64,000 nucleotides of DNA from Melissococcus plutonius ATCC 35311. Lineage in GTDB: Bacteria > Bacillota > Bacilli > Lactobacillales > Enterococcaceae. The stretch lies in the NCBI RefSeq assembly GCF_000270185.1, contig NC_015516.1, positions 1,163,001 through 1,227,000 of the forward strand. Direction: 5' to 3'. Position 1 is the stretch's first letter. The number at the start of each line of letters is the position of its first letter. Shown piece after piece: positions 1 to 64,000 of the stretch. The notes under the pieces were generated by a model. That model made no database searches. It worked only from the letters and a program-made list of their open reading frames with translations, and was not told the origin of the DNA. A program made the position numbers and the translations under genes.

Positions 1-1541
1 GTTTCTATTTTTTCTTTTTTTGATTCTGTTGTCTGACTTTCAACATTACCGTTTCGATAACTACCTGGATGATCTTGTAGTTTAATCATTTCATCAGCAA
101 CAAATTGAACTTCAGTACCTACAATGACCTGAATGTTTCTATCATTAATTACTTTTACACCTGGTACACCAGTCGCTTTTATTTTAGCTTGATCAACCTT
201 ACCAGTATCTTTTACAACCAAACGTAAACGAGTCGTACAATTATCAATAGAAACAACATTGTCATCAGCACCAAGAGCCGTATAAATTTTACGTGCAAGA
301 ACAGTAAATTTATTGTCACCAGGAACTATTGTATGATCAATATCTTCTGTTTCTTCACCAGTTCCCTTTTCACGACCAGGTGTCATTAAATTAAGTTTAG
401 TAATAACAAAACGGAAACCAAAATAATAAATGACTGCAAAAACTAATCCTTGTAAAATAAGCATCATTGGATGATTTGCAACCGGATTTTTTAAACTTAA
501 GAAGAAATCAACAAAGCCAGCACTAAATGCAAAGCCTGCCGTCCAATGCATAAATGCAGCAAATGCAAGAGATAGACCAGTAAATACAGCGTGAACGACG
601 TAAAGTGGCCAAGCAATAAACATGAAAGAAAATTCTAAAGGTTCAGTAACGCCTGTAAAGAAGGAAGCAAAGCCGGCTGCTAACATTAAAGAAGCAACTT
701 CTTTTTTCTTCTCAGGACGTGCACATTGATAAATAGCAAATGCTCCAGCTGGTAATCCAAACATCATAATTGGGAAAAATCCAGCTTGATACATCCCTGT
801 TTTACCAATAATTGCTGCACCAGAATCAAGCGCTTTTTGTCCAGCCAAGAAATTACCAATATCATTAATACCTGCCACGTCAAACCAGAAAACAGAGTTT
901 AATGCATGGTGTAGTCCAGTTGGAATTAATAAACGATTAAATAATCCATAAAGGCCAGCACCAACAAAGCCTAAACTTGAAATCCCTCTTCCGAAAGAAA
1001 CCAATACATTATAAACCATTGGCCACACGAAAAATAAAACAGCGGAGATAATTAACATAGAGATAGCGGACATAATTGGAACAAGTCGTTTACCACTAAA
1101 AAATGACAAAGCCATTGGTAATTTTACATTGTGAAATTTATTGTACATCGCTGCGGCAACCAAGCCAGCAATAATACCGACAAACACGTTATTTCCCATT
1201 GTACCAAATGCGGGATTAACTTCACTAACATTTTTAAGTCCCTTAATGGCTTGAACAGATTCAGAAGATAATACCATTTTAGGAATTAAATAAGCAACCA
1301 AGCCGGCCAAAGCAGCTGCTCCATCTTTATTTTTAGACATTCCTAGAGCTAAACCAACAGCAAATAGTAATGCTAAATTATCTAAAATTGCTGTCCCGCC
1401 ACTTGCTAAAAATGTAGTAGCTGGGCTTGCACCAATTGTACCAATCAACCAGTTAGCAATCCCTACAAGTAATGATGCTGCAGGCAAAACAGCAACTGGT
1501 AACATTAAAGAACGTCCCATTCTTTGCATGTAATCTTTCAT
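1..1541 (-). CDS. PTS sugar permease EIIC-EIIB, N-acetylglucosamine/glucose type (partial)
   Basis: This is the start of a phosphotransferase membrane permease; its 3' end lies outside the window. I read the start as the ATG at 1539-1541, preceded by a GGGGTG ribosome site. The first ~370 residues are a hydrophobic EIIC domain containing the segment GLHHALNSVFWF, which is typical of NagE-like rather than PtsG-like permeases. An EIIB domain follows with the phosphorylation cysteine in DNCTTRLRL. The visible end is a Ser/Thr/Glu/Lys-rich stretch that looks like a linker to a further EIIA domain. The antiterminator gene lies 30 nt upstream on the same strand, so the two form one operon. Family assignment is strong; GlcNAc versus glucose specificity is inferred from one motif. 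Confidence 0.85.
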   Translation of the reverse strand, partial: MKDYMQRMGRSLMLPVAVLPAASLLVGIANWLIGTIGASPATTFLASGGTAILDNLALLFAVGLALGMSKNKDGAAALAGLVAYLIPKMVLSSESVQAIKGLKNVSEVNPAFGTMGNNVFVGIIAGLVAAAMYNKFHNVKLPMALSFFSGKRLVPIMSAISMLIISAVLFFVWPMVYNVLVSFGRGISSLGFVGAGLYGLFNRLLIPTGLHHALNSVFWFDVAGINDIGNFLAGQKALDSGAAIIGKTGMYQAGFFPIMMFGLPAGAFAIYQCARPEKKKEVASLMLAAGFASFFTGVTEPLEFSFMFIAWPLYVVHAVFTGLSLAFAAFMHWTAGFAFSAGFVDFFLSLKNPVANHPMMLILQGLVFAVIYYFGFRFVITKLNLMTPGREKGTGEETEDIDHTIVPGDNKFTVLARKIYTALGADDNVVSIDNCTTRLRLVVKDTGKVDQAKIKATGVPGVKVINDRNIQVIVGTEVQFVADEMIKLQDHPGSYRNGNVESQTTESKKEKIE

Positions 1542-1571
1542 TTGTAACACCCCAATATAATTTATTTTTAT

Positions 1572-2411
1572 TTACTTTGAACTGACCATTTTTAGTCGTT
1601 CAATGTGAATAGCTAAATAACCTAGTTCCTCATCCGGTACATGATAATGAAAATTTTTACTCAAAAATAGCTGAATTTTTTGTGCAATTTGATAACTATC
1701 GCTGTATTTCTTTTTGACAATTTCCAAGATTTCATCATCTAAAACAACATATTGATTTTGTTGAAATCTTTGAATAAATAGTCGTAGGTGGTTAACAAGA
1801 CGTGAATAATTAAGACTCATCTTTTCATCATGCATATTAATCTTTAATTCTTTTTCAATCAAATGAATGACTTCTGAAACAATGGTAATATCACGAATAC
1901 TTTTACTATTATCTTTTTGGCCATTTCGTGCACTGTGAATATGAATGGCAATATACCCATCTTCATCATAGCTGAATGGAATATCAAGTGTCTTAGTTAA
2001 AAATTCTACTGCCCATTGAGCAATGGCAAATTCTTCACTGTAAAGCGTTTCAATTTCATGAAGCAATTTATTACGTACAATGATGTTATTTTGCGTATTT
2101 TCAGCTGCAAAAGCAATATGATCGCATAACCCAATATTAATATGTTCATTTAGCTTTTCGCCTAAAACCCTTTCAGCATAAGTAATAATTTCTTCCGTTG
2201 CTAGGAAGTATTGCTCGTCAATTTGTGATAATAAGATTTGTAGTTTTTGAATTCCCTCAGGTTCCATGATAAACATTCGCTCAACCATCGAAGCAGAAAG
2301 CAAATCATTTTTCTTCTTATTAAATCCAACTCCTTTTCCTACAGCTACTTTTTCCTGTCCATTATCAAGAACAAGTACAGCATTTTGATTCAATAGTTTT
2401 TTAATTTTCAT
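1572..2411 (-). CDS. BglG/LicT-family transcriptional antiterminator
   Basis: This is an RNA-binding antiterminator controlled by PTS phosphorylation, 279 residues, the usual length for LicT. The N-terminal ~55 residues form the RNA-binding CAT domain (MKIKKLLNQNAVLVLDNGQE, then GKGVGF). Two PRD domains follow, with candidate phospho-histidines in LCDHIAFA and AIHIHSA (PRD1) and in LVNHLRLF and AIHIERL (PRD2). The frame stays open 42 codons further upstream, but family alignment and the GAGGGG ribosome site favour the ATG at 2409-2411. The gene is cotranscribed with the PTS permease that follows it. It probably acts on the RNA hairpin in its own leader, so that the operon is read through when its sugar is available. 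Confidence 0.88.
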   Translation of the reverse strand: MKIKKLLNQNAVLVLDNGQEKVAVGKGVGFNKKKNDLLSASMVERMFIMEPEGIQKLQILLSQIDEQYFLATEEIITYAERVLGEKLNEHINIGLCDHIAFAAENTQNNIIVRNKLLHEIETLYSEEFAIAQWAVEFLTKTLDIPFSYDEDGYIAIHIHSARNGQKDNSKSIRDITIVSEVIHLIEKELKINMHDEKMSLNYSRLVNHLRLFIQRFQQNQYVVLDDEILEIVKKKYSDSYQIAQKIQLFLSKNFHYHVPDEELGYLAIHIERLKMVSSK

Positions 2412-2531
2412 AATGCCCCTCTTCTTTAGAAGTAGATTAATAACATGTCCAGCTAACATACAAATAAAAAAAGTATAGAACAATATCAGTAATGACATAA
2501 GCACGCAAAGTAGTCTATGCCATTGAAATTC

Positions 2532-2563
2532 TTCCATGCCTAGTATTATCTAGTCACATGAAA
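2532..2563 (-). promoter_or_regulatory. Candidate ribonucleic antiterminator (RAT) hairpin
   Basis: Read on the minus strand, the leader folds into an interrupted stem. TTTCATG pairs with CATGGAA (one G-U pair) and CTAG pairs with CTAG, with a small asymmetric bulge (TGA opposite G). This is the layout of BglG-family RAT targets. It sits between the promoter at 2596-2624 and the antiterminator gene. A second helix, AATGGCATA with TATGTCATT, follows immediately, but its T-run is about 20 nt away, so the terminator half of the switch is not convincing. Confidence 0.5.
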
Positions 2564-2595
2564 ACGCTATTCACATTTATTAAATAACAGAACAT

Positions 2596-2624
2596 ATTCT
2601 ACAAATATATAGACCATTTGTCAA
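2596..2624 (-). promoter_or_regulatory. Promoter of the antiterminator-PTS operon
   Basis: A TTGACA -35 box (2619-2624) is separated by exactly 17 nt from a TAGAAT -10 box (2596-2601). A sequence resembling a CcpA site but with one extra base (TGAATAGCGTTTTCA, about 2561-2575) lies just downstream of the expected start and could allow catabolite repression; that part is weak. Confidence 0.7.
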
Positions 2625-2759
2625 GACTTTTTGAGCAAACTTAATGGAAAGGATTTTGATTCATGACGAATTATCAAATGAACCATCAATGATATCTATC
2701 TTTTAAAAAGATAGATTAGCTAAATAAAACATTAGTATTAAACAACTGTTAGAAATTTG

Positions 2760-2921
2760 CTATAGTATGAAACGGAGTAAAATTTTAAAGAAATATTTAT
2801 TTCTATCATTTACAGCCATACGTTTTATCATTCCTATTGTTAATTCTCTAGTAATAAGAACATCTAAATCCTTCCTACTCCATCTGTTAAAGTCATAGTC
2901 TAAAAAAATAGTATTTTCTAT
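2760..2921 (-). other. Short open stretch, possible gene remnant
   Basis: In the otherwise gene-free interval 2625-3190, one minus-strand frame stays open for about 53 codons between a TAG near 2922 and a TAG at 2760-2762. Its translation has a natural composition (FNRWSRKDLDVLITREL, then IGMIKRMAV) but no start codon with a ribosome site. I do not recognise a family. It may be the tail of a decayed gene or chance. The rest of the interval shows nothing else. Confidence 0.25.
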
Positions 2922-3193
2922 CTATTGTAAGAATTGAAGCAAAGACTTTAATTTTTAGATAATGTTCTAAAGATTAGATTAAGCTTTTAAATAGCCATAA
3001 AATAACTATAGCAGCTAAGAAAATAACTAAAATAAAATTTAAAAATGAATACCAAATTATTATTTGTAAGACGTATGACTTGATTGAATTGACAAAAAAT
3101 AATTTTGTCCTTTTATATCATTTAAATATTGCTACCTTACTAAAAAATTGATTTAAATACAAAGATACAAATGATTCTGAATAAGAGTTTTAA

Positions 3194-3222
3194 TTTACAA
3201 AAATTATCAAAAAAGGTATAAT
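3194..3222 (+). promoter_or_regulatory. Promoter of the SufT-like gene
   Basis: TTTACA (3194-3199), a 17-nt spacer, then a consensus TATAAT (3217-3222), 35 nt upstream of the ATG at 3258. Confidence 0.7.
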
Positions 3223-3257
3223 TGACTGAGCGTTTTAAATAAAGGAGTCGATGAACT

Positions 3258-3599
3258 ATGAGTGAAAAACCACAAGAATGGTCTGCTGAGGAAATTGAAG
3301 TTATTAAGGAACATATAATAACTGCTTTGGAAACAGTTATCGATCCAGAATTAGGCGTTGACATTGTTAATTTAGGTTTGATTTATGGTGTTGATTTTCA
3401 ACCAACGGGTGAAACAGTTATTAAAATGACCTTAACCACAATGGGATGTCCGATAGTTGACCTTTTAACCGAGCAAATCCATGAGGCACTCAATGAAGTA
3501 CCTGAAATTAAAACCGTTGAAGTAAAACTCGTCTGGTATCCAGCTTGGACAACCGATAAAATGTCTCGCTATGCTAGAATTGCTTTGGGAATCAGATAA
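3258..3599 (+). CDS. SufT/MIP18-family (DUF59) iron-sulfur assembly protein
   Basis: This 113-residue protein belongs to the MIP18/PaaD (DUF59) family, whose SufT members help mature iron-sulfur proteins in the cytoplasm. The family core is visible: ETVIDPELGVDIVNLGLIYG around residues 29-48, then TTMGCPIVDLL with the conserved cysteine near residue 63. The C-terminal VWYPAWTTDKMS is also typical. Length matches the family. The start ATG at 3258 follows an AAAGGAG site. The gene stands alone with its own promoter and a hairpin terminator. No suf genes are next to it in this window. Confidence 0.88.
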   Translation: MSEKPQEWSAEEIEVIKEHIITALETVIDPELGVDIVNLGLIYGVDFQPTGETVIKMTLTTMGCPIVDLLTEQIHEALNEVPEIKTVEVKLVWYPAWTTDKMSRYARIALGIR

Positions 3600-3636
3600 A
3601 TCATTAAAATTAATTTTTTAATATGTTATAAATAAT

Positions 3637-3681
3637 AAAAAACTTTCTCATTTAATCGATTTAAAGGGAGAAAGTTTTTTT
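3637..3681. terminator. Bidirectional hairpin terminator after the SufT-like gene
   Basis: AAAAAACTTTCTC pairs with GAGAAAGTTTTTT around an 18-nt loop, with A- and T-runs on the two sides. It separates the convergent genes at 3258-3599 (+) and 3880-4221 (-) and can end both transcripts. Confidence 0.8.
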
Positions 3682-3879
3682 ATTAAGGTTGTTTATTTTT
3701 TATTAAATTGTAAAGCGAGCTTTATCCTTTAGCTATTAAGCCTGCTTGTTGATTTAGAAACACTATCAATCCGATTGACAGACTATTTCACCGTGTTCCT
3801 TATCATTAAACCATAAAATTTAAATCAATTAAAAACAATCTTTCTATATAAAAAAGATGAAATTGATTTTAGAAATTCC

Positions 3880-4221
3880 TTAATCTTTAAAAACTTCTAA
3901 AAGATTAACACTATTCACCTTTTCTACAATAAATTCATATTCTGCAATATAATGACTGGTAGCATCATGGTTGCCATCTGCATCTGAAAGAATTAAAAAA
4001 TGACCATATTCTTCATTATTCGCATGTGGAGTAATATTATCTGTATGTATTAGTTTGCTAATTGCATTTGTAACTTCTTTGGCATTCAATTCCTTAAAAT
4101 CCATGGATTTTCTTATTTTCTTAGTTACTTCAGAACCGTCTATTGTTTGTCCATTTTCATCAAGTTCTGTTATTTCAACTGTCGTTAAGGTGACTCTATA
4201 ATTTGTATATTGCTTTTCCAT
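3880..4221 (-). CDS. Hypothetical protein, 113 residues
   Basis: I do not recognise a family. The protein is acidic and soluble-looking with no signal peptide or membrane segment. It begins MEKQYTNYRVTLTTVEITEL and reads like a small alpha/beta protein with alternating short strands and one helix (ELNAKEVTNAISKLI). The ATG at 4219-4221 is preceded by an AAGGAATAGGA ribosome site, which supports translation. It stands alone between a terminator and the small ORF at 4318-4476. Confidence 0.6.
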   Translation of the reverse strand: MEKQYTNYRVTLTTVEITELDENGQTIDGSEVTKKIRKSMDFKELNAKEVTNAISKLIHTDNITPHANNEEYGHFLILSDADGNHDATSHYIAEYEFIVEKVNSVNLLEVFKD

Positions 4222-4317
4222 TCCTATTCCTTCTTTCTTTTTATTTATACTTCTATTCTACTAATCTATAAATGAAAAAATTCCACGATTTTTCTATTAT
4301 TTTGATGGTCTATCTCA

Positions 4318-4476
4318 TTAACTAATAGATGTACTAGGAATTACAAGAGCAAATAAATTCGCCATATTTGCCATTAGATATAAACAATTACTAGTCACTT
4401 CATTAAAGCGATTCAAGTCTTCTTTCGACAGTTCCAAAGGTTTATTTTCATCATAATATTTATTTGTGAAATTAAT
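4318..4476 (-). CDS. Small 52-residue ORF with an ATT in start position
   Basis: A frame of 52 codons ends at a TAA (4318-4320). It begins directly after an AAGGAG ribosome site, with 5 nt of spacing, but the codon in start position is ATT (4474-4476), not ATG. The translation looks natural: a charged N-terminal half (NKYYDENKPLELSKEDL) and a hydrophobic C-terminal half (NCLYLMANMANLFALVIPS). Either ATT is used as a rare start or an ATG has mutated and the gene is silenced. No family recognised. Confidence 0.4.
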   Translation of the reverse strand: MNFTNKYYDENKPLELSKEDLNRFNEVTSNCLYLMANMANLFALVIPSTSIS

Positions 4477-4679
4477 GTTGGCTCCTTAAAGTAATTAAAA
4501 AAGAAAAAATTTTAATCGATTACACTATTTTTTAATACAATCATCTAATGAATGCATATAGGAGAGCTAACATTAAAATGGAATGCTATAAATTTAAAGA
4601 AAATTCAATTGAGATATCAAAAATTCTTTTTCATGAAAAAATACAGTTAGTTTAACGTTGTCAATACTATCAAAAACAC

Positions 4680-4745
4680 TTCAATCAAACTGATTAATTG
4701 GTATTGCTATTGAAATAATGGCAATATTGAATTAGTTTGATTGAA
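4680..4745. repeat. 66-nt imperfect inverted repeat
   Basis: The outer 12 bases TTCAATCAAACT are exactly complementary to AGTTTGATTGAA. The inner arms continue with ATT, TATTGC and ATT pairings interrupted by one or two mismatches, giving a long hairpin of about 28 pairs. There is no T-run, so it is not an ordinary terminator. It sits in the gene-free interval 4477-4875, where I see only this repeat and a 25-codon ORF (from 4579, plus strand) that I cannot support. Confidence 0.6.
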
Positions 4746-4875
4746 ACAAGGCAGTGTAATAAATCATTTCATGTGTATTCGAATGAAAATTTTATATTTG
4801 CTGAGCTTAAAAGAATTGAATCAAGAAATTGTTGTATAAGTTTCTAAATTCTTAAGATCATGAATTTGATCAATA

Positions 4876-4918
4876 AAAAACACCTTAAAATGTGATAAAA
4901 CAACATTTTAAGGTGTTT
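4876..4918 (-). terminator. Terminator of ssrA
   Basis: AAACACCTTAAAATGT pairs perfectly with ACATTTTAAGGTGTTT (16 bp). On the minus strand it is followed by a T-run. It lies 8 nt beyond the tmRNA 3' end. Confidence 0.85.
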
Positions 4919-4925
4919 ATCTGTA

Positions 4926-5289
4926 TGGAGACGGCGGGAGTCGAACCCGCGTCCAAACATATCGCCACTTAAACATCTACATTCATAGTCATACTATTGA
5001 AGTTTCATAAAAGTTTATGCCGCATGACAGGCCTGAACTTTTACTAGTCTGATTATTTCTGATAAATTCTACAGACGGAAAAATTTATCATAGCCCACTT
5101 CATTTAAGACCCTTACTTGAGCACATGGGCGATGCCAAGAGGATCTACGCTAACTGTTTTTAGGCAGCTACAGCGTAAGAATAGTTTTGTTTTTTAGCAG
5201 TTATATTTAACTGTAACGTTTTTACGTAGACGTAACCTACGGAATGCCATTCAAGCTCAAACTATGCCTGTCGAATCCGTAACGCCCCC
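4926..5289 (-). ncRNA. ssrA: Transfer-messenger RNA (tmRNA)
   Basis: tmRNA rescues stalled ribosomes and tags the unfinished protein. The 5' end GGGGGCGTTACGGATTCGAC (from 5289) and the 3' tRNA-like half with GGTTCGACTCCCGCC pair to form the acceptor stem. The discriminator A is at 4926 and CCA is not encoded. Length 364 nt fits the family. The tag reading frame starts at GCT within the AACTGCTAAA context and encodes AKKQNYSYAVAA, followed by TAA. The tag ends in AVAA rather than the more common ALAA. A promoter lies upstream and a strong terminator directly follows. Confidence 0.95.
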
Positions 5290-5315
5290 AAATTTTCAAA
5301 TAGCAATACTTTAAT

Positions 5316-5344
5316 AGTATAACATAATTTCAATCGCTATTCAA
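5316..5344 (-). promoter_or_regulatory. Promoter of ssrA
   Basis: TTGAAT (5339-5344), a 17-nt spacer, then TATACT (5316-5321), ending 26 nt before the mature 5' end; the extra leader would be removed by RNase P. Confidence 0.6.
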
Positions 5345-5925
5345 AGTGAAACATAAAATAATAGACATTAAACTAATTTTTTTATTCTTCAGATTATACA
5401 ATGATAATGTTATTTCCAAACAAAAAATCAATCATCTAGAATCAATCTTTCCACCACTCTATTCCCTACACCAATCTTTATAATCCTATTTTTGATCTAT
5501 TGCAAATAAGCTTTCTCATAGAAAGGTTCATTGCCCTATTATTTTGATGAACAGGAGATAAATTTAGTAAAAGCAATCATTATAAAAAGAAGATAACAGT
5601 TTTTCTTTCAAAAATTTTGTCATTATTAATCCTAGTTGAAAATTCTGATTATAAATGAAACTTTTATTGATATACCTGAGTACATGTATTGAAAATAAAG
5701 ATTAGCGATTGCTTGTTTTTAATATCCAATAGATAGTAATCATATAATCATATAAAAAAAGACCTAAATTTCTAGATTTATTAAACAATTTTTAGCAATG
5801 AAAAAAGCGATACAAAAGTCGATTGATTGTCCTATTACAATGATCAGCATTATAACTAATTCTTATAACTTGGTGAGACAATTAGATAAACTGAATCTAT
5901 TGTAAGTGATAGCTATATTGTAATG

Positions 5926-5963
5926 ATCTAACTAAAAAATGTTGGAATGTTTTTTAGTTAGAT
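5926..5963. terminator. Hairpin downstream of the bacteriocin locus
   Basis: ATCTAACTAAAAAA is perfectly complementary to TTTTTTAGTTAGAT (14 bp, 10-nt loop), 86 nt beyond the ABC gene on the minus strand. The A/T-rich inner stem resembles a bidirectional terminator. The remaining gene-free interval 5345-5925 shows only a 35-codon plus-strand ORF from 5799 that I cannot assign. Confidence 0.5.
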
Positions 5964-6048
5964 ATACTTGTTCTGTAATAATCCTAATTATTTCAGTAAT
6001 AATCCTAACTATCAATAAACAGAGATAAATTCAATCCACCTAATTTTT

Positions 6049-6678
6049 TTATAGATTGATTATTCTGGAACATGAATTAGCTACTATTGTATCATGGTTA
6101 ACGATAATGACTGTTTTGCCCTGTTGATTTAATAATTTTAATTCTTTTAAGATGGTATCTCTATTTTTATCATCTAGGGAACCCGTAGGTTCGTCTGCCA
6201 AAATCACACTGCTTGGTTTGATTAAGCATCTTGCAATAGATATTCTTTGCTGTTGTCCACCTGAAAGCTCAAAGACTTTATACTGTTCATAGCCGGATAA
6301 TCCTACAACCTCTAAAACTTCCTGTATCTGTTTCTGTTTTTCTTGTTTATTTTTCTTGACGTATTTTTGTGCTAATGCTAAATTTTGATAAACCGTTTGA
6401 TCGTCAATTAAAGCATAGTTTTGAAAAATATATCCAATGTTTTCACGGATAACTTTATTTGCTAGTTTGCTGTTAGGTTTAATATTTTTCTGATCGCCTA
6501 TTTGATAGGTACCACTATTTAATCCTTCAAGTAAGCCTAATATATTTAAAACGGTGGATTTGCCAGAACCACTTTCTCCAACAATGGCAATCATCTCGCC
6601 ATCATGAATCGTCAGATTGATATGATCTAATACCATTCTATTGCCGTATTTTTTAACAACGTTTTCAAGTACAATCAT
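6049..6678 (-). CDS. Lactococcin 972-type ABC transporter ATP-binding protein
   Basis: This 209-residue ATPase has a Walker A motif GESGSGKST (around residues 34-42), the signature LSGGQQQR (about 138-145), Walker B VILADEP, and an H-loop histidine in VNHDT. It is compact, as in the ATPases that accompany lactococcin 972-type bacteriocins. It is the last gene of the locus, 2 nt after the membrane-protein pseudogene and downstream of the bacteriocin precursor. Its job would be to energise export or self-immunity together with that membrane protein. The frame is intact, but since both partners are broken it is probably without function. Confidence 0.85.
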   Translation of the reverse strand: MIVLENVVKKYGNRMVLDHINLTIHDGEMIAIVGESGSGKSTVLNILGLLEGLNSGTYQIGDQKNIKPNSKLANKVIRENIGYIFQNYALIDDQTVYQNLALAQKYVKKNKQEKQKQIQEVLEVVGLSGYEQYKVFELSGGQQQRISIARCLIKPSSVILADEPTGSLDDKNRDTILKELKLLNQQGKTVIIVNHDTIVANSCSRIINL

Positions 6679-6680
6679 TT

Positions 6681-8737
6681 TTATTCTCCTTTAAGAATTC
6701 CTATGAGATTTTTACTTTCTTGATAATAAAATATTGACAGACTGATTAAGATGTCGATCAAGGCCAATAAAACGCCTGCACCCAACCCAACAATTGAATG
6801 GCTGAAAACTGTTGCTACGATTATTTGAATCAAATACACAAATAGCCAAGCAGCAGTGACTTTTCTATACCTATCAACCAATTTAATTCCTAATGCTCGT
6901 TGGATAGAGAGTGTCATTTTATTTGTTGTAAAGTACAATACACATACAAAAGCCGAAACGATTAAAGAGACTAAAAAGATAATCAGTAATAATGTTGCTG
7001 CCATTTGAAGACCTAATCGAATGGTATCTACTTGGGTACTTAGAATGGATGCTATTGTTGAGAATTTAAGATTGATGCCTTTCATTGTTTTAGAAGAAAG
7101 CTGTTTTGCAATATAGTTTCGATTTTTTTACTATTTTCTATTCTTATGGGACTGTTTACTTCTGTCGTTAATAATTGCATTTTACTTATATAATCTAAAT
7201 GATTCGATGCTATAAGTTCATAGATTGGATTCGTAAATGTTACAATATCATCATTTAAAAATACATTGGTATTGATTGATTTATTGTAATAATCAATAGT
7301 GACTTTCGTCTTTTCTAGCGTGGTATTTTTTCTTGCTTGCTCACCCATACGATTATAAGCCATCATTTTACATAGTTCTTCTATTTTTGCTTTATTCGCT
7401 TTGAAAGAAAGTGGTACTAAGAAAACATTCTCATTATGCTCTTTTGGTATTTTCAATGAAATACTCTTTAAATAATTTTCATTTACCTTAATGGTTTGGT
7501 ATTTATCACTTGGTTTAAACATTTTTCTCGGTTGGTAGAGTGGAAAATTTTTAATTGGATCGATAATGGTACCATAGAAAAAATAAGCATTAATATTTTT
7601 TTCCAAATCTAAAAAGAAAATTGATGTCTTATCCTCATTTACTCCATTGTTTAATCTAAAATTTTTGGTGGCCTCCTCAGTTGAAACTCCTATTTTATCA
7701 ACGGTTAAAAATTTCCCTTCATTAGCAACCTTATTATAAATTTCAGTGGCCTTTAAAATTTCATGAATATTTGCCAAACTTCCAATTAATAATACGGTAG
7801 TTAAAATAATCATCAATATTTTTAAAATAAATGTTGTTCCAATTCCTAATCTGAATCTCTGAGAATTTTTAATAAGACTTGTCACTGTTATCTCTTTGAT
7901 GATTGAATAGGCGAATAACACCGATAAGGATAAAAGGCCAAAAATAATGAGTTGTATAGCTATTAAAGACCATAAAAAATGCGTTGGTAAATAATCAAAA
8001 TAAAGGATTACAAAACTATCAAAGATAAGAGACACAATTAGACTGGTTAAATAAGGAAATAAAAATAATTGTTTTAAAATCTCTTTTGATTTGAACCCGA
8101 CTAATTTCCAGACACCTATATTTTTTATTTGCTTCATTGGAATTGAAAGTATACTTAATAGGGTTAGTAGACTTAATATGCTGAATATACCTATATAAAT
8201 GAATAAATATTCATTTATGTATCCTTTTTTTGAATGCATTTTGGGTGTTTGTAAATCTTTAATTGTCAGTCCAAAAAAATCAGACATTTCTTTCAGAAGT
8301 ACTTCTTTATTTTTATTTGATTTAGGTATAATAGTATAGATACCATTAGCAGATTTATCATTATTACTAAAATAATTATACAAACTTTGTAATTCAATCA
8401 CCGGACTTGCAACAAAAGTCGGAATGGTTTAAAAGTTTTGGAAAGGGAAGCTTGCTTGGTTTATAATTGCAGATTTTAGAACTTTATCCTTCGGAAAATC
8501 TGTCCTAATAATACTTATTTTTTTTTCATCAGATAATTTTTGAAAAAAAGGAAGCATCTTGTCTGGTGTCTGCGTGGTATTGGAAACATAAATTTTAAAT
8601 GAATTGCTTGTTTGCTCAATATTTTCCAGACGTTCTTGATCTTTTGTTTGATAAAGATTGATCACGATAAACCCAGAAAAAATGACCATTAGTGCTAAAA
8701 AGGCACTAACTATTTTTTTCATGTCTGATACCTCCAT
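6681..8737 (-). pseudogene. Bacteriocin-associated membrane protein (lactococcin 972 type), broken
   Basis: The three reading segments 8429-8737, 7082-8401 and 6681-7085 together match one permease of about 685 residues, the usual size for this family. It has an N-terminal membrane segment, a middle block of about four and a C-terminal block of three (starting near TLLLIIFLVSLIV). Segment one ends at an in-frame TAA (8429-8431), after which the same frame continues through TIPTFVASPVIELQ. Between segments two and three the frame changes by one base near 7085-7130; the total length fits a single-base deletion. The ATGA overlap there could mimic coupled genes, but the family is one polypeptide. 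Start: ATG near 8722, MKKIVSAFLALMVIF, which looks like a signal anchor. Confidence 0.75.
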
Positions 8738-8791
8738 ATAGAATTTGTATTATTACAAAAAGACGTTGTGCAATTTTTTAGTTATTTGTTA

Positions 8792-9084
8792 TTAGTTTGT
8801 ATGCGCCCACCAATAATGTAGTCCGGTAGGTGGTACCTTTGTATATTTTGCATTTGACCAAAATCCAGCGTCGCCATATGCACGATGCATATCATTTTCA
8901 ATTCTACCAACAGATGAAGTATGGTTTTTACTAGCATGGAGATAATCTGAGTATCCAAATGTACCATTCCATCCTATATCATAATTCTATGTCCGCCGCC
9001 TATAGTAGCTGCTAAGGTCGTTGTTGCGACCCCAGTACCAAGTAACATCATCCTAACAATAAAGATAATGCATTTTTTCATCAT
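8792..9084 (-). pseudogene. Lactococcin 972-family bacteriocin precursor, frameshifted
   Basis: After a GGGAGG ribosome site, the ATG at 9082-9084 opens a signal peptide ending LGTGVATTTLAATIGGGHR. The frame then hits a TAG. In the shifted frame the mature lactococcin 972-type sequence continues: YDIGWNGTFGYSDYLHASKN, then HTSSVGRIENDMHRAYGDAG and FWSNAKYTKVPPTGLHYWWA, stopping at a TAA (8792-8794). The family is known for secreted Gly/Trp/Tyr/His-rich peptides of this kind that act on cell-wall synthesis. Restoring one base near 8982-8990 gives a 97-residue precursor. The lesion would destroy the mature toxin. Confidence 0.85.
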
Positions 9085-9103
9085 AATTCCTCCCAAGATT
9101 AGG

Positions 9104-9133
9104 ATTATCGCACAACTTCATACTAATTGTAAA
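9104..9133 (-). promoter_or_regulatory. Possible promoter of the bacteriocin locus
   Basis: TTTACA (9128-9133), 18 nt, then GATAAT (9104-9109), only 20 nt before the first ATG. The interval 9134-9488 beyond it shows no gene. Confidence 0.35.
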
Positions 9134-9488
9134 AAATTTTTAAGAAAATTGCAAGCACTTTCTTTACAAATAGTTATTAAAAATTTTTATGAAGTACTTT
9201 TTGTTTTAAATTCTATTGACTATAAAATTAACTATATTTTTAATAATTTTTACTAAAATATACTTTTTTAATACATATTTTTTGAACTAAAAATTTGTTG
9301 AGCAGCTATTCTTCACCTCATTTTCCACCAAAATTCAAACTATTTCCTCCCTTATAAGAAATAGTTATCTATAAATTATCTGATTGTTTATTATAAAGTA
9401 AAAACAAAAATTCTATCTCTTCTATCCATAGATTTTTTCTACTTTTTATCAATTTAACTAACTAGACCAATTTGATAAGAATATGAAA

Positions 9489-9524
9489 AAAAGAGTAGAA
9501 AACTATGATTTTCTACTCTTTTTG
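9489..9524 (-). terminator. Strong hairpin terminator
   Basis: AAAAAGAGTAGAAAA pairs perfectly with TTTTCTACTCTTTTT (15 bp, 6-nt loop). It lies 329 nt beyond the Mga-like pseudogene on the minus strand and also insulates the bacteriocin promoter. The interval 9525-9852 shows nothing else. Confidence 0.75.
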
Positions 9525-9852
9525 TTATTTTTTCACTGCTTAATTAAAAGGGTAACTTAATTCAGATCAAATATTATTTTTGATCATCCTAGTTAACAAT
9601 AAAAAGACTTAAATTGGTTTTCTTTTCTGTCTATCTAACTATAAATTATAGCTATTCCCTGTTTCCTTTATTTCTGCTACTTCAATGTAATGAATGGATA
9701 ACATTTTTTATTAGTATCTGATATCTCTAATAGCAATTTTTAGAAAAATTTAGATAGAAATAGCCAAATAATGACATTTCCTGCTACTTCTCCTTAATAT
9801 TTTTGCTTTTTCAATGGATAACTAAAAAATTTTTTCATTAAGTTTCTCTTTT

Positions 9853-11270
9853 TTATTTGCCGTAAAAAATTTCTTCAATCTTCTCACACAATTGCGAAAA
9901 ATGTGTAGCATTGAAAAGTGGTTGTCCATAAAAGAAGAAACATTTTGGATATAATAGCTCCAATTGAGGCAGATAAAGATCAGAAAGAATCAATTGAGGC
10001 ACATCTTGTAATGAGTTGACGTATAGAATTGGAACGTCTACGGTTGCTTTAATTCTTCTTTGCAATTGTTGTAGTTGTAAGTTAGGAATTTGTGTAAAAA
10101 ATAGAATTTTGATTGACTGTTGGTTTTTAAGTTGTTTTTTCTTAAAGAATAGTAGGTAACTCGAAAGTAAAAGTTGCTGATCCACAATAGATGTATTTAG
10201 AGAAAGAAAACGACTCATTCTAGTATATTGTTTTTGCCAATAAAAGTCATTAAAAAAGAAGCATTTGATATCCAAAAATGCCGTTTCTGGCAATTGTTTT
10301 ATGAGTTGTTTATATTGCATAAATAGTCTTTTGATCTTCTTTTGTTCAGCAATGGATAATGAACGGTCAAGAGAGTGAAACAAAACGGATTGTTTATGAA
10401 CAATTGAATACTCATCGATTAAGGCATGAGGCATTTCTTTAAAGAAAATAGTTGAATTTGTTAACTGTTTAAATTCTTTTTGAAAAAAAATTTTTTTCTT
10501 CTTCAATTGCAAATTGTTTTAAAAAAAGCAGAATAATTTCGATTTCTACCAAAAAATCGATCGATCAAAAGCAACTGTTTGCCTTGTGTCTGTAAAATAT
10601 CTTTAGACAATGAATGGCCATTTTGAATTCTTGATAGGTTAATACTTAAAATAACTTTTGCTTTTAAAAAATCTAAATAGGATACATTATCAAAATGGAG
10701 TTCCTGAATCAAAAAATTCTGCAATTCTTGTTCATTAATGGCAGGAAAAGGCCAATTTTCTTCTTCAAAACATTGCCAATAAAATTCAATGAAACAATGC
10801 CGAATAGCTGCTTCTTTTCCCTGTATTTTCTGCTTACTTCTTAAGTCGATTGTCACTCCATAGGTAGAAAAAAGACGGTTCACCTTTTTTAAGTACCTAA
10901 TTAAGGTGGCAATACTAATATAATGTTGTTGTGAAAAAGCTAATAAGCTAGTAAATTGTTGTTGAAATAAAGCATGCACAATTTTATAATTTAAACTTTG
11001 TTTAAAATAGGTTTTATAGATCATTGAAAAAGAAGCACCAGGTAACAATCGAAAATAAACCATACGCTGATCAAGAATAAAAATCATTTGTTCATGCCAA
11101 TAAAATTGATCACTCTCTTTTTGAAACCATTCCAAACTCTTTTTGATCGTTTGTTGGTCTAGATTGACTTGTTTTGCTATTTTGGCAAAAGACATTTTTT
11201 CTTTATTGTTCAAAAAAATTAATAATTTTATTAGTTGTCTGTAGGGTTTATCTAATAATTCTTGAAATAT
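9853..11270 (-). pseudogene. Mga-like transcriptional regulator, broken
   Basis: Two overlapping frames (upper 10503-11270, lower 9853-10512) join into one protein of about 472 residues. It resembles Mga-type regulators: N-terminal FQELLDKPYRQLIKLLIFL, a helix-turn-helix (SFAKIAKQVNLDQQTIKKSL), a second HTH-like part, PRD-like middle and an EIIB-like C-terminus. The frames switch within A/T runs near 10480-10525, consistent with one lost base. The natural start position, 6 nt after an AAGGAG site, now reads ATA (11268-11270), so initiation is also damaged; the next candidate is TTG at 11213. Mga homologues control virulence or sugar-related genes; the target here is unknown. Confidence 0.7.
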
Positions 11271-11340
11271 AGGCTTCTCCTTCTGTTCACAGTTTAGATC
11301 TTAGTTTAACATCTGATATAACCTATTTATTGTCTATGTA

Positions 11341-11366
11341 GTTAACATAATAAAATTATAGGAAAC
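11341..11366. repeat. Copy 1 of a 26-bp palindromic motif
   Basis: GTTAACATAATAAAATTATA followed by GGAAAC. It matches the sequence at 50618-50643 in 24 of 26 positions and lies 71 nt upstream of the Mga-like gene's start position. Its minus-strand reading contains a TATAAT that could be a -10 box. Confidence 0.5.
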
Positions 11367-11372
11367 CAACTG

Positions 11373-12311
11373 TTATTTATAACTGCTTATTATTTTTATA
11401 TAATTTAATTTTTGTATTTTTAAATGGTTTAGTAATTGTGCATATAAACACATTTTTTCATATTGTATTTGTTCAGTAGATTTATTTTTTAATGACAAAA
11501 TTTGAGTTAGTTCATCTAACCATTCATCCCTTAAATCATTGATTGAATTTTCTTCTTTATTATCAAATAATGGATAAGACAAGTTAAAGCAATGATTTTC
11601 TGTTAAAGAAAAAATACCCGTCGACAGCATTGATTCATAGAAAATATTTCTTTTGCTTGGTATTTTTCGCTTTTTCGCTGCTCTTGTGACTAGGTATTGT
11701 GCTTGTGCTAAAAAATAATCCAATGATACATCCCCTAGTAACTGTTGAAGTTGTTGGAATTCATCGACTTCTGTTTTCCTTAAAGAGGATTTTAGTTGTA
11801 ATTTCTTAAAATAGCTAGGTAATGTGAATGATGGGCTTGATTCATTTTGAATAGAAATAAAGGCAATCTTGTCATTCTTTATTTGATTTTTTTGAAAAAA
11901 TGAATCGTTAGAATGGGAAACACCAAAAAAGAAACCACATGAATCCTTCAAAAAATGCCTCCAACATCCTTCTCCTAAAAACCAGACTTGGCTTTTTTCA
12001 TCTATTTGTTGAAATTGTTTAAAAAAGACAGATTTTATTAATGGAAATTCAGGTTTTTTAGAAAAGATAGGAAATGTTAATGCATAATGTTTCTCTTTTC
12101 TTTGCAATAAATGATAGTGAATCATACGATCTATTATTTTTTCGAGGCCTTTTTCGCTATGAAATACTTGTTTTAAGTGTCTCAAGGTAATTGGTATATC
12201 CTGATGTTCATCTAAATAAACAACAACCTTATCAAATAGTTCATGTTGGGTAAGTGAATGAATAGCATGCTCATGTTCTTTTGATTGAAAATAATAATGC
12301 ATTTCTGTCAT
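11373..12311 (-). CDS. DUF1803-like protein
   Basis: A 312-residue soluble protein. The N-terminal third (FDKVVVYLDEHQDIPITLRH, then FHSEKGLEKIIDRMIHYHLL and FPIFSKKP) resembles the DUF1803 family of lactic acid bacteria, in which a short wing-helix-like region precedes a variable body. No catalytic motif or membrane segment is visible. The ATG at 12309-12311 follows an AGGAG site with 9-nt spacing. It lies between ppaC and the Mga-like pseudogene. I recall similar genes beside ppaC in streptococci, but that is memory rather than sequence evidence. Function unknown. Confidence 0.6.
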   Translation of the reverse strand: MTEMHYYFQSKEHEHAIHSLTQHELFDKVVVYLDEHQDIPITLRHLKQVFHSEKGLEKIIDRMIHYHLLQRKEKHYALTFPIFSKKPEFPLIKSVFFKQFQQIDEKSQVWFLGEGCWRHFLKDSCGFFFGVSHSNDSFFQKNQIKNDKIAFISIQNESSPSFTLPSYFKKLQLKSSLRKTEVDEFQQLQQLLGDVSLDYFLAQAQYLVTRAAKKRKIPSKRNIFYESMLSTGIFSLTENHCFNLSYPLFDNKEENSINDLRDEWLDELTQILSLKNKSTEQIQYEKMCLYAQLLNHLKIQKLNYIKIISSYK

Positions 12312-12384
12312 GATTGTTTACTCCTATGTGCCATTACTATAATAACTGTCATTATAGCATATTTTTTTATCCATAGAATCAATA

Positions 12385-12421
12385 AAAAAATGAGTAAAGG
12401 AAATCTCCCTTACTCATTTTT
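12385..12421 (-). terminator. Terminator downstream of ppaC
   Basis: AAAAATGAGTAA pairs with TTACTCATTTTT, followed on the minus strand by a T-run. It lies about 145 nt after the ppaC stop; the interval between shows no gene. Confidence 0.75.
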
Positions 12422-12564
12422 GTTCAATTTATTTCTTTTATATAACTAAAATTCATAGTTATTTTAAATTTGTATAAATTAGTGGTTATTAAATAGAGAT
12501 AAATAAAATAGGTGAACATTTAATAATTTCTTTTTATTGAAAAATCATTTTTAGACGATCAAAT

Positions 12565-13491
12565 TTAATTAAATGCCTCAGTCAGTGCTGGAATGACTTG
12601 CTTTTTACGTGAAACAATTCCTTTTAAAAAGGCACGATTATTTTTCAATGTTACATTAAACGCTTGTTCTACTTTTTCAGGTGTTGAACCAATAACGAGT
12701 AATTCAGAATCACTTGCAATAATATCTGTAATGAGTAAAACAAATACATCATAAGCATTTTTTTCATTTGTGGCACGAATGGCAGTTTCTAATTCATTTT
12801 GACGATTCAATACTTCTGACAAATCTACAGTGTTTACTTGTGCCACTCTAACATTTTTTCCACCCATTGAAAAACTTTTTGCGTCTAAATCTAACAATGT
12901 TTCAGCAGATTTTGTTTCCAAGTTTGTTCCAGCCTTTAACATTTCTAGTCCATAGCTTTCCAAATCTATTTTTGCAATTTCTGCTAATTTTTTTGCAATA
13001 TCAATATCCTCTTGAGTACAAGTGGGGGATTTAAATAATAATGTATCAGAAATAATTGCTGATACCATGATGCCTGCAATCGCTGTAGGAATAGATACAT
13101 TATTCTCTTTGTACAATTTATAAAGAATAGTACAAGTACACCCTACTGGTTCTGATCGATAATATAGAGGATCAGAAGTTTTAAAATTAGCAATACGATG
13201 ATGGTCTACAACGGATAAAATATTTAGCTCTTCAATGTCAGACACACTTTGTTGAAATTCATTATGATCTACTAGCATGACATCTTTTGTAATTTCAGAA
13301 GCCTTTTCTATAATTGTTGGTACTTCAATGGCAAAATGATTTAAAGCGTATAAGGTTTCCTCATTAGGTTCCCCTAAGGCAACTGCCTCGCAGTCTTTTC
13401 CTAATTCTTTTTGTAGGTGGGCAAAACTAATTGCTGCACCTATAGCATCTGTATCTGGATTTTGATGCCCAAAAACTAAGATTTTTGACAT
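12565..13491 (-). CDS. ppaC: Manganese-dependent inorganic pyrophosphatase
   Basis: A family II (DHH) pyrophosphatase of 308 residues that splits pyrophosphate and so drives biosynthetic reactions. Metal-binding motifs are present: [14 protein letters not shown] near the start, MLVDHNE around residue 75, and SVVDHH around residue 96 (the DHH signature). The C-terminal substrate-binding signature SRKKQVIP is also intact. The frame runs 7 codons further upstream, but the ATG at 13489-13491 follows an AAGGAG site and matches the family start [13 protein letters not shown]. Confidence 0.95.
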
Positions 13492-13582
13492 AGTATCCAC
13501 TCCTTTTCTCAATTCATTATTAATGATAACAAAAAATAAAAAAGAAACAATAAAAATCGTCTCCTTTTTTACTTTTTCTTTT

Positions 13583-14347
13583 TTATCGTGTCAGATATCC
13601 CTTATAATCATCCACATGCAAGATTTTTTTAGCATTTTTTACACGCTCATCAGTAGGTGGTTCGATTCCTTCTAAAGGATAAGGGATCTTTAAATCTTCC
13701 CATTTATATTTTCCCATAGTATGGTAAGGTAACACTTCAAACTTATCCACATTGTTTAAAGTTTTAACAAACTTGTCTAACTCAATCAAATATTCATCAT
13801 AATCACTTCGAAAAGGCACTAAAACGTGACGTATCCAAACAGGTTGCCCCACTTCAGATAAGTAATGTGCTAAATCAAGAATATTTTCATTATTGAAAGT
13901 AGTTAACTCTTTGTGTTTTTCACTATTGATATGTTTAATATCAAGCAAAACTAAGTCTGTGTATTTTAATAATTCATTAAATTGACTAAAAAATGGTTCT
14001 TCTCTTGTAAATGGTTTTCCACAAGAATCCAATGTGGTTGAAATTCCTAATTCTTTCGCTTTTTTAAATAGATCAATTAAGAATTCAATTTGAAGAAGTG
14101 GTTCTCCTCCACTGACTGTTATGCCACCTTTTTCTCCCCAGTAAGAACGATAATGTAAAGCTTCTTCAATAATTTGATCAGCTGTAACAAGTTTCCCTCC
14201 TGCGCCAATTCGCCATGTATCTGGGTTATGACAAAATTCGCAACGCATCCGACAGCCTTGCATAAAGACAACAAAGCGAACACCTGGACCATCTACCGTG
14301 CCAAAATTTTCAGTTGAATGAATACGTCCTTTTATTGTTTCAGTCAT
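13583..14347 (-). CDS. pflA: Pyruvate formate-lyase activating enzyme
   Basis: A radical SAM enzyme of 254 residues that installs the glycyl radical on PflB under anaerobic conditions. The [4Fe-4S]-binding motif CRMRCEFC is at residues 31-38, preceded by [15 protein letters not shown]. The SAM-binding GGE motif follows in [10 protein letters not shown]. It lies downstream of its substrate gene pflB, separated by a 57-nt hairpin that can reduce read-through, so that the catalytic activator is made in smaller amounts than the lyase. Confidence 0.95.
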
Positions 14348-14377
14348 ACTTTCACTCTTTTCTTTTATAAAAATAAA

Positions 14378-14434
14378 GAAGATGCAACAAGGCTTCTTTA
14401 AAATGAAAAAGCAGAGCGCCTTGTTACATTCTTC
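14378..14434 (-). terminator. Attenuating hairpin between pflB and pflA
   Basis: GAAGATGCAACAAGGC pairs with GCCTTGTTACATTCTTC (one or two mismatches, 24-nt loop) and is followed on the minus strand by TTTATTTTTAT. It lies only 30 nt before the pflA start. Confidence 0.7.
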
Positions 14435-14485
14435 TTAAGAATAGCTTTTACAGAAATAGAATATCCTCTTAATGATTAGGTTCTA

Positions 14486-16732
14486 TTACATTCTGTCATG
14501 TGATGTTCTTGAGATAACATCAGCTTGTTGTTCAGGAGTTAAATCACGGAATTTAACGGCATAACCTGAAACGCGGATTGTTAGGTTTGGATATTTTTCT
14601 GGATGTGCCTGTGCATCTAATAACAATTCATTTGTAAACACATTGACATTTAAATGGTAACCACCTTTATCAAAATAGCCATCCATTACATTACGTAAGT
14701 TATCAATTCTAATATCATCATCTTTACCTAATCCATTTGGATTAATTGTTTGTGTATTAGAAATGCCATCTAAGGCACATGTATATTCTAATCTTGCAGT
14801 AGAGTTAAGTGAAGCAAGTAACCCATTCTTTTCACCTAAGAATTTACCATCTTGATAACTTGGATTTGCTCCTGGAGCAAGTGGCTTACCAGCACGACGT
14901 CCATCAGGTGTATTACCAGTTGCTTTTCCATAAACAACATTTGATGTAATTGTCAATAGAGAAGTTGTTGGACGAGCGTTACGATAAGTATGATGACGTT
15001 TAATTTGTGTCATAAAGTATTCAAGAATCCAGTTTGCCATTTCATCTGCTTCTTCATTATCATTTCCATAAGTTGGGAATTCATTTTGAGGAACATAGTC
15101 AACAGCAACACCATCTTCATCACGAATTACTTTTACATTACCATATTTAATAGCCATTACACTATCTGTTGCATGTGAAATTCCTGCAATACCAGTTGCA
15201 AATGTACGTTTTAAATCACTATCCATGAAAGCTAATTGAGCTGCTTCATAAGCATATTTATCATGCATATAATGAATAACATTTAGTGTATTTACATACA
15301 ATTCAGCCAACCAGTCCATAATGTCTTTATATCTTTCGATAAATTCATCAAAGTCTAGTGTATCGCCTTCCATTGGACGAAATTTAGGTCCTACTTGTGC
15401 TTTTGTTTTTTCATCTATGCCACCATTAATTGCATAAAGAGCAGCTTTTGCTAAGTTAGCACGTGCACCAAAGAATTGCATATCTTTACCCATTACTGTC
15501 GCAGACACACAACAAGCAATAGCACAATCATCTGATCCCCAGTTAGCACGTAATAAATCATCATTTTCAAATTGGATAGAAGAACTTTCTTTTGCAATTT
15601 TTGCAGCAAATGTTCTAAATCCTTCTGGTAAATGTGAAGAATATAAAACAGTTAAGTTTGGTTCTGGAGAAGGTCCCATATTTGTTAAAGTATGCAAAAT
15701 ACGGAAATCATTCTTAGTAACTAATGAACGTCCACTTAAAGCCATACCTGCTATAGATAATGTTGCCCAGATTGGATAACCAGAGAATAATTGATTGTAT
15801 TCTGGTGTACGAGCAAATTTAACCATACGCAATTTCATAATCAAGTGATCAATCAATTCTTGTGCTTCAAACTCTGTAATTGTTCCATTTTCTAAGTCAC
15901 GTTGAATATAAATATCCAAGAATGCTGAAATACGGCCAATAGACATTGCAGCACCATTTTGAGATTTGATTGCACCTAAATAACCAAAGTATAACCATTG
16001 AATTGCTTCACGGGCATTACCTGCTGGTTGAGAAATATCAAATCCATAAGAAGCAGCCATTTTTTTCAATTCGCCTAATGCACGAATTTGTTCAGTGATT
16101 TCTTCTCTTAAACGGATGACATCTTCAGTCATGCTCTTATAACCTGTATTGCTTAAATCTTTCATTTTTTCTTCGATTAAGCGATCAATACCATATAAAG
16201 CAATACGACGATAATCCCCAATAATACGGCCACGACCATAAGCGTCTGGCAATCCAGTAATAATTTTATTTTTACGAGCCGCTCTCATTTCTGGTGTATA
16301 AGCGTCAAAAACACCTTGGTTATGTGTTTTTCTTAACTCAGTAAAAATTTTTGTCATTTCTGGATCTACTTCATAACCATTTGAAGTTAGCGCATTGTTT
16401 GCCATGTTAATTCCACCAAATGGCATAAAAGCTTGTTTCAATGGTACATCTGTTTGTAATCCAACAATTTTTTCTTCTTCTTTAATCAAATAGCCAGGTT
16501 CATGTGAGGTTAATGTTGCAGGTACATTATTATCCATGTCATAAACACCGTTTTGTTGATGTTGAACTTCAAATAATTCTTGCAATTTTGTCCATAATTT
16601 GTCTGTACTTGGAGCGATTGGTTCCAAAAAGCTATCATCGCCTGTGTATTCTGTGTAATTTCTTTGAATGAAATCACGAGTGTCCACAGAAGTTTTCCAC
16701 TTGTCTCCTTTAAAACCTTTCCATTGTTCCAT
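14486..16732 (-). CDS. pflB: Formate C-acetyltransferase (pyruvate formate-lyase)
   Basis: A glycyl-radical enzyme of 748 residues converting pyruvate and CoA to acetyl-CoA and formate, the main anaerobic pyruvate route of lactic acid bacteria. The adjacent catalytic cysteines are in [15 protein letters not shown] (about residue 410). The glycyl radical site is in RVSGYAVKF near the C-terminus. Start ATG at 16730-16732 has AGGAGG 8 nt upstream; a TTG one codon earlier is less likely. A promoter (16782-16809) precedes it and pflA follows. Confidence 0.97.
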
Positions 16733-16781
16733 CAAGGTAACCTCCTAATAATAAATATATGTATAACAGCTTTACAAACAA

Positions 16782-16809
16782 AGTATAACACATTCCCTTT
16801 TTAAAGCAA
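16782..16809 (-). promoter_or_regulatory. Promoter of pflB
   Basis: TTGCTT (16804-16809), 16 nt, then TATACT (16782-16787), about 50 nt before the pflB start. Confidence 0.5.
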
Positions 16810-16943
16810 GTTTTTATAATTATATTATTATTTTTTTTTTAAAATAATAATAAAATAGCTAGAAAAAGCTTATATATAAAGGAAATTATTTTATAAATAA
16901 TAAGTCAATTTTAATAGAACAGGTCATTGAAATTATATTTGAT

Positions 16944-19385
16944 TTATTTATAGATATCCATTTGATGAACTTCCAAAATTTGACCTTCTGATTTCTCGTT
17001 AATGATAACTGATCCATTAGACATGCGATGGACAAGGGGATAATTTTGACCATTTATTTGTTTTTGTGTCCCTTTTTGAGTAAGAATTGTCAAGTTTTTC
17101 GGACTGCTTTCTGCCATAAAAACGATTCGATGCGGTAGATTTTTTAATTCTTTTAATACCATTAATCCACGTTTAGCACGCCCTAATAATGTTAATTCGT
17201 CCGTACTCATTCTTTTTATATTTCCTCTTTGTGTAATAAAGGTTACCTCAGTTTCTTTTGTATCATCAATCAATAATCCGTTAACAATAACATCTTCTTC
17301 CTTTAAATTCATTGATTTGACACCTGCAGCCTTCGTACCAATAATTGGTACTTCGGATAAAGGAAATCTTAAACCAAAGCCAAAATGGCTAACTAAAAAA
17401 ACATCAAGATGATTTTGTTTGTCTGTTAGATAGACATTAACCAATTCATCATCATCAATTTTCAATTTCATACAATTTGTTGCTCGACTTTTATAGGTTC
17501 GCCATGGCGCAAAATCTGTCATTTTGGTTTGTTTGATCATACCTGCTTTTGTCATAAAGACAAATGTTTTTGTTGCACTTAACTCTTTATATAAATAAGC
17601 ACCGATAATTGCCTCATCTGCTGATAAATTTAAAATTGTTCGAGAAAGGTGTTCTCCCAATTCTTTCCATCGTAAATCTGGTAATTCATGAACGGGCCGA
17701 TAGATGACATTTGCCTTATTTGTAATCAATAATAAATGATCAAGAGTATTTACCTGTCTAGCTAGTAATAAAAAGTCTCCGCCTTTTATCCCAATTTCTT
17801 CGGGTTTAGACGCATTGTAAGATCTAATACTACTACGCTTGATATACCCTTCATGGGTAACTGTTACAATAACATCTTCTTGGGAAACTAATACCTCTGT
17901 ATCAATTTTGATTTCTTGAATTTCGTTCTCAATTTTTGTTGCACGTTCATGTGTATATTTCTTTTTCACTTCACGTAATTCTTTTTTCATTACAGCGAAC
18001 AATTCTTTTTCATTTTCAAGAATTTCAGTTAGCTTTTCTATTGATAATGCAAGCTCATTTGCTTCTTTTTCCAATTGAGTAATATCAGTATTGGTTAACC
18101 GATAAAGTTGCAAATTAACAATTGCTTCTGCTTGTTCCTCTGTAAATGCATAGGTTTTCACCAGATTTTGTTTTGCGTTTTTTTTATCTTTACTTTCTCT
18201 TATAGTAGCAATGACTTTATCTAAAATTGATAAGGCTTTGATCAACCCAGAGACAATGTGCTGTCTTTTTTTAGCTTTTTCCAACTCAAAATGACTGCGA
18301 TTTTTAATTACAATTTTTCTATGTGAAATATAACTATTTAAAATATGTACCAAACCAACTTGTCTTGGTGTCATATTATCAATAGCAACCATATTAAAAT
18401 TATAGTTAATTTGTAATTCAGTATTTTTAAATAGGTAATTTAAGATTCCTTGGGCATTAGCTTCTTTTTTTAATTCAATGACAATTCGTAAACCAGTTCT
18501 ATCACTCTCATCACGAATTTCTGCCATGCCATCAATCTTCTTATTTAGGCGAATCTCATCCATTTTTTTAACCAAAACTGCCTTGTTTACTTCATAAGGA
18601 ATCTCAGTTACAATAATTTGCTGTCTTCCACCTCTAAGTGATTCAATCGCTGTTTTAGAACGTAAAACGACCTTCCCTTTTCCTGTTTCATAGGCTTTTT
18701 TTAGTTCTTCTTTTCCTTGTAGGATACCACCAGTTGGAAAATCTGGTCCAGGAATAAATGTCATTAGTTTTTCTAATGATGTGTTCGGATGGTCAATGAG
18801 ATAAATTGTGCCATCGATAACTTCTGATAAATTATGTGTTGGAATTTCAGTCGCATAGCCAGCCGAGATACCTGTTGAGCCATTAATTAATAGATTAGGT
18901 ACTCTAGCTGGTAATACTGTAGGTTCTTTTTCAGTATCATCAAAATTCCAAACAAAGTCTACTGTCTCTTTTTCAATATCTTTTAAAAGTTCACCACTTA
19001 ATTCTGACAAACGCGCTTCAGTATAACGCATAGCTGCAGGTGGATCTCCGTCCATACTTCCATTATTACCATGCATTTCAATTAATGTTTCTCGTAATTT
19101 CCAATCTTGACTTAAACGAACCATTGCTTCATAGATACTGCTATCTCCATGTGGATGATAATTTCCCATAATATTTCCGACAGATTTTGCTGATTTTCTA
19201 AATCCCTTATCAAAGGTATTGCCATCTTTATTCATTGAAAATAAAATTCTACGTTGAACTGGTTTTAATCCATCTCGAATATCAGGTAATGCTCGTTCCT
19301 GAATAATGTATTTTGAATATCTACCAAAGCGATCTCCCATTACTTCTTCTAGCGTTAGTTCCTGGATTTCTGATTGTTTTTCCAT
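16944..19385 (-). CDS. parC: DNA topoisomerase IV subunit A
   Basis: The DNA-cutting subunit of topoisomerase IV (813 residues), which separates linked daughter chromosomes. The active-site tyrosine is residue 121 in AAMRYTEARLSE. The quinolone region reads NYHPHGDSSIYEAMVR (75-90) with Ser82 and Glu86, the sensitive-type residues (equivalent to Ser80/Glu84 in staphylococcal ParC). A coiled-coil follows around residues 440-490, then a beta-pinwheel DNA-binding C-terminus. It starts at an ATG 11 nt after parE and is translated from the same transcript. It is ParC rather than GyrA because the partner is ParE and the C-terminal domain lacks a clear GyrA box. Confidence 0.95.
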   Translation of the reverse strand: MEKQSEIQELTLEEVMGDRFGRYSKYIIQERALPDIRDGLKPVQRRILFSMNKDGNTFDKGFRKSAKSVGNIMGNYHPHGDSSIYEAMVRLSQDWKLRETLIEMHGNNGSMDGDPPAAMRYTEARLSELSGELLKDIEKETVDFVWNFDDTEKEPTVLPARVPNLLINGSTGISAGYATEIPTHNLSEVIDGTIYLIDHPNTSLEKLMTFIPGPDFPTGGILQGKEELKKAYETGKGKVVLRSKTAIESLRGGRQQIIVTEIPYEVNKAVLVKKMDEIRLNKKIDGMAEIRDESDRTGLRIVIELKKEANAQGILNYLFKNTELQINYNFNMVAIDNMTPRQVGLVHILNSYISHRKIVIKNRSHFELEKAKKRQHIVSGLIKALSILDKVIATIRESKDKKNAKQNLVKTYAFTEEQAEAIVNLQLYRLTNTDITQLEKEANELALSIEKLTEILENEKELFAVMKKELREVKKKYTHERATKIENEIQEIKIDTEVLVSQEDVIVTVTHEGYIKRSSIRSYNASKPEEIGIKGGDFLLLARQVNTLDHLLLITNKANVIYRPVHELPDLRWKELGEHLSRTILNLSADEAIIGAYLYKELSATKTFVFMTKAGMIKQTKMTDFAPWRTYKSRATNCMKLKIDDDELVNVYLTDKQNHLDVFLVSHFGFGLRFPLSEVPIIGTKAAGVKSMNLKEEDVIVNGLLIDDTKETEVTFITQRGNIKRMSTDELTLLGRAKRGLMVLKELKNLPHRIVFMAESSPKNLTILTQKGTQKQINGQNYPLVHRMSNGSVIINEKSEGQILEVHQMDIYK

Positions 19386-19396
19386 TTTCTCACTCC

Positions 19397-21469
<2,073 letters not shown>

Positions 21470-21505
21470 TTATATATTGGATTCAAGTGGCTTCTTGCCA
21501 CATTA

Positions 21506-21534
21506 TTTATAATAATACTCTAAAAGTTAGTAAA
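21506..21534 (-). promoter_or_regulatory. Promoter of parE-parC
   Basis: TTTACT (21529-21534), 17 nt, then TATAAA (21506-21511), about 50 nt before the TTG start. Confidence 0.5.
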
Positions 21535-21723
21535 AAAAAAGAACTTTCCATTTCGCTTTATCACTCTATTTTAAAATAAGCAATTTATTAATTTTTAATC
21601 TAGCTATTTATAATATGGTGAATAGCTTGATTTAAATTTAAGAAATAAAATAAATTAAATTGAATTCTTATTATTGAATAAATACGTAAACTATTGATTG
21701 CTTTTTCTTTTTTAGTAAAAAAA

Positions 21724-21752
21724 TTGTCCTATTTAATGATTCATGTTAAAAT
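21724..21752 (+). promoter_or_regulatory. Promoter of plsY
   Basis: TTGTCC (21724-21729), 17 nt, then TAAAAT (21747-21752), divergent from parE. The 333-nt interval between the two genes otherwise holds nothing I can identify. Confidence 0.6.
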
Positions 21753-21790
21753 AAGTGAGTTATTAGCTTGAATGAAAATGGGGTTGTTTT

Positions 21791-22420
21791 ATGAAGATAA
21801 TTATTTTGCTAGTTGTTGCTTATCTATTAGGTTCTATTCCATCTGGTGTTTGGATTGGAAAGTTTTTTTTTAAAAAAGATATTCGACAATACGGCAGTGG
21901 CAACACAGGAACTACAAATACATTTCGTGTTTTAGGAGGAACAGCTGGCAGTGTTGTTTTTTTAATGGATCTTTTAAAGGGGACAATAGCAACCTGTTTA
22001 CCTTATTTATTTTCTCTTCCTATCAATCCTTTAGTTTTTGGTACTGTGGCTGTTTTAGGTCATATATTTCCAATTTTCACTCATTTCAAAGGAGGAAAAG
22101 CAGTAGCAACCAGTGCAGGTATGCTTTTAGCTTATAATCCCACATTTTTTGTTTTTTCACTCCTTCTTTATTTTGTGATTCTTTATATTACTAGTATGGT
22201 CAGTTTAACTAGTATGATTCAAGCAGTGATTGTGACTTTATCAACGATCATCTTACCAATGACTTTTCCAACGATTTTACCACATTTTGATTGGTTATTA
22301 GCTACGATTGCCATTATTATCACCACTTTCATTTTTATTCTTCATAGGGGAAATATCAAAAGAATTAAAAATGGTACTGAAAGTCGTATTAATTTTGGAT
22401 TAAGTAAAAACAGACGATAA
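21791..22420 (+). CDS. plsY: Glycerol-3-phosphate acyltransferase PlsY
   Basis: An integral membrane acyltransferase (209 residues) that moves the acyl group from acyl-phosphate to glycerol-3-phosphate, the first step of phospholipid synthesis. The three conserved cytoplasmic motifs are visible: SIPSGVWIG near residue 15, GSGNTGTTN (about 36-44), and HFKGGKAVAT (about 98-107). About five membrane segments alternate with them. The ribosome site before the ATG at 21791 is weak (GGGG). The gene is divergent from parE, the arrangement seen in other Enterococcaceae and streptococci. Confidence 0.95.
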   Translation: MKIIILLVVAYLLGSIPSGVWIGKFFFKKDIRQYGSGNTGTTNTFRVLGGTAGSVVFLMDLLKGTIATCLPYLFSLPINPLVFGTVAVLGHIFPIFTHFKGGKAVATSAGMLLAYNPTFFVFSLLLYFVILYITSMVSLTSMIQAVIVTLSTIILPMTFPTILPHFDWLLATIAIIITTFIFILHRGNIKRIKNGTESRINFGLSKNRR

Positions 22421-22502
22421 TATTCGATAAAAAACTAAAAAACCTATTGAAAATGAAACAATTTCACTTATAAAATAATAAAATGACTACAAATTAATAA
22501 AA

Positions 22503-22553
22503 ATAAGAAAAACTTCATTGATTTTAATATTTATGAAGTTTTTCTTATTTTAT
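22503..22553. terminator. Bidirectional terminator between plsY and the mutarotase gene
   Basis: ATAAGAAAAACTTCAT pairs with ATGAAGTTTTTCTTAT, flanked by A- and T-runs. It lies between the convergent genes plsY and the LacX-like gene. Confidence 0.8.
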
Positions 22554-22618
22554 TGATTAAATTACCTTAATACAGCTATTTTTATATGTTCTTGATGATT
22601 GAATTACTAATAAACCAT

Positions 22619-23494
22619 TTATTTAATTGTAAGTTGATAGTGTGTGTTGAAAATCCGATTTGGTGAAAGTAACTGAATCCCTAGTTTATTTGTTAGCTGA
22701 CCGTCTGTATCGATGGTGTCTGCAATACCCCACCAGGGTTCAATACAAACAAATGGTGCCTTTTTCGGATAGGGCGACCAAATACCAACATAAGGTGCGT
22801 CTGTGTAACTTAGTGTAATCCCATGTTGACTTTTATCCGTTTCGATTGAAAAAGCATTATTGCCTTTTGTTTCAAAAATCAACGCATCATTTTTAAACAA
22901 TTCATGAATTAAATCAATACTTGTATTTGTTTGTGCTAATGTTTTATTTTTAATATTCAAAGCAGAACCACTCAATGGAATTTGTGTTCGTGATTTTTTT
23001 GGAAAAAAATTTAAAAAATAATCTTCAAATGTTAATGTTTCTTCTAAAGGAACGTTAAATGCTGGATGGCCACCGATAGAAAAATACATCGTTTGAATCC
23101 CAAGATTCTCAACTTGGTAACGAACAATCAAGTTTTGTTCTTCTAATTCATAAGTTAAAACAAGCTCAAAATCAAACGGATAATATTGATAAGTTTCCTT
23201 TGTTGATTTTAATGAAAATGTAGCTGATTGATCTGACTGTTCAATCACTTGAAACAGTTGATCACGTGCAAAACCATGTTGAGGCAAATGATACGTTTTT
23301 CCTTCATATATATATTGATTGTTTTTTAAACGACCAACAATTGGAAAAAGGATAGGTGAATGTCGATTCCAAAACGCTGGATTCCCTTGCCAAATATATT
23401 CTATATTCATTGATTTTGAACGTAAACTAACTAATTCTGCGCCAGCTTCAGCAATTGTGGCAATTAAAAATTCATTTTCTAATTGTACCGTCAT
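22619..23494 (-). CDS. Aldose 1-epimerase family protein (LacX-like)
   Basis: A galactose-mutarotase-fold protein of 291 residues that probably interconverts the anomers of a sugar or sugar phosphate in the cytoplasm. The conserved elements are LPQHGFARD (about residue 72), SIGGHPAFNVPLE (about 147) and FVCIEPWWGIAD with the catalytic glutamate (about 252). The sequence is of the LacX subgroup rather than classical GalM, so the substrate is uncertain. The ATG at 23492-23494 follows an AGGGAGG site, 15 nt beyond the codY stop. Confidence 0.85.
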   Translation of the reverse strand: MTVQLENEFLIATIAEAGAELVSLRSKSMNIEYIWQGNPAFWNRHSPILFPIVGRLKNNQYIYEGKTYHLPQHGFARDQLFQVIEQSDQSATFSLKSTKETYQYYPFDFELVLTYELEEQNLIVRYQVENLGIQTMYFSIGGHPAFNVPLEETLTFEDYFLNFFPKKSRTQIPLSGSALNIKNKTLAQTNTSIDLIHELFKNDALIFETKGNNAFSIETDKSQHGITLSYTDAPYVGIWSPYPKKAPFVCIEPWWGIADTIDTDGQLTNKLGIQLLSPNRIFNTHYQLTIK

Positions 23495-23508
23495 TACTAA
23501 CCCCTCCC

Positions 23509-24297
23509 TTAATATTCCTTTTCTAATTCATTGATAAACTGATTATTTAAAATTTTTATATAGGTTCCTTTCATCCCCAGGGATTTTGAATCAATAATGC
23601 CAGCAGACTCAAGTTTTCGTAAAGCATTTACAATGACTGAACGGATAATACCGATATCATCAGCTATACTTGAAGTCGTTAACCATCCTTCTGTACCATC
23701 CAAAGCTTTAAAAATTGCTCGTATTGCCTTTAATTCACTATAGGATAATGTATCAATAGCCATTTTTACAGAAGTTGTATTTCGAACTTCTTCCTCAATG
23801 GTTCTAGCTTTTTGATGCAAGATTTGCATACCAACAACTGTTACACTATACTATGCTAAGATAAGATCTTCATCATCAAATTTCTTTTCCATTCGAGATA
23901 GGATAATTGTACCTAGTCTTTCCCCTGTTCCATAAATCGGTATAATTGTTGTAACCCCATTGAGAAATTTTTGTCGCCACTCAATAGGAAAAGCAGTTAA
24001 ATCACTGGTTATAGGAATATTTACAGTTGTTTCATTTAGTTGTTTTGTTGCATTGGTGTACTCATACGGCAATTTTTTCTCTTCAAACATTGTCTTTATT
24101 CGGGCATTATTTACGTCTAGTCCTTCATAATAACCAAGTAAAATGCCTATATTATTAATAATATAGGCATTACTGTCAAGAATATCTCCTAAAGATATTG
24201 CCATTTTATCATAAGGTAAATCAGTATTCAAACTAAACATATTTTTCTGCTGAAGTAGCTGATTAATTTGGCGCACTTTTTCTATTAAGGTTGACAT
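23509..24297 (-). pseudogene. codY: Global regulator CodY, interrupted by an amber codon
   Basis: CodY senses branched-chain amino acids and GTP and represses nutrient-uptake and virulence genes in Firmicutes. The N-terminal GAF part (148 codons, ending FDDEDLILA) meets an in-frame TAG at codon 149 (23851-23853). The same frame continues [20 protein letters not shown] and the C-terminal winged helix ([18 protein letters not shown], about 209-226) to the stop. In CodY relatives the position after LILA is Glu, so one G-to-T change explains the stop. The HTH also has Ile where relatives have Thr (GIIRSV against GITRSV). Restarting at the Met near 23829 has no ribosome site. The gene closes the conserved xerC-hslV-hslU-codY operon. 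DNA binding linked to effector sensing is lost unless the amber codon is suppressed. Confidence 0.9.
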
Positions 24298-24314
24298 CTT
24301 CTCAACTATCCCTT

Positions 24315-25724
24315 TTATAAAATATATCGACTTAAATCTTCATTTTGAGCAATATCTATTAATTTTTCATCAACATAAGCTTCTGTAATTGTGATATCTC
24401 CCATTTGCATATCTGGTGATTCAAATAATAAATCTTCAAGTAAACGTTCCAAAATTGTATGCAACCGTCTTGCGCCAATATTATCTGTATCACGATTTAC
24501 ACGAAAAGCAATTTCAGCAATACGGGTGATCGCCTCTTGAGTAAAGGTTATATTGACATTTTCTGTACCTACTAAAGCCATATATTGTTTAATTAATGCA
24601 TTATTTGGTTCAGTTAAAATACGAACAAAATCTTCTGCAGTTAGATCATCTAACTCTACCCGAATAGGAAAACGTCCTTGAAGTTCAGGAATCAAATCAC
24701 TTGGCTTAGATAAGTGAAAAGCTCCAGAAGCAATAAACAAAATATGATCCGTTTGAATAGTACCATATTTAGTATTTACTTGTGATCCTTCAACAATTGG
24801 TAAAATGTCACGTTGAACACCTTCTCTGGAAACTTCACCAGTATTTTGTTGATTTTTTGATGTAATTTTATCCATTTCATCGATAAAGATGATGCCACTG
24901 GATTCTGCCAAACGAATGGCTTCGCTATGAATATCAGCTTCTTTGACAAGTTTAGCTAATTCTTCTTTGACTAATAATTCTTGAGCTTCTTTTACTGTAA
25001 CAATTCTTTCTATCTTCTTTTTGGGAGTGAGTGAGCCTAACGTTTCATTTAGATCAATCCCCATTTGTTCCAATCCATTATTCATTGCGGGCATAGTCTT
25101 TTTAGGTTCGTCAATTTTGATCGTTACTTCTCTAGAACCTAATAAGCCTTTTTCCAATTGGTCTAAGACTGTTTTACGACTCACCTTAATATCTTCAGTT
25201 ACTTCTTCTACTTCTTCTACAGGTTGTTGCATGGATGTATTAAACATTTGCATCATTTGTTCAAGCTGATTATTTGACGATTGCTTCTTCTCTTTTTTTA
25301 TACCTGGAACTAAAATTTTCGCCAAACGCTGATTGGCTTTTTTTAGTGCCTGTGAATAAACACGACTATATTGTTCCTTTTCAACAATTTGGATGGCATT
25401 TTCTACCAGGTCACGAACCATTGATTCTACGTCACGTCCAACATAACCAACTTCTGTAAATTTCGTTGCTTCAATTTTAACAAAAGGCGCGCAAACAATC
25501 TTCGCTAAACGACGTGCAATTTCTGTTTTTCCGACACCTGTAGGTCCAATCATTAAAATATTTTTAGGTGTAATTTCTTGTTGCATGGATTCTTCTAGTT
25601 GTAAACGTCGATAACGATTTCTAAGTGCAACAGCTACAGATTTTTTAGCAGCTGTTTGTCCAACAACATATTCATCTAATTCTTTGACAATTTCTTTTGG
25701 TGTTTTATTTAATTTATTCATCAT
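24315..25724 (-). CDS. hslU: ATP-dependent protease ATPase subunit HslU (ClpY)
   Basis: The AAA+ unfoldase of the HslUV protease (469 residues). Walker A GPTGVGKTE is near residue 60, Walker B IIFIDEMDKI near 275, and the sensor region RVELDDLTAEDF follows. The very C-terminus DLSRYIL is the tail that inserts into HslV. It begins at an ATG 12 nt after hslV and is followed 17 nt later by codY. Confidence 0.96.
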   Translation of the reverse strand: MMNKLNKTPKEIVKELDEYVVGQTAAKKSVAVALRNRYRRLQLEESMQQEITPKNILMIGPTGVGKTEIARRLAKIVCAPFVKIEATKFTEVGYVGRDVESMVRDLVENAIQIVEKEQYSRVYSQALKKANQRLAKILVPGIKKEKKQSSNNQLEQMMQMFNTSMQQPVEEVEEVTEDIKVSRKTVLDQLEKGLLGSREVTIKIDEPKKTMPAMNNGLEQMGIDLNETLGSLTPKKKIERIVTVKEAQELLVKEELAKLVKEADIHSEAIRLAESSGIIFIDEMDKITSKNQQNTGEVSREGVQRDILPIVEGSQVNTKYGTIQTDHILFIASGAFHLSKPSDLIPELQGRFPIRVELDDLTAEDFVRILTEPNNALIKQYMALVGTENVNITFTQEAITRIAEIAFRVNRDTDNIGARRLHTILERLLEDLLFESPDMQMGDITITEAYVDEKLIDIAQNEDLSRYIL

Positions 25725-25736
25725 AAATTCCCTCGT

Positions 25737-26285
25737 TTATATTTCTTCTACAATAATATTATGATTTGTGAATACACAGATATCTGCAGCAATGGATAAG
25801 GCATTTTTAGCAATTTCTTTTGCTGATATTTCTTTATCTCCATAATTTTTCATTGCTCTTGCTGCAGCTAAAGCGAAATTCCCACCAGAGCCGATCGCTA
25901 AAATCCCATCATCTGGCTGAATAACTTCACCTGTCCCTGAAACTAAAAGCATTTCTTCCTTATTCATGACAATAAGCATCGCTTCTAATTTTTGCATAGA
26001 TTGTTGTGTTCGCCATTCTTGTGCCAATTCAACAGCTGCCCTTGTCAAATTGCCATTGTATTCATTCAATTTTCCTTCAAATTTTTCTTCTAAGGTAAAT
26101 GCATCGGCTACACTACCTGCAAAACCAACAACTACCTCATTATTATAAATTCTTCTAACTTTCTTAGCAGATCCTTTCATAACAACGGATTGTCCCATTG
26201 TTACTTGTCCGTCACCTGCCATAGCAAATTTTCCATCTTTTTCAATCGCACAAATTGTGGTTGAATGAAATTGTGATTCGACCAT
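25737..26285 (-). CDS. hslV: ATP-dependent protease proteolytic subunit HslV (ClpQ)
   Basis: The proteasome-like peptidase of HslUV (182 residues). The N-terminus [18 protein letters not shown] carries the threonine pair near which processing occurs. [12 protein letters not shown] and [19 protein letters not shown] are diagnostic. I chose the ATG at 26283-26285 because a GGAGG site lies 8 nt upstream; the earlier in-frame ATG at 26300 is part of that region. Confidence 0.95.
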
Positions 26286-26320
26286 TTTATATTCCTCCAT
26301 TTACATTTCTTTCCAACTTT

Positions 26321-27220
26321 TTAGGCACGTGGATGAAATGTTCGGTAATTTTTCTGTAAACTCTCTTTTGTAACATGTGCATAAATTTGTGTTGTTGACA
26401 AATTCTCATGTCCCAATAATTCTTGTACAGTCCGCATATCTGCGCCATTGTTCAATAAATGAGTAGCAAAAGTATGTCTTAACATATGCGGATGAATTTC
26501 AGTATTTAATGAACTTTTTCTGATTAACTGATTTAATATGTACTCAATACCAGCTGATGTCAATTGATCGCCATAATGATTTACAAAAACATATTTATGT
26601 TGTTTTTGATATTTGTTCATAAGAATGTCTCTTCCCTTATGAAAGTATTCTTTTAATGCATCATTTGCAAATGAGCCAAAAGGAATATAACGATCCTTAT
26701 TGCCCTTTCCATGAACAAATAAGACAGAGGTATCAAAATCAATGGCTTCCATTGTCAAGTTGATGCATTCACCCACCCGAATACCAGTTCCATACAAAAC
26801 TTCAAGCAATGCTCGATTGCGATAATCCAAGGGAGTATTTCCTGTTGTACTATCGAATAATAAAGCCATCTCTTTTTCATAAAAAAAAAGCGGCAATCGT
26901 TGTTGTTTTTTCTTCATATGGACGTAAGAAAATGGATTTTCTTGGATACGTTCATTCTTTAATAAAAATTGATAAAATGAACGTAGACTAGCAATTTTTC
27001 TACTAATCGTTGAACGACTGTAGTTGTTCTCATATAAAAAACTTAGATAGACACGAACGTCTAAATGATCAATTGTTAGGTAATCCGTATTTCCGGATTC
27101 TTTTAAAAATTGAAAATAATGAGATAGATCTTCCTGATAAGCCAATTTTGTTTTTTGCGAGTAACCGCGTTCAACAATTAAATAACGTAGAAAAAGTTCT
27201 GGCCAATTCGTATTTTCCAT
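26321..27220 (-). CDS. xerC: Tyrosine recombinase XerC
   Basis: A 299-residue site-specific recombinase that resolves chromosome dimers with its partner at dif. The N-terminal SAM-like domain includes YLIVERGYSQKTKLAYQEDL. Catalytic residues are visible: Arg in GTGIRVGECINL, His-x-x-Arg in HPHMLRHTFATHLL, His in LLGHENLSTTQIY and the nucleophilic Tyr of QIYAHVTK. The ATG at 27218-27220 has GGAGG 9 nt upstream; two in-frame ATGs further up are less likely. It starts the xerC-hslV-hslU-codY cluster. Confidence 0.93.
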   Translation of the reverse strand: MENTNWPELFLRYLIVERGYSQKTKLAYQEDLSHYFQFLKESGNTDYLTIDHLDVRVYLSFLYENNYSRSTISRKIASLRSFYQFLLKNERIQENPFSYVHMKKKQQRLPLFFYEKEMALLFDSTTGNTPLDYRNRALLEVLYGTGIRVGECINLTMEAIDFDTSVLFVHGKGNKDRYIPFGSFANDALKEYFHKGRDILMNKYQKQHKYVFVNHYGDQLTSAGIEYILNQLIRKSSLNTEIHPHMLRHTFATHLLNNGADMRTVQELLGHENLSTTQIYAHVTKESLQKNYRTFHPRA

Positions 27221-27412
27221 TATATTTTCCTCCATTAAATTACACAGTAACTTTAGCATAAAGCTTTTTGAAAAACAAATGAATTGTTAGAATTTAACGA
27301 ATATTTCTAAATATATTCACAATTCAAATTATTTTTTCATTTTTTTAATGAATGATCTATAAACCGATCGTTAACAAATAAAGTATTCACTCTTTTTATA
27401 CCTTAATATTCA

Positions 27413-28723
27413 TTAATCAGTAACTGTTTTTAAAAAATCTTTTTCTATGTCCAATGCTCGAGTTGCTAATGCTTCATAGCGGATTTTTTTGTCTTTAATT
27501 CGTTCTGGTAATTCTGGCAGAAGGCCAAAATTTGCATTCATGGGTTGAAAATGTTTCTTTTCTGTATGTGTAATGTAATAAGCCATGCTTCCAAGTACTG
27601 TTTCCCTTGGGAAAATAAGTGGTACATTATTTTTGGTCAATCTTGCTGCATTAATACCAGCTAATAATCCACTAGCAGCACTCTCTACGTACCCTTCTAC
27701 ACCAGTCATCTGACCTGCAAAAAATAAATTATCTCTTTTCTGAGATTGATAGGTTGGTTTTAATAACTCAGGAGAATTGATGAAACTATTTCTATGCATA
27801 ACACCATAACGAATAAACTCAGCATTTTCTAAACCAGGAATCATTTGAAAAACACGTTTTTGTTCTCCCCATTTTAAATGTGTTTGAAAGCCAACCATAT
27901 TGTATAAAGAAGCCGCTGCGTTATCTTGACGTAATTGAATAACAGCGAAAGGACGCTTACCTGTTTTTGGGTCTTCCAAGCCAACTGGTTTCATCGGACC
28001 AAATAACATAGTTTTTATTCCTCGTTTCGCCATAACTTCAATCGGCATACATCCTTCAAAATATTTTTCTTTTTCAAATGTTTTTAAAGGAACAGTCTCA
28101 GCAGCAATCAATGCTTCATAGAATGCCTGAAATTCTTCTTGTGTCATCGGACAATTTAAGTAGGCAGCTTCTCCTTTATTATACCGTGATTTTAAATAGA
28201 CTTTCTCCATATTAATGGTAGATTGATCAACAATTGGAGCTGCAGCATCATAAAAATAAAATCCCTCTGAATCATTGAAGCATTTAATTTCCTCAGATAA
28301 GCATTCTGTTGTCAGTGGCCCGGTTGCAATGACCGTATTATCATTCGGTATGTTAGTGACTTCTTCTTTTTTTATTGTAATCAAGGGATGTTTTTTAATT
28401 TTTTCGGTTACCATTCTAGAAAAATTTTCTCGATCTACGGCTAAAGCACCACCAGCTGGAACTGCTGTTTCATCCGCACTTTTAATAATCAATGAATTAA
28501 GTTGGCGCATTTCCTCTTTCAATACGCCAACAGCATTTGTTAAACTGTTTCCTCTTAAGGAATTTGAACATACTAATTCAGCAAAGTGATCTGTTTGATG
28601 TGCTGGTGTTTGTTTGTTTGGCCGCATTTCATAAAGCTCTACAGCCACGCCATTATTTGCAATTTGCCAGGCTGCTTCACTCCCAGCTAATCCTGCTCCA
28701 ATTACCTTTACTACTTCTGTCAT
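27413..28723 (-). CDS. trmFO: tRNA uracil-54 C5-methyltransferase (folate-dependent), TrmFO
   Basis: This flavoprotein of 436 residues makes ribothymidine 54 in tRNA using methylenetetrahydrofolate. The FAD-binding N-terminus [16 protein letters not shown] is at residues 7-22. [18 protein letters not shown] and [20 protein letters not shown] (about 345-364) are family signatures. It lies between topA and xerC, the order usual in Firmicutes. A topA terminator directly precedes it, so it may have its own promoter. Confidence 0.95.
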
Positions 28724-28745
28724 ATTATCCTCTTTTCTTTAAAAG

Positions 28746-28769
28746 AGACTGAGAAGTTCTTCTCAGTCT
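28746..28769 (-). terminator. Terminator downstream of topA
   Basis: AGACTGAGAA pairs perfectly with TTCTCAGTCT around a 4-nt loop, followed on the minus strand by CTTTT. A closely similar hairpin is at 53672-53697, so the sequence is a recurring terminator type. Confidence 0.75.
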
Positions 28770-28967
28770 AGTTCATTTATAAACAATCTATGTTAATAAA
28801 GGTTTCAATAATAAGTAACTTAAAAAGTGTTGTTCACTTGCTTGATTTACAATCAGGAAATATAAAAAAAGCATTTTTGAAAAAGTTATCCACTTTTTAA
28901 ATGGCATCTAATACCAAAGATATCTAGTTATTTTACAGTTAAGGTACTTTATTTTATTAGAAAAAAT

Positions 28968-31049
28968 TTACTTTTGAACATTTTCCTCATAATCACCATT
29001 AATACAGACAACTTGTTTGCCACCTTTTACTTTCTTTTCTACCAAGTATTTTCCACATTTAGGACAGAGACGCCCAACTGGTTTATCCCAAGAAGTAAAA
29101 TCACAATCTGGATAACGGCTACATCCATAAAAAAGTTTGTTCTTTTTCGATTTTCTTTCAATGACTTGTCCTTCATGACAAATCGGACAACGAACACCAA
29201 TTTCTTTAACAATCGGTTTGGTATTTCGGCAGTCTGGAAAATTGCTACACGCGTAAAACTTACCATATTTTCCTAATTTAATCACCATTGGATGGTCGCA
29301 TTCCTCACAAGAAAAACCAGCAGGTTCATCTTTAATTTGGATCTTTTCTATTTTTTCTTCAGCATTGGTTAATTCTTTTTCAAAGGGTTGGTAAAATCGA
29401 TCGACTACTGTTATCCATTCTTCTTTTCCATCCCCTATTTTATCTAGGTCTTCCTCCATTGCTGCAGTAAAATGGACATCAACAATCTGCGGGAAAAAAT
29501 CAACAATCAAAGTATTAATAATTTCGCCTAGTTCTGTTGGTTCAAATCGTTTATTTGTTAATTTTACATAATAACGTTTTTGGATAGTTTCAAGTGTAGG
29601 AGCATAGGTAGATGGTCGTCCCACGCCATTTTCTTCCAAATTATGAATCAACGCCGCTTCGCTAAAACGAGCAGGTGGTTGTGTGAAATGTTGCTTAGGT
29701 TCAATATTGATAGAAGTAACACTATCTCCTTCAACCAATTCTGGTAGAATATTTTCTTTTTCTTCTTTTCCATCATCTCTACCTTCAATATATACCTGCA
29801 TAAAACCTTTAAATTTTATTTTTGATCCGTTAGCAATAAACATGACCTGATTTTGTTCTAAGGTTACTTTCATTGTATCTAGTAGGGCAGGTGCCATTTG
29901 ACTAGCTAAAAAACGTGACCAAATCAATGTATAGAGTTTTAATTGGTCTTTATTCAAATATTCTTTAATGGAATCAGGCGTTCTTAAAACACTAGAAGGA
30001 CGAACAGCTTCATGAGCATCTTGTGTTCCTTGCGCTTTTTTTACTTTTCGCTCTTCTTGTATAGAGAACTCTTTTCCGTAAGTTTGCTCAATATATTCAG
30101 TGGCTTCTACTTTTGCTGAAGCCGATATTCGAGTAGAATCTGTTCGCATATAGGTAATTAATCCCACAGTACCTTGTTTTTTTCCAAGTGAAATACCTTC
30201 ATATAACTGTTGAGCAATCATCATTATTTTTCTGGTTCTAAAGTTCAGCTTTCTTGCTGCTTCTTGTTGTAGACTACTTGTTGTAAAAGGTAAGGCTGGA
30301 TTCCGTTTCCGTTCTTTCTTTTCAACCTTTGTTACTTGATATTTATTATCTTTTAATTTATCTGTAATTTCCTTCACCGAATCGGCTTTAGGTAATTTTT
30401 TCTTTTTACCTTCAATTCCCCAAAAAGACGCTTTAAATTTTTTTCTGCCTTTTTGGAAATTTCCATCTATTGTCCAATACTCTTCTGGAATAAATTCCTT
30501 AATCTCTTTTTCTCGATCGATAATAATTTTAAGTGCAACCGATTGGACACGTCCTGCGCTTAATCCCTTTTTCACTTTTCGCCAAAGAATTGGACTAATT
30601 GAATAGCCTACCAAACGATCTAAAATTCTTCTGGCTTGCTGGGCGTTGACTAAATCTAGATTGATCGTTCGTGGTTCTTTAAAAGCTGCTTTTACTGCTT
30701 CCTTTGTAATTTCATTAAAAACCACCCGGTTTTTTTCATTTGGATCAAGCCCTAATAAATAAGACAAGTGCCAGGCAATCGCTTCTCCCTCACGGTCTGG
30801 ATCGGCTGCTAGATAAACTTTATCTGCCTTTTTAGCAGCAGTTTTTAAACTTTTAATGACGTCTCCTTTTCCACGAATGGAAATATAATGAGGCGCATAG
30901 TCATTTTCAATATCAATCCCCATTTTGCTTTTTGGCAGATCGCGGATATGACCAACACTGGCAACAACTTTATAATTTCTACCTAAATATTTTTCAATCG
31001 TTTTGGCTTTTGCAGGCGATTCTACAATTACGAGATATTTATACGCCAT
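28968..31049 (-). CDS. topA: DNA topoisomerase I
   Basis: Type IA topoisomerase (693 residues) that relaxes negative supercoils. TOPRIM motifs [15 protein letters not shown] and [15 protein letters not shown] are near the N-terminus. The active tyrosine is in [13 protein letters not shown] (about residue 300). Zinc ribbons follow after residue 570: CEECDHP...CSNFPDC and CPICHEG...CSRYPDC are complete, while the last (CPKC...C) has only three cysteines. The frame is open for 15 more codons upstream, but AAAGGAG 9 nt before the ATG at 31047-31049 fixes the start. Confidence 0.95.
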
Positions 31050-31167
31050 CCAAAATAACTCCTTTCGTGCTTCTACTATTATATATAACGACAAAATAGT
31101 AAAAACTCATAAATCGTAGTACATCATATGCCATATATTATCGATTTGTCAAGATAAAGGTGTTTTT

Positions 31168-32040
31168 TCAATAAATCACAAGTTCTTCTAGAATGTCTTG
31201 TACAGAAACCGTACACTTAGCGCCATCTTGAATTAAAGCATGACATCCAATGGAATTTGAATGAAAAATACTATCAGGAATAGCAAACACTTCACGTCCA
31301 TATTCCATCGCAGCCTGTGCAGTAATTAAAGAACCACTTTGTTTTTTTGCCTCAATTACACAGGTTCCAAGAGTTAAGCCAGCAATAATCCGATTTCTAG
31401 CAGGAAAATGAAATTTTTTTGGTCCACTATCTGCTGGGTATTCACTAAGAATCAATTGGTCTTTTTCTAATTTTTTCTGTAGCCATTCTGAGTCTTTTGG
31501 ATAAAAATAATCAAGTCCATTACCAATAACAGCAATCGTTTTCCCTTGACAATTTATTGCCATTTGATGCACATAACTGTCGACTCCCTTAGCTAAACCA
31601 CTTACTATTGTGAACCCTTCATTTATTAATGAAGGGACAAATTGCTCAATGACTTGTTTGCCATAAATAGTCATCTGACGTGCTCCTACCATTGCCAGTT
31701 TTTTCCTATGTAATAATTGTAAATCTCCCTTATAAAATAACAGTGCTGGTGGATTATAGATTTCTTTTAATAATTGCGGATAAATCGAATCTAAAATAGT
31801 AAAAAATGAACAGTTTTGTTCATAAAATTTTAATATTTTTTCATGCTTAGACCAATAATACCAAGAATCTAGAAAAATTTTTTTATAAGTTGTAATTTCT
31901 GCAATCTTGATAATTTCTTCTACACAGAATTCAATAGTATTTGTTTTTAAGGCATATTGCAAATAGTTTAATCTTCCTAAATTGCCAATTCCTTGACACA
32001 TGACTAGTTTAAATAGTAAAGAACGTTGTTTGTTTTCCAT
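31168..32040 (-). CDS. dprA: DNA-processing protein DprA
   Basis: A 290-residue protein that loads RecA on incoming single-stranded DNA during transformation. The Rossmann-like core shows MVGARQMTIYGKQV, FTIVSGLAKGVDSYVHQMAI, VIGNGLDYFYPK and FPARNRIIAGL. It is intact, although the recombination gene recJ elsewhere in the window is not. It sits in the usual rbgA-rnhB-dprA-topA order, 64 nt after rnhB. Confidence 0.93.
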   Translation of the reverse strand: MENKQRSLLFKLVMCQGIGNLGRLNYLQYALKTNTIEFCVEEIIKIAEITTYKKIFLDSWYYWSKHEKILKFYEQNCSFFTILDSIYPQLLKEIYNPPALLFYKGDLQLLHRKKLAMVGARQMTIYGKQVIEQFVPSLINEGFTIVSGLAKGVDSYVHQMAINCQGKTIAVIGNGLDYFYPKDSEWLQKKLEKDQLILSEYPADSGPKKFHFPARNRIIAGLTLGTCVIEAKKQSGSLITAQAAMEYGREVFAIPDSIFHSNSIGCHALIQDGAKCTVSVQDILEELVIY

Positions 32041-32103
32041 AAATAAATCCCTTTCTTACACTTTTTCTATTAAGAATATTCGCAAAAAAGAGCAATTTAT
32101 TTA

Positions 32104-32886
32104 TTAAATTGTTATCATGGTTTTTATTGGAGCAAACGTCTTTCTATGAATAGGTGAAATCCCTTGTTTTTTTAGTCCCTCTAAATGTTCCTTTGTTCCA
32201 TAACCAGCATTTTTTTCAAATCCATAGCCCGGAAATTCTGCTGCATAATGGACCATCAAACGATCTCTTGTTACTTTTGCAACAATACTAGCAGCAGCAA
32301 TAGATAAGGAACGTGCATCGCCTTTAATGATGCTTTGTTGGATGGTGGTAAGTGGTAATGTCATTGCATCAATCAATAAATAATCAGGTATTCGTTGTAG
32401 GTTTGCAACTGCCTGTATCATTGCTTGTTTTGTTGCTTGATAAATATTTATTTCATCAATCGTTTCATGACTGACTAGACCAATCCCAATAGCTAAAGCT
32501 TTTTTACCTATTTCATCAAATAGCCGTTCTCGCGTTTTAGCTGAAAGCTGTTTAGAATCATTTAATTCAAAAATCTGGCAATCTTCAGGTAAAATAACAG
32601 CTGCTGCAACGACCGGACCTGCTAGTGGACCACGTCCAACTTCGTCAATACCTGCAATTGCTTGATACCCTTCTTGCATTGCTTTCTTTTCGAATTGTTG
32701 CATCTTTTGATAGTGTATTTGTTTTTCTTGCTTTTTCTTTTGACGATTTTGCCACTGTTTCAATGCTTTTTGAACACCAATTCGTTGATCTAATTGCCAA
32801 ATGGACAGGCGTGGGTCTTCCTCATCTGTTAGCAGGTTTAGTTGATCTTTGATTTGCTGAATAGATTCTGAATTTTTTTTGCTCAT
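32104..32886 (-). CDS. rnhB: Ribonuclease HII
   Basis: This 260-residue enzyme removes RNA from RNA-DNA hybrids and single ribonucleotides from DNA. The active-site motif [19 protein letters not shown] lies near residue 75, with acidic residues also in ELNDSKQL and LIDAM. An N-terminal helical extension of about 70 residues is typical of Firmicute RNase HII. The ATG at 32884-32886 shares one base with the rbgA stop (TGATG) and uses the GAGGAAG before it, so the two genes are translationally coupled. Confidence 0.95.
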
Positions 32887-33740
32887 CAGTCTTCCTCTCC
32901 ACAATCTGTGCATCGATCCAATGTATAGGTACCTAATCTACCACTTCTAATTTCTTGAATAATCATATTACTCGTTCGTTCATAATCTGTTTTAAATCCA
33001 TGTTTCTCACTAATCATTATTAATAATTCCGCTGGAGGTAACTGTATATCTGATTCCGATAAATGAAAGCGTTCTTGTAAACTTTCGGGATAAAAAGTGG
33101 TAAAAAATTCTAATCCGTAGATAGCTAGGTCATCACTATATAATAGTTGATCTTTAATCGCTCCTGTTAAAGCTAACTTTTTACCGACCTCTGGATCTTC
33201 AAATTTTGGCCAAAGGATACCTGGAGTATCTAATAATTCCAGATCATTTCCAACACGCAGCCATTGTTGTCCCTTTGTAACTCCTGGTTTATTACCTGTT
33301 TGAGCAACCTTTTTTCCGATCAAGCGATTCATTAAAGTGGATTTTCCCACATTAGGAATGCCGATACACATCGCTTTAATTGGCCGCTTTTTTAGCCCTT
33401 TTTCCTTTTCACGTGCTTGTTTTTCTTTTAATGTTTCTTTAGCAGCTAAAACAATTTTATTTATCCCTTTGTCCTGCTTAGCATTAACCAGCAATGCCGT
33501 GTTTCCCAAATTTGTAAAATAATTCACCCATTTTTTATTTTGATCTGGATCAGCTAAGTCACTTTTATTCAATAAAATCAATCGCTTTTTTTGTTGAATA
33601 ATCTGGTCTAGCATGGGATTTCTTGATGATAAGGGGAGCCTAGCGTCGATCAATTCAAACACAATATCTACATATTTTAATTTTTCGGTAACTTCTCTTT
33701 TGGCTTTGGCCATATGTCCAGGATACCATTGAATTGTCAT
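32886..33740 (-). CDS. rbgA: Ribosome biogenesis GTPase RbgA (YlqF)
   Basis: A circularly permuted GTPase (284 residues) needed for late assembly of the 50S subunit. The motif order is permuted: G4 NKSDLAD (about residue 60) comes before G1 [12 protein letters not shown] (about 130) and G3 DTPG. The N-terminus [17 protein letters not shown] is diagnostic. An in-frame ATG at 33752 exists, but GGAG 6 nt before the ATG at 33738-33740 is the better ribosome site. Confidence 0.95.
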
Positions 33741-33902
33741 AAATTTCTCCATCCTTTCTTGTTAAAATTTTATCCTTCATTATTGAAGTATAAAATCAAT
33801 TTTTAACTATATTAGATTGTTAATCAATCACCTAAATTTATGATAAAAGAAAGCTAACAATTTTCAAAGACTAAAAATAGAATAAATATTTTAGTTTACC
33901 TT

Positions 33903-34445
33903 TTATAGACGAATTTTGCTATGATGTGATAATAAATTTATAGCACCTATAACCACACTGACTGTAAATAATCGATCTAAGTAATCAGTACCTACTTGTA
34001 CAATAAAAACACTTAGTGTTTGATTTAGTCCTAACCCATACAACAATTGAACAATCATACTGGAACCTGAAGAGGTAATCCCACCAAATAACCAAACAGT
34101 AATGAAAGAAGATAACAATGTCCCTGGAAAGGTAATTAAGAATGCTTTAAGAGGCAATGCCCAAGTGATTGGTTTACGATATAACAATACTCCTGCCATA
34201 AAACCAATACATAGTTGAACTGGCAAAAAATAAAGCGAATATAAATCAACAGTTATTCCCATTAAAAAGGCACTACTGAACCCAACAATCATACCAGCAA
34301 CCGGTCCAAAAATTGTTGCAGTTAAAATAGTGCCAATCGTATCTAGATAAATTGGTAATCGTAAAAAAAGTGCTAAATTACTAAGTGTAATGTTTAATGC
34401 AATTGATAATGCCATAATTGTTATTTTTAAATTATTCGTTTTCAT
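33903..34445 (-). CDS. ECF transporter S component, probably queuosine/queuine related
   Basis: A 180-residue integral membrane protein with about six segments. It is an S (substrate-capture) subunit of an energy-coupling-factor transporter. LPIYLDTIGTILTATIFGPV and DLYSLYFLPVQLCIGFMAGV are typical of the S-protein group found beside queuosine genes. It begins 8 nt after the nucleoside hydrolase gene and lies in the same transcript, behind a preQ1-I riboswitch. It would share the general ECF ATPase and T module encoded elsewhere. Substrate is inferred from the riboswitch: queuine, queuosine or a precursor. Confidence 0.8.
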   Translation of the reverse strand: MKTNNLKITIMALSIALNITLSNLALFLRLPIYLDTIGTILTATIFGPVAGMIVGFSSAFLMGITVDLYSLYFLPVQLCIGFMAGVLLYRKPITWALPLKAFLITFPGTLLSSFITVWLFGGITSSGSSMIVQLLYGLGLNQTLSVFIVQVGTDYLDRLFTVSVVIGAINLLSHHSKIRL

Positions 34446-34453
34446 TTATGAAT

Positions 34454-35428
34454 TCATCCTAACCCCAATTGATTTAGATCAGTTGTGATAACTGTCTCTG
34501 GTGCATCTAAAAGGACGGTCAAAAACTGAATAAAGAATTCTTTTGTATTCACATCGTTTAAAATTTTACTATTTGCTTTTTCATGCCAAAAATCATAACG
34601 ATCAACCAATGTTTGTCCGACACTGATTCCCTGTGTTTCAACTGCAACATAGCTCTTGAAACCAGTACAAATTTCAGGCGAAATATAATAAGCAACAGCA
34701 AGTGGATCATTGATGACACAACCAAGCAAATGTTCATATTCCCAATGAAAATTAAAATAAAAACGAGTGATTTTCTTTAAATATTCATAGGTTGATGGAT
34801 TGATCCAACGACAGTATTCTAAAATAGTTGGTGAAAAAACAATTTTTCGAGTAACATCTAAACCAACCATTTCAATCATTCCACCTAATGAAGTAAAAAC
34901 CTGGGCAGCAGCATCAGGGTCACACCAATAATTAAACTCGGCAACTGGTGAACAATTCCCATGACTTTTATAGGTGCCTCCCATGGAAACAAAACGCGCT
35001 ATATTGTTACCTAGCTCTGTATTTTTAGTTAGCGCTAAAGCAATATTGGTTAAAGGACCTAAAGCTAAAATACCAACCGGTTGTTTTTTACTAAAAAAAT
35101 CGGCTAAAAAATCGCTGGCTTTTTTTTCTTGTGGCTGTGTATTTGATTGCCTTGAAAGATGACTCTCTCCTAACCCATCAATGCCATGTGTATCTTGAGC
35201 AGATACAAAAGGACGATGCAATGGTTTTTCTGCTCCAAGATATACTGGAATGTCTAAACGATGGCAACGTTCTAAAACTTTAAATGTATTTTCTGCACCA
35301 ATTTCCACTAGGACATTTCCTGCAACAACACAAATAGCAAGAACGTTTAATTTACCAGATTTAATAGCATATTCTAAGGCTAGAGCATCATCAATTCCTG
35401 GATCGCAATCGATAATTACTTGTTGCAT
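34454..35428 (-). CDS. Nucleoside hydrolase (IUNH family), candidate queuosine hydrolase
   Basis: A 324-residue inosine-uridine-type nucleoside hydrolase. The calcium-binding N-terminus IIDCDPGIDDALALEYAI (residues 5-22) and the later ILALGPLTNIALAL, VSMGGTY and NDPLAVAYY are all present. ATG at 35426-35428 follows a strong AAAGGAGG. Family members cleave the N-glycosidic bond of ribonucleosides; one branch (QueK) releases queuine from queuosine. The preQ1-I riboswitch directly upstream and the S component downstream make that role likely here. The alternative is ordinary pyrimidine or purine salvage. Confidence 0.85.
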   Translation of the reverse strand: MQQVIIDCDPGIDDALALEYAIKSGKLNVLAICVVAGNVLVEIGAENTFKVLERCHRLDIPVYLGAEKPLHRPFVSAQDTHGIDGLGESHLSRQSNTQPQEKKASDFLADFFSKKQPVGILALGPLTNIALALTKNTELGNNIARFVSMGGTYKSHGNCSPVAEFNYWCDPDAAAQVFTSLGGMIEMVGLDVTRKIVFSPTILEYCRWINPSTYEYLKKITRFYFNFHWEYEHLLGCVINDPLAVAYYISPEICTGFKSYVAVETQGISVGQTLVDRYDFWHEKANSKILNDVNTKEFFIQFLTVLLDAPETVITTDLNQLGLG

Positions 35429-35451
35429 TTTTTCCTACCTCCTTTACTGAG

Positions 35452-35489
35452 ATTCTTAGTTTTTTATTCTGGGAAGTTTCCGAACCAGT
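35452..35489 (-). promoter_or_regulatory. preQ1-I riboswitch
   Basis: On the minus strand, stem CTGG/CCAG (35488-35485 with 35472-35469) closes a 12-nt loop TTCGGAAACTTC. It is followed by the A-rich tail AATAAAAAACTAAG, nearly identical to the Bacillus queC aptamer tail. The loop contains G-AAA-C, matching the G-3nt-C spacing that positions the ligand-pairing cytosine in known preQ1-I aptamers. Short P2 pairing of GG with the CT of the tail is possible. A small hairpin (CGAGTAA/TTACTCG) lies just upstream. The ribosome site GGAGG is 9-15 nt downstream and could pair with CTTCC of the aptamer, suggesting translational control. Confidence 0.82.
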
Positions 35490-35773
35490 CCGAGTAAAAT
35501 TACTCGATTTTAAATGCACCTTATTATGATAATACAAAATAGATAGAAGGGAAAGGAAAATTATCATCTTGCCTAATTCATTTTGCATATACTTCATTAT
35601 TAAAATCATTTATTCTCTTTAATTAAACTAATTTTATGCTGAGTACACATGTTATTTTATCAACAATCACAGTCAAGATACTTGTTATTTATTTCTTATA
35701 ATAGTTTTAAATAAACTATTATTAATGATCAATTTCTATGCGCAGCTTCATTGTTTTATCTAGTTATTATTCA

Positions 35774-35812
35774 AAAAAAGGTTGCTTCTATTCAATAGAA
35801 ACAACCTTTTTT
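35774..35812 (-). terminator. Terminator downstream of lepB
   Basis: AAAAAAGGTTGCTTCTATT pairs with AATAGAAACAACCTTTTTT (one mismatch), with A/T runs on both sides. It lies 40 nt after the lepB stop. The interval 35507-35773 shows no gene. Confidence 0.85.
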
Positions 35813-35851
35813 GATATTTTTATAAACTGATCTTTTGTTTATTGATTTATT

Positions 35852-36400
35852 TTAAATTAATTTGAAATGATGAAGTGGATAATAGATACATCGAGCTTTT
35901 CCAATAATATATTTACTTTTAATTGTTCCAAATGATCGACTATCTTTTGACATTCGTCGATTATCTCCCAAAACAAAGTAACTTTTTTTAGGAATTGTTG
36001 TTCGATTGGTTAAATCCTTCAATGTAAAATTGGTTGTATAGGGAATCAACGCATGATCCTCACGTTTATTATTAAATAAAAACGTTTCCTTGACAGCATG
36101 ATCATTTACATATAATTGATCATGCTTATAATAAATAGTATCTCCAGGCAGACCAATAATACGTTTAATATAGATTGATTGATTTGGCAATTTAAAAATA
36201 ATAACATCAAAACGACGAATAGGAGAAATTTTTTCTATCAATACCATATCTCCTTGAACTAAGGTTTTACTCATCGAATTGCCATCCACCCGAACAGGAA
36301 TCAATAAAAATCCTCTTAAAATAAATAAAATAAGTAAGGCAGGAAAAAATAATTTGACTAAAAAAATAAAATGATTTAGATACTTTTTATTTCTTTTCAT
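35852..36400 (-). CDS. lepB: Signal peptidase I
   Basis: A membrane-anchored serine protease of 182 residues that removes signal peptides. One N-terminal membrane segment (residues ~10-32) is followed by the catalytic serine in VDGNSMSKTL (about residue 42) and the general-base lysine in IYIKRIIGLPGD (about 80). FVLGDNRRMSKDSRSFG near the C-terminus is the conserved final box. Start ATG has AAGGAG 6 nt upstream. It follows the broken S41 peptidase gene. Confidence 0.92.
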   Translation of the reverse strand: MKRNKKYLNHFIFLVKLFFPALLILFILRGFLLIPVRVDGNSMSKTLVQGDMVLIEKISPIRRFDVIIFKLPNQSIYIKRIIGLPGDTIYYKHDQLYVNDHAVKETFLFNNKREDHALIPYTTNFTLKDLTNRTTIPKKSYFVLGDNRRMSKDSRSFGTIKSKYIIGKARCIYYPLHHFKLI

Positions 36401-36448
36401 TTTTTACTCCTTTTTTATTTATTTTCTGTTCATTTGCTAAAAATAATG

Positions 36449-37926
36449 CTACTTCTTTTTAGTCAGTAATTCTTTGACAGCGGCTTGATAAGCTCTATCA
36501 TTATTTAAAATCTTCTCTCGTTGATGTAATAAGTACATCTATTATTGGACAACTTTAGTTTTTCTTCAATTACTGTAGCTGTCTTACTGTCTATTTCGCC
36601 ATTAGCCGGTAACTGGGCCTTTGTTTGAATATCCTCAACAGCCTGTTGTGTTTCATTTGAAAAGACTGAACTCTCTTTATTTACATCATAATTTAAGCTC
36701 TGTAAAATGGCATTAGCATTTTTGCACTCATTTGAATTCTCACCTAATTTTAAAGGTTTGTCTACAGAGATTGGTAATAAATAAGCATATTCTGGATAAT
36801 CTGCTTCAATCGTTGGTTTCAATCCTTTTTTATGAATCCAAGTTCCATTCGGTGTTAGCCATTTTAAAACAGTTAATTTTATCTATGTATCGTCTTTTAA
36901 ATCTTTAACGGTTTGAACTGTACCTTTACCATAAGTTTTTGTTCCTATAATTGGAACTCCCGCCGATTCATGTAAGGCGGCTGCAAAAATTTCAGAGGCA
37001 CTTGCACTACCACCATCTACTAAGAGTACAACTGGTTCTTTAACTTTGAACCCATCTTTATCTAATTTATTAGAAGCAACATCTTCGCCCATTTTTTTAT
37101 GTCTATCTTCAAATTTAACAATAGTTTTTCCATCTTTTAAAAATAAATTCGCCATGTACTCTGCCTGATCTAACAAGCCACCAGGATTTTGACGTAAATC
37201 TAACACAAAAGAAGTAGCTCCTTGTTTTCTTAACGACTTAATGGTGGTTTTTAACTCATGATAGGTATTTTCACCAAATGTTGTAATATTAATGGCACCT
37301 ATAGAGGCATCTTTCTTGTCTATTTCGCCACTCACCGTTTCCATTGGTAAAGTATCCCGTGAAATGGCAACATCAAATATCTTGTCTGCTCTTGAAACAG
37401 TTAATTTTACTTTTGTTCCCTTTTTACCACGAATTTCAGAAACAACTTCATCAAGTTGTTTATCTTTAGTTTCTTTTTCATTAACTTTTAAAATAACATC
37501 ATTTACCTTAAGACCTGCCTTGGCAGCTGGCGATTCTTTAATCGGTGCCTGGACAATTGTTGGTAAGCCATCTTTAGTTGACAAGGTAGCTCCTGTCCCC
37601 TCAAAGCTTCCAGAAATTGAATCGTTCAATTTTGTTGAATTTTCCTTATCTAAATAGGTAGAGTAAGGATCATCAAGAGAATCCATCATTCCTTTTAATG
37701 CACCATCGACTAATTTTTTCTTGTCCACTTTACCAACATAATTATTATTAATTTCTTCATAAAGATTTTGTACTTTTGTTAGGTTTTCATCTGCTATGCC
37801 ATTTTGCTTTAAAGTTAAGTTAAGTCGGTGATCAAAATAAATATAACAACCACCGCCAACTAAAAAAGCAGCACAAAATAAAGAAATAATATATTGATAA
37901 TAGGGAACCATCCGTTTCTTCTTCAT
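36449..37926 (-). pseudogene. Carboxyl-terminal processing protease (S41), broken
   Basis: A secreted or membrane-anchored S41 peptidase with an N-terminal membrane segment (residues ~10-30), a PDZ domain (GTGATLSTKDGLPTIVQAPI, then AAKAGLKVNDVILKVNEKET) and the catalytic region with Ser in GGSASASEIFAAAL and Lys in GTKTYGKGTVQT. An in-frame TAG (36883-36885) stops it after KDLKDDT; the frame then continues IKLTVLKWLTPNGTWIHKKG into a peptidoglycan-binding-like tail. A second lesion, a one-base loss near 36530-36550, shifts the last ~30 codons (HQREKILNNDRAYQAAVKEL, ending 36449). Both catalytic residues precede the amber codon, but the end of the protease fold is cut off. Confidence 0.85.
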
Positions 37927-37976
37927 AAGACCCCTCTTTTATATAAGATATAATTTTAGATTAAGTTAATTAACAA

Positions 37977-38195
37977 TTAATGATTATTTTCTTGATATTT
38001 TCCCCATAGCTCATCAAAAATATCCATGGTTGATAAATAATTAGCATTCATTTCTAGATAAGTAGAAAGCTCATGATAATCTGTTGCCTGTTTGGGAAAT
38101 TGAATATCCTTAGCCACAGAATCTGCAAATTGATTGATAGAATTATTTGGTGTGCCTCTTAAGGTCATTAAATAATGATAAAAACTTCGTCTCAC
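37977..38195 (-). CDS. YozE/UPF0346 family protein
   Basis: A 72-residue protein of the YozE family, beginning MRRSFYHYLMTLRG and containing FPKQATDYHELSTYLEMNAN and the final FDELWGKYQ. Length and pattern match the family. Function unknown; the fold is small and helical. Translation starts at GTG (38193-38195). It follows ypmS in a cluster running degV, ypmR, ypmS, yozE, S41 peptidase. Confidence 0.9.
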   Translation of the reverse strand: MRRSFYHYLMTLRGTPNNSINQFADSVAKDIQFPKQATDYHELSTYLEMNANYLSTMDIFDELWGKYQENNH

Positions 38196-38239
38196 TTTTT
38201 TTAATTCTCTCCTTTTTTATCAGAATTATGGAAATTTGC

Positions 38240-38881
38240 TTAGTTTTTATAAGTTTTATCTTTTGGCAAATAAACACTTAATTGAATCTTGTCATCTACC
38301 AAGTTAATTTTATTTGCTCGAATAAACAGTCCATTTCTCATTTGAAAACGATCTAGATGGAGTACAACAAGTTTTTCTTCTGGATTGACAGTTACCCATT
38401 CCGGTAATTTATAACTTCTTTCTACAAATCTTAAAACATCTTTAATTGGCAATCCTAAGGTACCTATGGATAAACTTTTAGCCTTTAATTGCACATTCCC
38501 ATTATTCATTACATAGGGATCAAAATATAAATAAAAAGCAATATCATGTCCTAAGAAACGAAGTGTTCCTTTCAGCATTGCTTCATTTTCTAAATAAAAA
38601 TCATACTTAATTACCGCATCTTTTTGAAGATCCTTTAAATAAAAGTCCATAAATTGATTAACTTGTTTTTTTGTACTATGTACAGTCATAACAGGTGTAC
38701 TTTCTTTTACTGTCGTTGCTTTGGATGAAAATTTGTATTCGGGTTCTCTGATTTGAGTAAGCCTTAATCCAAGAAAAAGAGCAGTGCCTGCAAGAAAACC
38801 GATTAAAATTAAAAAAGCAAATTTCCAAGGATTAATTTTCTTTTTTGTTTCTGTTTCTTTTAGCTGATTTGATCGTTTCAT
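38240..38881 (-). CDS. YpmS family (DUF2140) membrane-anchored protein
   Basis: A 213-residue protein with a positively charged N-terminus, one membrane segment (WKFAFLILIGFLAGTALFLG, ~19-38) and an extracellular domain. VHSTKKQVNQFMDFYLKD and LGLPIKDVLRFVERSYKLPEW are typical of YpmS. Its ATG overlaps the ypmR stop by one base (TAATG), so the pair is coupled. The partner is a GDSL lipase/esterase; a role at the outer face of the membrane is likely but undefined. Confidence 0.85.
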   Translation of the reverse strand: MKRSNQLKETETKKKINPWKFAFLILIGFLAGTALFLGLRLTQIREPEYKFSSKATTVKESTPVMTVHSTKKQVNQFMDFYLKDLQKDAVIKYDFYLENEAMLKGTLRFLGHDIAFYLYFDPYVMNNGNVQLKAKSLSIGTLGLPIKDVLRFVERSYKLPEWVTVNPEEKLVVLHLDRFQMRNGLFIRANKINLVDDKIQLSVYLPKDKTYKN

Positions 38882-39777
38882 TAATTATCCAGCTCCCTCT
38901 CTCCTGCAAACCAGTTTTTCTGTGTCTTGTCTAGCTCTTTGCGGATAGCTTTGGCCATTAACTGATACCCCAAATTGTTTGGATGAAAATGATCTTCTTC
39001 GTATAATGCATCATTAGTAATGTCCATATTTTTTTTATTGCTTGAATCTTCAGCAACGATTCCCGTTTTGTTATTTATTCCTTTATATAAAAGATTATTA
39101 ATTGAAATAAAATACATATCATTTTGTTTTTCTATAGCTGATAAAGTATGAATATTCCAATCATCGACAATCTCCTGAATTTCTTTAATATCAGGAAAAT
39201 ACAAATAAAAAGGATTATAAATTCCCAATATGTAAATAGGTGCTTTCTTATTATATGAACGTATCTCTTCTAGCAAAGAAGTCACTTTTTGCTCATAATG
39301 TTTTGCCGGTTGTTTAAAAGTAGCTACGGTTAAGCTTAACATATTCTTGCTAAATACCTGCATTAAATCATTTCCTCCAACAGTTACTGTAATAATATCC
39401 GCTGAAGTCAGACTTTTTTGAATCTCATGGTTCTTTTTAATGCGTTTAAGGATTTGATCACTTCGATCGCCATTTTTACCATAATTTTCTACTTGCACAC
39501 CATTCAATTGATAATTTTCTTCTAAATCATTCGCAACTAAAGGAACAAATCCACCGGAATTCGTTTGATCCCCAATTCCTTCTGTTAAAGAATCACCAAT
39601 GGCGACATAATGTATCACTTTTTTATTCATTTTTTTTGTTAAGGTTACTGAGCTATTTCCCATTCCCAATAATGGTTTCTGTCTAGGAAACAAAATTAAA
39701 AATAGACTAAAAACAAAAATAGCTATAACCAATGGAATAATCAATGTTTGCCAATAAATTTTTAAAATTTTTTTCAT
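38881..39777 (-). CDS. SGNH/GDSL hydrolase (YpmR-like)
   Basis: An extracytoplasmic SGNH hydrolase of 298 residues with an N-terminal membrane anchor (residues ~9-30). Block I is VAIGDSLTEGIGDQT with the catalytic serine, block III is VGGNDLM with the Asn, and the Asp/His pair is in DHFHPNNLGYQLMA near the C-terminus. All four catalytic blocks are intact. It is probably a lipase or deacylase acting on an envelope substrate. It is coupled to ypmS. The ribosome site is weak and distant. Confidence 0.88.
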   Translation of the reverse strand: MKKILKIYWQTLIIPLVIAIFVFSLFLILFPRQKPLLGMGNSSVTLTKKMNKKVIHYVAIGDSLTEGIGDQTNSGGFVPLVANDLEENYQLNGVQVENYGKNGDRSDQILKRIKKNHEIQKSLTSADIITVTVGGNDLMQVFSKNMLSLTVATFKQPAKHYEQKVTSLLEEIRSYNKKAPIYILGIYNPFYLYFPDIKEIQEIVDDWNIHTLSAIEKQNDMYFISINNLLYKGINNKTGIVAEDSSNKKNMDITNDALYEEDHFHPNNLGYQLMAKAIRKELDKTQKNWFAGERELDN

Positions 39778-39861
39778 TTATTCAACGATTCACTTCCTTT
39801 TAAAGACCAAAAATGTAAATAACTACCCATCGATGAAATAATCCAATATTAAGATTTAATA

Positions 39862-39898
39862 AAGTAAGGCTAGAGTTTGATTCACCCCAGCCTTACTT
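39862..39898 (-). terminator. Terminator downstream of degV
   Basis: AAGTAAGGCT pairs with AGCCTTACTT around a 17-nt loop, with a short T-rich tail on the minus strand. Confidence 0.6.
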
Positions 39899-40008
39899 CC
39901 TTGAAATACACTACTATGCTGTCAACTATTGATTGCCTATTTTGTTTCATCATAATATAAAAAGATTGATCATTCAAAGTTAATGCGGCTAATCATTTAT
40001 TCATTTTT

Positions 40009-40851
40009 CTAAGCTGTATAATACATAATGGCAAAAGCTTTCTTGCCAGTATGTGTAGCGATAATTGGATTGGTATGAAGAACGGGAATATCCATTTTTG
40101 GAAATAGTGGTTGTAATCCGGCTTTGAATTCTTCTGCCAGTTCTAATCCATCAGCATGTGAAATACCAATTTGGCAAATATTCGTTAACTGACTTAATTC
40201 TTCTTTTAGTCCATCAAACCATTTATCAAAAGTTTTCATTCCACGTCCCTTAGCTACAGGAATCAGTTCTGTTTGATCAAAATCCATAACTACCTTCATA
40301 TCAAAAATATTTGATAAGAACCCAGTTGTTCGACTGATTCTTCCTCCCTTAACCAAATTATTTAATGTGGAAATTCCAATGTATAGTTTTGTATTTTCTT
40401 TTACACGATGAATTTCTTCGAGGATCTCTGGAATACTGCCTCCTGCTTGCGCTAATTTGGCTGCTTGAATGACTTGAAAGGATAATCCTTGGTCAGTAAA
40501 ATCACTGTCAATGACGGTAACATTTGTATTTGTTAGACTACTAGCTTGTCTAGCCGTTTCAACTGTCCCACTAAGTCCTTTTGTCATGTGAATGGAAATC
40601 ACAGCACTTCCATCTTTGCCTAGTTCATCATAAAGCTCTATAAATTTACCAAGTGGAGGCTGACTGGTTTGAGGAAGAGCCTTAGCTTTTGCCATCATTT
40701 CCATAAAATGCTCCCCTTCTAAATGATCATCATCTGTATATACAACACCATCAATCATAATAGACAATGGAATAACCTGTATAGCTAATGCATCACGAAT
40801 ACTTTTTTTCATCGTACATGAAGAATCCGTTACAATTTTAACTTTTGCCAT
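40009..40851 (-). CDS. DegV family fatty-acid-binding protein
   Basis: A 280-residue DegV/FakB-type protein, which binds a fatty acid and presents it to the fatty-acid kinase FakA. KIVTDSSCTM at the N-terminus, TSQPPLGKFIELYDEL, SIHMTKGLSGTVETARQAS and VIDSDFTDQGLSFQVIQAA are family blocks. Start ATG at 40849-40851 matches the family start; the frame continues 11 codons upstream without support. Lipid specificity cannot be read from the sequence. Confidence 0.9.
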   Translation of the reverse strand: MAKVKIVTDSSCTMKKSIRDALAIQVIPLSIMIDGVVYTDDDHLEGEHFMEMMAKAKALPQTSQPPLGKFIELYDELGKDGSAVISIHMTKGLSGTVETARQASSLTNTNVTVIDSDFTDQGLSFQVIQAAKLAQAGGSIPEILEEIHRVKENTKLYIGISTLNNLVKGGRISRTTGFLSNIFDMKVVMDFDQTELIPVAKGRGMKTFDKWFDGLKEELSQLTNICQIGISHADGLELAEEFKAGLQPLFPKMDIPVLHTNPIIATHTGKKAFAIMYYTA

Positions 40852-41291
40852 TATTATCACTCTTTCTTTAACCCAGATCTTCATTCAAGGTAAAATATTC
40901 TAGGACGTATTATTTGTTTATAGTATAACAGACAAATGTTAGTTTTTCATTAATTTATAATGATGAGTGAAATTTTATTAAAAAATAAAAATTTATTAAG
41001 TAATATTTACCTACTAAGCAATTCTTTATTCCCTTTAATTTAACTTAGGGTTCTAGATATCAATTTTTAATTATAAGTAATTATATTTGTTTTGCCTGTT
41101 AAATCCGTCTGTTTTAATTTTTATCCTTGTTTTGGTTATACAACATTTTATTGACGAAATAACTATGATTTATCCTTTATTAATGCATATATTAAATCAT
41201 ATAAAGAAAAATAAATGAACTCCCTAACTTAAATAATTCTAGTATTAAAAATATTTATCTAAATTAATCTTGCTTACTTTAATACAAATTA

Positions 41292-41397
41292 TCAACTTTT
41301 TAGTGGCTCATATTCATATGCTATCGATTTTCTATTCCCTTCAGGCTTGTCTCTATTAATTAAAAAGGTGCATTTACCGGCTAACTGTAAATTGAAA
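41292..41397 (-). other. Possible gene remnant in an 800-nt gene-free stretch
   Basis: Between degV and the dehydrogenase promoter (40852-41652) the DNA is extremely AT-rich. The only suggestive stretch is a minus-strand run of about 35 codons ending at a TGA (41292-41294), with a natural-looking sequence (TFLINRDKPEGNRKSIAYEY). It has no start codon or ribosome site. It may be a decayed gene end. Nothing else is seen in the interval. Confidence 0.2.
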
Positions 41398-41652
41398 CAA
41401 AACTATATAGTGTGCTTATGTTAATTTCTTGCCAATAATTTTATATTTTCAATATAAAATTAAATTTTAATTTATATTTATATTTTTAATAAATATAAAT
41501 ATGATTAAACAATTTATATTTATTCATTTTTTTAATTATATCGTTAGATAAATTGGATTTAATCGAACTTCTTACCAAAAATAAAATTGATATACCAATT
41601 TAAATAAATTATTTATTTAATTTTTTTTATTTTTCAAATTATTATTATTTGC

Positions 41653-41681
41653 TTGACAGATGGATGAATACGCGCAATAAT
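41653..41681 (+). promoter_or_regulatory. Promoter of the iron-type dehydrogenase gene
   Basis: TTGACA (41653-41658), 17 nt, then AATAAT (41676-41681), 33 nt before the ATG. Confidence 0.65.
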
Positions 41682-41714
41682 AGGTTTGCTTAAAAATAAA
41701 TGGAGGGGATATTT

Positions 41715-42806
41715 ATGAATTTAATCGATGCAGTAAGACCAGGAAGCAACCAATATATTAGTGGAGAAGAAATTATTCAAGAACTACCAGAATATCTAAA
41801 AGATTTTCATTCTCCTGCAATTATCACCGGAGAAAAATCTTTTGAAGTTTTTTCTAATTCTTTCTCATCAGAATTAGAATGGCCGGTTTTTCGCTATGAT
41901 GGAACAAGTAGTGAAGAAGATATGGCTCGCTTAGCAGAAAAAGTTAAAGATCATGATATAATTATAGGTGTCGGTGGTGGCCGTGTTTTAGATACAACCA
42001 AGGGAGTTGCCGATATGCTATCAAAAGATTATGTATTAGTGCCAACGATTGTTTCAAATTGTGCACCCTATACACCTATCGCTGTTGTCTATTACCCAGA
42101 TCGTTCCTTTAAAACAATTACTTATTGTAAAAAGGCACCTTATTTAACCATTGTTGATTTTAAATTATTGCTACAAACACCTAAAGATTATTTTATCGCT
42201 GGTATTGGTGATACCTTAGCCAAATGGTATGAAATTGAAGGAATTACGAGTAGAATGGATAAACAATTGAAGACAGCATTTATTCGTTTAGGAATTGCTA
42301 GCGCAAAAGAAATCTATCAAACATTATTTGATTATTCACAAACTTCTCTTGAATCACTTGAAAAACAAGAAGTAACAGATGCATTTTGTAAAATTACAGA
42401 CACAATTATCGGAGTTGCCGGCGTTGTTGGTGGATTTGCTGGTGTTTATGGACGTTCTGCAGGTGCCCATGCTGTTCACAACGGTCTTTCTTACGTTTTT
42501 AAAACGCATGATGTTCTTCATGGTTCAAAAGTAGCTTATGGCATTCTTGTACAATTAGCTACCGTTGGTAATTTCGATGAAATAATAAAATTATTGCCAT
42601 TCTATCGACAAATTGGATTGCCTACAAATTTAGCAGCCTTAAATATTTCTAATAATTTGGAAGATGCAATGCAAAAAACTGCAAAACAAGCTGCTTCACC
42701 AAGTGATGGATTCAAATTAATGTTGCCTGATCTTACAGAGCAACAAGTAGTTGAGGCGATGCAAAAAGTTGAAGAATTAATCGATTCATTAAGTATTGCT
42801 CAATAA
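41715..42806 (+). CDS. Iron-containing alcohol dehydrogenase family oxidoreductase (HcxA/GldA-like)
   Basis: A 363-residue NAD(P)-dependent dehydrogenase of the glycerol-dehydrogenase-like superfamily. The nucleotide-binding GVGGGRVLDTTKGVAD is near residue 90. Candidate metal or substrate ligands lie in GIGDTLAKWYE (about 165), GRSAGAHAVHNGL (about 248) and THDVLHGSKVAYG (about 267). It resembles the hydroxycarboxylate dehydrogenase (HcxA, YbdH) subgroup rather than true GldA, so the substrate is uncertain. ATG at 41715 follows GGAGGGG at 6 nt. Monocistronic, with its own promoter and a long hairpin after it. Confidence 0.85.
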   Translation: MNLIDAVRPGSNQYISGEEIIQELPEYLKDFHSPAIITGEKSFEVFSNSFSSELEWPVFRYDGTSSEEDMARLAEKVKDHDIIIGVGGGRVLDTTKGVADMLSKDYVLVPTIVSNCAPYTPIAVVYYPDRSFKTITYCKKAPYLTIVDFKLLLQTPKDYFIAGIGDTLAKWYEIEGITSRMDKQLKTAFIRLGIASAKEIYQTLFDYSQTSLESLEKQEVTDAFCKITDTIIGVAGVVGGFAGVYGRSAGAHAVHNGLSYVFKTHDVLHGSKVAYGILVQLATVGNFDEIIKLLPFYRQIGLPTNLAALNISNNLEDAMQKTAKQAASPSDGFKLMLPDLTEQQVVEAMQKVEELIDSLSIAQ

Positions 42807-42867
42807 AAAAAGAATAAAGATTTCTTATTAAACTTAGCTATTATTTATGAAAATCATTCAATGAAAT

Positions 42868-42930
42868 AAACAATGGAGAACAAATAAATTATCAGTATTA
42901 TTGATAATTTATTTGTTCTCCATTGTTTAA
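42868..42930. terminator. Perfect 28-bp hairpin between convergent genes
   Basis: The arm 42868-42895 (beginning TAAACAATGGAGAACA) is exactly complementary to 42903-42930, with a 7-nt loop. It lies between the convergent dehydrogenase (+) and apt (-) genes and probably terminates both. No strong T-run follows; stem length is unusual for a simple terminator. Confidence 0.65.
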
Positions 42931-43053
42931 ATGCAATTCATTTTTATAAAAATAGAAATTTCTATCGTACAAAAAATTGGACGAATGATAATGAATGATG
43001 AATAAATCAATAAATGCAGTTCTATAGAAAATTATATTCTACCTAATAATAAA

Positions 43054-43566
43054 CTAGTAATTCATTAAGGCGATAATGTCATAATCGCTGATTTTTTTTC
43101 TACCCTGTAAGTCAGTTAGTTCAATTAAGAAAGCACAACCAACAACTATACCACCTAACTTTTCTATTAATTCTATTGTAGCCTTGATGGTTCCACCAGT
43201 TGCTAATAAATCATCGCATACTAGAACACGTTGTCCCGGTTGGATGGCATCTTTGTGAATGGTTAAATTATCTTGGCCATATTCTTTGTCATACGAAACT
43301 TCTATTGTTTGGCGTGGAAGCTTCCCTTTTTTACGAACAGGTGCAAATCCAACGCCTAATTCATAAGCCACAGGGCATCCAACAATAAATCCTCGTGCTT
43401 CTGGTCCCACAACCATGTCTATTCTTTTTTCTTTTGAATAGGTGACAATTTGGTTTGTTGCTTCTCGATAAGCATTTCCATTTGCCATTAGGGGTGAAAT
43501 GTCTCGAAAAATAATTCCCTTTTCAGGATAATTAGGAATATTAGTAATATAATCTTTTAAATCCAC
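43054..43566 (-). CDS. apt: Adenine phosphoribosyltransferase
   Basis: A 170-residue purine-salvage enzyme making AMP from adenine and PRPP. The PRPP-binding motif [16 protein letters not shown] is at residues ~115-130. [20 protein letters not shown] (about 52-71) and [15 protein letters not shown] are family signatures. Translation starts at GTG (43564-43566) with a GGAGG upstream. It follows recJ by 5 nt, as in other Enterococcaceae. Confidence 0.95.
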
Positions 43567-43571
43567 TTTTA

Positions 43572-45858
43572 CTACTCCTCCTCATTCCATAACCATTGTT
43601 GCAACGTATTTAAACTACTATACAACAAAAATTCTTCTGTTTTAATTTTTTTAAGACGTTCTTGATAACTTGTACTTTCTGTTAATGATTGTTTTTTAGG
43701 ATTTTCTATTACTTTTAAATGATCATCTTTTATTGTAACAAATTCTAATTCGAAAAACACCTGAATCATAAAAGTTAACAATTTTTCTTTAATCTTTAAA
43801 TATTTACTAATTTCAGGTAACTGAGTTAAATCAACTTGCTTATGTTGTTGAATAAATTTATACAGTTTACCGAATTGATCTCTAGTTCCCATACCATTTA
43901 AGTAGGCTTCTTCTTCAGAATTACATATCAAATAAACTCTTTTTACATTTAATTGTTGAACGATCCTTTTTATATCTTCTAATCTGTCAGGACAATCAAT
44001 GAAAATCAGTTGCTCAACTTTTGATTTGATTGGCAATTCTGGATAAACAAATATGTTAGTCTCTATATCTTGAATAAATTGCTGACTTTCTTTTTTAAAA
44101 CAAATATAGGCAGTATGATCAACGGGCCATTGATACTGGAACCCCTTTTTTCAACGTAAATCAAACAATTGTGCATTTTTAACCATAAAATCTGTTACCA
44201 ATACTTGTGGTTTACAATTTCCACGCCATTCATTAATACCTAACTTACCTACAATCGTTACTTGTGTATTTGAAAATTCATCTTTATCTTTTCCCATTTG
44301 AAAGGCAATTGCATCTAATACTAACTGTTTATCTTTTAATTGAAATTTTAAATAATTATTATTTACACCAATTTGTTGAACATTTTGTATCATTGAATCT
44401 TGGAAAAGAAAAAGTGGGGCAGCGTTTTTTGTGCCAAAAGGTGCCAATAGTTGTAATCGCTTGATCAATGCTAACGATACCTCTGCTACAGGAATAGGCA
44501 TGTCAATCAATATTTCTTGTTTTTCATCTAAATTGATCGTTTGTTGTTTCATACAATAGAATAAATATCCTTTGAGAAGAATTATATTTTCTACAGACAA
44601 GGTAAGTCCAGCTGCCATTGCATGTCCACAAAAGAAGTTAACCATGCTCTTTTTTCATTAAGTACTTCATATAAATTAATCGCAGGAATGCTTCGAGCTG
44701 ATCCCTTGGCTAGCTTTTTAGCTGCGTCAATGGTAAGAACAATGGTAGGTTTTCCAGTTTCTTGTACAATTTTACCAGCAACAATCCCTAAAATTCCTTC
44801 AGGCCACTCTTCTTTAGCAATAATATGAATGGGATCATTGGGATTTATTTGTTGTAATGCTTCTTCCGTAACTGTAGAAACTAATTTTTTGCGTTGATTA
44901 TTTTTTCATCAATCATTGTTGCTAATTGTTCAGCTTCTTGATCATCAAAGGTAGCTAATAATTGAACGCCAGGTCCAGCTTCTCCTAGGCGCCCAATGGC
45001 GTTAAGCCTTGGTGCTAATGAAAAACCAATATCTTCTTCGCTTATTGTCTCTTGTTTAAGACCACTTTTTTCAATTAAACATTTTAATCCAATTCGCTCA
45101 CTTTTCTGTAAAATGACTAATCCAATCTTAACAAGCACTCTATTTTCATCTGTTAATGAAACCAGGTCTGCAATTGTTCCTAATGCAACTAAATCAAGAA
45201 ATTCAACAGGCGGCTCCTCTAAAAGTGCACTAGCTACCTTAAATGCTACACCAACACCTGCTAAATCATCAAAAGGATATTTTCCATCCGGATGCCTAGG
45301 ATGAACAATAGCATATGCTTGTGGCAAAGAAACAGGTAATTCATGATGATCAGTGATAATAACATCTACTCCTTTTTCTTGAGCTAATTGAATAGCTTCA
45401 TGACCAGCTACCCCATTATCAATAGTTATAATCAACTGAATCCCTTGTTCAATTTTTTCCTTAAAAATTTCTTTATTGGGACCATAACCATGAATAAATC
45501 GATTCGGTAAAAAAAAGTCGACGTCTCCACCGATTGACTCAATGGTCTCTTTCATTAATACAGTACTTGTGATTCCATCGGTATCATAATCACCATAAAT
45601 TAAAATACGTTCACCATTTTCCGCTGCTGTCTGGATACGTTGAATTGCTTTTTTCATATCATTCATTAACAATGGGTCATAGATATCTTCTAACGTAGGA
45701 GATAAAAATTTTTTTAATGCTGTTTCGTTGCGTAAATTTCGTTGCCACAGCAATTGTCCAATAAAAGGATCAATCTTTTGTTGATTTAATAGTTGGATAA
45801 ACGACTGTGGCAGCACTTCTTGCTCTTTCAGTTTCCATTTATACTTAGCTTTTCTCAC
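43572..45858 (-). pseudogene. recJ: Single-stranded-DNA exonuclease RecJ, broken in three places
   Basis: The pieces 44881-45858, then the unopened stretch to 44646, 44151-44645 and 43572-44036 make one RecJ of about 762 residues. The N-terminal DHH domain is intact (LIYGDYDTDGITSTVLM, TDHHELP). Lesion 1: loss of one A in the run at IDEKNNQRK (near 44900), giving a stop at 44881. Lesion 2: one base lost in the conserved SFGGHAMAAG motif (near 44630-44640). Lesion 3: an in-frame TGA (44151-44153) replacing a probable Trp after LFDLR, followed in frame by KKGFQYQWPVDHTAYICF. The RecJ-specific DHHA1 and C-terminal domains are therefore not made. RecJ acts in recombination and mismatch repair. 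Start is GTG (45856-45858) after GGAGGG. Confidence 0.9.
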
Positions 45859-45954
45859 TTTGTCCCTCCTGACTCAGCAATTATATCAAAAGCGAAATGA
45901 AAACTAAAGGTCATTCAAATACCAGATTCATACTATATTACAAAGTTATATCGT

Positions 45955-46764
45955 TTATTTTGCATACTTTTTATCAAAAAGATTTTCTACTATCCAATCG
46001 CCAAAATGAGGGTACCATGTATATAGACGGGCAGCTCCTTCCATTATTCTTGGCCGATTAATTTCACGTTTTTTCGTTCCCATACTTTTTACAATAAATT
46101 TAGCTAATTCATTAGGATCTAATACAAAATGACCAAGAGCATCTAAATATTCACCTGAAGGATCAGCTTTATCAAAAAAATGTGTCCTAATTGGTCCTGG
46201 ATTAACTGTCATTACATGAATTCCTAAGGGTTTTAATTCCATTCTAAGTGCATTAGAAAAACCAATAATCGCAAATTTGGTGGCAGAATAAATCGTTGAT
46301 TTAGCTGTTGCAATTTTTCCTGCCATTGAAGCAATATTAATGATAGCGCCCTGTCTTTTTTCAGCCATTCCAATAGCGATTTTTTGTGTAAAAACCATCA
46401 TGCCTAAAACATTTACTTCAAACATCTGTTTTATTGTCTCTTGATCAATATCTATAAAATTCTTAAATACCCCAAATCCCGCACTGTTCACCAATATATC
46501 CACAAAGCCTATCTCTTTTTGGATGTTTTCAATCACATAATCTATACTCTTCGGATCTGTAATATCTAGTTGAAACGCATAAGCAGATCGACCACTGAAC
46601 TGATTACACATTGTTTTTATTTTTTCAATTTGATCTACTCTTCTAGCACAAACAACAACGATAGCTCCCTTTTTTGCTGCTTCATAACAAATTTGTTCCC
46701 CCAACCCACCTGAACCACCAGTAACTACAACTATCTTATTTGTTAAATCATAATGACTAAACAT
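45955..46764 (-). CDS. Short-chain dehydrogenase/reductase
   Basis: A 269-residue classical SDR. The cofactor-binding TGGSGGLGEQ is at residues 15-24, NSAGFGVF near 90, and the catalytic Ser and Tyr-x-x-x-Lys in NIASMAGKIATAKSTIYSAT (Tyr and Lys of YSATK). The C-terminal region is hydrophobic, as in YqjQ-like SDRs. The substrate is unknown. It begins 8 nt after rnz and both probably belong to the same transcript as recJ. Confidence 0.9.
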   Translation of the reverse strand: MFSHYDLTNKIVVVTGGSGGLGEQICYEAAKKGAIVVVCARRVDQIEKIKTMCNQFSGRSAYAFQLDITDPKSIDYVIENIQKEIGFVDILVNSAGFGVFKNFIDIDQETIKQMFEVNVLGMMVFTQKIAIGMAEKRQGAIINIASMAGKIATAKSTIYSATKFAIIGFSNALRMELKPLGIHVMTVNPGPIRTHFFDKADPSGEYLDALGHFVLDPNELAKFIVKSMGTKKREINRPRIMEGAARLYTWYPHFGDWIVENLFDKKYAK

Positions 46765-46772
46765 CTCAACAC

Positions 46773-47705
46773 CTACCTTTCATTCAATGGGATATCAATA
46801 ACATCTAGATCCTTTACAATTTTTGCATTTTTAAAAATCGCACGTGCTTCATTTTGCAATTGTAATGTGTCCTTAGTCAAATAACGAGCACTAATATGCG
46901 TCAAAATTAATTGCTTGGCATTTGCTTTTTTTGCTACCTCAGCTGCTTGTTCACTTGTTGAATGATAATAAGCTCTGGCCATTTTTGCTTCATCTTTATT
47001 AAACGTACTTTCATGGATAAGCACATCGGCATTTTCGGCTAATTTAATACTGTTCAGTGTTTTTCTTGTATCCCCTAAAATGGTAACAACTCGACCTTTT
47101 TTTCGTTGACCAACAAACTCCTTGCCATTAATAACCTGTCCATCTTTTAAAGTAACAGTTTCACCTTTTTTAATTTTTCCATATAATGGTCCTGAAGGAA
47201 TACCTAGTTCTTTTAGCTTATCAACTTGTAGTTCACCTTCATGATCCCTTTCAACAATCCGATAACCATAGCTTGTAATACCATGCTCTAATAATCGGCA
47301 GCTAACCGTAAATTGTTCATCTGAAAAAACAATGCCTTCTTCATCAATTTCATGAAAAGATAATTCATAAGCTAGTCGTGTCTTAGAAATTCTCAAAGCA
47401 GTTTGAACAAATTCTTTCACACCTCTAGGTCCATAAATGACTAATTTTTCATTTCCACCTTGAAAAGATCGACTGCTAAGCAATCCAGGAAGTCCAAAAA
47501 GATGATCTCCGTGCAAATGTGTAATAAAAATTTTCGTTATTTTTCTAGGACGAATATTACTTCGTAGAATTTGCATCTGGGTGCCTTCACCACAATCAAA
47601 AAGCCAAATTTCGTTTCTTTCATCTAAAAGTTTTAGTGCAATTCCTGTAACATTTCGATGTTTTGCCGGTACACCAGAACCTGTCCCTAAAAATTGTATC
47701 TCCAT
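46773..47705 (-). CDS. rnz: Ribonuclease Z
   Basis: A metallo-beta-lactamase-fold endonuclease of 310 residues that trims the 3' ends of tRNA precursors lacking an encoded CCA. The zinc motif [20 protein letters not shown] is at residues ~62-81; further ligands are in LGDTRKT and [20 protein letters not shown] and SGVPAKHRN near the N-terminus are diagnostic. Complete and normal in length. Confidence 0.95.
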
Positions 47706-48048
47706 AATTTACCTTACTTTCTATAAACTTTTCCACCTAATTTTAGAAGAAATTGACTATTTTAGCAAATATAAAATGAATTTGTTCTTTGAATTGTTAA
47801 TTGATTTGTATACAAATGAAATGAATTTCATAACTAATTATAAGCATTTTATTTAGCCAAAAATAATTTTTATTTCTTCAATTAAGCTACTTTATTTCTC
47901 AAAGTAACTATCTTTTTTTATCTATTATATTTTATTAACTATTTTTATATTTATTGGCTTAATTAGATAAAAAGCACAATACATTTTTGATTTCGTTATT
48001 CTTATTACTTCATTCACAAATTTTAAATTTTCTAAATTAAAATCAAAT

Positions 48049-48093
48049 AAAGGGCAATGAATATCCTATTTCACCGAAACTTCATTGCCCTTT
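48049..48093 (-). terminator. Terminator downstream of the DUF1269-like gene
   Basis: AAAGGGCAATGAA pairs perfectly with TTCATTGCCCTTT, with a T-rich tail on the minus strand. The interval 47706-48048 upstream of rnz shows no gene and is very AT-rich. Confidence 0.75.
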
Positions 48094-48153
48094 ATCCTCT
48101 TTTATTGTCATTAATTCTACTAAAGAAAGATGATCCTATCTACTTTTATTTTC

Positions 48154-48687
48154 TTATTCTTTTGATTTGAAAAGATTTTGCCTAAAGGAATTTTTTCCTA
48201 GCTGTTTTGCTTGATTAATTTCCTGTTCGACCTTATCAAGATTAAGTCTAATAATTTTACCATCAAGCTGATCAACCACCAGATAATTTAATAGTCGATT
48301 ATCATTTTCAACAGCAATTAAAATTATCCCAGTTTCTCCCTTTTTGAGTTGTTCTGTCATTTGTTTAAAAACTGAGTCTTTTTTCATTTTTAGGTTTGTC
48401 CCAAGTAAACTGCCTGAAAACCATCCAAATAAAATACCTGAAGGTCCATCTAAAATGTCGATGAATACATGAATCAAACTGTCATTTATTGATTGATTTT
48501 GATCATTAAAATAAAAATCAACAAATTTATTTATGATAAATCGATGAATACCATCTTGAGCGTGTGTCACAATTGCTAACTGATCGCCTACAATTTTCTG
48601 TTCCGTCTGCCATTTTTTTATCTCAGAGACTGCCTGATATGCCTGATTGTTTACATCAAAATGCATAATAATCATTCGTTTAGACAT
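48154..48687 (-). CDS. DUF1269-like hypothetical protein
   Basis: A 177-residue protein. It opens with an alpha/beta half (MIIMHFDVNNQAYQAVSEIK), then a glycine-rich hydrophobic hairpin (GPSGILFGWFSGSLLG, ~92-107) and a second alpha/beta half (GETGIILIAVENDNRLLNYL, then GKIIRLNLDKVEQEI). This layout resembles DUF1269 proteins, where a glycine-rich loop separates two ferredoxin-like parts. Function unknown. ATG at 48685-48687; the ribosome site AAAGG is a little distant. The gene has its own terminator. Confidence 0.55.
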   Translation of the reverse strand: MSKRMIIMHFDVNNQAYQAVSEIKKWQTEQKIVGDQLAIVTHAQDGIHRFIINKFVDFYFNDQNQSINDSLIHVFIDILDGPSGILFGWFSGSLLGTNLKMKKDSVFKQMTEQLKKGETGIILIAVENDNRLLNYLVVDQLDGKIIRLNLDKVEQEINQAKQLGKNSFRQNLFKSKE

Positions 48688-48839
48688 AGTAATCTCAACC
48701 TTTTTTATTTGATTTATTCTATTCTAACAACAAATAAAATAAATAAAAAATAATGGCGACTCTTATCTATAATTAATTAAAAAAATTCTTAAACACTTAC
48801 TAGAATAATGAATGTTATCAACCAATATTAATCGAGCAC

Positions 48840-50168
48840 TTATTCAACAAATTCAAATTCATAATCAAAGATTCGAACAATATCGCCATCTTTAGCACCA
48901 CGTGCCCGTAAAGCTTCATCAATTCCCATGCCTCTTAATTGACGAGCAAAACGCATGGTACTTTCATTATGTTCAAAATTCGTCATTTTAAACAAGCGTT
49001 CTAACTTCTTACCAGTTAATACCCAACTAGCATCTGAAGCTCGGGTAATGGTATACTCTGCTTCCTCATCTGGTTGAAAAGCATATTGATGAATAGCATT
49101 AATTTCTTGTTCCAATTCTTCTTCATAAAGTGGAAAGTCTGGTGTAAGTTCCAATAAATCAGCAGTCGCACATAGTAAAGATTCAATGCCCTGTTTTGTA
49201 ATACTTGAAATTGGGAAAATTTGTGCTACCTTTATGTTTTGCTCATTTTCTGAGTTATGCAACAATTGTTTGAAATTTGCTAAGTTGTTTTCAGCATTAG
49301 GCATGTCCATTTTATTTGCTACAATAATTTGGGGACGTTGTAATAGATTTAGATCATAAGCGGCTAATTCTTTATTAATTGCTAAATAGTCTTGGTAAGG
49401 ATCACGTTCTTCTAATCCACCACTCATGTCAATCACATGCAAAATCACTCGTGTACGCTCAATATGCCGTAAAAATTGCATCCCCAAGCCAACACCCTGA
49501 GAAGCTCCTTCAATTAAACCAGGTAAATCAGCAGCAGCAAAACTACGTCCGTCACTGGTAGTAACCATGCCTAAATTTGGTGATATTGTTGTGAAATGGT
49601 ACGCACCAATTTTAGGCCGTGCAGAAGAAATCACAGATAATAATGTTGACTTTCCAACAGAAGGAAATCCAACCAATCCTACATCTGCTAAGATTTTTAA
49701 TTCTAATTCAATTTTTCTTTCTTCACCAGGTTCACCATTTTCAGCTAGTTCTGGAGCGGGATTGCGAGGAGATGCAAATCGAATATTTCCTCGACCACCA
49801 CGTCCACCATTAGCGATTACTAATTTTTGGCCAGATTGAGTTAAGTCACCAAGAAGTTCATGCGTTTCAGCATCACGAATTGTTGTACCTGGTGGAACCT
49901 TAACAAAGATATTTTCAGCACCACGTCCGTGCATTCCTTTGTTCATACCATTTTCTCCAGGTTTTGCTTTAAAATATCGATTATAACGAAAATCCATTAA
50001 TGTTCGTAATCCTTCATCAACAATTAAGACAACATCCCCACCGCGACCGCCATCTCCACCTGCTGGTCCGCCATCTGGAACATATTTTTCTCTTCTAAAA
50101 GCAACCATACCATCTCCACCTTTTCCGGCTTTAACTTCAATGATTGTTTGATCTAAAAACATGGACAT
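48840..50168 (-). CDS. obg: GTPase Obg (CgtA)
   Basis: An essential ribosome-associated GTPase of 442 residues. The glycine-rich Obg fold ([20 protein letters not shown], ~28-47; [18 protein letters not shown]) comes first. The G domain follows with [12 protein letters not shown] (~165), DLPGLIEGA and NKMD. A C-terminal OCT domain ends the protein ([20 protein letters not shown]). Start ATG at 50166-50168 follows GGAGG; an ATG two codons later is an alternative. Confidence 0.96.
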
Positions 50169-50617
50169 TGTTGTCCTCCATTCTATAATTCTTTCATTTT
50201 ACTTTGTTTTAAACATTAATATAATCTTTTAGGCTTCTATCATTGTAAGCTTTCCCTGTTTATTTGTCTAGCATCAGAAAATTGATAATCTTTTATCAGA
50301 CTAAATTAAGAATAATTTCACAGCAATCAATGAATCATTTTTAATTTAAAAAACATTTTTTTCAAATCTTTAATCAATTTTCTCATTCTACAAAAATACA
50401 ACCAAAAAATCTATTAAACTACTCTGATGAATAAATAACAAACAATATAAACTAAGCAAACTAAATTATTCATTTTTTATTTAAAAATTTTATTTATTCT
50501 ATACATTTACCCTTAAAAAACCAAGAACATTTTAGAAAACTACTAAAGGAATGTGCCTATTGATAAAGAATTACGTAATGGTTATATGATCTGGCCATTA
50601 CTGATCATCTCGTTTAT

Positions 50618-50643
50618 GTTTACATAATAAAATTATAGTAAAC
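50618..50643. repeat. Copy 2 of a 26-bp palindromic motif
   Basis: GTTTACATAATAAAATTATA followed by GTAAAC; outer arms ATGTTTAC/GTAAACAT are perfectly complementary. It matches 11341-11366 in 24 of 26 positions. It is about 250 nt upstream of gap. In the 723-nt gene-free interval 50169-50891 I see this motif, an unassignable hydrophobic ORF of about 23 codons near 50550-50624, and a TTGACA at 50792-50797 without a clear -10 box. Confidence 0.5.
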
Positions 50644-50891
50644 ATTTTAACTCGTTACTATTATAATTTTTGATCATAAAGATTCTATTGTTAGGTAATT
50701 ATATTGTTTAACTTGCAATTCTTAATAATCAATATAGCTATTTAAATTCCTTGTATAATAGGAATTCTTCTCTCTTTCTAAAGCGATATTTTTGACAAAA
50801 ATTGAAAAATCTATCATGCTAACCATAGAACATATTTATTTTATCTCTAAAAATCATTTGATGTAATTATTTAAAGGAGGAATTTAGAAGA

Positions 50892-51902
50892 ATGACAATT
50901 AAGGTAGGAATTAATGGTCTTGGTCGTATTGGTCGTCTAGCATTTAGACGCATTCAAGATGTATCAGAAGATATTGAAGTAGTGGCAATCAACGATCTGA
51001 CAAGCCCTACTATGCTTGCTCAATTATTACAATTTGATTCAACACATGGGACTTATGATAAAACAATTACAGCAGCAGAAAATGCTATTATGATGAATGG
51101 AAAAGAAATTAGAATTTATGCAGAATCAGATGCTAGTAAAATACCTTGGGTAAAAAATGAAGGCGTAGATATTGTATTAGAATGTACAGGTTTTTACACT
51201 TCTGAAGAAAAGGCTCAAGCTCATTTGAATGCTGGTGTTAAACGTGTCGTTATTTCTGCCCCAGCTGGGAAAATGAAAACGATTGTTTACAATGTAAACC
51301 ATGATACATTAACATCAGACGATCGAATTATTTCTGCCGGTTCATGTACAACAAATTGCTTGGCACCATTAGCCTATTTTTTAAATAAAGATTTTGGTAT
51401 CAAGGTAGGAACCATGACAACTATTCATGCCTATACTTCTACTCAAATGTTATTAGATGGACCAGTTAGAGGAGGCAATCTTCGTGCAGCCCGTTCAGCA
51501 GCCGATAACATCATCCCTCACTCAACAGGTGCAGCTAAAGCAATTGGCCTTGTTATTCCTGAATTGAATGGCCGATTACAAGGACATGCTCAACGTGTTC
51601 CTGTGGTAGATGGTTCATTGACCGAATTAGTTTCTATATTGGATAAAAATGTAACTGCTGATGAAATAAATGAAGCAATGAAGAAAAATGCTCAAAATAA
51701 CCCATCCTTTGGTTTTGATGATCGTGAAATTGTTTCGAATGATGTCATCAATACTATGTATGGTTCCATTTTTGATCCCACACAAACTGAAATTACTAGT
51801 GCTGGCGACCTACAATTAGTTAAAACTGTTGCTTGGTATGATAATGAATATGGTTTTACTTGCCAGATGATCCGTTTATTAGAAAAATTTGCTAGTTTAT
51901 AA
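50892..51902 (+). CDS. gap: Glyceraldehyde-3-phosphate dehydrogenase
   Basis: NAD-dependent phosphorylating GAPDH (336 residues) of glycolysis. The Rossmann start [18 protein letters not shown] is at residues 4-21, and the catalytic cysteine lies in [17 protein letters not shown] (about residue 153). [20 protein letters not shown] and SWYDNEYG-like [13 protein letters not shown] are intact. Start ATG at 50892 with AGGAGG 11 nt upstream. It is convergent with fur, the same neighbourhood as in enterococci. No cggR regulator is next to it. Confidence 0.96.
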
Positions 51903-51913
51903 TAATTAAAATA

Positions 51914-51954
51914 GAAATAAGAGAGGAGAATATATAGGTTCCCTCTCTTATTTT
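51914..51954. terminator. Terminator of gap
   Basis: AATAAGAGAGG pairs with CCTCTCTTATT, followed by a T-run on the plus strand. It also faces the convergent fur pseudogene. Confidence 0.85.
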
Positions 51955-52071
51955 TATAGTCGTATAAATAAGTTTATTAATTTAAAAAGGATAGAATTTA
52001 TTTTTTTAACTTGTAACAATTTAATTGTTATCATTTACCTAAGTTATAATAAGTTCCCTTTTTAATAAAAT

Positions 52072-52544
52072 TTAAGTATCTGTTTTTTCATTTTTGTTCA
52101 TTGCTTTTTGACAATTTCGACAAATGCCATGAAATGTCAATCGATGATCTTTAACTGTAAACAAGTATTTTTTTCTATCACCTGTTCAACCTTACCTAAA
52201 AGATCTTCAGGCACTTCTTCAATATTCCCACATTCTATGCATAATAGATGGTGATGAAAGTGTTTCTCACCAGATTTTCTAAAATCATATCGACTTACGC
52301 CATCATTAAAGCTTATTTTATCTACAACTTTCAGCTCAACCAGAATTTCTAATGTACGGTAAACAGTAGCTAACCCAATATCAGCATTTTTTCTTTTTAC
52401 CAAAAAATAAATTTCTTCTGCTGATAGATGATCTTTTTCATTTTCTAGTAGGACTTGGACAGTCGCTTCTCTTTGAGGAGTTAACTTAAACCCTGATTGA
52501 TGTAACTGTTGCTTTGTTCTTTTTAGGGCAGCTGTTATTTCCAT
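52072..52544 (-). pseudogene. fur: Ferric uptake regulator Fur, C-terminus frameshifted
   Basis: A Fur-family repressor that senses iron. The DNA-binding domain (GFKLTPQREATVQVLLENEK, LATVYRTLEILVELKVVDKI) and the metal site HFHHHLLCIECGN with the first CxxC are intact and resemble Fur rather than PerR or Zur. After VIEKNTCLQLKIID the frame meets TGA at 52137. One frame over, the normal ending continues VKDHRLTFHGICRNCQKA, carrying the second CxxC, to a TAA at 52072. One lost base near 52150-52160 explains it. The truncated protein would lack part of the dimer domain and the second cysteine pair of the structural zinc site. Confidence 0.85.
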
Positions 52545-52559
52545 ACCAACACTCCTTAA

Positions 52560-52574
52560 TTATAATAATTATAA
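52560..52574. promoter_or_regulatory. Candidate Fur/PerR operator before fur
   Basis: TTATAATAATTATAA is a perfect 7-1-7 inverted repeat, identical to the PerR box consensus and close to the Fur box. It lies directly upstream of the AAGGAG site of fur, where it would allow autoregulation. The AT-rich genome raises the chance rate. Confidence 0.5.
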
Positions 52575-52658
52575 ATAAAATTCAATATTCCCATTAATAG
52601 ATTAAAATTATTATAAAGTAATTCTTGAAGTAATGCAAGGTATTCTCAATTAGAAGAG

Positions 52659-53525
52659 TTAATTTTCATCTTTTGTTGTTAAAATAGTATAACCATCTTT
52701 TTGTTGAATCTTTCTTTGTTTCATCAAGTTGCCTAATGCCCGTTTAAATTGCCCCTTACTAATACCAAAAGTTTTTTGAATTTCCTCTGGCGTTGATTTA
52801 TCAGTAAAAGCAATTCGTTTATCGGGAGAACGTTCGAGAAATGTTAAAATCATAGCCGCATCATCATCAATAATTTCGTAATTTCTTGGTTTTAACGATA
52901 TATTTAATATTCCATCTGGTCGAACACCAATAACCCTACCGGATACCACTTCTCCTAATCGTGGTTCATTATATCTTTCAGAAGGATGAATAAAACCAAT
53001 ATAAAAATCATCTGTAATTATATAGGTACCAGCCAATTTTAAACGATAAACTGTTCCCTTCAAATTTTCATTTTGCATAAGGGAATTGCCAGTTTTGGCT
53101 AAAGATTTGAAAAATGTTTCATCTGCTAGTGTTCCCCAAACCCGTTCCTTAAGATCAACACGCAAAGCAATCATTAAACGATCACCCTGTTTAGGCCAAA
53201 GTGAATGAAGTAAAGGTAAGTCATCTAGAGAAACAACAACATCTTTATCTGTTAGTCCAATATCAACAAAGACTCCTAGATCCCTTCTTGATCCTGTAAC
53301 GGTGCCAAACCCATAATTATCCTTACGAATTGAAGGAATCTGGGTAGTCATAGTTGGTTCCTGTTTTTGATTTAAATAGGCAAATCCCTCAACAGGTTCA
53401 CCAATTGAAAAATCTCCTTCTGTTTTTAATAACTTAAAAGTAATACCATTTTTTTGTACAAAATAAGCAGAAGAATTTTCATCAATTACCAATCCAGTAA
53501 ATATTGTTGCTAATAAGTCTTTCAT
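52659..53525 (-). CDS. cvfB: S1-domain RNA-binding protein CvfB
   Basis: A 288-residue CvfB (YitL) protein. Several S1-like barrels are visible: the second has DNYGFGTVTGSRRDLGVFVD and IGLTDKDVVVSLDDLP, the third GTYIITDDFYIGFIHPSE. A C-terminal winged helix follows (EEIQKTFGISKGQFKRALGN). Family members bind RNA and influence expression of virulence genes in staphylococci. It lies just upstream of fur on the same strand, 114 nt away, so they may be cotranscribed. Confidence 0.92.
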   Translation of the reverse strand: MKDLLATIFTGLVIDENSSAYFVQKNGITFKLLKTEGDFSIGEPVEGFAYLNQKQEPTMTTQIPSIRKDNYGFGTVTGSRRDLGVFVDIGLTDKDVVVSLDDLPLLHSLWPKQGDRLMIALRVDLKERVWGTLADETFFKSLAKTGNSLMQNENLKGTVYRLKLAGTYIITDDFYIGFIHPSERYNEPRLGEVVSGRVIGVRPDGILNISLKPRNYEIIDDDAAMILTFLERSPDKRIAFTDKSTPEEIQKTFGISKGQFKRALGNLMKQRKIQQKDGYTILTTKDEN

Positions 53526-53671
53526 CTTATCTCTCCTTTTTAATTAAATAATTAGTTCTCAATATATTTTCATGTATACACCAATTGATTAAAACATTTA
53601 TCATGTTTTCTTCCTTGGTTGGTTAAACAACACTGTTAAGTAAATTAAGATGATCACGTTGATTCAAAAAC

Positions 53672-53697
53672 GGACTGAGAAAAGTTGTTCTCAGTCC
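53672..53697 (-). terminator. Terminator downstream of the MapZ-like gene
   Basis: GGACTGAGAA pairs with TTCTCAGTCC around a 6-nt loop, followed on the minus strand by GTTTTTG. It is near-identical in its stem to the topA terminator at 28746-28769. The interval 53698-53958 shows no gene. Confidence 0.7.
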
Positions 53698-53958
53698 TTA
53701 TCTTACAGGTATCCAATTTATAGGTTTTTCAATTAAAAATGTCTGCTAAACATTAATTTTTTAATATACATAAACGAAATAGCTATTTGAACTATTCAGA
53801 ATAACTCATTTATATAGTTAACAATCTGAAAGATATGTAAAATTTTTATTTTTCGGTACATTCATTTTTAAAACTAGAGACCTAAAAACTAATTTTCTAT
53901 CTATATTTATTCATTTTTTTATCCTTACAACCTAGCAATACTTATTATCTATTAAAAC

Positions 53959-55911
53959 TTATCTGTTAGCGTTTCTTGATCCATTTCCTTTAAACCACCC
54001 AGTTTTGGCATTAATCGTTACTAAATAGGTAGGTAATTTTTTTTCTGTTGTTCCTCTTAGTAAACGTGAATGATTATTGGTTGCATATAAATTATAATAG
54101 CCTTCTCCATTAACAATTTTAACAGGTTCTAGCGTATAACCTCCTTCAACAATATAACCTCTTTTTATACAGGTAGCAATGACTTTTTCCTTTACCCCTG
54201 GATTCCATGTCCAAGCAGGATTATTTGTATCAGCAATGTCCGCCTGATTTGTTGGGTAAAGAGGTTCTGTATAAATACCTTTATTATTTGGTGAAGAATA
54301 ACCTTGTTTATTTGTTTGAGTATGATGCATTGTGTTGTTATTGATTGAATTTTTCTCAACTGCTGATTTTTCTTGTGTATTAGAAGTCTCTGCTTTTTTA
54401 GCAGCTTCTTTTTCTATTAACATTTGATTGACCTTAGCTAATTGCTGATTTAATGGTTCACGTAGCTTTTCGTTTTTTATTTTATTTACTTCTGCCTGTG
54501 CATTCTTATAAGATTCGTTTGTAACCGTTTTAAGCACTTGTTGGTTGTCAAATAGCAGCTTTGTTAGCTCTTTTGCTTTTTGTAATTGTGAATACTGTTC
54601 ATTCGCTTGATCGATCGCTTGGTTTGCTAATTGAGAAAAAGCATCTTTTTGATCTAATTTTTTTATGGTCATTGGTTTATCTGCAGCCATTGTAGCTACC
54701 GCTAACTGATTACCCTTAATAATTGGTTGAGTGAACCATTGATTTACTTGAGTAACAATAGATTGTTTGTCTTTTAATTCTTGCAAACGTCTATTTAAAT
54801 TTTTATAAGAAGAATGATTGCTTTTTAGTTTTTCAATATTTTGTTGAATTTTATGTGTATTTACTGCCACTTGATCTGGTTTTAAAAATTGATGTGTAGT
54901 ATCTGTATAGTAGGCATCAATTAACTGATTTGTCTGTTTGATAAGAGACGTTTGTACCTTTTCTGTTTTATGATGCTGAGCGTTTTCTTCCTGTGAAGAA
55001 GGTTGATTAGCATGGTACAAGACAATTCCACCTACCGCTAATACTACCACTGCAGTTAATGAAATTGTTACGCCTGCTCTTTTTGTTCTTCTTTTTTGAT
55101 CCATTGAACGATTGTTTGCTCTTTTGCTTGGTTGAGCATTACTAGCTTGCTTTTTTTGTTGGTGATTATTATTACTTGGTTGAGCGTTTGATAAATTTTC
55201 TTTTTTAGTCGTGTATTCTTGTTGGTGATCAACCACTGTTTTTTCAATATTAGCTAACTGTTCATCTTTTTTTTCTTTCATTGGAATAGCAGGTACTTGT
55301 CCTTCTGACAATTCTTTGTCCATTCCTTGTTTTACTTCAGAAACATTCGCTATATTGTTTGAGTGATTTTGCTCTAGTTCTACCTCAGTTTGATCTGAGT
55401 CAGCTATATCAACAATTTCATTATTTAGGATTTTGTTCTCTTGTTCTTTCAATGATAAAGTTTGTTCTTTGTGTTCTTTAATATAGTTTTCTAATATCAC
55501 CTGGTCCTCTGAGAATGAATCGGTAGTAATTTCTGGTTCTTTCTCTGGTTTGTGTACTACCTGGTTTGAAGTTTCAGAATGGATTGTCAAATTAGACGGA
55601 TTCGTTGCATCATCTGTAGGTGTATCGTCTGTTTGCTGTCCATTCTGTTCATCAGGTTGTTGGTAATTTAAATCATTTTTTTCTTTTTCTTGTTGTTCAT
55701 TAAACATTTCCATTACATGACCAAGACTAACATTTTTTAATTCAGACCAATCAATTGTTTCATCAATTTTTCTGTTATTTGAATGATCTGTTTGCTGTTC
55801 TTTTTTAAAATCAGTTTCTATTGATTTCTCATTGAATAAATAGCCGCAATTTTGACAAACTGTTACCTGGCTATCTTGCTCAGCGCTACAATTTGAACAT
55901 TTTTTCGTCAT
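53959..55911 (-). CDS. MapZ-like cell division protein with N-terminal zinc ribbon
   Basis: A 650-residue single-pass membrane protein. Residues ~5-22 form a zinc ribbon (CSNCSAEQDSQVTVCQNC). A long, acidic, Gln/Asn/Glu-rich cytoplasmic region of about 250 residues follows, then a basic stretch (QKRRTKRAG) and a membrane segment (VTISLTAVVVLAVGGIVLYH, ~282-301). Outside lie a helical domain (NQLIDAYYTDTTHQFLKPDQ onwards) and a C-terminal domain (WTWNPGVKEKVIATCIKRGY, GEGYYNLYATNNHS). The last two resemble the extracellular domains of MapZ, which marks the division site and recruits FtsZ in streptococci and enterococci. It precedes no known partner here; rpoD is upstream. The assignment rests on remembered family patterns. 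Confidence 0.65.
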   Translation of the reverse strand: MTKKCSNCSAEQDSQVTVCQNCGYLFNEKSIETDFKKEQQTDHSNNRKIDETIDWSELKNVSLGHVMEMFNEQQEKEKNDLNYQQPDEQNGQQTDDTPTDDATNPSNLTIHSETSNQVVHKPEKEPEITTDSFSEDQVILENYIKEHKEQTLSLKEQENKILNNEIVDIADSDQTEVELEQNHSNNIANVSEVKQGMDKELSEGQVPAIPMKEKKDEQLANIEKTVVDHQQEYTTKKENLSNAQPSNNNHQQKKQASNAQPSKRANNRSMDQKRRTKRAGVTISLTAVVVLAVGGIVLYHANQPSSQEENAQHHKTEKVQTSLIKQTNQLIDAYYTDTTHQFLKPDQVAVNTHKIQQNIEKLKSNHSSYKNLNRRLQELKDKQSIVTQVNQWFTQPIIKGNQLAVATMAADKPMTIKKLDQKDAFSQLANQAIDQANEQYSQLQKAKELTKLLFDNQQVLKTVTNESYKNAQAEVNKIKNEKLREPLNQQLAKVNQMLIEKEAAKKAETSNTQEKSAVEKNSINNNTMHHTQTNKQGYSSPNNKGIYTEPLYPTNQADIADTNNPAWTWNPGVKEKVIATCIKRGYIVEGGYTLEPVKIVNGEGYYNLYATNNHSRLLRGTTEKKLPTYLVTINAKTGWFKGNGSRNANR

Positions 55912-56068
55912 TATCCAGCCTCACATTCTTTTCATTTCAATATCTCTAATCTAACATAACTTATGATTACTTCCAATAAGCCTTAGTCAATTTTTTCTGT
56001 ATTTTATAAATTTTTTGAATGATTTAACTTCTAGCTCAATGCTAACTTATAAATAGGTAAATAAAAAT

Positions 56069-56116
56069 GGTTGGCAAATCTTACTACATTAAGTGATATA
56101 GTAAGACTTGCCAACC
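56069..56116 (-). terminator. Terminator of the dnaG-rpoD operon
   Basis: GGTTGGCAAATCTTACTA pairs with TAGTAAGACTTGCCAACC (one mismatch), followed on the minus strand by ATTTTTATTT. It is 57 nt after the rpoD stop. Confidence 0.88.
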
Positions 56117-56173
56117 TACAATCTCTTTAATTCTTCTTACAATAAAATTTTGGATCCTTGATTTTTATCTACT

Positions 56174-57283
56174 TTATTCTAAAAAGTCTTTTAACTGTTT
56201 TGAACGTGAAGGGTGTCTTAATTTACGCAATGCCTTTGCTTCAATTTGGCGGATGCGTTCTCTAGTAACACCGAATACCTTGCCAACTTCTTCTAATGTT
56301 CGTGTGCGTCCATCATCTAAACCAAAACGAAGACGCAGAACATTTTCTTCTCTGTCTGTTAAGGTATCTAATACGTCTTCTAGTTGCTCTTTAAGTAGTT
56401 CATAGGCTGCATGTTCCGCTGGACTAGTTGCTTCTTGGTCTTCAATAAAGTCTCCTAAATGGGAATCATCTTCTTCACCAATTGGTGTTTCAAGCGAGAC
56501 AGGTTCTTGAGCAATTTTTAAAATTTCTCTTACTTTTTCAGTTGGTAAATCCATTTCAGCACCAATTTCTTCTGGCGTAGGTTCTCTACCCAAATCTTGA
56601 AGTAACTGCCGTTGAATTCGAATCAATTTGTTGATCGTTTCAACCATATGAACAGGAATCCGAATTGTTCGGGCCTGATCAGCAATTGCCCGTGTGATCG
56701 CTTGTCGAATCCACCAAGTGGCATAAGTAGAGAATTTAAATCCTTTTCGATAATCGAATTTTTCAACTGCCTTCATTAATCCCATGTTTCCTTCTTGAAT
56801 AAGATCTAAAAATTGCATACCACGTCCAACATAACGTTTTGCAATAGAAACCACTAAACGTAAATTGGCCTCTGCCAGACGTTGTTTTGCTTCCTGGTCC
56901 CCTTCTTCAATTTTAAGAGCTAATTCTACTTCTTCTTCTGCTGTAAGCAATTGGACACGACCAATTTCTTTTAAATACATTCTGACTGGATCATTTATTT
57001 TAATTCCTGTTGGTGCTGATAGGTCTTCTAATTCTGCTTTTTTTGCTTCTTTTTCATCTTTTTTTAAACTATGTTCACTAGGTTCACCAGTTTCATCTAC
57101 AATGCTGATACCATTATCTTCAATTTGTTGAATTAGTTTTTCCATTTCACCTGCACTTAATGTAAAAGGTGTTGCCAGTTTATTTGCTAAATCATCATAC
57201 ACTACTACACCTTTTTGCTTATTTTCCTTAATAAATGCTGATACTGCCTGTTTATATTTTTCCATTTCAGATTTTTTTTCCAC
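56174..57283 (-). CDS. rpoD: RNA polymerase primary sigma factor (sigma-70/SigA)
   Basis: The housekeeping sigma factor, 369 residues, short form without a large region 1 insert. Region 1.2 is [20 protein letters not shown], region 2 contains [20 protein letters not shown] and [19 protein letters not shown] (-10 recognition), and region 4 contains [20 protein letters not shown] (-35 recognition). Translation starts at GTG with GGGAG 9 nt upstream. It follows dnaG in the conserved macromolecular-synthesis operon. Confidence 0.97.
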
Positions 57284-57345
57284 AGAAAAAGACTCCCTTC
57301 AATTTGTTCAAATAGTTATTAGCAATACAAGAGTGAACACTTTAA

Positions 57346-59232
57346 TTAGATAATTGATCGTTTTTTATCTAATTGTTGTACTAAATGAATAATCTCTATT
57401 GTTAATTCTTCAGCCAAAAGTTTATCGCCCAATTTTTCGGCATTTTTTTGCTGTTGTTTTTTCTCTGTGATTTTCTCTTTCAATTTAGCTGAGCGGATGA
57501 CATACAAAAGATCATTTATTTCTCTTTCTGAACTTTTCTCCGAAATAATCTGCTGATCAATTTCGATCACTAACTTTTTGATTTCATCATTTTGCAAATA
57601 ATTAACAAAATCTGCTAAATGAAAACTGTTATGTTCCATTAAATAAACGTTCAACAATAAATATAGTTCTTGATAATTATCATGGATAAAAGAAAAATTA
57701 TTCTCATTATTTATTTGATCCCTAACCAACGGTTCATTCATTAATCGATAAATCAATGTCTGTTCTGCTTTTTCTTCTTGAGATAACGGCAGTTTGTTCT
57801 GCTGTTGCATGGATTGGAACAGCGAATAAGTCTGCTTTCTTTTTACTGTTGGTTCCTTAATTGCTAATTGTTTTTTTGTTGCTCTTTGTTCAACACGCTG
57901 TTTTTGTTTTAATTGATGAAATTGTTCTTCCAAGCTATGAAGTGATAAGTTAAATTGTTTGGCTAATTGTTGCATATAGTGATCTCGTTCTAATGGCGAG
58001 AGAACAAGCAACAGTTCACCCAATAATGTCTGTACATAATCTATCTGTTCTTTTTCATTCTTCATATTCCTTGATTGTCGATGATAAAACATCTTAAAAC
58101 TGAAAACTGTCTGTTGTTCATGTGTGGCTAGTGTTTTAAATGAATCAACACCATACTTTCTAACATAATCATCTGGGTCAAGTTTTTCAGGCAGATTCAA
58201 AACACTTAACATCAAGCGACTTTGTTGATTTAATAGCTGAATCGCCCGATTTGTTGCTTCAATTCCAGCCTGATCACCATCATAACATAAAACAAGTTTC
58301 TCAGAGACCTTTTCCAAATATCTTATTTGTTGATTGGTTAAACTTGTTCCCATTGAAGCAATTCCATTATAAATACCTGATTGCCATGCAGCAATAACGT
58401 CCATAAACCCTTCAAACAAAAACACAGTATTTTCTTTACGAATATACTTCCTTGCTTGATTAAAATTAAACAAGGTTTCACGTTTATTGAATAATAAAGT
58501 TTCGGGACTATTTAAATATTTTGGTAAATTTTCACCTATGAATTGCTTTGTTTTCAAAAGACGACCAGAAAATGCAATCGGATTGTTTTGTACATCATAA
58601 ATGGGAAAGACAATTCTTTGATAAAAACGATCAAAACTTTCACCAGTATCCCTTTTAACAAATAGACCAGAAGCATCTAAAATACTGACATCAAATTGAT
58701 CGTTTTGAAATACGCGTTGCAAAAAATCTCTTTCCATAGGAGCAAAGCCAATCATAAATGTATCGATGATTTCTCTGGTTAATCCTCTTTCAATCAAATA
58801 CTTGAGGGCTTCTTCTCCGGCCTTCGTATTAACCAATACATGGTGGTATAATTCTACTGCCTTTTTATGTACTTCAATTAATTGCCGCTTTTGTCGCATT
58901 TGAGGTGTTTCAGTTGCTTGAATAGGGTTCAAGTCAATAGAAACAGACAAATTTTCCATTTCAACTACTTTTTTTACAGCCTGTGGAAAAGAAATTCCTT
59001 CTATTTCTTGAATAAAATTAAAAATAGTTCCACCCTTTCCACAACCGAAGCAATGAAAAATTTGCTTATCTTCAGCAACAGAAAAAGAAGGGGAACGTTC
59101 TTCATGAAATGGACACAAACCCATATAATTTTTGCCAGATTTTTTTAATTGTACGTACTGACTGACTATATCTATAATATTTGTTTGGTGACGTATTTCT
59201 TCAATTACCTCTTGAGGAATTTGTTGTTTCAT
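57346..59232 (-). CDS. dnaG: DNA primase
   Basis: Primase (628 residues) makes RNA primers at the fork. The N-terminal zinc-binding domain reads CPFHEERSPSFSVAEDKQ, then FHCFGCGKGG. The TOPRIM domain shows FLFEGFMDVIAA and LCYDGDQAG (about 262-315). A helicase-binding C-terminal domain follows. The ATG at 59230-59232 has AGGAGG 8 nt upstream; two earlier in-frame starts overlap that site. dnaG and rpoD are 62 nt apart. Confidence 0.96.
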   Translation of the reverse strand: MKQQIPQEVIEEIRHQTNIIDIVSQYVQLKKSGKNYMGLCPFHEERSPSFSVAEDKQIFHCFGCGKGGTIFNFIQEIEGISFPQAVKKVVEMENLSVSIDLNPIQATETPQMRQKRQLIEVHKKAVELYHHVLVNTKAGEEALKYLIERGLTREIIDTFMIGFAPMERDFLQRVFQNDQFDVSILDASGLFVKRDTGESFDRFYQRIVFPIYDVQNNPIAFSGRLLKTKQFIGENLPKYLNSPETLLFNKRETLFNFNQARKYIRKENTVFLFEGFMDVIAAWQSGIYNGIASMGTSLTNQQIRYLEKVSEKLVLCYDGDQAGIEATNRAIQLLNQQSRLMLSVLNLPEKLDPDDYVRKYGVDSFKTLATHEQQTVFSFKMFYHRQSRNMKNEKEQIDYVQTLLGELLLVLSPLERDHYMQQLAKQFNLSLHSLEEQFHQLKQKQRVEQRATKKQLAIKEPTVKRKQTYSLFQSMQQQNKLPLSQEEKAEQTLIYRLMNEPLVRDQINNENNFSFIHDNYQELYLLLNVYLMEHNSFHLADFVNYLQNDEIKKLVIEIDQQIISEKSSEREINDLLYVIRSAKLKEKITEKKQQQKNAEKLGDKLLAEELTIEIIHLVQQLDKKRSII

Positions 59233-59477
59233 AACCATCACCTCCTAAAACAAATTATGCCATAAATCGGTAAAAAACGCACTGATTTTAGACTTCAGCG
59301 CGGTAATTGTTAAACATAATTTCACATCTTTAATTATAGCAAAAATTGGCAATAATTCAAGCAATTTATTTACAATGCTTTAACTTATTTACTTTTTTTC
59401 TTGCTTTAAAAAAATATAGAGATATTTTACAAAGGATTTAATTATAAAAAGACTTCAACCTATTTAGGTAGATCAGA

Positions 59478-59535
59478 TAATATAAATGGATCTTATGAAA
59501 AAATAATATCACATTCATAAAATCCATTTATATTA
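59478..59535. repeat. 22-bp inverted repeat with one mismatch
   Basis: The arm 59478-59499 (TAATATAAATGGAT, C, TTATGAA) is complementary to 59514-59535 except for one C/A position; the loop is 14 nt. It lies between dnaG and the ATPase gene, 97 nt beyond the ATPase stop. No T-run follows, so a terminator role is uncertain. The interval 59233-59631 shows nothing else. Confidence 0.55.
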
Positions 59536-59631
59536 AAAAACATATCAATTATAGCAAAAAAGTAATTTTACAATCTTTTTTAAAGATTCAATTCAAATTC
59601 AATTAAATATGGTCTACAACAAATAAAAAAA

Positions 59632-61959
59632 TCAACTTTTTACTTTTTTACCATGATAAATGTTAGCAAGTAAATAAATACAGATATTTATTATCATCAT
59701 TACAAAAAATACTGGCATTGTATGATGAGTCAAAAAACCAATTTCTAAGATAGAATGAAACAACATTGCAGCCAAATAAATACCACCTACTGTCGTAATA
59801 GACAAGAATAGTCGTAATGGATTAAAAGGTAAACATGTTTTAATAACAGCAATACAACTAATTCCAATTAATAAATAATACATTAATGTTGTTGTTTCAA
59901 TAGCACTATAATTTCCATTCTGCTGACCAAGTAAATAAACAACAATAATATTCAAAACAACCAAAATAGCACTTAAAGTTGCTTTTCGTAAAGCTGTTGG
60001 TAAAAATTTCCCTCTTACCTGTTTTTTATTTTCTTCAAATGATAGGAAAAATGCTGGGTATCCCTCAATAACTAGATCAATTAATGTAATCTGAATTGGA
60101 ATAAAAGGAAAAGCAATGGTTGTCAATGCACAAATAATGGATAAGATAAACGAATAAATCGTTTTAATGAAAAATACACCTGCTACCTTTGTTACATTAT
60201 TAACGACACGCCGTCCTTCAAATAATACATCTGGCAAGGTAGTGAAATCAGAATCCAATAAAACCAGATTAGAAATTTGACGTGTAGCACTGTCTCCTTC
60301 TGCCATAGCAATACTACAATCTGCTTCACGTAAAGCTAGAACATCATTGACACCATCACCAGTCATTGCAACAACATGGCCAGCTACCTTTAATTCCTGA
60401 ACAATAATCTTTTTTTGTTGAGGTGTTACTCGACAGAAGATATTATAGTCATGAACTGCTTGACGAACTTCACTATCTGTTTTTTTTGTTGATAAATCAA
60501 CATATAAATTTGTATTTTTCATGCCTGCACGTTCAGCAATTTTGGCGACTGTAAGAGGATTATCGCCTGAGATGACTCGTAAATGAACACCCTCTTTTTC
60601 CAAATAGGCCAATGTTTCATTTGCGTTTTGACGGATAGGATCATCCATTGTAAAAATGGCTAAGGGTGTTAGATCAGGTACTAACTGTTCATCAAGTTCT
60701 TTGTCCATTTCTGTAATAGCAAACATCAATACACGATGTCCTGCCATTTGGGCATCTACTACCTCTTTTGGCAACTGTTCTTCACTAATTAAACGTTCAG
60801 GTGCACCGAGATAAACGGTGCCTAATTCTTCAAATTGTATAGCTCCCCATTTACGATCGGAAGAAAAAGCTAAACTATTCTGTGCTTGATAAACATTAGA
60901 ACATTCAAAATAGTCACGAATCGCTTGCATAGTGATATTATCGTCCGTGCTTTCTGATAAGTAACTGCCAACGATGTTTGCGAATTCTTCTTTTAGTGGT
61001 TCATGCAAAATGGTTACTTCATGAACTTTCATTTTTCCCTCGGTAATTGTACCTGTTTTATCTAAACATAACATATCTATATGTGCTAATGTTTCAACAG
61101 AATACATCTCCTGAACAAGAATCCGCTTTTTAGCAAGTTTAATAACAGCCGAGGATAAAGCAATGCTGATTAATAGGACAAGTCCTTTTGGTAGCATTCC
61201 CAATAAAGCTGCCGAAGAAGAAATAACAGAAACTTTCAAATTTGTATGTCTAAGAAGAAAAGCTTCCATAAATAAGATAAGTCCCATAGGAATAATGACA
61301 AAACTGGTGAATTTTGAAACCTTACGAATTGAATTTATTAATTCAGACTGTATAGGTTTATGTACCTTGGCTTCTGATGTGATTTTTACTGCATAGTTTT
61401 CTTTTCCAACATGGATAACTTTAGAATAAACCTGTCCACTAACGATGAAACTACCAGATAATAGGATACTTTCTGCTTGTTTTTCTACTAGGTCTGACTC
61501 ACCTGTCAATAAAGATTCATTAACTTCAACTTTTCCTTCAACAACTTCCATATCTGTTGGAATTTGTTCGCCAGCTGAAAGGATAGCTAAATCATCCATA
61601 ACTAATTCTGTTGTTTCAATTTCACATTTTTTTCCTTCACGAATGACTTGAACCGTCTCTTTCGCTATAATTGATAACTTAGCTACCAAATTTCGAGCAT
61701 GAATTTCTTGATAAATGCCAATCAACATATTTACTAAAATGATAGCGAAAAAGAACAAGTTACTATAGGCACCAACAATAAATAAACAAATTGCAATAAT
61801 GAGATTTAAAAAGTTGAATAACGTAAATGTATTATCAAAAATAATATCTTTAGTCGATTTTGCCACATTGTCTTCATAATTATTTTGTAGCCCTTGTTGT
61901 TTTCGTAACTCGACGTCTTGATAGGTTAAGCCATTTTTAGTGTCTAACTTATTTCCCAT
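59632..61959 (-). CDS. P-type cation-transporting ATPase
   Basis: A complete HAD-type P-type ATPase (775 residues). The actuator motif LTGES is near residue 153, the phosphorylation site CLDKTGTITEG near 300, and the hinge TGDGVNDVLALREADCS near 555. There are about ten membrane segments. The M4 segment reads LGMLPKGLVLLISIALS, unlike the PEGLP of calcium or PPAL-type pumps, and resembles the Exp7-like group of streptococci. No N-terminal heavy-metal domain is present, so the ion is not copper or zinc; otherwise it is unknown. It has its own promoter. Confidence 0.9.
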   Translation of the reverse strand: MGNKLDTKNGLTYQDVELRKQQGLQNNYEDNVAKSTKDIIFDNTFTLFNFLNLIIAICLFIVGAYSNLFFFAIILVNMLIGIYQEIHARNLVAKLSIIAKETVQVIREGKKCEIETTELVMDDLAILSAGEQIPTDMEVVEGKVEVNESLLTGESDLVEKQAESILLSGSFIVSGQVYSKVIHVGKENYAVKITSEAKVHKPIQSELINSIRKVSKFTSFVIIPMGLILFMEAFLLRHTNLKVSVISSSAALLGMLPKGLVLLISIALSSAVIKLAKKRILVQEMYSVETLAHIDMLCLDKTGTITEGKMKVHEVTILHEPLKEEFANIVGSYLSESTDDNITMQAIRDYFECSNVYQAQNSLAFSSDRKWGAIQFEELGTVYLGAPERLISEEQLPKEVVDAQMAGHRVLMFAITEMDKELDEQLVPDLTPLAIFTMDDPIRQNANETLAYLEKEGVHLRVISGDNPLTVAKIAERAGMKNTNLYVDLSTKKTDSEVRQAVHDYNIFCRVTPQQKKIIVQELKVAGHVVAMTGDGVNDVLALREADCSIAMAEGDSATRQISNLVLLDSDFTTLPDVLFEGRRVVNNVTKVAGVFFIKTIYSFILSIICALTTIAFPFIPIQITLIDLVIEGYPAFFLSFEENKKQVRGKFLPTALRKATLSAILVVLNIIVVYLLGQQNGNYSAIETTTLMYYLLIGISCIAVIKTCLPFNPLRLFLSITTVGGIYLAAMLFHSILEIGFLTHHTMPVFFVMMIINICIYLLANIYHGKKVKS

Positions 61960-62003
61960 GCACCTGGTTCCCTACTTTCCTTAATTTAAAATATATCCTC
62001 TTC

Positions 62004-62032
62004 AGTTTACTTGTTAACAATAAAAACTGCAA
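62004..62032 (-). promoter_or_regulatory. Promoter of the P-type ATPase gene
   Basis: TTGCAG (62027-62032), 17 nt, then TAAACT (62004-62009), about 45 nt before the ATG. Confidence 0.5.
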
Positions 62033-62170
62033 GAAAATCCTAAAAATGAATCGAAATAAGTTAAAATAAATAATCCAGATATCCTACTTAATTACAAAAA
62101 TTACAAATAAGAGGGAATTAGCTTCAAATCAATAATGAATAATCAATATTAAGTTCATTAATTACACGGC

Positions 62171-62785
62171 TCATTTTAACCAATGAATCAAAAGTTGATT
62201 TAATTTAACAATATCAGCATAAAACATATTTCCACCATTATTGTATAGAAATCCACCATTATAAATAACCGCCTGTGGTTTATAATATTGGTATTTTTTG
62301 TTTTCATTATTTCCTAACAAAGGTGAAAGAACTTCTTTTGAGTAGTGTTCTGCTAACGGAACAGAATTTTTTCTTCCATGTAATTTAACATAATCAATAT
62401 AGCCTAATCCAAAATTGTATGCTTGTACACCTGTCCATAAATCACAATGATTTGCCTCTGCTTTTTTTAAAGCCTGTGCCAAAAAATGAACGCCTTGGTG
62501 AATACTTTCCTCAGAACTATTAATTGTCTGCTCCGAATGCTTACTCTCACTACTTTGCATTAAATCGATTGATTTTCCTTTTGATTCAGTATAAATAATA
62601 GCTAAAATTAAATTTTCATGTTGTGGTATATCATTTTTTTTTGCTTCTTTAGCTACTTGTGCTTGAAAGGCTGTTACCTGTCGAATATTTCTATAGAGAT
62701 TAAAAGCAAAATAACCAACGAATATAAAAAGAAGTATAACGATAAAGAAAATTATTCTTTTGATTGTTTTTTTTATTTTTGTCAT
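62171..62785 (-). CDS. Lysozyme-like family protein (PvaA-type)
   Basis: A 204-residue protein with a basic N-terminus and membrane anchor (IFFIVILLFIFVGYFAFNLY, ~10-30) and an extracellular lysozyme-like domain. ILAIIYTESKGKSIDLMQSS carries the putative catalytic Glu in the YTESKG motif. SIHQGVHFLAQALKKAEANH and WTGVQAYNFGLGYIDYVKLH are typical of the pneumococcal PvaA-type domain. It is a probable cell-wall hydrolase. The ATG at 62783-62785 follows a weak GGATGA; a TTG four codons earlier is possible. Confidence 0.82.
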   Translation of the reverse strand: MTKIKKTIKRIIFFIVILLFIFVGYFAFNLYRNIRQVTAFQAQVAKEAKKNDIPQHENLILAIIYTESKGKSIDLMQSSESKHSEQTINSSEESIHQGVHFLAQALKKAEANHCDLWTGVQAYNFGLGYIDYVKLHGRKNSVPLAEHYSKEVLSPLLGNNENKKYQYYKPQAVIYNGGFLYNNGGNMFYADIVKLNQLLIHWLK

Positions 62786-62907
62786 GAAATCATCCAAATC
62801 TATCTGAGAATACTTTTTATAATACTCTCAAAAAAATTAAAAATCTAAATTTTATGTTCTTTTTTAAGATTATTTAAAAATTATTTAGTAAAGAATAAAC
62901 TTTTCAG

Positions 62908-62936
62908 TTTAAAAATGTCTTGAAAACCTATATACT
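62908..62936 (+). promoter_or_regulatory. Promoter of the alpha/beta hydrolase gene
   Basis: TTTAAA (62908-62913), 17 nt, then TATACT (62931-62936), 22 nt before the ATG at 62959. Confidence 0.5.
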
Positions 62937-62958
62937 TTAAAAATAAGGTGGGAGGTAT

Positions 62959-63690
62959 ATGCAAACAACCAAAAAAGTACTGCAAACAACAGATGGAAGT
63001 AAAATATACTATGAAGTGAGTGGACAAGGCACTCCCCTATTTTTATTGCATGGAAATAATGATAGTGGCCAATATTTCACCTATCAAGTACCTGCTTTTA
63101 GTCAGTTTTTTCAAGTATACGTTATTGACAGTAGAGGACATGGTCGATCAACGAATAATAGTAATTATCTGTCTTTTCGCCAAATGGCACAAGATTTAAA
63201 TGAATTGATTGAAAAAGAGAATTTAAAAAAAATAGATATCGTTGGTTTCAGTGATGGCGCAAACTTAGCGATGACGTTTGCTGTTTTGTTTCCACAAAAA
63301 ACAGATCGTTTGGTATTGAATTCAGGCAATACACTGAGAAATGGTGTGAATAAATTTGCTCAACTTGCTACTTTAATTGAATACTGGTTATTCCGTTTTA
63401 TAGCATTATTTAATAAAAAATTCCGAAAGCGTGTATTAATTATCGAATTACTTCTACAAAATATTGGTATTTCTGAATCTGATTTAAAAACGATTCAGGC
63501 CAAAACGCTGATTATTGTAGGAAAATACGATGTTATTAAACGAGCGCATTCCCTTTATCTGGCTGAAACAATTCCACATGCCACGTTTGTCCTAGTTCCT
63601 TATCAGGGTCATTCTTTTGCAAAAAAAGAACCATTAACATTTAATCGTGAAATTTTAACTTTTTTATTAGAAAAGAAGGTGCATCTTTGA
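62959..63690 (+). CDS. Alpha/beta hydrolase
   Basis: A 243-residue alpha/beta-fold hydrolase. The oxyanion loop LFLLHGNNDSGQ is near residue 30, the nucleophile elbow IVGFSDGANLAM near residue 98, an Asp in VGKYDVIKRAH near 195 and the catalytic His in VPYQGHSFAKKEP near 222. The substrate is unknown. ATG at 62959 follows GGGAGG. Its stop overlaps the start of the mprF-like gene (TTGA), so the two are translationally coupled. Confidence 0.88.
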   Translation: MQTTKKVLQTTDGSKIYYEVSGQGTPLFLLHGNNDSGQYFTYQVPAFSQFFQVYVIDSRGHGRSTNNSNYLSFRQMAQDLNELIEKENLKKIDIVGFSDGANLAMTFAVLFPQKTDRLVLNSGNTLRNGVNKFAQLATLIEYWLFRFIALFNKKFRKRVLIIELLLQNIGISESDLKTIQAKTLIIVGKYDVIKRAHSLYLAETIPHATFVLVPYQGHSFAKKEPLTFNREILTFLLEKKVHL

Positions 63691-64000
63691 AAAAATTTAT
63701 TGAATGGATAAAGGCACACAGCAATTATTTTAAAATATTTTTTGTTATTTCTGTCTTAATTATTGTTATTGCTGAACTTTTTTTCACTTGGGAAGACGAT
63801 TTCATTCCCTCAATTGGTAATAATATTTAGTGATATTCCCATTTGGAAAATCTTTGTTATGTTTCTGATTGGTTTAATTTCTGTTTTTCCAATGATTGGT
63901 TATGATGTTATTTTAAATCGGTTATTAAGGCAAAAACCAAAATGGTTCTATCTTATTGAAACAAGTTGGATTATCAATACAATTAATAATATTGCGGGTT
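63687..64000 (+). pseudogene. mprF: Phosphatidylglycerol lysyltransferase/flippase MprF, frameshifted (partial)
   Basis: MprF adds amino acids to phosphatidylglycerol and flips the product, lowering the negative surface charge and protecting from cationic peptides. The frame starts at TTG 63687 (after GAAGGTG) with KKFIEWIKAHSNYFKIFFVI and a membrane helix, then runs into TAG at 63828-63830. In the +1 frame the family sequence resumes: SDIPIWKIFVMFLIGLISVF, then GYDVILNRLLRQKPKWFYLI and ETSWIINTINNIAG, to the window end. The switch lies in or near TTGGGAAGACG (63788-63798). The window shows only the first ~105 residues of an ~850-residue family, so the state of the rest is unknown. Confidence 0.75.

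Follow-up and report, generated by a model that had tools for sequence, protein, structure and literature searches.

A preQ1-I riboswitch before a QueK-QrtT gene pair in Melissococcus plutonius: a probable operon for salvage of 7-deazaguanine nucleosides

Melissococcus plutonius is a bacterium of honeybee larvae and a bee pathogen. In the stretch of its genome analysed here (64,000 nucleotides, hereafter the window), a preQ1-I riboswitch precedes genes for a nucleoside hydrolase and an ECF transporter S component. The locus raises the question of which nucleoside such a pair would import and cleave, what would become of the freed base, and how so small an aptamer might govern a ribosome site that lies outside it. 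The most probable answer, which we hold with good though not full confidence, is a QueK-QrtT operon for 7-deazaguanine nucleoside salvage under repression by a type I preQ1-I riboswitch. Its core features are as follows.

33903-34445, minus strand: qrtT, ECF transporter S component, 180 aa; NF045596 at 82 bits, below cut-off; 44-46% identity to the C. difficile S component
34454-35428, minus strand: queK, nucleoside hydrolase, 324 aa; PF01156 at 304 bits; 50% identity to C. difficile QueK
35450-35494, minus strand: preQ1-I aptamer, type I by sequence rules (PMC11625349); RF00522 at 48 bits
35488-35485/35472-35469 and 35476-35474/35457-35455, minus strand: aptamer stems P1 and P2, respectively

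The aptamer and the conserved gene pair

A cmscan of the window against all Rfam families places a match to RF00522 (Rfam PreQ1) at 35494-35450 on the minus strand, scoring 48 bits against a gathering cut-off of 39, with an E-value of 1.1e-6 for the whole window by 4227 families and of 8.7e-9 genome-wide. It is the single match to the PreQ1 model in the whole M. plutonius genome. The initial annotation had read a preQ1-I aptamer here from the letters, and its P1 (CTGG/CCAG), 12-nt loop and tail are all as it described; the Rfam covariance search that it proposed returns this above-gathering match. The IUNH gene that it placed behind the aptamer and the ECF S gene 8 nt further downstream are likewise confirmed as open reading frames, the aptamer tail running into the SD and then the IUNH start at 35428. 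Type I aptamers carry UU after the 5' strand of P1, UC before its 3' strand and a C in the A-rich tail (PMC11625349), all of which occur in M. plutonius (CTGG-TT, TC-CCAG and AAAAAAC-TAAG). The type I switch of Carnobacterium antarcticum binds two stacked preQ1 (PMC8752633, PMC11625349). The M. plutonius leader shares its type I features and translational setting, but its SD sits beyond the aptamer in a separate hairpin, and a further hairpin, P0, and a start-codon clamp are added.

Genomes of C. difficile, picked by a species-specific DNA word, contain one hydrolase that matches the M. plutonius query (50% identity, E about 1e-102), the sole match in those genomes. The gene order there is preQ1-I aptamer (43 bits), IUNH, S component and a small radical SAM-like protein, an operon reported as queK-qrtT-queL with a QueK active on queuosine (PMC11477304). 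The M. plutonius operon is orthologous to it, with the same first two genes, gene order and riboswitch class; it differs in that queL was found neither in the operon nor in the genome. The S protein of M. plutonius, 44-46% identical to C. difficile QrtT, scores below cut-off with both PF12822 (25 bits) and NF045596 (82 bits), as does C. difficile QrtT itself (27 and 86.5 bits). A maximum-likelihood tree built from 58 hydrolases places C. difficile QueK and the M. plutonius hydrolase together in a 28-row clade (support 99/99) that excludes RihA, RihB and RihC of E. coli. The early suggestion of a QueK-branch enzyme, as against RihA/B, is thus borne out by the tree.

At E<=1e-60, the hydrolase is found in 27 of 295 genomes of Lactobacillales, spread over 15 genera, and the QueK clade takes 24 of the 26 such genomes other than M. 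plutonius. A related S gene lies directly 3' of the hydrolase at every one of these loci (24/24). The aptamer scores above gathering at 19 of the 24 and below threshold at four more, among which L014 is weak (24 bits); L034 has no match in a scan made at the gathering level.

QueK resembles RihA, RihB and RihC (group I nucleoside hydrolases) in its IUNH fold, Ca-site Asp residues and loop His, but is only 31-37% identical to them and differs at the base-binding end of the site. The M. plutonius protein keeps the Ca-site residues D9, D13, D14 and D241 together with H81, and bears the signature H228, W229, E232 and N240. Position 240, in the numbering of the M. plutonius protein, is Asn (NDP) in 28/28 QueK-clade proteins and His (HDP) in 25/25 HDP-type hydrolases. 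Asn240 aligns with His239 of RihB, a position that serves as proton donor to the leaving base (PMC2898832, PMC8910321). Position 232 is Glu throughout the clade (28/28), the RihB equivalent being Tyr231, a base contact, and position 228 is His (28/28), the equivalent being Gln227. The accessible part of a nucleoside hydrolase review distinguishes His, Trp and Cys groups at the proton-donor site, with some enzymes lacking the His, and describes no Asn group. Among NCBIfam models, C. difficile QueK has only below-cut-off matches, to RihA, RihC and others; the Asn240/Glu232 signature supplies a simple rule separating QueK-like hydrolases from RihA/B/C, which these models currently do not. Loss of the proton donor would be understandable for 7-deazaguanines, because they have no N7 to protonate. 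The NDP motif also occurs in five proteins outside the QueK clade, two of them in LacI/sugar kinase/ECF/phosphorylase operons, and Asn240 is therefore no proof of a 7-deaza substrate.

At the loci L067 and L069, a LacI regulator, a PfkB sugar kinase, an NDP-type hydrolase, ECF S/T/A/A components and a nucleoside phosphorylase share one operon, whose transporter is probably a QrtT-related ECF system that takes up ordinary nucleosides. Such occurrences of NDP-type relatives outside a Q context show that the broader hydrolase/S pairing extends beyond queuosine. L036 and L037 are NDP-type hydrolases of Lactobacillales with neither an adjacent QrtT nor a preQ1-I match.

Distant relatives of this kind, in ribose or nucleoside operons with sugar kinase, phosphorylase and full ECF transporter, lend some colour to the idea that the M. 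plutonius pair scavenges ordinary nucleosides for carbon or purine and has a preQ1 switch in front of it by chance. Those relatives, however, fall outside the 28-row QueK clade, across which the preQ1 switch is kept. Moreover, M. plutonius possesses a separate hydrolase that adjoins a nucleoside transporter and groups with RihA in the tree. We consider ordinary scavenging very unlikely.

The queuosine pathway and the choice of substrate

The M. plutonius genome encodes TGT, QueA and QueH, the finishing set that leads from preQ1 to Q-tRNA; tgt, whose absence would have told against the initial annotation, is present. TGT occurs in 30/30 genomes examined and QueA in 42/42. Residues Cys158 and Val233 of TGT have been linked to the use of preQ1 versus queuine, in a study that also reports in vitro inhibition of a bacterial TGT by queuine (PMC3660597). 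The M. plutonius enzyme keeps the equivalents of both residues and is thus of the bacterial, preQ1 type, as is TGT in 28 of the 30 genomes, M. plutonius included. The TGT encoded at L115 and L116, from the genomes of L033 and L034, has Ala in place of Cys158, lacks the cysteines of the zinc site and contains a long insert, features that may indicate a changed substrate; both genomes also carry the QueK-QrtT pair.

A PF04055 search of the M. plutonius genome gives six radical SAM matches, named by eye as HemW, PflA, another glycyl-radical activase, a YtqA-like protein, RlmN and NrdG. No QueE-type protein is among them, in agreement with the earlier expectation as far as queE is concerned, and de novo synthesis of queuosine precursors is therefore unlikely. 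The operon marks bacteria that apparently rely on other organisms for their Q precursors, among them this bee pathogen, whose identity as a pathogen of honeybee larvae the initial annotation had guessed correctly. The same search was dropped as a test for QueL; QueL itself has no Pfam match, and the result therefore informs on QueE only.

In C. difficile, QueL converts queuine to preQ1. A search with C. difficile QueL at E<=0.001 found no QueL in M. plutonius or in 26 other operon-bearing genomes, while the control, C. difficile, was recovered at E 2e-154 as the sole match among 28 genomes (27 hydrolase-bearing). The gap is common to the whole Lactobacillales set and is therefore no quirk of one reduced genome. 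Since QueL was not found and TGT is of the preQ1 type, freed queuine has no known route into tRNA. The proposal of uptake and cleavage of queuosine or queuine consequently lacks support in its original form, since no known reaction would use the queuine set free. In these bacteria the pathway, as far as it is known, has a gap: either an undiscovered enzyme carries out the queuine-to-preQ1 step, or the nucleoside that QueK cleaves is of the preQ1 type.

Under the favoured explanation, QrtT, together with a shared ECF module, would import a 7-deazaguanine nucleoside (either queuosine or one of preQ1 type released as tRNA is broken down), and QueK would strip the ribose from it. The freed base would be brought to preQ1, from which TGT, QueA and QueH would produce queuosine in tRNA. 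A version of this explanation settles the substrate: in QueL-less Lactobacillales QueK would act on a preQ1-type nucleoside (for example preQ1 riboside, from undermodified tRNA) and free preQ1 directly, queuosine not being the physiological substrate. Such a substrate would suit the 27 operon-bearing genomes in which QueL was not found, the presence of QueA in all genomes examined and of QueH in M. plutonius, the prevalence of preQ1-type TGT (28/30) and the ligand class sensed, which is preQ1. Against this, the same-clade QueK of C. difficile is reported to act on queuosine (PMC11477304), free preQ1 nucleoside was not found documented as a nutrient in the literature examined, and a non-homologous queuine lyase would serve as an alternative. 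We regard this version as a possibility to be taken seriously, albeit a tentative one.

The TGT of Chlamydia trachomatis reportedly inserts queuine directly into tRNA. A like activity in M. plutonius would make free queuine usable in the absence of QueL, but its TGT keeps the Cys158/Val233 equivalents, and QueA and QueH, which direct insertion would make unnecessary, are both retained; this route is highly improbable.

Leader architecture and the switch

Around the aptamer, the leader contains the following additional elements.

35526-35531, minus strand: probable -10 box, TATCAT, by eye at the same relative position as TATACT/TATGAT/TATAAT in relatives' leaders
35512-35518, minus strand: 5' strand of the clamp, UGCAUUU, at the predicted mRNA 5' end; pairs with 35430-35424
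35491-35506, minus strand: P0 hairpin, CGAGTA-ATTT-TACTCG, separated by two nt from P1 on its 5' side; compared across 16 distinct leaders
35437-35453, minus strand: P3 hairpin, ATCTC/GAGGT, holding the SD (35445-35438), conserved in short leaders
35424-35430, minus strand: 3' strand of the clamp, AAAUGCA, including the start codon (35428-35426)

The accompanying -35 box is weak, and transcription is predicted to start about 6 nt downstream of the -10 box, where the clamp strand begins. A terminator-like hairpin, noted by eye, lies upstream and separates the operon from a signal peptidase gene, so that a promoter of its own is probable for the operon.

The whole-leader MAFFT alignment shifted P0 by one column in some rows; P0 and P3 were counted on condensed sequences cut around hand-placed arms, with L014, which has an aptamer deletion, excluded. 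P0 is 100% paired in the 16 distinct leaders, and 5/5 counted pairs change on both sides, the latter being the better evidence because hand-placed arms favour pairing. In P3, a single pair varies on both strands (CG/UG/UA). The covariation score of the whole leader structure is 0.365, compared with 0.150 in shuffles (16 leaders).

The clamp is present in both the MFE and the centroid folds. In other genera its two strands vary in step, as in L030 (GUAUUCAU:AUGAAUAC), L025 (CAUUCAU:AUGAAUG) and L028 (GCAUUUAU:AUGAAUGC). For six divergent leaders, comparison with dinucleotide shuffles gives a Fisher p of 1e-5, or of 1.4e-4 when the start codon is kept unchanged, and comparison with 104 other gene starts gives 2.4e-6; the permutation rank is 12/720. 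These values are optimistic because windows and representatives were chosen after the pattern had been seen. The value for the M. plutonius leader alone is modest (0.03-0.20), and the clamp is absent from the L023 leader. The C. difficile leader differs from that of M. plutonius in having no recognisable clamp (start pairing of -1.8 kcal/mol) and extends 139 nt from P1 to the ATG.

In the preQ1 switches known to us, expression is lowered when ligand is bound. The initial annotation had envisaged pairing of the SD with CTTCC of the aptamer as the switch. This pairing was rejected: it would use bases that take part in P1/P2 once the aptamer is bound, which restricts it to the ligand-free state, the opposite of what an OFF switch requires. 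It also lacks covariation, both CTTCC and the SD core being unvarying across the 16 leaders compared, and the conserved partner of the SD lies instead in the separate downstream hairpin P3, to which the start-codon clamp is added. ViennaRNA folds are much the same with and without a forced aptamer; over 18 short leaders, the mean unpaired fraction of the SD is 0.48 free and 0.50 'bound', no clear change and one that speaks neither for nor against switching.

Plentiful preQ1 would, by analogy, turn the operon down through the type I riboswitch. The compact pseudoknot of the bound state may shorten one arm of a four-way junction made up of the clamp, P0, the aptamer and P3, and the tightened junction would then keep SD and AUG paired and hidden from the ribosome. 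Such a start-codon clamp, if true, would give a very small aptamer a novel means of governing translation with the SD outside it. A term search of a 2024 review and searches of the literature available returned no mention of the clamp or of P0, and P0, P3 and the clamp together are apparently an undescribed expression platform. The QueK-QrtT operon is in this sense a variant of the known C. difficile system, with the downstream enzyme missing and a leader architecture that is apparently undescribed. It is about an even call that many Lactobacillales possess both a second, QueL-independent queuosine salvage, by way of a queuine-to-preQ1 enzyme yet to be recognised or of QueK acting on preQ1-type nucleosides, and a new clamp/four-way-junction platform.

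Two other genes in the window are split. RecJ falls in two ORFs on the minus strand, 44151-44645 and 44881-45858, carrying the DHH part and the RecJ OB part, which suggests that recJ is broken or that sequencing introduced a frameshift. A CtpA/CtpB-like protease of family S41 is likewise separated from its C-terminal peptidoglycan-binding part, on minus-strand ORFs at 36505-36822 and 36883-37926, probably a disrupted gene.
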